DNA of 28,830 bases from the IMG/VR virus record IMGVR_UViG_3300009159_006396, positions 1 to 28,830 of that record. One strand, written 5' to 3'. Both the position numbers and the translations under genes were made by a program. Origin of the DNA: a virus. The notes beneath the pieces are model-generated. The model ran no database searches. It saw only the letters and a list, made by a program, of their open reading frames with translations, and had not been told where the DNA came from. This document shows, piece by piece, positions 1 to 28,830 of the stretch; position 1 is the stretch's first letter; every line of letters starts with the position of its first letter.

Positions 1-549
1 AATCGCCCTTGGCAATGTGGCATGATTAAAGTTAAAGGGAATGAGGTCTTAGAAACTTCTGATATTTATATTAAATGGGATAAACCTATTAATGTCAGCA
101 AAGAAGCTGCCCAAATTACTCGCTTTGATCAGTACAAATATAATAAAATTGCTATCCATTCTAGCGAAGCTATTAAAACTATATCGCAGTGGTTGGAAAA
201 TTGTGATTATATAATCGGGCACAATATCTTAAACTTTGATATGTATCTCATTAAAGATTATTACGAAATGTATGGGAGAGAATGGAAGCACTTAGTGAGT
301 AAAGTTATAGATACTAATTGTCTAGCGAAGGGAGTTAAATATGAAATCCCTTACTCTCAAGAAATGAGCTTAATTGAGTACCAGTATAGAGTACTGAACG
401 AAAGAAGAAAAGGAGTGAAAACTAACCTTACAAGCCTTGGAAAAGAATATAGCATAGAACACGATTACGAGACTCTTCACGACGCACTTAACGATTTACA
501 TTTAAACATTAAAGTATGGAACAGACTGAAATTCCAAATCGCAGTATGA
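1..549 (+). CDS. DEDDh-family 3'-5' exonuclease (5'-truncated), likely proofreading
   Basis: The reading frame is open from base 1 through the first ATG (base 22), and the residues before it (RPWQCG) continue the expected fold, so the true start lies outside the window. Counting from the ATG, an Exo II motif is visible (H67-N68 ... F72-D73, in IIGHNILNFD) and an Exo III motif of the HDAxxD type (H153, D154, D158). The Exo I DxE motif should lie upstream. These are hallmarks of the DnaQ-like DEDDh superfamily, which removes 3'-terminal nucleotides using two metal ions. The stop codon overlaps the start region of the C-family polymerase, so the two are probably translationally coupled and the exonuclease is inferred to be its proofreading partner. 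A role in recombination or nucleotide recycling is possible. The family call is firm; the partner is inference. Confidence 0.85.
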   Translation, partial: NRPWQCGMIKVKGNEVLETSDIYIKWDKPINVSKEAAQITRFDQYKYNKIAIHSSEAIKTISQWLENCDYIIGHNILNFDMYLIKDYYEMYGREWKHLVSKVIDTNCLAKGVKYEIPYSQEMSLIEYQYRVLNERRKGVKTNLTSLGKEYSIEHDYETLHDALNDLHLNIKVWNRLKFQIAV

Positions 550-3104
550 ACTTTTCAAAAGACTTTCAAAAATACGAACTTGGCCTTCACGGACTTAGAA
601 TGCCTGTCTTTGAAATTGACCAAAGACACAAGACTAGACTTAAATTAGTTGCTCAGACTTCTAATTACGACTTTTTAAGAAGTCTAGCTAGAGAGGGGTT
701 TCATAAGCTTGATCTCGAAAAAGGAAGCGCTCTTTACAAGAGGTATATTGATCGCGTTAATTACGAATTACAAATTCTTCAAGAGTTAGAATTTATTGAT
801 TACATTATTCTCATTTGGGATGTGATTAATTATTGCAGAGAGACGAGTATTCCAACTGGGCCGGGAAGAGGATCTTGCGCTGGCTCTCTACTATTATTTC
901 TCATTGATGTAACCAAAATTGACCCCATTAAATATGAACTATTTTTTGAGCGATTCATTTCTAAAGCCAGAGCAAAGAAAACTATTGTTGATGGAGTGAC
1001 TTATTTTGATGGCTCGCTATTTCCTGATGTTGATCTTGATATTTGTTATTATAATCGACATAGAGTAATAGCTTATCTTGAAGAGAAATTCAAGGGCAAG
1101 ACATCTAAGATCCTTACTCTAAACACTTTAAGTTCCAAACTCTGCATAAAAGAGTCAGGGAAAGTAGTGGCAGAGAAACAGGAGAGCGAAATGAATGATG
1201 TCTCTTCTTATATTCCTAAGCTTTTCGGTCAAGTCAAGAGCTTGGAAGAAGCAGTCACTGAAAGCGAAAAATTTGCAGAATGGGTCAGCACGAACCAAGA
1301 AGTTTATAAGATCGCTTTAAAGCTCCAGAATCTTAATAAAAATAAAGGCGTACACCCGTCTGGGCTTTTATTGGCGCACTCACTCCTTGAAGAATCCTGT
1401 CCAGTAGAATTGTCATCAGACAAGCAGGTCGTTTCAAGCTACGACATGAATAATGTTACAGCTTACAATATTAAACTTGATTTGCTTGGTTTGCGAGGAG
1501 TATCAGTTGTAGACGATGTTTGCAAATCTCTTGGAATCAGATATGAGGATATTGATGTAAATGATGTTTTCATATATCAGCAATTACAAGACTTTAAGTT
1601 GCCTCATGGATTATTCCAAATTGAAGCAGAAACTAACTTTAAAGTATGCCAGAAGGTAAAGCCTAAAAATCTTGAACAGTTAAGTGGCGTATTAGCTCTT
1701 GCTCGTCCCGGTGCATTGCAGTTTATTGATAAGTATGCTAACTATACAAACAATAATCATTACGAAAGTATCCATCCTTTCTTCGACGATATCTTAGGAG
1801 TAACTGGAGGAGTTTGTTTGTATCAAGAACAGTTGATGAAAATGGTGAGCAAGGTTGGATTCTCACTTGACGAAGCAGAAATTGTTCGACGCTGCGTGGG
1901 CAAAAAGAAGGTCGAAGAGATGAAGGAGTGGGAGCAGAAGATTAAAGACAAGATCTCCCAGCAGAAACTTGACCCTAAGATTGGCGAAGTCCTATGGAGG
2001 ATTGCGAACGACTCAGCTAATTATCAATTTAACAAATCGCATTCAGTCTCATACGCTGCTCTCGCCGCAATATCTATCTATCTTAAATTTAAATATCCGC
2101 AACAGTTTTTCTTGTCCCTATTGAAAATGAGTAAGCATGAGCCCGATTCTATTGGAGAGATATCTAAAACAGAAAAAGAATTAACTTATTTTAATATTAA
2201 ACTCTTGCCTCCTCATTTATTAAAGTCAAAAGAAGAGTTTTGTATTGAAGGCGATAATATCCGTTTTGGACTTCTTTCTGTTAAAGGTATCAGCGAGAAG
2301 ACTATTAAAGCCGTAAATGAATTCAGAGGAGAGTTTAAGAACAAATTCGACATCTTTGAAACAGCCTCTCAAGCCAATCTAAACATTGGAGTCCTTTGCG
2401 CCCTTATCCAAGCAGGAGCCTTAGACGGAGACTTCAAGCAATCAAGAAGTAAAATAGTATACGAAGCTCAACTTTGGAACATCTTAACTAACAAAGAAAA
2501 AATAAACGCCAAACTGTTTGGCGAGACCTTTGAGTATGATTTGGTTAAAATTCTCATGCACATGAAAGACAACAAAGATGTGCAGGGCAAACCTTACATA
2601 AAAGAATCAAGACTCCAAACGCTGCGAACCAAAGCAGATGCCTATAAAAAGATATATGAGATCAATAGCAAATCAGAGAGTTTTGCTAATTGGTATTATG
2701 AGAATTCTATTATTGGTTATAGCGTAAGAAGTAAACTGAGAGAAGTATTTATTGCAAAGAAAGACGATCTAGTTTATATAAAAGACATTGCTAATTTCGG
2801 CGAGAAAGATGAAGTTTGCTTCATCGGCGTAATTAAAGAATGCATGTCAGGGGTCTCAAGAGAGAAGAAGACTAGGTATTTTAAAATGCAAATCTCTGAC
2901 GAAACTTCTGCCATCAACACGATGATCTTCTCTGATAAAATAGATGAGATGCAAAATCTTAATAATAGAATGCCAAAGGAAGAAGACATAGTAATTATTA
3001 CCGGACAAAAGTTTGGAGACTCTGTTTTTGCCAGAATGGTCGCTATCCAAACCCATACGGTTTACACTAAGCTTTCTCAATTAAAAGCCGAAAAAAATAA
3101 TTGA
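516..3104 (+). CDS. dnaE: C-family DNA polymerase III alpha subunit-like, PHP domain absent
   Basis: Replicative DNA polymerase core. Palm motifs are clear: GPGRGS at 115-120; FPDVDLD at 169-175 supplies catalytic Asp 171 and 173; KLDLLGLRG near 320-328 supplies the third Asp (322). Further family signatures are LYQEQLMKM (435-443), RRCVGKKK (458-465) and FNKSHSVSYA (505-514). A helix-hairpin-helix-like segment (about 583-600) and an OB-fold-like segment (about 766-845) follow. At 862 residues it is shorter than bacterial DnaE (about 1160): the N-terminal PHP domain is missing and the protein begins almost directly at the palm. An ATG at 546 forms an ATGA overlap with the exonuclease stop and may be the real start; it would remove ten residues and no motif. 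Neither start has a strong ribosome binding site. A hairpin terminator overlaps the 3' end. Confidence 0.95.
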   Translation: MEQTEIPNRSMNFSKDFQKYELGLHGLRMPVFEIDQRHKTRLKLVAQTSNYDFLRSLAREGFHKLDLEKGSALYKRYIDRVNYELQILQELEFIDYIILIWDVINYCRETSIPTGPGRGSCAGSLLLFLIDVTKIDPIKYELFFERFISKARAKKTIVDGVTYFDGSLFPDVDLDICYYNRHRVIAYLEEKFKGKTSKILTLNTLSSKLCIKESGKVVAEKQESEMNDVSSYIPKLFGQVKSLEEAVTESEKFAEWVSTNQEVYKIALKLQNLNKNKGVHPSGLLLAHSLLEESCPVELSSDKQVVSSYDMNNVTAYNIKLDLLGLRGVSVVDDVCKSLGIRYEDIDVNDVFIYQQLQDFKLPHGLFQIEAETNFKVCQKVKPKNLEQLSGVLALARPGALQFIDKYANYTNNNHYESIHPFFDDILGVTGGVCLYQEQLMKMVSKVGFSLDEAEIVRRCVGKKKVEEMKEWEQKIKDKISQQKLDPKIGEVLWRIANDSANYQFNKSHSVSYAALAAISIYLKFKYPQQFFLSLLKMSKHEPDSIGEISKTEKELTYFNIKLLPPHLLKSKEEFCIEGDNIRFGLLSVKGISEKTIKAVNEFRGEFKNKFDIFETASQANLNIGVLCALIQAGALDGDFKQSRSKIVYEAQLWNILTNKEKINAKLFGETFEYDLVKILMHMKDNKDVQGKPYIKESRLQTLRTKADAYKKIYEINSKSESFANWYYENSIIGYSVRSKLREVFIAKKDDLVYIKDIANFGEKDEVCFIGVIKECMSGVSREKKTRYFKMQISDETSAINTMIFSDKIDEMQNLNNRMPKEEDIVIITGQKFGDSVFARMVAIQTHTVYTKLSQLKAEKNN

Positions 3105-3119
3105 TAAATCGGCTTTTTT
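3083..3119 (+). terminator. Rho-independent terminator overlapping the polymerase stop codon
   Basis: AAAAGCCGA (3083-3091) and TCGGCTTTT (3109-3117) form a perfect 9-bp stem around a 17-nt loop, and the right arm runs into six T residues (3114-3119). The left arm is inside the last polymerase codons and the TGA stop (3102-3104) is in the loop, so ribosomes reaching the stop would compete with folding. It separates the exonuclease-polymerase unit from the gene starting at 3139. The loop is longer than typical, so efficiency is uncertain. Confidence 0.7.
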
Positions 3120-3138
3120 CAGGCAAAATAATGTCTGA

Positions 3139-3738
3139 ATGAACCTACAATTTTATAAGGGAAATGCAAAAGTAACTGGAACCGCTTGCTCTTTTCAGAC
3201 AAAGGGAACCTCTTTGTTTGTCAACTTCATCAAGCAGCACTCTTGGAATGAAGCGAAGAAGCTTGGGTCTTTTCGTGAGAACGCTAAGAACCCAGAGAAG
3301 ACTACTGTCTTAAAGTTCAATGCGGTAGAAGCCGCAGGTATGGTAGACGCAATTGATAGAAACGCAGAATACAAGTTCTATCACACTGCTCCTAATTCAA
3401 ACGCGATGGGCAAGTTTTGTCCTTATCTAAGGGACAACGCTCAGATTGGGTTTTCTTTTAATGCCACCAAGGAGCAAAAGGGAGATACTGTTAACAAGGT
3501 AAGTTTCTTGATTGGATTTACTTTTGCAGAATCTATACTAGTAAAGACTTTCCTTTTGGAGTTCATTAGGAATTCTTTCTATCCTCAAGATGATGTCGCT
3601 GCACCTGCTCCAAAAGAAGCTCAACAGGAAGAGTATCCGGCAAGGGCAGCTTATAGTAAAATCCAACTAAATCAATCTGCTGTCCAACCTGCTGCTCAGA
3701 CTGAAGCAGAAGCTCAAGCAGAAGAACTCGTATTCTAA
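3139..3738 (+). CDS. Candidate single-stranded DNA-binding protein (SSB-like)
   Basis: 199 residues. Residues 1-148 look like a compact alpha/beta domain with no motif I can name firmly. Residues 149-189 are a Pro/Ala/Gln-rich linker, and the protein ends in an acidic tail with a final Phe (EAEAQAEELVF). A globular domain plus disordered linker plus acidic tail ending in Phe is the layout of bacterial SSB and phage T7 gp2.5, where the tail recruits replication proteins. Its place directly after polymerase and exonuclease fits. The function is inferred from architecture and context; I cannot assign a specific SSB family. It begins 20 bases after the terminator and has no strong Shine-Dalgarno sequence. 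Its stop codon overlaps the ATG of the glycosyltransferase by one base (TAATG), so the two are likely coupled. Confidence 0.55.
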   Translation: MNLQFYKGNAKVTGTACSFQTKGTSLFVNFIKQHSWNEAKKLGSFRENAKNPEKTTVLKFNAVEAAGMVDAIDRNAEYKFYHTAPNSNAMGKFCPYLRDNAQIGFSFNATKEQKGDTVNKVSFLIGFTFAESILVKTFLLEFIRNSFYPQDDVAAPAPKEAQQEEYPARAAYSKIQLNQSAVQPAAQTEAEAQAEELVF

Positions 3739-5645
3739 TGCGAAAGAAAAAGATAGTAATTCAAACGGATTGGTGCCTCGCTAAAACTGGATTCGGTAGG
3801 GCGGCGAAGGAACTAGTCTCTTACCTATATAACACGGGTAAGTATGATATTATCCATTATTGCGGGGGAACCCAAGTGGGTTCTCCCGTTTTATCCAAGA
3901 CTCCTTGGAAGAGTCTTGGGAGTATCCCTACCGATCAAAACGAGGTCAATAGAATTAATGCCGATCAAACTCTTGCAAGAGATGTTTCTTATGGGTCTTA
4001 TTATATTGATCAAGTAATCAAAGAAGAGAAGCCTGATGTTTGGATTGGCGCACAAGACCCTTGGGCGTTCACTCAATACTATAACAAACATTGGTATAAG
4101 AACATCACTTCTCTGCTTTGGGTGACTCTTGATTCTTTGCCCATTTATGAAGAGGCGATTAATCAAGCTAAAAAGTCTTCTCAGTATTGGATTTGGAGTG
4201 AATTTGCTACAAATGAAATGCACAAAATTGGTATCAATAATGCCAAAACTGTACATGGCCCAGTAAATCATTCTAAATTTAATCATTTAGGAGCAGAGAA
4301 GAAGAAGCAGTTAAAGGCTAATTTTGGGCTTTCTGATTCTTTTATTGTTGGTTTCGTATTTAGAAATCAACTTCGTAAGTCTGTACCAAATCTATTAGAA
4401 GGATTTAGAGACTTTGTTAAAAATAATCCCGATGTTAAAAATGCAAAGTTGCTATTGCATACTCATTGGGGAGAAGGCTGGGACATTCATAAGCTTGCTG
4501 ATGAATACAAGATAGACAGAAAAGATATCCAGACGACTTATGTCTGCAATAAATGTAAAAATTACTTTATCTCGCATTTTCAAGGTCAAGAATTAGGCTG
4601 TCCAGTATGCAAGTCTGAGAAGAGTTGCTCAACTACCAACACTGGATTCGGTGTATCCGAAGAGCAGCTATGCGAAGTTTATAATTTGATGGATGTGTAT
4701 TGCCACCCATTTACTAGCGGTGGTCAAGAAATTCCAATTCAGGAAGCTAAGTATTGCGAATTACTAACTCTCGTCACTAATTATAGCTGCGGCGAAGACA
4801 TGTGCCATCCTGACGCTGCGTCTATTCCTTTGGAATGGTCAGAGTATAGAGAGCATGGAACGCAATTCAGAAAGGCTTCGACATACCCTTCTTCTATTGC
4901 CAAGCAGCTATATCGCGCCTACAAGATGTCTGACCTAGAGAAGAGACAGTTTGGACAAAAGGCGAGGAAATGGGCTATAGAGAATTATTCTGTTCCTGTT
5001 ATTGGAAAGATGTTTGAGCAATATATTGATTCTATTCCATTTACCACTTACGATTTCTCTTTAAAGGAAGAAGAAAAAGATCCCAATGCAGCTATTCCAA
5101 ATATAACTGACAATGGAGAATGGTTGATCTTCATGTATCACAACATTCTGAAGATGAAACAGGTGGATCAGAATGAAGATGGATACAAGCATTGGATGGA
5201 AAAGCTTTCTAAAGGAGAAACTCGACAGAATGTTGAAAATTATTTCCGTCAAGTAGCATCACAAGAAAATCAAAAGAATAGAAAAGTAGATTTTGAAGAT
5301 ATTTTAGATCCTACTGATAAAGGAAAGCGCATCTTGTTCGTTATGCCTGAAAGTATTGGAGATATTTATCTCTGCACCTCTCTTCTTGAGTCAATTAAAG
5401 AGACTTATCCTGATCATAATTTGTATTTTGCCACTAAGAAAGAGTACTTCTCAGTTCTTGAGGGCAATCCATGCATCCATAGAATACTAGAATATATCCC
5501 TCAAATGGATAGTTTACTGTGGCTTGAAGGACACGGCAACCATCAAGGTTATTTTGAAATAGCATTTCTTCCCCATATAGGGACACAAAAGATGCTTAAT
5601 TATCTTCACAACGGCAAAGATAAGATCGCATTCGATATTAAATAA
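3738..5645 (+). CDS. Multidomain glycosyltransferase: GT4 with zinc ribbon, DUF4214-like, N-terminal half of GT9
   Basis: Residues 1-435 form a GT-B-fold GT4-type glycosyltransferase: an N-terminal TGFGRAAKEL segment (17-26) and the nucleotide-sugar signature SGGQEIPIQEAK (327-338), in which the first Glu of the usual EX7E motif is replaced by Gly and the second is E336. Between them, C270-x2-C273 and C288-x2-C291 form a zinc-ribbon-like insertion. Residues about 460-510 (MYHNIL ... GYKHWMEKL) resemble a DUF4214 segment, a module found in some glycosyltransferases. Residues 528-635 (RILFVMPESIGDIYLCTSLLESI) match the N-terminal half of a GT9/heptosyltransferase domain, which then stops; the other half is encoded by the next gene. 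Donor and acceptor sugars cannot be read from sequence. Possible targets are phage DNA, virion proteins or host surface glycans. Confidence 0.85.
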   Translation: MRKKKIVIQTDWCLAKTGFGRAAKELVSYLYNTGKYDIIHYCGGTQVGSPVLSKTPWKSLGSIPTDQNEVNRINADQTLARDVSYGSYYIDQVIKEEKPDVWIGAQDPWAFTQYYNKHWYKNITSLLWVTLDSLPIYEEAINQAKKSSQYWIWSEFATNEMHKIGINNAKTVHGPVNHSKFNHLGAEKKKQLKANFGLSDSFIVGFVFRNQLRKSVPNLLEGFRDFVKNNPDVKNAKLLLHTHWGEGWDIHKLADEYKIDRKDIQTTYVCNKCKNYFISHFQGQELGCPVCKSEKSCSTTNTGFGVSEEQLCEVYNLMDVYCHPFTSGGQEIPIQEAKYCELLTLVTNYSCGEDMCHPDAASIPLEWSEYREHGTQFRKASTYPSSIAKQLYRAYKMSDLEKRQFGQKARKWAIENYSVPVIGKMFEQYIDSIPFTTYDFSLKEEEKDPNAAIPNITDNGEWLIFMYHNILKMKQVDQNEDGYKHWMEKLSKGETRQNVENYFRQVASQENQKNRKVDFEDILDPTDKGKRILFVMPESIGDIYLCTSLLESIKETYPDHNLYFATKKEYFSVLEGNPCIHRILEYIPQMDSLLWLEGHGNHQGYFEIAFLPHIGTQKMLNYLHNGKDKIAFDIK

Positions 5646-5646
5646 T

Positions 5647-6819
5647 ATGCACCTTTTAGAACAATATTCTCTAGCTTCTGGAGTCAAGATTAAGAAGCCA
5701 TATATTTACGAAAAGTTTTTCCCAGTAACTGCCGAAAAGTATATCACTTTCCATCCAAGTTCAAAACCTTCGAAGACTTACGATTACTGGCAAGAAGTAA
5801 TAAATATCATTTCTCCTATTTTAAATAGTAAAGGTATTAAAATTATTCAGCTTGGGCAGGAAAAAGAAAAGGTTTATACCGGCGTTGTGAGCTTAGTGGG
5901 ATTCACTAATATAAACCAAACTGCTTTTATTTTAAGAGACTGTTTGCTGCACTTTGGTGCAGATAGTTTTCCTACTCATATCGCTTCTGGATATAATAAA
6001 AAAATTGTAGCTCTATATTCTAATAATTACGTTAACTGCGTAAAGCCTTTCTTTGGAAATCCCAAGGATCACATTCTGCTTGAGCCTAAAAGAAATAGTA
6101 AACCAACTTTTTCTTTTGAAGAAAATCCCAAGACGATTAACTCTATTAAACCAGAAACAATTGCAGGAAACATCTTAAATCTTTTAGAGATTCCCCATTC
6201 GAACTCAATTCAAACTCTTTATTTCGGCACTGAATACAATAACATGAGATTAGAAATGGTGCCTAATCAAATAGTAAATCCAACTCAATTTAATTCTAAC
6301 AATATCGTAGTTAGAATGGATTTGCAACACGATGAAAAATTCTTAAACGAGCAATTACAAGTCTGTCAATGTTTCATTATGACAGATAAACCTATTGATT
6401 CAAATCTCATTTTAAACAATCAAAAGAATATCGGACGAATCTTTTATGAAATTAAAGAAAATAGCAGCCTAGAGTTCGTTGATTTTCTTGCTCATAAAAA
6501 TATTTCTTATCAACTATTTACTTATTTACAGGGAGACAAGCTTGAACAAGCGAAGCTTAAGTATCTTGATCAAGAAATAATTGTAGAAATGCCAACTAAT
6601 TTAAAGCAAAAGACTGGAATTGAATATACTTTAAATGCTTTCTACAAGTCTAATAAGAGAATAATTAGTAATGGTAAAATTTATTTAAGCGAATCTTCTC
6701 TCAAGAATGGCATGGAAGCGAAGCAGGTTGCCGAACCAGTCATTGACTGCCCAGAGTTTTGGAAAGAAGCAGAGAGTTTTTGGATTTTTAGAGTTGACAA
6801 GTCGCCGGTTGCCGCATAG
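5647..6819 (+). CDS. GT9-type glycosyltransferase C-terminal half with unrecognised C-terminal domain
   Basis: 390 residues starting one base after the preceding stop (TAATATG). Residues about 30-182 match the C-terminal Rossmann half of GT9/heptosyltransferases: FHPSSKPSKTYDYW, then IIQLG, LVGFTNINQTAFILRDC and FGADSFPTHIASGY (103-116), the last corresponding to the family's conserved D-x-G-P-x-H-x-A nucleotide-sugar-binding segment. The N-terminal half of the fold ends the preceding protein, so the two products may fold together, or one ancestral gene was split. Residues about 188-390 are not recognised. The frame stays open upstream of the ATG for at least 12 codons into the preceding gene, consistent with a former fusion, a +1 frameshift or a sequencing error at the junction. 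Family call firm, independent function unsure. Confidence 0.75.
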   Translation: MHLLEQYSLASGVKIKKPYIYEKFFPVTAEKYITFHPSSKPSKTYDYWQEVINIISPILNSKGIKIIQLGQEKEKVYTGVVSLVGFTNINQTAFILRDCLLHFGADSFPTHIASGYNKKIVALYSNNYVNCVKPFFGNPKDHILLEPKRNSKPTFSFEENPKTINSIKPETIAGNILNLLEIPHSNSIQTLYFGTEYNNMRLEMVPNQIVNPTQFNSNNIVVRMDLQHDEKFLNEQLQVCQCFIMTDKPIDSNLILNNQKNIGRIFYEIKENSSLEFVDFLAHKNISYQLFTYLQGDKLEQAKLKYLDQEIIVEMPTNLKQKTGIEYTLNAFYKSNKRIISNGKIYLSESSLKNGMEAKQVAEPVIDCPEFWKEAESFWIFRVDKSPVAA

Positions 6820-6828
6820 TATACCTAT

Positions 6829-7527
6829 GTGAATACCGTAAAGAAACTTGTTCGTTCCTCTGATGGTCTCATTGAAGGTGTGGAATACCACTTTAATGAT
6901 GACGGCTCTATTAACTGGCGCAAAATGATCAAGCCAGAGTTCCTTGTCCCAAATAGGGATAAGACCAATGAAACTGATGTCACCAAACTAGAAGATAAAG
7001 ATCTACTTATTCTTCTCGCTGGAATTAAATATGTAGCTCAACTTAGAGGATTCTTCTATGTTGATTACACCGTAACCTCTCCAAGTTCAGACTATGTAGT
7101 GGCGGTTTGCAAAATAGAGTGGATCGCAAACTATGAGACACAAGGAAATTCGATAGCCTTCTCTTCTATTGGCGATGCTTCTCCCGGTAATACGAAAGAC
7201 TTTGCTCGTCACTTCTTGGGGCCGATTGCCGAAAACAGAGCATTCATCCGCTGCGTTCGAAATTTCTTAAAGATTAACATTGTAGGTCAAGACGAAATCG
7301 GCAAGTCAAAGAATAACGTTGTCGATGACTCTGCTGAGTCTTCGGCTGTATTTGAGCCTCATGCCATTCTTGAAAAAGTAATGAAAGATAAAAGCGTTAC
7401 TTTTGCAAAATTAAAAGAACGCCTTATCAAAGAAGGTTACGTTAACGCAGACTCGTTTATGTCAATAGCCGACATTCCAAAGATTAAAATCTTTGAAATG
7501 ATTGAGAGAATTCAAAAAGCTAAGTGA
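6829..7527 (+). CDS. Candidate single-strand annealing protein (Rad52/Sak-like)
   Basis: 232 residues, GTG start. The only other in-frame choice nearby is an ATG at 6925, and the preceding in-frame codon run ends at the upstream TAG, so GTG is preferred; no clear ribosome binding site is seen. Residues about 65-155 hold a beta-rich region (FYVDYTVTS ... VCKIEW) followed by AENRAFIRCVRNFLKINI (134-151). This resembles the AExRAxxRAxRN helix of phage Rad52/Sak-type annealing proteins that pair complementary single strands. A variable linker (158-175) leads to a helical C-terminal segment. Position beside polymerase, exonuclease and an SSB-like gene agrees with a recombination-dependent replication role. 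The family assignment rests on short motif resemblance only; another DNA-metabolism protein is possible. It ends with no gap against the convergent operon. Confidence 0.45.
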   Translation: MNTVKKLVRSSDGLIEGVEYHFNDDGSINWRKMIKPEFLVPNRDKTNETDVTKLEDKDLLILLAGIKYVAQLRGFFYVDYTVTSPSSDYVVAVCKIEWIANYETQGNSIAFSSIGDASPGNTKDFARHFLGPIAENRAFIRCVRNFLKINIVGQDEIGKSKNNVVDDSAESSAVFEPHAILEKVMKDKSVTFAKLKERLIKEGYVNADSFMSIADIPKIKIFEMIERIQKAK

Positions 7528-10500
7528 TTAAGAAACCCCAATTCCGGGGGAGCTAGACCCTGCGCCAACAGATCCAGCAAACACCTTATTCGCTGAACCA
7601 ACGCTTCCCAATCCTTTAAACAAGGAAGCTTCTGAATTTATACTTTCAATTCTTAATTTTAGATATTTAGAATCAACTGGGTCTATTGGGTTTACATAAT
7701 CTCCTGTGGGAGGAACTTTTGTAGAGAAATCGACTCTTAAGTTCCTTCCATTCTTGGAAGGCTTTACTGTAGTAATTAAGAACCTCTTTCCATTATATCC
7801 AGTAGGGTAAAGGACAGAAGTCTTAAATTGTAAATCTATATCATTAAAATCAGCATCATCCGTTGAATATATTTGATCGTATCTGACGGTGAAGCTACTT
7901 TCTCCAACGTAAGCGTTTCCAGTTAAAACGATGTCTGCTATTCTGGCGAAGTTATTTGGATTTTGTATATTTAAGAAGGGTTGATCAGTCGTCTCGTAAA
8001 CTGCACCATAGTTGGCTAATCTCAAGTCTAATTTTTCACCAACTACAAAACCATTATCCAACGGGAAAGTTGTTGAAACAGTATAATAGCCATAATATTT
8101 AGAACCATCTCCACTCTGAGTTGCGAAGTTGTTTCCAGAGAAAATAAGGTTAGCTGAAGGATTTCTTAATATAAATCCAGAAGATGGATTTGGAACGATA
8201 GCATTATTTCCTTGCCAAAAATCTTGGTAATTACCAATTGGATTAACAAGTATATTCACTCCTGTAACTTGCCCTACATAAGGAGGCATGAACGAAACGA
8301 TAGCATCTATAGTAGGGACTCCTGCTCCGCCATTATTTAAACCAATGCTAACAGGAGAGAATGTATAACCAGCGCCTCCACTTACGATATTATAACCAGT
8401 AATGATGCCTCCGGGCTGATTGTAAAAATCTATTTTTGCTCGTTTTTTATTGAATTGAAATGTCGTTGCGAAGTCTTCTATTATTTGTCCATTAACTTTA
8501 GTAAAGAAGTTGACTCCTGTTAGGTATCTTACTCCTTCTCCATTAAAAGATATAACAGACCCATCCCAACCACTTACTTGAGTGCTTCCATCTAATCTAT
8601 AAGTTAAATTATTATTTAAATAAGCATCATTAACAGATATAAAAGGAATATAATTAAAGTTTCCAGTTACAGGATACTCTTCTCCCAAGTAAGTTTGTAG
8701 ATAGAACATTCCAGAAATTGGCCTTACGTCTTCAACGTCTTTACCGTGCATACCCTTTCCTGCCATTGATGGAGGATAGAATTTTAATTTACTATAATCT
8801 TTATAGATAACGCTACTACTCAAGTCTCTAGCGTCAGTCACTACTGAGATCCCAGATTTAAAATTTGCAGCTAAATAAGGGAAGTTTGGAGTTATTGTTC
8901 CAGAAGCGCCTCTTGCAAGAGTTGTTACGCCTTCAAATCTAATTCCTGTTACATAATTAAGATTAGCTCCAGTTAAGGTAATGAGTGATCGATATGTGCC
9001 AGTTGTAAGATTTAAAGCAGATGTCGAAATAGAAGGAGGTCTAATCGTTATTGTCTTATAAAGGTTGTCATCATCAAAGCTATTTCTTTGAAAGAAAATT
9101 TGACCACTGCCGATATAACCATCTAATGATATGGAGCTAAATCTTGCGTTAGTATCACCTATTCCAATAGCATCAGAACCGCTAAGAAGAAGTTCTAAAT
9201 CAGGAATTTGAGCAGAAGGATAATCGATAATATTTAAATTTCCAGATAATACACTATACCCGGTATAAGGTTGAGACATTCCAGACAGTGTTGAAATATC
9301 AATAGTTTGCATTCCTTGACAAATTAAATATTGACCTGTTTTATTCGTCAAGTTATTGAATCCGCTAATATAAAGGTCTCTTGTTTGAAAGGCGTGAGCA
9401 TTGATTCCTGTAATAATTATTCCATCTTGTGTCCTGTAGCTGTTAGCGTTTGAACCAGAGATAGTTGTACTTGGGGTAAACGAAGGGGAAAACCCTTTTA
9501 TTTCGACAGTAGTACCAGATCTTAAAAACCTAAACGCCCCTCGTTTTACGTCTCTTGGAACCGAAACCAAAGCTCCTGTTGGAACGGGCGGAACAACATG
9601 TGGATATTTTATTATTTCATTATTGAATCCAACACCATAAATTTCAAAACCACTTAAGTTATTGCCTGACAAACTTATTTGATCTCCAAAATAAGCAGAA
9701 TTAGGAGTAATTTTTAAAATACTAGGATTTATAAAATTAAAGGAATCCGTTGTGGTAACTCTACTACTTCCGTTTACAACTATAGGGCCATCTTCAATAT
9801 CGAAAACGTCGTAAGGAATATAAAAACTTAAACCATTAATAGTTTTTGCTCCGAAACTAGTAATTTTTCTAAACGCACCACCTTGCCTACCCAACTCTAC
9901 AGAAGTCACCGTATTGAAAAATTTACCAGACATATTAATTAAAGTGCCCACAGTTCCAGTAGTCGGAGAGAAGCCGTCAACAATTAGAGTACCTGTTTTT
10001 ATAGAAAGTCCACTTGGGTATGTATAGACATAGTAATCTGAATTAATAATTAAACTTTCTCCGCTCTGAGCTAAATCAGGAACTGTAAATGTAAATGCTT
10101 GATCAAATTCAGACCCACTTCTAAATATATTGTAATTACTAACTCCATAACCGCCTATAGTTATAGAATTTACATAATAAATATTATTTCCATATCCAGT
10201 AGCTGGCTGACCTTGCTCTAATAAAGATGGATATATTCCCGTAATTACAGGTGTCTTTAAAAATGTAAAGATCTTATCAAAACCCCCAGTAATTGTTGAG
10301 TTAAAGTTGTTTAATACAGGGTTACTTTTCCTAATCGAAGACAAGTTTGGAGTGGTTACGCTTAAATATCCGAAGCTCCTAACGGTGTCGTCAAATAAAC
10401 CTGCATTAGCATGTATTAAAATTTCAGTATTAATATTATTTTTCGCTCTTCTGATTGGAACAAAATTTGAATACTGATAAGGATCTTCTCTTACTACTCT

Positions 10501-13071
10501 AATTTCATCTATATACCCACTCCAATATTTGGCCGAAGTATTTGCGTAATCTCTTCCGATATAGATGTCAAATACTGAATTGCTTGCTGCGGGACTCGTT
10601 GTCCCTATTCCAACATTTCTATCATTATTTAAACTAAAATCAAGATTAGAATTGACAGCAATATCATAAGGCGATTGGTCTCCAGTTAAGTGAATTGGAA
10701 GGCCATTTAATAATATTTTTCCACTAACTTTATTTTGATTTATATAGCTCTTTGAAATAGACAAATGGTTCCAATCTAATTCATTTATTTGTCCAGAAAA
10801 ATTAGGAGAAAAACCATTCCAATCAATTCCAGATACTATCAACTTGTTGGAAGTGATAAACACATTTAAGCCATTTTGGCTCCCTATTAAATATTTTTTA
10901 TCAGAAGCAGAGAAATTTACTAAGGGTTTAAAATCTAATTCAATTGCAAAACTCTTCCCATAGCTTAAAGGAATATTTGGAGATTGGCCCGTTATTGAAA
11001 ATTTAACATAAGGTCCGGGACTGCCAGAAAATAAGAAGCTTCTGTCATCAAATTTAGAAGTATTATTTTTTATCAGTACAGAATTGGAAACTTCTAATGA
11101 TTTTTGATTTCTGAATGTTGATTGATAAGAATAACTATTTGCATTTTCATTTGCATCGACTACTGAATTAACATCCCCAGTATCTTGAAATAAAAATTGA
11201 GAATCTGGATAAATATTATGCCCAAGAACTTCGATGTTTCCACCAATATAATGCTCAAAAGTTGATAGATTTTTAATTACAGGGGAACCTCTTATAATTT
11301 CAAAATTTTTGAATATGAAATTCCTATCCCCTGTATTCTGAAGAGTGATATCGTAACATCCAGCGTCTGCGTTTGTGCCAGTAAAAGTTAAACTAGTGTT
11401 ACTATTATTTTTTACAAAAGCAGAAATAGGAAAACTCTTGTTATGAATTCCATAATTATAGTCTTCTACATAACCAGAAATGTCTTGTATCTTTGATAAT
11501 TTATTTCTGTTCCCTCTATAATCATAATCAGAATAATTCCCTTGAAGCAGCAGAACAGTATTCGGAATATCGAACATCCCAGAACCAGTGAATACTTGAT
11601 TAATGCTGTTATATAATCCTACGCCTTTAACAATTCTAAAATCTTCTATATATCCAGAAAATGGATTAACCCCATAAGTAGCATAAGAACCTACATTATG
11701 AGTTCCAATGAATAATCCGCTACCTGCTGTGATACTATAAGGAGTTGCCGCTGACACTGTTGCGAAACTCTGTCTATTGTTACCACTGATGGCATAGAAA
11801 GTATCGCCATTAGCAGATGTTCTAGAAATTAATACTTTAGTCCATTGATTGGCCGGAATTAAAGAAGTAGCTATATTAAATTTTGCAGTATTGCTTGCAA
11901 AAAAAGTCCAATTAGTACTTCCAGCATCTTTATAAAAATAAAAACCATTTCCGTCCCACCCTTGGTCTTGGAACATATCAATTCTTGGGGTTGAAGTGTA
12001 CGGCAATGGATTGACTAAAAATTCAATAGTAAACGGGCCTGTTCCAAAACTAAAGTCTCCTCCAGAAGGAGAAGGTATCTGCAAGTAAGAACTTCCGCTG
12101 AATAATAAAGACCTTCCAAATATGCCAACTTGAGAACTCCTAACTCCGCTATTTAAAATTGTCTTAGGCTGTCTATAATTTAATCCGCTTAAAATAATAC
12201 CTGTGACGTTTCCAAAATTTTTTCCTATAGCTATATTAGACTCACCAGAATTTAAATAATAATTTAAAGCATTAAACACCACAGGAGCTTTAAGGACCGT
12301 AATTTGATTTTTAGAAGTAAAAGAGGTATTATCTTTAGAATTTATTGTTACGAATCCTGCATTAGCGTTTGAAGGGACTATTCCAGAAATCACATCTCCT
12401 GCCCCTGTGAAAAGAGCGGTTACAAAACCAGTGATATTATCATCTACAGAAGTAGTGAAATTTACAGGAAAATAAGATTGGTCAACATAGGCTATATTAA
12501 AATTTTTACCAGAAATCTTTAATAAATCTCCTTCATAAGGAAGATTATCGCTAAATCCACTAATAAAAATTCTACCAAAAAAATCAAACGAACTAGAAAC
12601 GCGCACTATTCCAGTATTATTATATCCACTTATTGTAATTGGACCTGTCGTGTATCCGCTTGGGATCTTAACTAATAAAACGCCACTATCTGGTTGATAA
12701 GAAATATTTGTACCAGTAATATTATTAAATGCTACATATCGAACTCCACTTAATGACTTCCCACTAATAGCTACAAATTCTCCAACTTCTTGAGTTGAAG
12801 GAATAACCGCATCTAATCTTGGAATTGGAAAAAAATCAACCCCACTAACATACATTGGAGCAGAGAGCGTAGCTCCAGTAATAAAATAAAAATTAGCTTG
12901 CCCTAAAATTATATTTTCTGGGACGTTGAACTCTATGTATTCAGGAGAGCCATCATAGTAAGAAAAATCAATAAATCCAGCACCGGGGACTTGCAAGCCA
13001 CTAACGGCATAAAGACCTGCGCCCGTGACGCGCATTCTTTGATTTATTAAACCTGTATTGTAACTTGGCAT
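7528..13071 (-). CDS. Giant IPT/TIG-repeat structural protein with two LamG lectin-like domains
   Basis: 1847 residues, almost entirely beta-type. IPT/TIG (Ig-like) units recur, for example near 84-165, 168-255, 940-1015, 1028-1115, 1116-1190 and 1345-1430, each beginning with a P-x-I/F-x-x-x-x-P-type strand and a GxxxxISG turn (VGEFVAISGKSLSGV, VGTLINMSGKFFNTV, FGDQISLSGNNLSGF). Two concanavalin A/LamG-like domains interrupt them: about 310-500 (SGYIEDFRIVKGVGLY at 472-487) and about 675-875 (SGYIDEIRVV at 851-860). A GGAGYTFSP motif lies at 1565-1573. No signal peptide or membrane helix is seen. The ATG has a GAAGGA ribosome binding site and is one base from the upstream stop. It is the last gene of a tail-type operon, so a virion decoration, tail fibre or adhesion role is inferred; no enzymatic motif was seen. 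Confidence 0.8.
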   Translation of the reverse strand: MPSYNTGLINQRMRVTGAGLYAVSGLQVPGAGFIDFSYYDGSPEYIEFNVPENIILGQANFYFITGATLSAPMYVSGVDFFPIPRLDAVIPSTQEVGEFVAISGKSLSGVRYVAFNNITGTNISYQPDSGVLLVKIPSGYTTGPITISGYNNTGIVRVSSSFDFFGRIFISGFSDNLPYEGDLLKISGKNFNIAYVDQSYFPVNFTTSVDDNITGFVTALFTGAGDVISGIVPSNANAGFVTINSKDNTSFTSKNQITVLKAPVVFNALNYYLNSGESNIAIGKNFGNVTGIILSGLNYRQPKTILNSGVRSSQVGIFGRSLLFSGSSYLQIPSPSGGDFSFGTGPFTIEFLVNPLPYTSTPRIDMFQDQGWDGNGFYFYKDAGSTNWTFFASNTAKFNIATSLIPANQWTKVLISRTSANGDTFYAISGNNRQSFATVSAATPYSITAGSGLFIGTHNVGSYATYGVNPFSGYIEDFRIVKGVGLYNSINQVFTGSGMFDIPNTVLLLQGNYSDYDYRGNRNKLSKIQDISGYVEDYNYGIHNKSFPISAFVKNNSNTSLTFTGTNADAGCYDITLQNTGDRNFIFKNFEIIRGSPVIKNLSTFEHYIGGNIEVLGHNIYPDSQFLFQDTGDVNSVVDANENANSYSYQSTFRNQKSLEVSNSVLIKNNTSKFDDRSFLFSGSPGPYVKFSITGQSPNIPLSYGKSFAIELDFKPLVNFSASDKKYLIGSQNGLNVFITSNKLIVSGIDWNGFSPNFSGQINELDWNHLSISKSYINQNKVSGKILLNGLPIHLTGDQSPYDIAVNSNLDFSLNNDRNVGIGTTSPAASNSVFDIYIGRDYANTSAKYWSGYIDEIRVVREDPYQYSNFVPIRRAKNNINTEILIHANAGLFDDTVRSFGYLSVTTPNLSSIRKSNPVLNNFNSTITGGFDKIFTFLKTPVITGIYPSLLEQGQPATGYGNNIYYVNSITIGGYGVSNYNIFRSGSEFDQAFTFTVPDLAQSGESLIINSDYYVYTYPSGLSIKTGTLIVDGFSPTTGTVGTLINMSGKFFNTVTSVELGRQGGAFRKITSFGAKTINGLSFYIPYDVFDIEDGPIVVNGSSRVTTTDSFNFINPSILKITPNSAYFGDQISLSGNNLSGFEIYGVGFNNEIIKYPHVVPPVPTGALVSVPRDVKRGAFRFLRSGTTVEIKGFSPSFTPSTTISGSNANSYRTQDGIIITGINAHAFQTRDLYISGFNNLTNKTGQYLICQGMQTIDISTLSGMSQPYTGYSVLSGNLNIIDYPSAQIPDLELLLSGSDAIGIGDTNARFSSISLDGYIGSGQIFFQRNSFDDDNLYKTITIRPPSISTSALNLTTGTYRSLITLTGANLNYVTGIRFEGVTTLARGASGTITPNFPYLAANFKSGISVVTDARDLSSSVIYKDYSKLKFYPPSMAGKGMHGKDVEDVRPISGMFYLQTYLGEEYPVTGNFNYIPFISVNDAYLNNNLTYRLDGSTQVSGWDGSVISFNGEGVRYLTGVNFFTKVNGQIIEDFATTFQFNKKRAKIDFYNQPGGIITGYNIVSGGAGYTFSPVSIGLNNGGAGVPTIDAIVSFMPPYVGQVTGVNILVNPIGNYQDFWQGNNAIVPNPSSGFILRNPSANLIFSGNNFATQSGDGSKYYGYYTVSTTFPLDNGFVVGEKLDLRLANYGAVYETTDQPFLNIQNPNNFARIADIVLTGNAYVGESSFTVRYDQIYSTDDADFNDIDLQFKTSVLYPTGYNGKRFLITTVKPSKNGRNLRVDFSTKVPPTGDYVNPIDPVDSKYLKLRIESINSEASLFKGLGSVGSANKVFAGSVGAGSSSPGIGVS
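7536..7550 (-). terminator. Weak candidate terminator at the end of the minus-strand operon
   Basis: On the minus strand a CCCC/GGGG stem with a loop of 6-7 bases lies inside the last codons of the 1847-residue gene and is followed by TTTCTTAA. The stem is only four GC pairs and the T-run is interrupted. It is listed because no other stop signal is visible where the two convergent gene blocks meet. Confidence 0.2.
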
Positions 13072-13072
13072 A

Positions 13073-14152
13073 TTATAGTCCTTCGAAAAATTTAGATAAT
13101 ATTATTTCGTTTTTATTCACGCTTGTTTTAAAGTTAAATATCGAAGAAGAACTCGTCTCTTCTGTATCTATTAGAATAGCAGCAGCACCTTTTAAAGAGG
13201 TAGGGGCTACGGCAGTAATTAAAGAAGTAGAAACCGGGTTAAAAGAAGTAGCCTCAGTATTACCAAAAAATATTTTTTTAACATTAATAAAATTACTGCC
13301 ATTTATAGTAACTGTCCCTCCGGGCAAAATAACTCTTGGCGTGAAATCGGTTATTACTGGTTTAAAATGTGAGAAATCTTGTTTTAATGTAAACTCTGAT
13401 CTTGCATAACCTTGAGTCTCTACAGAAGTTCTCTTTGAAGAGACTATCCCCGCAAAAGAAAGCGTATCTAAAGGCGCTGTTCCTGTTTGCAAAGAAATAG
13501 AAAAAGTACAAGGAACGCCAGAATAGGGAAGCGATACATTAAAATTATCTAATTCAAAAGAAAGAGACTGAGATCGCTTTCCTAAATACGCTCTACCACT
13601 TTGATCAAAAGTAGTTGCGCCTTCTTTATTATACTTCTGAACCTCTCTCTGGTATTGATAACTAAAATTAGTAAAATTATAACCATTTGAATCAAAAGGC
13701 GTTCCATCTAAGTTGCCTGATAAATAAAAACTTGAGAAATTTAAAGGAGTGAATTCTGGCCTGTTAATAGGAGCAGTCGCAGAGAAGGCTCCTTTTAAAG
13801 GCTCGAAAACTTTAACTTCTACATCAACTTTAGCCAAAGAATCAGGAGATCCTTTTATAGAATAGTTTGTAATGTAGCCATTTTGGAAATACAAGCCGCA
13901 AAAATTTCCAGAAATTCCTTGTTCTGAATTAGCCCCTAATAGATATTCTTTTACGAAGTCTTTGCCTGTTAAGTAATAAGAAATTGAAAAACTAGTATCT
14001 ACTGTATCTTCGGCTATATAAGAATAAGAATTCTTTTTAAATTCTTCGTTGTAGACAGGAGTGTTAGATGAATCAAGAGACATGTTAACATTAGAGGCGA
14101 GGATATCAACGCCACTAAAGCTAAACGTACAATTTTTATAATTAAAAAACAT
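13073..14152 (-). CDS. Tail-tube-like protein paralog C with C-terminal IPT/TIG domain
   Basis: 359 residues. Residues 1-125 and about 130-262 look like two related beta-rich halves. The segment GLYFQNGYITNYSIKGSPDSLAKVDVEV (86-113) aligns by eye with FGFQSGYLSSYS ... PTVRANFEIY in the first gene of this operon. Residues about 263-343 are a clear IPT/TIG Ig-like domain (PVITDFTPRVILPGGTVTINGSNF ...). Two tube-like halves plus an Ig-like domain recall the layout of the phage T5 tail-tube protein pb6, so a tube or distal-tail role is inferred, not shown. The start is supported by an AAGGAG ribosome binding site 7-8 bases upstream. The stop is one base from the ATG of the giant TIG protein, so they are coupled. 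Confidence 0.6.
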   Translation of the reverse strand: MFFNYKNCTFSFSGVDILASNVNMSLDSSNTPVYNEEFKKNSYSYIAEDTVDTSFSISYYLTGKDFVKEYLLGANSEQGISGNFCGLYFQNGYITNYSIKGSPDSLAKVDVEVKVFEPLKGAFSATAPINRPEFTPLNFSSFYLSGNLDGTPFDSNGYNFTNFSYQYQREVQKYNKEGATTFDQSGRAYLGKRSQSLSFELDNFNVSLPYSGVPCTFSISLQTGTAPLDTLSFAGIVSSKRTSVETQGYARSEFTLKQDFSHFKPVITDFTPRVILPGGTVTINGSNFINVKKIFFGNTEATSFNPVSTSLITAVAPTSLKGAAAILIDTEETSSSSIFNFKTSVNKNEIILSKFFEGL

Positions 14153-14956
14153 TTAGAAACTCCTTTTTAATGATATTTTATTTTTAGCAAAATCGTCAAT
14201 ATTAATCGACAGATTAGAAGAATCGATCTTGCTTCCTGAAGTATTAATAATCATTATTGATTGATTGCCAAAAGTAGTTATGTTTATCTTGGCGTTCTCT
14301 GCTGTCGATAAATCTGTATTAGAGAAATTTGAATTAAAATTCTCTATGGTGAAATCAAACGTTTCTTCTCCAGCGGATAGATCAACTTGCCTTGGTCTTT
14401 GTTGGCCTACTGAGTAGATCGGGTTCCAATTGATAGAAATTCCATAGGCGAAGTCTAAAACATTATAGAGGGTGGCTGTTCCTGAGACTTTAGCGTTCCA
14501 CGAATGAGCTATCCCTGATCCACTAGCTAGGTTATTAATTGCAGTTTTATCATTAAGGCTTCCAGAAAGATTAGAAAAACTAGACAAAGAAACAGAAGCT
14601 TGTATTTTTGAGTTAGGATTTACTGTTAATGAATATCTAGAAGGATAAAAAGAGCCACTTACTCCTGCTAAAGCGACTTGAACAGGAATATTTATTTCAG
14701 GAAAGCTATTAGTAAAAATCCCTGTTTTTAGATAATCGAAACACTTGTATATAGGATCAGAGATATTTGGAAAATAAGTAAACTCAATATTAGTCTCATC
14801 TGCTTTAGTCTTAAACATCTGAGATGAGTTTTGTCTTCCGATTGCGTAAGTAGAATTTATACTCCTATTTACTGCAATAGAAGCGTTCTGAGCCAGAACT
14901 AAGCCTGACCCAAAACGCGAATTAAATACTACGTCACACTCATTAAAATATTTCAT
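14153..14956 (-). CDS. Tail-tube-like protein paralog B
   Basis: 267 residues, no enzymatic motif, rich in Ser/Asn/Thr. By eye it shares the layout of its two operon neighbours: an N-terminal beta region, a YSLTVNPNSKIQASVSLSSFS segment (108-128) matching the conserved mid-region of the first paralog, then a second half (about 150-260) with a similar strand order. I infer a structural tail protein of the same family, perhaps a tube or baseplate-adjacent ring component. It starts with ATG behind an AAGGA motif that overlaps the TAA stop of the preceding gene, and ends flush against the start of the next, both signs of an operon with coupled translation. It lacks the C-terminal TIG domain of paralog C. 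A specific role cannot be read from sequence. Confidence 0.55.
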   Translation of the reverse strand: MKYFNECDVVFNSRFGSGLVLAQNASIAVNRSINSTYAIGRQNSSQMFKTKADETNIEFTYFPNISDPIYKCFDYLKTGIFTNSFPEINIPVQVALAGVSGSFYPSRYSLTVNPNSKIQASVSLSSFSNLSGSLNDKTAINNLASGSGIAHSWNAKVSGTATLYNVLDFAYGISINWNPIYSVGQQRPRQVDLSAGEETFDFTIENFNSNFSNTDLSTAENAKINITTFGNQSIMIINTSGSKIDSSNLSINIDDFAKNKISLKRSF

Positions 14957-14965
14957 CCTTTTTCC

Positions 14966-15784
14966 TTATTTCAGATAACCCTTGTACCTTACCGTTATTC
15001 CTACAGGAGAATTTACACTAGCGGAGAAGTCTTCGGAAACGTCAATAAAATAACATAACGAACTTCCAAAATCAAAATTTACTGAATTTCCATTAAAGTC
15101 TTTAGTTTTAATGTAAAAATTACTAATGTTTTTTATGTTATACGATAAATCTGACAGTTTTTGCAAAGCGTAATTATCTTGAGCTATATTGAATTCGCAA
15201 CTGACCTCAAGAGGATAAATTGTTCTTACAGAAAATGGGGTTGAAGAGCCTAAATAATACGCAGGGCTTCTATTAGTATTAATATTAAGGTTGAAAGAAT
15301 TGACCCTATTTGTGATAAAATCATTAACTCCTATGTCTATTGAATTTGAGTTTACCAAAGATGTGGCGTTTGATTGATTAAAATTACCTTGAGAAGCTAT
15401 AGATCCAGCATCATTGTATATTTCAAAATTCGCCCTAACAGTTGGGACTTCTCCAATTTGAACTCCACAAGAGTAAGAACTCAAATATCCGCTTTGAAAT
15501 CCAAATAATATATTAGAACTTGGATTACTTTTCTTAGTAATGAATCCGTAGTTACCCGCTTCACCTGTACAAGCTAGAAAATCATTTGAAGTAGTCAATA
15601 GACTAGTTACAGACAAAGTAGCACCTTTCGCTCCTTCTGGAGTGTAAAAGCTGCTATTCATGCCAAGATACTTGGTATGTTGAACTGGCATTTGATAGGA
15701 AGCCTGAATATCCTGAACGCCATGAACTTGGCTTTGATTCAAGTAAAAATCCAAGTTCTGTTTATTTAGTCGAGATAATGCCAT
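14966..15784 (-). CDS. Tail-tube-like protein paralog A, first gene of the minus-strand operon
   Basis: 272 residues. The N-terminus (GVQDIQASYQMPVQHTKYLG, 22-41) resembles the start of phage tail-tube-type proteins, where a strand leads into a G-x-x-x-F loop. Two halves are visible: about 10-125 and about 148-272, each with a similar opening strand (SASYQ/NLNIN), a YLG turn (39-41 and 177-179) and a closing strand (PTVRANFEIY, PVGITVRYKG). The internal duplication suggests a trimer forming a pseudo-hexameric ring, known for the T5 tube protein; this is inference. It is the promoter-proximal gene, diverging from the gpM-like gene across a 57-bp spacer. Its own ribosome binding site is weak (AATAAG close to the ATG). 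Confidence 0.55.
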   Translation of the reverse strand: MALSRLNKQNLDFYLNQSQVHGVQDIQASYQMPVQHTKYLGMNSSFYTPEGAKGATLSVTSLLTTSNDFLACTGEAGNYGFITKKSNPSSNILFGFQSGYLSSYSCGVQIGEVPTVRANFEIYNDAGSIASQGNFNQSNATSLVNSNSIDIGVNDFITNRVNSFNLNINTNRSPAYYLGSSTPFSVRTIYPLEVSCEFNIAQDNYALQKLSDLSYNIKNISNFYIKTKDFNGNSVNFDFGSSLCYFIDVSEDFSASVNSPVGITVRYKGYLK

Positions 15785-15790
15785 CTTATT

Positions 15791-15821
15791 TTATTATTTA
15801 CACAAAAAAGTGTAATAATAA
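15791..15821. promoter_or_regulatory. Strong inverted repeat in the divergent promoter region
   Basis: In the 57-bp spacer between two divergent tail operons, TTATTA(t)TTACAC and GTGTAATAATAA form a 12-bp dyad with one bulged T around an AAAAAA loop. The core TTACAC-A6-GTGTAA is perfect. It must lie within or next to both promoters, so it could be an operator, a transcript 5' hairpin or an insulator between the two units. -10-like TAATAA and TAAAAT hexamers are present, but the AT-richness makes any promoter call weak. Confidence 0.5.
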
Positions 15822-15824
15822 GTT

Positions 15825-15841
15825 GGTAAAAGGTAAAAGGT
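15825..15841 (+). promoter_or_regulatory. Repeated AAAAGG ribosome-binding motif before the gpM-like gene
   Basis: GGTAAAAGGTAAAAGGT directly precedes the ATG at 15842. The first AAAAGG ends at 15833, about 8 bases from the start, an ideal Shine-Dalgarno distance; the second copy is too close to be used. This fixes the start codon of the first gene in the rightward tail-tip operon. Confidence 0.55.
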
Positions 15842-16396
15842 ATGTCTAGTTCGATTTTTAACATTAGTTCATGGAGCAGTTCTGCCATATATAATAAGCA
15901 TGATATTATCGTATACACAGATAATCGATATTATTACGCTAAAGCGGCGGTTCCCGCAGCCAATCCTCCCATCTATTCTAATGTAATATCTAATTCGGAT
16001 ACTTATTGGGGTGGTTTTTTCCAGCATCCAGTAGTAAAGAAAGACTATCCTTTATTTATTTGGAAGCCTTCATATCAAACTCAAGCGAATTTTGAGCCCA
16101 AAGTAGATGTAATAAAATACGGAGATGGTTACGAAAAAAGAGTAAGTGATCAAATTAACTTTAATCTGCTCAATTTTGAATTGAATTTTGACGGGTTAAC
16201 ATTAGACGAATGTACTGCTATCCTTCATTTTCTTAGTGCAAGGTCAGCGAAGGCAGCTTTTATATATTACCCATCTGCTCCCTATACTGTAGCGGCTACA
16301 GATGCTAAATTATTTGTTTGCAGAAAATGGGGATCATCTAATCCATTCTTCAATAATTTCTCTGTAAAAGCTACCTTCGAAGAAGTACCAGCATAA
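15842..16396 (+). CDS. Minor tail protein, lambda gpM-like, with N-terminal carbohydrate-binding-like module
   Basis: 184 residues. The gpM family core spans about 68-184: YPLFIWKPS (69-77), the signature KYGDGYEKR (92-100), DGLTLDECTAILHFL (117-131) and KLFVCRKWG ... SVKATFEEV to the end. In lambda, gpM acts in tail-tip assembly. The protein is longer than lambda gpM (109) because of an N-terminal extension (about 9-59) with the pattern W-x-S-S-x-x-Y-x-K-x-D-I-I-V ... YYYAK ... YW, typical of chitin-binding type CBM5/12 modules. A similar module is inserted in the next gene. The gene opens the rightward tail-tip operon; the gpL-like gene follows after four bases. Family call is strong; the module's glycan specificity is unknown. 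Confidence 0.88.
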   Translation: MSSSIFNISSWSSSAIYNKHDIIVYTDNRYYYAKAAVPAANPPIYSNVISNSDTYWGGFFQHPVVKKDYPLFIWKPSYQTQANFEPKVDVIKYGDGYEKRVSDQINFNLLNFELNFDGLTLDECTAILHFLSARSAKAAFIYYPSAPYTVAATDAKLFVCRKWGSSNPFFNNFSVKATFEEVPA

Positions 16397-16400
16397 TATT

Positions 16401-17519
16401 ATGGCTACCCAACAAGAAAAAAATGCATCCTTAAAAGTAAACACAGAGTTTTTCTCTCTTGAGCCTTCTTCAATTATTTCTTTATTTGAAGTAGATTTAA
16501 CTGAAATTGGATTTGATAGCAATAGCCAATTCATTGTTAATCTTAAAAACTTTCAAATAACATTACCGGGAGGGAATACTGAAGGTTTTAATTACAAAAC
16601 AATCCGCCTCCATAATAATTTAAAGCTTGGAAGGAATATTATTTATTGGAAAAAAAACCCTTATTTACCCGCTCCTCTTTCCACTGAAGGGTTTGAGATA
16701 GCCGCAAGAGGCGTATTTCCTAAACCTAAAGTTCAAATTAGCTTTTCTGATGATATGCTCGATGTGTTTAGTCTTTTTAGGGGGACTATTGATTTTGGAG
16801 ATTTAATTGGTGCAAAATTTACAAGAATTAGGACATTTGCTAAATTTCTTGATAGGAGCAACTTTTATCAAAGCGATGGCACTTCTCTATTGTCTCCAGA
16901 CAGATTAGTGATACCAGACGGGTTTGACCCTGATCCTAATTGCGAATTTCCCAGAGATGTTTATTACTTTGACAGAAAGTCTTCAGAAAATAAAAATAGC
17001 ATTCAGTTTGAGCTTTCAAGCGCAATAGACTTAGACAGAGTAAGGTTGCCTAAAAGGAGAGTTTTAAGTTATATTTGTCCTTGGCAATATAGAGGAGAAG
17101 GATGTTTATACGAATACAAAGACAGGTTAAACGAAGATGTACATGGAACGGCCACCGCAATACCAAATAAGAGCGATTCAAGTGGAGTATCAGCACCAGT
17201 TTGCGGCACTGAAGATGACCAAGTAATTAAAGACATGCCTTTATTTGATGGAGTTCCCTTCTCAAATAATCCTAGCAAATGGGGTTCATCAACTAAGTAT
17301 GAAAAAGGAAATGTAGTTTTTATAGCGAAAAAAGGTATAAACTTTTATTTTGTTGCAAAGTCAGAGGTCCCAATTAACACACCTCCCCCAAATGGACAAT
17401 ATTGGCTAGCAGATCAATGCTCTAAGAGCGTTAAAGGATGTAAAATTAGATTTGGAGAAAATCCTTTACCTTTTGGAGGATTCTATGGAGTATCTAATTA
17501 TAATAGAGGGGCATTTTAA
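16401..17519 (+). CDS. Minor tail protein, lambda gpL-like, Fe-S tip protein with inserted carbohydrate-binding-like module
   Basis: 372 residues; lambda gpL is 232. The C-terminal family signature is clear: LSYICPWQYRGEGCLYEY (222-239) and CKIRFGENPLPFGGFYG (347-363). Lambda gpL binds a [4Fe-4S] cluster through four cysteines; here C226-x8-C235 and C340-x6-C347 have that paired spacing. Between the pairs lies about 104 residues instead of a short loop, including a module at 292-337 (KWGSSTKYEKGNVVF ... YW) like the one at the N-terminus of the gpM-like protein. C181 and C268 are extra cysteines. The N-terminal part is the general gpL beta domain. It is expected to connect the tail tube to the gpJ-like tip. 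Its stop shares a base with the next start (TAATG), and an AGAGGGG motif near its end serves the next gene. Confidence 0.88.
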   Translation: MATQQEKNASLKVNTEFFSLEPSSIISLFEVDLTEIGFDSNSQFIVNLKNFQITLPGGNTEGFNYKTIRLHNNLKLGRNIIYWKKNPYLPAPLSTEGFEIAARGVFPKPKVQISFSDDMLDVFSLFRGTIDFGDLIGAKFTRIRTFAKFLDRSNFYQSDGTSLLSPDRLVIPDGFDPDPNCEFPRDVYYFDRKSSENKNSIQFELSSAIDLDRVRLPKRRVLSYICPWQYRGEGCLYEYKDRLNEDVHGTATAIPNKSDSSGVSAPVCGTEDDQVIKDMPLFDGVPFSNNPSKWGSSTKYEKGNVVFIAKKGINFYFVAKSEVPINTPPPNGQYWLADQCSKSVKGCKIRFGENPLPFGGFYGVSNYNRGAF

Positions 17520-18277
17520 TGGTTTCTGAGAAGATAAAAATAAAGATAAGAGAACACGCATTAAAGGAAAACCCTGAAGAGTGCTGTGGCCTTTTGCTTT
17601 TAAATAGCAAAAATGAGCTAGAAGCTTTTCCTTGTAGGAATATTGCTCAAGATAAGGAAAATGAATTTGTTGTATGTCAGCTAGACTACTTGAAGGCAGC
17701 GATGAATGGTAAAATTGTTGGCATTTACCACTCTCATTGTATACAAGATAATTCTTTTTCAGAGTTAGACAAGCAGATAAGTCACAAACTTAATTTAAAA
17801 AACATAGTTTATATACTAAAAAGAGATTCTTTTGAAGAGTATTCTCCAGAAAATTACTATAATAAATACGTTAATAAAGATTTTGTAATTGGACTATCTG
17901 ACTGCTTATCAATAGTAGAAAACTATTATAATGAAGAATTTGGCATTAAAATATTCCACTATGAAAGAGGAACAGATTGGGACAAGAATTACGAAGAGTT
18001 TGTAAAGGATAAACTAGCAGAGTTTTGTGAATCACAAAGTTTTGACAAGTTTTTTGAAAAAGAGAATTTCATTAAGGTTGAAAGTATAGATAACGCTAAG
18101 AAGCATGACATTATAGTGTTTAAATATTTAGAGAACTATCCTTCTCACTTTGGCATTTACCTTGGACAAAATTATATTTTACACCAGCCAAGAAATAAAA
18201 AATCAATCATTGAAAGGCTAACAGATGCAGAGAAAAGAAGGATCTATTGTTTCGCAAGGAGTAAGCAATTATGTTAA
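17519..18277 (+). CDS. Tail-tip hydrolase, gpK-like, JAMM + NlpC/P60 (copy 1)
   Basis: 252 residues with the gpK two-domain layout. N-terminal JAMM/Mov34-type metalloprotease-like domain: ECCGLLL near 21-27, then H71-S-H73-x7-S81-x2-D84, an intact metal-binding motif, with E21 as likely catalytic Glu. C-terminal NlpC/P60-type cysteine peptidase-like domain: GLSDC with candidate nucleophile C129, SHFGIYLG with H210, and H222. In phages such as lambda this protein acts at the tail tip and is thought to process tail components or cut peptidoglycan during entry. The ATG has an AGAGG ribosome binding site. It overlaps the next gene, a second gpK-like copy, by 7 bases. All key residues are present, so both activities are plausible. 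Confidence 0.88.
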   Translation: MVSEKIKIKIREHALKENPEECCGLLLLNSKNELEAFPCRNIAQDKENEFVVCQLDYLKAAMNGKIVGIYHSHCIQDNSFSELDKQISHKLNLKNIVYILKRDSFEEYSPENYYNKYVNKDFVIGLSDCLSIVENYYNEEFGIKIFHYERGTDWDKNYEEFVKDKLAEFCESQSFDKFFEKENFIKVESIDNAKKHDIIVFKYLENYPSHFGIYLGQNYILHQPRNKKSIIERLTDAEKRRIYCFARSKQLC

Positions 18278-19017
18278 CAGAAGAAATAAAAAATCAAATC
18301 ATTGAACACGCTAATACTTCTGATAATGAAGTGTGCGGCTTTTTATTGAATACAGACGATGGAATAGAAACGCAAAAAAAAGAGAACCTAATTGATTCTG
18401 CCACTGAATTCATGATGAATCTTAACGGGCAATCTAATATCGCTGCTTATTATCATTCTCATATTAATTTTGATGCTATTTCAGAAGCAGACAAGATTGT
18501 TTCGGAAAGGCTTGGTTTAACCTGTATTGTTTACAATAAGCAAAGCGGATCTTTTCATATTTATAGTCCAAATAGTTATAGAATTCAGTACACAGGAAGA
18601 CCTTTCCTTTTGGGGTTTGCTGATTGTTTGTGGCTAGTAAAAGATTATTACTGCCATGATTTAAACATTCATCTTTGCCCAGAATTAGAAGTTCTTAAGA
18701 ATACCGTTTCTGAAGAAGAGTATAATGAAATGGCGAACAAAAGATTAATTGATGAAGCAGAATGTTTAAAAGATAAAGATGATTATTTGAAAAAATACTT
18801 TGAATATAACGGATTTAGACAAGTTTCTGACTTGAAGAAAAACGATGTCTTAATAATGAGAACAGAAAAATTTAATTTTCCTATCCATTGCGCTGTTTAT
18901 CTAGGTAAAGATATTATTTTGCATCATCCGGGAGATGGAATCTCTACTACTGAAAGACTTTCTAATGGTTATAAAAAATGGGTAATTTATATAATGAGAA
19001 ACAACCTTTATGACTAA
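18271..19017 (+). CDS. Tail-tip hydrolase, gpK-like, JAMM + NlpC/P60 (copy 2)
   Basis: 248 residues, a tandem paralog of the preceding gene with the same two domains and length. JAMM-like: EVCGFLL (E20), H62-S-H64, S71, D74, but the loop between the second His and the Ser is six residues, not the usual seven, so metal binding may be altered. NlpC/P60-like: GFADC with candidate nucleophile C119, HCAVYLG with H206, and H218/H219. The ATG is preceded by AAGGAG at about 9 bases inside the end of copy 1, and its stop overlaps the next start by 8 bases. Identity with copy 1 is low by eye, so the duplication is old or the copies were acquired separately. The two may form a heteromer or have divided the JAMM and peptidase tasks. 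Confidence 0.86.
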   Translation: MLTEEIKNQIIEHANTSDNEVCGFLLNTDDGIETQKKENLIDSATEFMMNLNGQSNIAAYYHSHINFDAISEADKIVSERLGLTCIVYNKQSGSFHIYSPNSYRIQYTGRPFLLGFADCLWLVKDYYCHDLNIHLCPELEVLKNTVSEEEYNEMANKRLIDEAECLKDKDDYLKKYFEYNGFRQVSDLKKNDVLIMRTEKFNFPIHCAVYLGKDIILHHPGDGISTTERLSNGYKKWVIYIMRNNLYD

Positions 19018-19735
19018 CATAACTTTACACGGTGAGATGGGAGAACAAGTAGGCAGAGAGCATTGGACTTTAAAAGTAAACTCTATAAAAGAAGCTCTGC
19101 GGGCTATCCAAGTGTTGTCTAAGGGTAAGTTATTAAGATATTTAATTGGCGCAGCAGAGAAAAGTATTGAATATAAGGTTCTTGTTAATAAAAGACAAAT
19201 GATATCAGCCGAGGAGGTTTGTTTAGAAAAACCAGAGTCTATTTTCAATTCTGAATTAGTAATGATAAATGAAAAACTAGACACTCTAGACATAGTCCCA
19301 ATTATTAAAGGCGCTGGCGGCGGAGGCGGGAACAATACGACGAAAGGAGTGCTGGCCTTGGTGTTGGCGGTTGTATTAATTGCGACTGGCGTTTTCGCTC
19401 CTGCTGGTTTCGGAATAGGATTGGGAGCTACTGCAAGCGCTACCTTAGCTACTGCATTAGTTAGTGCTGGTATCGGTTTGGCGGTAACTGGCATCACCTT
19501 ACTCATGATGACTCCTCCAAAATTTGATGACTTTAGAAAGATTCAAGAAGGTGGAGGTAAACCAAGCTATCTATTTGATGGACCTTCTAACATTCTTGGA
19601 GAAGGTGGACCTGTACCAGTTGGGTATGGAAGAATGAAAATAGGATCTCAAACTGTTGAGATAACATTAAAGAATTTTGAACTAGATATCAGATCGACAT
19701 CAGCAGATGTTAAAAGCAAGATTAAGGGCATATAA
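19010..19735 (+). CDS. Tail assembly protein, lambda gpI-like
   Basis: 241 residues. The N-terminal part (1-100) follows the gpI pattern: ITLHGEMGE, SIKEALRAI (25-33), YKVLVNKR (55-62) and TLDIVPIIKGAGG (92-104). A Gly-rich link leads to a long hydrophobic Ala/Gly/Leu stretch (about 113-168), which could span or perturb a membrane. The C-terminal part (185-213: SYLFDGPSN ... GGPVPVGYGRMKIGS) matches the conserved tail of gpI proteins. In lambda gpI is needed for tip assembly but is not found in the mature tail. It overlaps the upstream gene and lies three bases before the gpJ-like gene, so it is in the same operon. The ribosome binding site is weak, suggesting coupled translation. Confidence 0.87.
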   Translation: MTNITLHGEMGEQVGREHWTLKVNSIKEALRAIQVLSKGKLLRYLIGAAEKSIEYKVLVNKRQMISAEEVCLEKPESIFNSELVMINEKLDTLDIVPIIKGAGGGGGNNTTKGVLALVLAVVLIATGVFAPAGFGIGLGATASATLATALVSAGIGLAVTGITLLMMTPPKFDDFRKIQEGGGKPSYLFDGPSNILGEGGPVPVGYGRMKIGSQTVEITLKNFELDIRSTSADVKSKIKGI

Positions 19736-19738
19736 AAA

Positions 19739-22700
19739 ATGAATAACTTTGAAGATTTCAAATATGTAAAAGGTTTTGGAGGTAAAGGGAGCAGCACACA
19801 GCAAGCAGCGCAACCCACCGCCGCCTACGAAGATCCAGAAGGATTCATTTACGCAAAAAATTCGGTTGGCGGAGTTAATTATAATGTCTATCAATTTGCG
19901 AAAGTAAAAGATCTGCTTTCAGAGGGACCAATTGATGGGTTGGTAGATGGACAGTATGTTTATAATGGCAGCGTAGGTAACTTAGGATACACTAGCGTAA
20001 TTTATAATCAATACCCTATAGTACTAGGCGAAGATTCAAAATCTGTTTATTTAAGATCTATTTATTGGAATCAAACTCCACTTTTGGATAGTCAAAATAA
20101 ATATAATTTTCAACAAATAAATGTAAACTCCACAAATGGAACCCCTATTGGCACTGCGACAGGAGAGGAATTTGAAAACGTTTCTTATATCCGCTCAATA
20201 GGAGAAAGACTAAGAGGTCCAAATTTTTTAAGTACCACTTCTGATCAGATAGCTGATTATCAAAGATCTTATCGTATATTAAATAAAGAATGTAAAAAAC
20301 TTTTTTTAAATTTTACAATATCTTCTCTTTATACGACATTAAAATATCAAGATTTAACCGCAGGAAAACCAATAGATGGAGTCGCCAGCGCTAATGCAAC
20401 AGATGGATATTTTATTCTCTCTACAGAAGGTAGAGAATTGTCGCTAGCCAATCAATCAGACGGAAGCTCTAAGGCTGGCGTTGGGTCCGTTCTTTATCAT
20501 AGTTTTAAAGTAAGAATAAAAATAAACTCTGTTTATAAGGAAGGCTATAACTCAAGGAATTCTACTATTGATATGGTTACAGGTGTGCCAAAAGTTATTA
20601 AAGATGGACAAGATTTATCTATTAGCGTTGACAATAATATCCCTAATTTAATTGAAATAACATTTAAAGGTAAAGTCACTCAAGGATATTCTAAACAAAT
20701 TATGCTTGACATGTCTACTGTCTTCCAAGAATTAAATACAAATGAAAATTGGTTAGGATGGGAGCTTTCGATATTAAAAATAACCCCAGAAGATACATTT
20801 TCCTCAAGAGCGTCTTTTGTATCAATAGAAAGTATTACTGAGATTTATTCTTCTTCATTTAGATATACAAACTCCGCTACTATTACCTCTAGATTTAATG
20901 CTGCTTATTTCTCTAAAATACCAGAGAGATCTTATGACGTAAAATTATTAAAAGTTAAAGTCCCTGCTAACTATGATCCATTAACAAAGACATACGGAGA
21001 AACGACAACTCGCACAATAAGCGTTAATGATTCTTATATTAAAACTGATAAAACGCCAGCAATCGATTACTTTATAGGAGAAGATCAGACCTACACCAAT
21101 GCAAGCAATATTAATCCGCCCATTGTAGCAGGATTAATTGGTCAATTTGCCGCAGAAAATACAACAAATGGTGGAGCGACTACGCCAGTAACTGCATGGG
21201 CTAATAGAGTTGCTGGCAATTTGACTTGCACTTTATCAACGAGCAAGCCGACTTATGGTAAAGCTGGGGAAACCAGTCCAAATGGTTCTTATGGAGTAAG
21301 TTTTGCCAGCACTCAAACTGCTACTTTTTTAGATGGAGTTAAATTTTTTGCTGACGGAAACGGCAACTGTACTATTTTTGTAGTATCTAAATGGGACGCT
21401 TCGTCAACTGCTGCAACAAGAAAGAGAATTTTACAAGGAAATGGAAATAACTGGTTATTAGGAAATTGGGAGAATTATAATAAAGCTTTTTTCTTTGGGT
21501 CTTGGGTTAATGGCCCAATGGGCGCGGGCGATGGCAATTTTAATCTTTCAAATTACTGGAACACTTCAAATGATTCAAATACTTATATTGCTGGCGCGGT
21601 AATTAGAAATGATAAAAATGTAAATATATTCTGGCAAAATTCTATTTATTCCGTTCAAACATCAACAGTTCCAACTGCGCCACAAGGGTTAGCTATAAAC
21701 ACAGGGAAAGTACCAGCAGATAAAAGTGATTGTACAGTTTTTGAAATTTTAATTTATAACCGCGCTCTCGCTAAGGAGGAAGCTATTAAAGTAAGAAATT
21801 GGCTTAATAATAAATGGAATGTCGCTGTAACTAATCCTACTTTTGTAAATTCACCAGATGGCTACAATTCAAAAGCTCTTCAGGTTTTGAATAATGTTTC
21901 TTTGACAATACCTTTGAAAACCATTTGCTCTCTTGGACAAGAGATGAAGCCTTATAATCTTCCAGTATATGGCGATAACCCAAAGGACAGACCTTATAAA
22001 TTTGATTTGATACCTGAAAGATTTTGGAAAAATCCTGCGACTATACAGCCATTTAATTTACAAAAACAAGGGTTTTGTAGTTTTTATTGTGATTTTTATT
22101 TAAAGTTAGATCAGAGTCTAGTAAACGGAAATTATTCTCTAATACATAGAGATGGACAATTTAATCTTTCCATTACTATAGGAGATAATAATACGAATTT
22201 AATTCTTACAATTTTAACTCCAAATGTCGCTCAAAATGAACAGAAAAAATACACAATAAATAAAACTTTAGATCAGTCAAAATATTCGAAAACAATACTC
22301 AAAAACAAGTACACAAGATTCAGTTTATATATATTGCCAAAAATAGTAAAACCGACTCTTTCATATGCGAAGAATGCAAGCGAAGTAGTCCTGTCTACTG
22401 CTGTCAAAGAGAGGTGGATAAATGCCAATTTCAATGGGCGCGACATTCTTATGTCAGATGTTTTAGATAAAGAACAGAACCAATTTACTAAGACCTTAGC
22501 TGCTTCATTAGGCATAACTCCTAGCCCTGACATGGCAATGCAATTGCTAGTCAACGGCGTCACCTTTAGAGAAGACACTACTTACCAAGGAGATATTTCT
22601 AACCTTGCGCCCCTTTGTACAAAATACTTCGCATATACTATAGGAGCATATAGCAGCGAGAAACCCATAGAAGTACTTGGAGTAGATTATTACCCAGATA

Positions 22701-25700
22701 TATTAAACGCAGAGATAGATGTTCTTTTAGATTTAGAAAAAGAAATCCAATGCAATATAAACGTAGGAGATTATACAACTTATAAAGCTGTTTGCGTAGG
22801 AATAGAATATTATTTAAAAACAGATTATACTGATTGGTCAGTATATCCTTCTAGCTATTTTACAGAAGTAAAAGCGTTAAGAGAAAATGTGATGCTTACA
22901 ATAACTAATCAAGCTTTAAAAAATTACAACGAAACAGATATAAATGGCACCTTAACCCTTAACAATTTAAATGTAGTTTTGTCTTCAAATCAAACTAATG
23001 TCCTGCTTAGTTTAGGGCCTAGAACTGAAGAAATGGGCATAATATCTAATAATTTACTTCCAATTAAGGCTTATCTCACTAATGATGGATATCTTAAGTC
23101 GCCAGACATGCCCCCTAGCGTATCTAGCGGACCTTTTAACCCTGCTTCTTTTATTAATAATAACTCTGCAATAGAAATATTTACAAATAAAACAAGCGCT
23201 GGATTCGGCGGCAAAATATTAGGGCTTGCTGACTCTATCAGAGTAAATCAAATTGAATTTGATAAAGCTATTTTAGCTAAAGCCTATTCAAGAACTTTAT
23301 TTTCAGAAAGTCTACCCCGAAAGATTTCTACATACACTCCTTCAGCAGTTCCAACTTACGCATCTTCGAATGATTATTGGGATGGTAATTTTAAACAGAA
23401 TAAAGAATGGACCGATAACCCAGCTTGGTGCTTTTATGATCTTTTAACCAACAAGAGATACGGAGCAGGGAATCAGATTGCTGAAACTGACGTAGATAAA
23501 TGGTCTCTATATCAAATTGGAAAATATTGCGACGAATTAGTCAGTGACGGATTCGGAGGAGTAGAGCCCAGATTTTCCTGTAATCTTTATCTCCAAACTC
23601 AAGAAGACGCTCTTAAAGTATTAGCAGATATGGCTTCTATATTTAGAGGCATGTTCTATTATGCAAATGGATTTATTTTTTCAATAAATGACATGCCAGA
23701 AGAGACTCCTGTTTATTCATTCACAAATTCTAATGTAATAAATGGTAATTTTAATTACGAATCCACTTCTTTAAAGGACAGGAATTCTGCTGTTTATGTT
23801 CGTTATGTTGACAAAAATAATTTTTATAAACCAGCAGTAGAATATGTAGAGAACATAGAAGCAATTAGAAAATTTGGATTTAAGGAAACCGAATTGACAG
23901 CATTTGGATGCACAAGCAGAGGACAGGCCCAAAGACTGGGCAGGTGGCTATTAGCTTCAGAATATAACGAAACAGAAACGGCGTCTTTTGAGGCTGGCCC
24001 AGAATGTATTTATTTAAAACCCGGAGATGTAATTAAAATTTATGATTATAATAAAAAACACAAAACAGTAGGCGGTCGTTTAAATTATATTGATATCTCT
24101 GGAGACGTAATTGCCACCACCGGGACATTAACTTTAGATCGAAAGCTCGACTTTAATTTCTCTGGAGGTCAAAACTATAAACTAACAATACTTTCTCCAA
24201 AATACAATATAGATCCTAGTTTTAAAGATGCACAAGGAAACAGTAGAGTAACTAGCAGTCTTGATTACAACGAATACAGAAAACCATTAGTCAACTCTTT
24301 CATGATTAATAGTGGTAATTTAATTACTGGTCAATATTATGATTCTATAAGAATCACAGGTTTGTCTCCAGTAATGGCTTCTGGATTGAATGTAACTGGT
24401 TTAGCGTATTTTACAGGAGCATCAGGTATGTCTCCCAAATCAATAACTTGGGCGTTAGAAAATTCAGGAAACCTAGACGGGTCTACAGATAGTGATTATG
24501 ATTTTTATAGAATTTTTAGAATTCAAGAGTCTACTGAAGGCGCTAATTACACTATATTAGGCTCTCAAGTATACAACTTAAAATATACACAAATAGAATC
24601 TGGATTAAATATCACGCCTCCAAAAGCTCCCGCAAGCCCAGCTTCCCCTCCTTCAATTGTCACATTTATTAAAGGAAATAAATCTCTTACTCTAGGTATA
24701 TATTATGATCCATCAATCAAGACTAGCACAATAGGATTCAAAATATTCACTAATACTGTATACGCAACCGACTTTAATCCAAATACAGACACTTCATCTA
24801 GATTTGCGTCAATTAATATTAATGAATCGTATGTAAATACTACCTTTTCTGTTGATGGAAATATTGATAAGATAAGAGTATATGGAGTTAATATTAATAA
24901 CGAATCTTCATCATCATATGTAGAAGCGGTGCCAATTGGCGGCAATGACGCTACAAATTCTCCAATCGTTGGGTTAGATGCAATTACACCTAACGCTGTC
25001 GTTGATGGAGGCGCACCTCTCATAGTTAAAACAAGAGGAGATTTTTTCCCCTTAGTATCCCCTCCAGATAAGAACAAGACTATAAATTCTTTAAGTGTTA
25101 ACATTAGTTTAAATTTTATTAAAGATCCGGTTCAATTTAATGACGATTCCTACTCTTACAGATCAAGAACAATTCCAGAAAAAGTAGATTCAAAAGAACA
25201 ATTTATCACTAGTTTAGAGAAATATCAAAACTCAACTCCTTTAAATGAGTACATCTTTGCTAATGACATCCTCAAGACGCTAGAAAATCAATACGTTTAT
25301 TCTAGTAATTTAAACGCAGTAAAGTATAGAAATTTTTCTATCGCTATAGACAAAGCTAATACTTCACTTGCAGATGGGATAACATATTCGACATCAAAGA
25401 ATTTTACAAATGAAAAAGGATTTTTATTACTTACATACGACAATCAAGACTCTACGATAAAGACTTCTCTAGATAATATTTTAAATAATGAAAATAATTT
25501 ATTTTCAATACTTTCCCAAGAAACGGCGAATTTTTTAAGCATTAGAATCCATCAAGATTTCGCTGATACTTTTGTTAGCACATTTTACTTGCTACTTGTT
25601 CCTTCTAATACAGAATTTAAATTTGGAAGTAATGGAATAATATACGATGAAGAAACAGGCTCTCCTATTGGAGTTAAAAATTCCTCAAATGAAGAGATTA

Positions 25701-27241
25701 ATGACTGTCATTTTATACAGGTGGAGAATACGAGTATTGATTTTGAATCTAGAAAAAATGTCGATGACAGTGGTAGACCATTTAGCTCAACTAGCTACAA
25801 TATTTATTTAATAGCTGTAGATGCTTTAATGTCTGAATGGGTGAAATTTGGGACAGATACAGAACCAAGAAGAATTTTGGATTATACTTCTAAATTCGCT
25901 GACGCAGCTAATAATGTTACCACAATTTATCCTCAGATAAGCGACCGAAAGGCCATTCAACTCTATGTAGACCCAAATTTAGACACTTCCATAGAAGAAG
26001 TTTTAAAAAATGCTGGTGACAAATATTTACACTTTACTTTTAACCAAACAATAATGATTGAGAGTATGTTTAATCAAGCTGGTTATATTGCTGAGACCAC
26101 TTTCCCTAATCTCACGCTATCGAGAAACAGTATAATATACAAGCCTACTATAGATAGTAATTTAAGTATTTCGCAAAAAGACAGCAATGTACTCTCTACA
26201 AACCCAAATGGAAATAGTGCTTATTATCTTTTATCACTACAAAATAGACCAAATATTACGGACCTATCTTTTCCTCCCACTATCCCTCCAAACAAAAGAG
26301 CTTACGTTTTAAACGGCAATAAATTATTTACAAGAGCTTTAGTGTCAGACGAACAGACGACAGTAACCCCAAAATTGCTGCAAGGGATTTATAGTGAAAA
26401 TGCTAACAATCGTTTTCAAGTATTTAAAGGCGTCTCTAGCAACTCTATTTATGGAGAAGAGTTTTTCGATATTTCAATTGCTCGACTTTTGAATATGCCA
26501 GAGGGGACTACAGGTTTTGGAAAAAAAGTAAATGAATCAACAAGTAAAAACCTTTCATTGGTCCAACTCGGATATAGATTAACGAACACCATTTACTCAG
26601 GAATAACTAAAGAGACTTTTCAAGACACAGTAAAGTACGATATAGATTTTTATAACTCCCCATTCAATGCAATCAACGTTACTCCACAAGGTAATTTGGA
26701 CGTCATAGGCGTCTCTGCTCAAGACGTTTCTTTTTCACTTAATTATCTTCCTAAAGAAACTCTCGTTAATTTTTTAAACCCAACTGACGTTCAAGGTTTT
26801 GCTCCATCAGTTTCAACTCAAGGCGCAAGTCAAGGATATATTGCTGGAATTCCCTTGTTAGATAAAATTGATAAATTGCAAATAACAATTCAAATTCGAT
26901 ACCCATCCGCCGACAAAAAAATAAAGATATTTTGTTATAACGGGGAAGATTATATATCTAGCGAGATATCTTCAAATCAAATAATTAAAGATAAAGAGAA
27001 TTCTGTGACTATTACTTTATATAATTTATCTCATAAAAATTATTATACTTATGCAGCGCAATATCGAGACAGTGCTCTCGGTGGTCCAGATGTGCTTAAC
27101 AACAATCCTTTTTGGAGTTTTAATGATCCGAAAAATCTAGCTTTTGCCCATTTGTCTGCTGCAAAAGCATTAGGGAAAATGCCTAACCATAATTTTCATA
27201 TTCAAGCGTTAGAATTATCAATAATCGTAACTTATTCATAA
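19739..27241 (+). CDS. Host-specificity tip attachment protein, lambda gpJ-like, greatly enlarged
   Basis: 2500 residues against 1132 for lambda gpJ. N-terminal: VKDLLSEGPIDGLVDG (56-71), the gpJ opening motif, and KVPANYDPLTKTYG (407-420). The conserved core resumes at YWDGNF (1213-1218), WTDNPAWCFYDLLTNKRYGAG (from 1224) and continues to KPGDVIKIYDY (about 1421-1431). In typical gpJ the KVPANY and DNPAW blocks are almost adjacent, so about 790 residues (421-1211) are inserted. The insert holds a LamG/ConA-like lectin domain (about 462-695, ending EILIYNRALAKEEAIKVRNWL) and a second, weaker one (about 775-1000). An FN3-like region follows near 1627-1720; residues 1720-2500 are not recognised. 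This protein probably forms the trimeric tip that binds the receptor. There is no strong ribosome binding site (AAGG 12 bases upstream). Confidence 0.9.
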   Translation: MNNFEDFKYVKGFGGKGSSTQQAAQPTAAYEDPEGFIYAKNSVGGVNYNVYQFAKVKDLLSEGPIDGLVDGQYVYNGSVGNLGYTSVIYNQYPIVLGEDSKSVYLRSIYWNQTPLLDSQNKYNFQQINVNSTNGTPIGTATGEEFENVSYIRSIGERLRGPNFLSTTSDQIADYQRSYRILNKECKKLFLNFTISSLYTTLKYQDLTAGKPIDGVASANATDGYFILSTEGRELSLANQSDGSSKAGVGSVLYHSFKVRIKINSVYKEGYNSRNSTIDMVTGVPKVIKDGQDLSISVDNNIPNLIEITFKGKVTQGYSKQIMLDMSTVFQELNTNENWLGWELSILKITPEDTFSSRASFVSIESITEIYSSSFRYTNSATITSRFNAAYFSKIPERSYDVKLLKVKVPANYDPLTKTYGETTTRTISVNDSYIKTDKTPAIDYFIGEDQTYTNASNINPPIVAGLIGQFAAENTTNGGATTPVTAWANRVAGNLTCTLSTSKPTYGKAGETSPNGSYGVSFASTQTATFLDGVKFFADGNGNCTIFVVSKWDASSTAATRKRILQGNGNNWLLGNWENYNKAFFFGSWVNGPMGAGDGNFNLSNYWNTSNDSNTYIAGAVIRNDKNVNIFWQNSIYSVQTSTVPTAPQGLAINTGKVPADKSDCTVFEILIYNRALAKEEAIKVRNWLNNKWNVAVTNPTFVNSPDGYNSKALQVLNNVSLTIPLKTICSLGQEMKPYNLPVYGDNPKDRPYKFDLIPERFWKNPATIQPFNLQKQGFCSFYCDFYLKLDQSLVNGNYSLIHRDGQFNLSITIGDNNTNLILTILTPNVAQNEQKKYTINKTLDQSKYSKTILKNKYTRFSLYILPKIVKPTLSYAKNASEVVLSTAVKERWINANFNGRDILMSDVLDKEQNQFTKTLAASLGITPSPDMAMQLLVNGVTFREDTTYQGDISNLAPLCTKYFAYTIGAYSSEKPIEVLGVDYYPDILNAEIDVLLDLEKEIQCNINVGDYTTYKAVCVGIEYYLKTDYTDWSVYPSSYFTEVKALRENVMLTITNQALKNYNETDINGTLTLNNLNVVLSSNQTNVLLSLGPRTEEMGIISNNLLPIKAYLTNDGYLKSPDMPPSVSSGPFNPASFINNNSAIEIFTNKTSAGFGGKILGLADSIRVNQIEFDKAILAKAYSRTLFSESLPRKISTYTPSAVPTYASSNDYWDGNFKQNKEWTDNPAWCFYDLLTNKRYGAGNQIAETDVDKWSLYQIGKYCDELVSDGFGGVEPRFSCNLYLQTQEDALKVLADMASIFRGMFYYANGFIFSINDMPEETPVYSFTNSNVINGNFNYESTSLKDRNSAVYVRYVDKNNFYKPAVEYVENIEAIRKFGFKETELTAFGCTSRGQAQRLGRWLLASEYNETETASFEAGPECIYLKPGDVIKIYDYNKKHKTVGGRLNYIDISGDVIATTGTLTLDRKLDFNFSGGQNYKLTILSPKYNIDPSFKDAQGNSRVTSSLDYNEYRKPLVNSFMINSGNLITGQYYDSIRITGLSPVMASGLNVTGLAYFTGASGMSPKSITWALENSGNLDGSTDSDYDFYRIFRIQESTEGANYTILGSQVYNLKYTQIESGLNITPPKAPASPASPPSIVTFIKGNKSLTLGIYYDPSIKTSTIGFKIFTNTVYATDFNPNTDTSSRFASININESYVNTTFSVDGNIDKIRVYGVNINNESSSSYVEAVPIGGNDATNSPIVGLDAITPNAVVDGGAPLIVKTRGDFFPLVSPPDKNKTINSLSVNISLNFIKDPVQFNDDSYSYRSRTIPEKVDSKEQFITSLEKYQNSTPLNEYIFANDILKTLENQYVYSSNLNAVKYRNFSIAIDKANTSLADGITYSTSKNFTNEKGFLLLTYDNQDSTIKTSLDNILNNENNLFSILSQETANFLSIRIHQDFADTFVSTFYLLLVPSNTEFKFGSNGIIYDEETGSPIGVKNSSNEEINDCHFIQVENTSIDFESRKNVDDSGRPFSSTSYNIYLIAVDALMSEWVKFGTDTEPRRILDYTSKFADAANNVTTIYPQISDRKAIQLYVDPNLDTSIEEVLKNAGDKYLHFTFNQTIMIESMFNQAGYIAETTFPNLTLSRNSIIYKPTIDSNLSISQKDSNVLSTNPNGNSAYYLLSLQNRPNITDLSFPPTIPPNKRAYVLNGNKLFTRALVSDEQTTVTPKLLQGIYSENANNRFQVFKGVSSNSIYGEEFFDISIARLLNMPEGTTGFGKKVNESTSKNLSLVQLGYRLTNTIYSGITKETFQDTVKYDIDFYNSPFNAINVTPQGNLDVIGVSAQDVSFSLNYLPKETLVNFLNPTDVQGFAPSVSTQGASQGYIAGIPLLDKIDKLQITIQIRYPSADKKIKIFCYNGEDYISSEISSNQIIKDKENSVTITLYNLSHKNYYTYAAQYRDSALGGPDVLNNNPFWSFNDPKNLAFAHLSAAKALGKMPNHNFHIQALELSIIVTYS

Positions 27242-27940
27242 ATGAAATACTATATTATATATTTTATAAACGGTAGTTATAAATATTTGCAGTCTTCTTT
27301 TAATTTAATGGATAATTTAGATAGACTTCATCTTGTAGGAGTAGATTATGAAGTAGTCGATTATATTGTGCCATTAAAAGGACATATTAACCAAAGCGAA
27401 TTAGAATATAGAAAATTTTTGCCTGATGGCAATTCAATATGGAAAAAAGAAGAACTTATTAATAAAAAAACAAAAGAGTTCACTTATAAAAGAAACTCTT
27501 TATTGCAAAGCCTTGATACTCATTTTATTATATCTCTTGAAACTCCCAATAACAAACAGACAGAGATTATTAAAAGAAACAAAAACTTCTTAAGAGAACT
27601 TTCTTGCAGAACGGAAATGCAACACATTCATGACTGCGAAAAGATTAATAAGTTTAATGCTTTCTATAATATAGTAGACATACAAATTATTGACCCCGGT
27701 TATGGCTGTTCAGAATCCGTGCCTCATGTTACTATTTCTCCTCCTGAAGAGAATGATCATAATTACGGATTGATGGCTGCTGCTAACGCTATTAGAGGAT
27801 CAAAAGGAGAATTACTTTCTTTATCTATGGCAAAATTAGGATGCGGTTATATATCTGAACCTACAATTAAAATAAGCGGATATGAAGGAGAAAGCGCAAA
27901 ACATCCTGTATTAAAAGCTGTTATTGGTAATATAATATAA
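27242..27940 (+). CDS. Unrecognised small tail-associated protein with two GxGY motifs
   Basis: 232 residues, starting directly after the gpJ-like stop codon with no ribosome binding site, so probably coupled. Residues 1-45 are a small beta-rich unit; 48-140 look helical and charged. The C-terminal part has two copies of a motif seen in phage structural proteins: IIDPGYG ... PHVTISPP (149-168) and KLGCGYISEPTIKISGYEG (198-216), each followed by an Ala-rich strand. Similar GxGY units occur in the next gene and in the giant TIG protein. Position after gpJ suggests a tip accessory, fibre or fibre-assembly protein; this is context only. Four cysteines are present but not in a metal-binding pattern. 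Confidence 0.5.
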   Translation: MKYYIIYFINGSYKYLQSSFNLMDNLDRLHLVGVDYEVVDYIVPLKGHINQSELEYRKFLPDGNSIWKKEELINKKTKEFTYKRNSLLQSLDTHFIISLETPNNKQTEIIKRNKNFLRELSCRTEMQHIHDCEKINKFNAFYNIVDIQIIDPGYGCSESVPHVTISPPEENDHNYGLMAAANAIRGSKGELLSLSMAKLGCGYISEPTIKISGYEGESAKHPVLKAVIGNII

Positions 27941-27942
27941 AC

Positions 27943-28770
27943 ATGACAGACGTATTGTTTTCTTTCGGTGACGAATTTGCGTACTCTAATAATTTAGCAA
28001 ATTGGTCTTTAATTAATTCAGGAGAACAGATTGAAATAATGGGGAACCCGGAAAAATTCTCCGTTGTTCGCGCCAATGTAATTAATTATAATAAAGGTTT
28101 TACAGTAGAATCAAATTCAATAATTAAATTTGATAACATTATAAAAGATTTAGTTTTAGATGGAGATACTATTGATTGTTATTTTATTACTTATTATACT
28201 GCATTAGTCAATGAAATTACTGAGGCTGGATCTGGATACAAAGTAAATGAATATGTAAACATTAATAAAAATACTTATTTTGATTCTAGCAACGATAGAA
28301 ATGAAAGAGCTATTCTCCAAGTCAAATCTGTTGATAGTAACGGAGGTATTACTGAACTCCATTTAATTAACAATGGCAAATTCACTCAAAACTTTGAGCA
28401 AGCAGACCTAGATGGCGGCTCTGGCAAAGGAGCAAAAGTAAGCCTAATCCTAGGCAAACACGACAAAAAATCTTTAAAGTTCTTCTCTGTATTAAATGTA
28501 AAGCGAGATCAAGGCTTTACTTTCGTAGAACTAAATGAAAAGATTAAAGACAGCTTCCTTACTGGTGAAATTTATATAAAACGATATCGCATCACTTTAA
28601 ATAAATCTACGGACAAAGAATACTCTAGCCATCCTTTTATTCTTAAAGTAGAGAATACTCCTTTTCTAAACTTGCCATTAGCCAAAGATAATAATATAGA
28701 GCAAATCTATAATCAGGCTATACTGACTATAGACTCTAAGATTAAAGAATTATCTACTGGAGTAAAGTAA
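27943..28770 (+). CDS. Unrecognised small tail-associated protein with a GxGY motif
   Basis: 275 residues, two bases after the preceding gene and thus in the same operon. A GSGYKVNEYVNI motif lies at 96-107 in a beta-strand context (LVNEITEAGSGY), followed by ERAILQVKSVDSNGGITELHLINNG (121-145) and a Gly-rich GGSGKGAKVSLILG turn (158-171), a layout like T4-type and cyanophage fibre-associated repeats. Residues about 175-275 contain a second beta-rich region and a C-terminal helix (255-270). No catalytic motif or signal peptide. Probably a structural or accessory tail protein; the exact role is unknown. Confidence 0.5.
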   Translation: MTDVLFSFGDEFAYSNNLANWSLINSGEQIEIMGNPEKFSVVRANVINYNKGFTVESNSIIKFDNIIKDLVLDGDTIDCYFITYYTALVNEITEAGSGYKVNEYVNINKNTYFDSSNDRNERAILQVKSVDSNGGITELHLINNGKFTQNFEQADLDGGSGKGAKVSLILGKHDKKSLKFFSVLNVKRDQGFTFVELNEKIKDSFLTGEIYIKRYRITLNKSTDKEYSSHPFILKVENTPFLNLPLAKDNNIEQIYNQAILTIDSKIKELSTGVK

Positions 28771-28830
28771 TCCTCCGGGCCTCTTTTGCTCAATCAATAC
28801 TTCAACGACTTTACCTTTAAGCAGTTCAGC
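28750..28830 (-). CDS. Possible C-terminal end of a minus-strand gene running in from the right
   Basis: Reading leftward from the window edge, one frame is open for 26 codons (ending in KRPGGLLYSSR) to a TAA at 28750-28752, overlapping the end of the last plus-strand gene by 21 bases. The residue pattern (ELLKGKVVEVLIEQKRPGG) looks like plausible coding sequence, but two plus-strand frames are also open across the same 60 bases, so this is only a possibility. Confidence 0.25.
   Translation of the reverse strand, partial: AELLKGKVVEVLIEQKRPGGLLYSSR

Follow-up and report, generated by a model that had tools for sequence, protein, structure and literature searches.

Genes and features of the locus

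The analysed window, the 28,830-base virus record IMGVR_UViG_3300009159_006396, contains on its plus strand two consecutive genes, P0001 and P0002. The first is predicted to encode a GT4-like glycosyltransferase that bears a four-cysteine ribbon and ends in one half of a GT9-type domain, and the second to provide the other half. The features considered below are the following.

3139..3738, plus strand: upstream neighbour of 199 amino acids, possibly Whirly-like and ssDNA-binding (StWhy2 match)
3738..5645, plus strand: P0001, a 635-amino-acid GT4-like glycosyltransferase fused to a GT9 N-terminal half (phrog_2170, fold matches)
4335..5048, plus strand: GT4-like domain, second Rossmann half on the donor side, residues about 200-437 (alignment, model and fold matches)
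4539..4637, plus strand: ribbon insertion, approximate extent, residues about 268-300 (about 30 alignment columns, modelled strands)
4545..4610, plus strand: ribbon core CxxC-x14-CxxC, C270 to C291 (invariant in 243/243 family sequences covering the site)
5055..5312, plus strand: variable helical linker, DUF4214-like, residues about 440-525 (PF13946)
5319..5642, plus strand: GT9-type domain, N-terminal half, residues about 528-635 (TIGR02201, Foldseek)
5647..6819, plus strand: P0002, a separate gene with the GT9 C-terminal half and a further C-terminal domain (PF01075)
6829..7527, plus strand: downstream neighbour P0003, 232 amino acids (present in 232/232 testable loci)

The P0001 family and its sampling

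P0001 belongs to a large, phage-specific family, with at least 598 matching stretches in one scan. From a first scan of viral contigs the best 80 of 589 relatives were retained; one of its six search patterns held two of the ribbon cysteines, which is a mild bias. The queries of three later scans began downstream of the ribbon, and their listed matches were used. The combined set comprises at least 290 loci and 250 distinct sequences among the matches listed, and the counts on the GT9 split, made over 281 loci, are without de-duplication. A scan with L212, a ribbon-less relative, gave seven loci, from which the GT4 model could read five distinct sequences.

A tblastn search of P0001 against 50,697 phage records found no member at E 1e-5, and a PDB sequence search gave no match. 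In BFVD, only glycosyltransferase-type proteins (8-18 percent identity) were among the matches listed. A bacterial housekeeping origin was rejected as far as sampled, as a search by alignment among 296 genomes from a single phylum gave one match, to the centre genome itself; that match lies in the L087 contig, which is probably of phage origin.

The GT4-like domain of P0001

The N-terminal part of P0001 is, on its predicted structure, a GT4-like GT-B enzyme. The protein matches the phage glycosyltransferase family phrog_2170 of PHROGs (E 7e-21), whereas the Pfam GT4 models match weakly and all below their cut-offs (PF00534, 21.5 bits against 26.4). The AlphaFold model, built from a 37-sequence alignment, has a mean pLDDT of 85.6, and the leading solved folds for residues 1-437 include BshA (3mbo; Z 32.5, rmsd 3.2 over 359 residues). 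Chlorovirus B736L (3oy2), which Foldseek ranked top, superimposes with Z 31.1 and rmsd 3.2 over 370 residues. The GT4-type GT-B fold is shared between P0001, B736L and the proteins of Synechococcus phages S-CBS4 and S-EIV1, and these three relatives of P0001 have neither the ribbon nor the GT9 half. The S-CBS4 protein matches B736L with E 2e-20, is about 21 percent identical to P0001 and has an intact EX7E motif. No clear membrane anchor was seen in P0001, in which no 19-residue segment has a mean KD hydropathy above 1.45.

The EX7E motif is typical of GT4 enzymes. Its second glutamate is kept in all 250 distinct sequences of the P0001 family, whereas the first is glycine in 246 of them and glutamate in the remaining four; this change runs throughout the ribbon family, the motif lying at residues 328-336 of P0001. 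The first glutamate is retained, in an EGFG-type context, in the segments compared of all five readable ribbon-less sequences of the L212 scan. Of the other outgroup sequences compared, S-EIV1 has glycine and the rest, S-CBS4 among them, have glutamate. Because this residue is missing we call P0001 GT4-like and not GT4. The ribbon family may on this account differ in donor-site chemistry, and the activity of the GT4 half may, from its motif, be altered, reduced or lost.

A four-cysteine ribbon in the donor-side Rossmann half

The preliminary description of this DNA had noted C270, C273, C288 and C291 at 4545-4610, and they lie exactly there, in the open reading frame 3738-5645 of the plus strand (codons 4545-4547, 4554-4556, 4599-4601 and 4608-4610). 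It had interpreted them as a zinc-ribbon-like insertion in a GT4 glycosyltransferase, and this reading is borne out for a GT4-like enzyme, since the four cysteines are conserved in 243/243 sequences and the insertion is missing from the nearest ribbon-less relatives. As in a zinc ribbon, short strands lie between the two CxxC knuckles of the segment. In composition shuffles of P0001 the CxxC..CxxC pattern arose 39 times in 20000, and a chance motif was rejected on the grounds of the 243/243 conservation.

All four cysteines are retained in 81/81 sequences of the first set (the best 80 of 589 relatives plus the window). Among the matches listed they occur in 243 of the 250 distinct sequences, which are all 243 of those that cover the ribbon site. 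Two of the other seven (L122 and L291) are cut by the contig end ahead of the site, and five (L094, L095, L210, L212 and L213) are distant relatives without the insertion. Contigs binned into MAGs, with 44-53 percent identity, have the four cysteines in 12/12 cases. Other cysteines of P0001 are also kept, namely C322 (247/250), C351 (245/250) and C356 (210/250).

The fold prediction proposed earlier places the ribbon with confidence: the AlphaFold blocks covering residues 261-300 have a pLDDT of 92-94, with modelled strands at 264-270, 276-280 and 297-299. The site itself had been given as between the two Rossmann halves, which is not the case. The insertion lies inside the second half (residues about 200-437), between the strand I264-T267 and a helix starting near E308. 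The GT4 proteins of S-CBS4 and S-EIV1, when aligned with it, lack it cleanly: about 30 columns are empty in them from the end of an I-x-T-T strand to an L-x-x-x-Y-N-x-x-D-V helix. The ribbon is likewise absent from all five readable sequences of the L212 scan; its ribbon-less relatives are distant phage GT4 proteins. In PimA the loop corresponding to the ribbon site presumably contacts the nucleotide base.

Beyond the cysteines and a small framework (T267, Y268, T299), all near-invariant, the ribbon is variable. The mean entropy of the whole segment is 1.55 bits, against 1.04 and 1.12 bits in the flanking GT4 core. It is slightly basic, with a mean net charge of +0.8 compared with -0.4 expected from the whole protein. 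Pfam searches of the ribbon gave weak matches to several ribbon families, including those of transposase IS91, TFIIB and RNA polymerase; the best E-value among 12 members was 0.0008, and all the matches of the first member tested were below cut-off.

A GT9-type domain divided between two genes

The GT4-like domain is followed by the linker, for which PF13946 is over cut-off in L067 (E 3.2e-5) and below it in the window, and which is missing in 24 family sequences that form a subclade. The approximately 105 residues after it resemble the start of a heptosyltransferase. NCBIfam TIGR02201 aligns with its positions 1-54 to P0001 residues 531-584 (E 0.0044) and with positions 240-298 to P0002 residues 78-136 (E 6.9e-5), both far below the model cut-off. 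P0002 residues 29-156 match positions 104-238 of PF01075 with E 2.2e-7 and 30.9 bits (cut-off 22). We name the domain split, GT9-type, because its N-half is found at the end of another protein. The preliminary description had not noticed this division.

Of 20 large related contigs, 18 contain a GT9 family match over cut-off; this PF01075 match starts at profile position 95-106 (15/18) or 165-172 (3/18) and never in the N-terminal part. Among the matches listed, a C-half gene lies downstream in 281 of 290 loci, and in none of the 281 where both halves were found are they on one chain. The nine loci without a C-half are six ribbon-less outgroup loci, two cut by the contig end (L084 and L093) and L204, where none was detected in the 3,991 nt downstream.

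The arrangement of the two genes varies: they overlap in 139 of the 281 loci, are at most 60 nt apart in 109 and are separated by another gene in 33. An assembly frameshift as the origin of the split was rejected, as overlap, gap or inserted gene vary across these loci. The gene found between the GT9 halves, in 28 distinct cases, is of the Anp1 (GT62-type) glycosyltransferase kind in nine and has a DUF6165-like start in 17, with two others. Pfam was applied to the L020 and L012 members (7910-8551 and 7917-8294; E 4.9e-10 and 1.9e-12), and the others were assigned by similar sequence starts. The GT9 N-half is present in 239/239 full-length ribbon-bearing sequences and in 0/4 full-length ribbon-less ones, a co-occurrence that may reflect a single common descent.

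In L016, L023 and L070 the frames of the two halves lie just a TAA codon and no more than 12 nt apart. The frames being nearly contiguous, the TAA was read as Gln and the L016 halves were folded as one chain. The joined model has a mean pLDDT of 85.5 with a low-confidence joint at about 93-140. Its C-half (residues 133-301) superimposes on WaaF (1psw) with Z 17.7 and rmsd 2.7 A over 154 residues, on WaaC with Z 16.4 and on TibC with Z 15.3, and its assignment as the GT9 donor-side domain is supported by the predicted structure. The top Foldseek hits of the joined halves are GT9 structures, with about 350 columns aligned, but the overall superposition is poor (TM about 0.26, rmsd 12-14 A), the modelled placement of the halves being unlike that in GT9 structures; in the alignment used for this model the C-half rows were misplaced across their first ~40 residues. 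The N-half is a putative GT9 N-domain, by its weak TIGR02201 match together with the long Foldseek alignment.

The last ~200 residues of the L016 chain, corresponding to the C-terminal part of P0002 (6200-6816 in the window), form a confidently modelled alpha/beta domain that lies outside the span of the listed solved-structure matches.

Gene neighbourhood

By a strict rule on open frames, the gene for the 199-amino-acid protein adjoins P0001 in 221 of the 231 distinct loci that could be tested. In six of the ten exceptions (L083, L092, L179, L190, L191 and L192) it overlaps the open frame, in three (L088, L195 and L206) it lies about 0.5-1.2 kb upstream, and L093 has no match. The sole lead for this family in the PDB is StWhy2, a Whirly protein, at a marginal E of 0.18. 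One of 18 members tested against PHROGs matched phrog_36406 (E 0.003) and the others had no match. Many members carry an acidic tail. On the other side, P0003 is highly conserved, and none of 16 members matched PHROGs.

Genes for an exonuclease and DNA polymerase III lie upstream of the locus, which is thus in a replication-gene setting, and lambda-like tail genes lie further downstream in the window. In L024 (1233-2622 and 2838-5420) the N-terminal, exonuclease and polymerase parts of the DNA polymerase III module are encoded apart from one another. An 1847-amino-acid protein encoded at 7528-13071 on the minus strand has no PHROG match and adjoins a TIG-domain protein (13073-14152).

Comparison with known glycosyltransferases

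The C-half shares its fold and PF01075 match with WaaF and WaaC; unlike in these enzymes, the GT9 domain is here shared out between two genes, and its N-half is joined to a different glycosyltransferase. The division of a GT-B enzyme into two proteins, one for each domain, is described for Alg13/Alg14 and EpsE/EpsF (PMC8993221). These differ in that they are GT1 and distantly GT28 enzymes and that Alg14 is membrane-associated, and the sections of that paper on them mention no fusion to a second enzyme.

The closest likeness to the ribbon is in TibC (4rap), a bacterial autotransporter heptosyltransferase of the GT-B kind whose C-lobe contains an inserted Cys4 metal finger, according to the sections concerned of PMC4358343. 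The iron finger is described there as capping the C-lobe and driving dimerisation, and substrate contact or recognition is reported. Its cysteines are C339, C342, C358 and C370, compared with CxxC-x14-CxxC in P0001, and it lies within the heptosyltransferase itself, a single polypeptide, whereas here the ribbon is in the GT4-like domain. Because of this location, the BAHT/TibC family serves as an analogy only.

Chlorovirus A111/114R is likewise a virus-encoded polypeptide with several glycosyltransferases; it has three other domains and acts on capsid N-glycans, and neither a ribbon nor a split is mentioned in the part of PMC7826918 that describes it. No zinc-ribbon GT4 and no split phage GT9 was found in the literature as covered by titles and abstract openings, a scope outside which most subscription papers lie. 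Every part is of a known kind, and the combination appears to be new.

Possible function

We favour, at a probability of roughly 0.45, a soluble glycosyltransferase of aquatic tailed phages, of two proteins and two activities, in which the ribbon would be both a structural metal knuckle and a docking surface. In this reading the first protein is a GT4-like GT-B enzyme whose Cys4 metal ribbon has grown from a loop of the donor-side Rossmann half; it carries the GT9 acceptor-side N-half on a variable linker, and the second protein supplies the donor-side C-half. The GT9 halves would pair into a single active site, as in Alg13/Alg14, and the complex would add two sugars one after the other. The ribbon would bind zinc or iron, stiffen the donor loop and, much as the TibC iron finger does, dock either a subunit or the acceptor. 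As acceptor, a protein of the virion or of the host is most likely, and plausible from the TibC precedent, the rivals being DNA and a host surface glycan. In favour of this reading are the invariant ribbon and its tie to the GT9 half, the GT4 and GT9 fold matches, the constant separation of the GT9 halves, TibC among the fold matches and the lack of a clear membrane anchor. Against it speak the glycine in the EX7E motif, the modelled placement of the GT9 halves, locus L204 and a possible single descent of ribbon and GT9 half, and the replication-gene setting would fit a DNA acceptor equally.

It is somewhat unlikely that the ribbon does nothing but stabilise the fold, as a knuckle fixed by common descent with no role in recognition or docking, an explanation compatible with any acceptor. 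The near-invariance of little besides the cysteines and the framework residues agrees with such a knuckle, but the perfect retention of the ribbon across so deep a family (identities down to 44 percent) and its exclusive co-occurrence with the GT9 half speak against it, although single descent would also explain both.

We consider it unlikely that the enzyme modifies the host surface, extending LPS or capsule early in infection so that rival phages are blocked. GT9 is the LPS heptosyltransferase family, with WaaF and WaaC as the closest solved folds, and glycosyltransferase clusters of large cyanophages are interpreted as host-surface modifiers in the relevant part of PMC7824862. However, P0001 lacks a membrane anchor segment, and the sugar-nucleotide transferase family PF00483 is over cut-off in only two of the 20 contigs, which would be neutral if host donors were used.

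A role on DNA seems quite improbable. The preliminary description had suggested that the ribbon might recognise nucleic acid, and it could accordingly lead the enzyme to phage DNA, where a disaccharide added to a modified base by the two activities would protect the genome as in T4-like phages. The position of the locus between a possible ssDNA-binding gene and P0003, near DNA polymerase III and exonuclease genes, and the weak matches of the ribbon to those of transposase IS91, TFIIB and RNA polymerase would fit. Against it, the ribbon is only slightly basic and is variable outside its framework, and PF00303 (thymidylate synthase/hydroxymethylase) is over cut-off in none of the 20 contigs (2.13 Mb, in records that may be fragments; one sub-threshold match of 14.4 bits). 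Tet_JBP was also found in none of the 20, which says little, as the control genomes were likewise without a match. Very doubtful, finally, is a replication-coupled machine of two subunits in which the ribbon would dock the GT4-GT9 composite on DNA or a replication protein and a disaccharide would be placed onto nascent phage DNA by a base-modification route without a known hydroxymethylase.

Implications

The locus unites a consistently divided glycosyltransferase, a whole one and a metal knuckle in one enzyme, and keeps it at a constant position amid replication genes. If the GT9 halves pair, the family would be a natural system for testing in what ways GT-B enzymes can be divided and joined to one another. 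The identity of the acceptor would tell whether these aquatic phages sugar-coat their DNA, their virions or their hosts.
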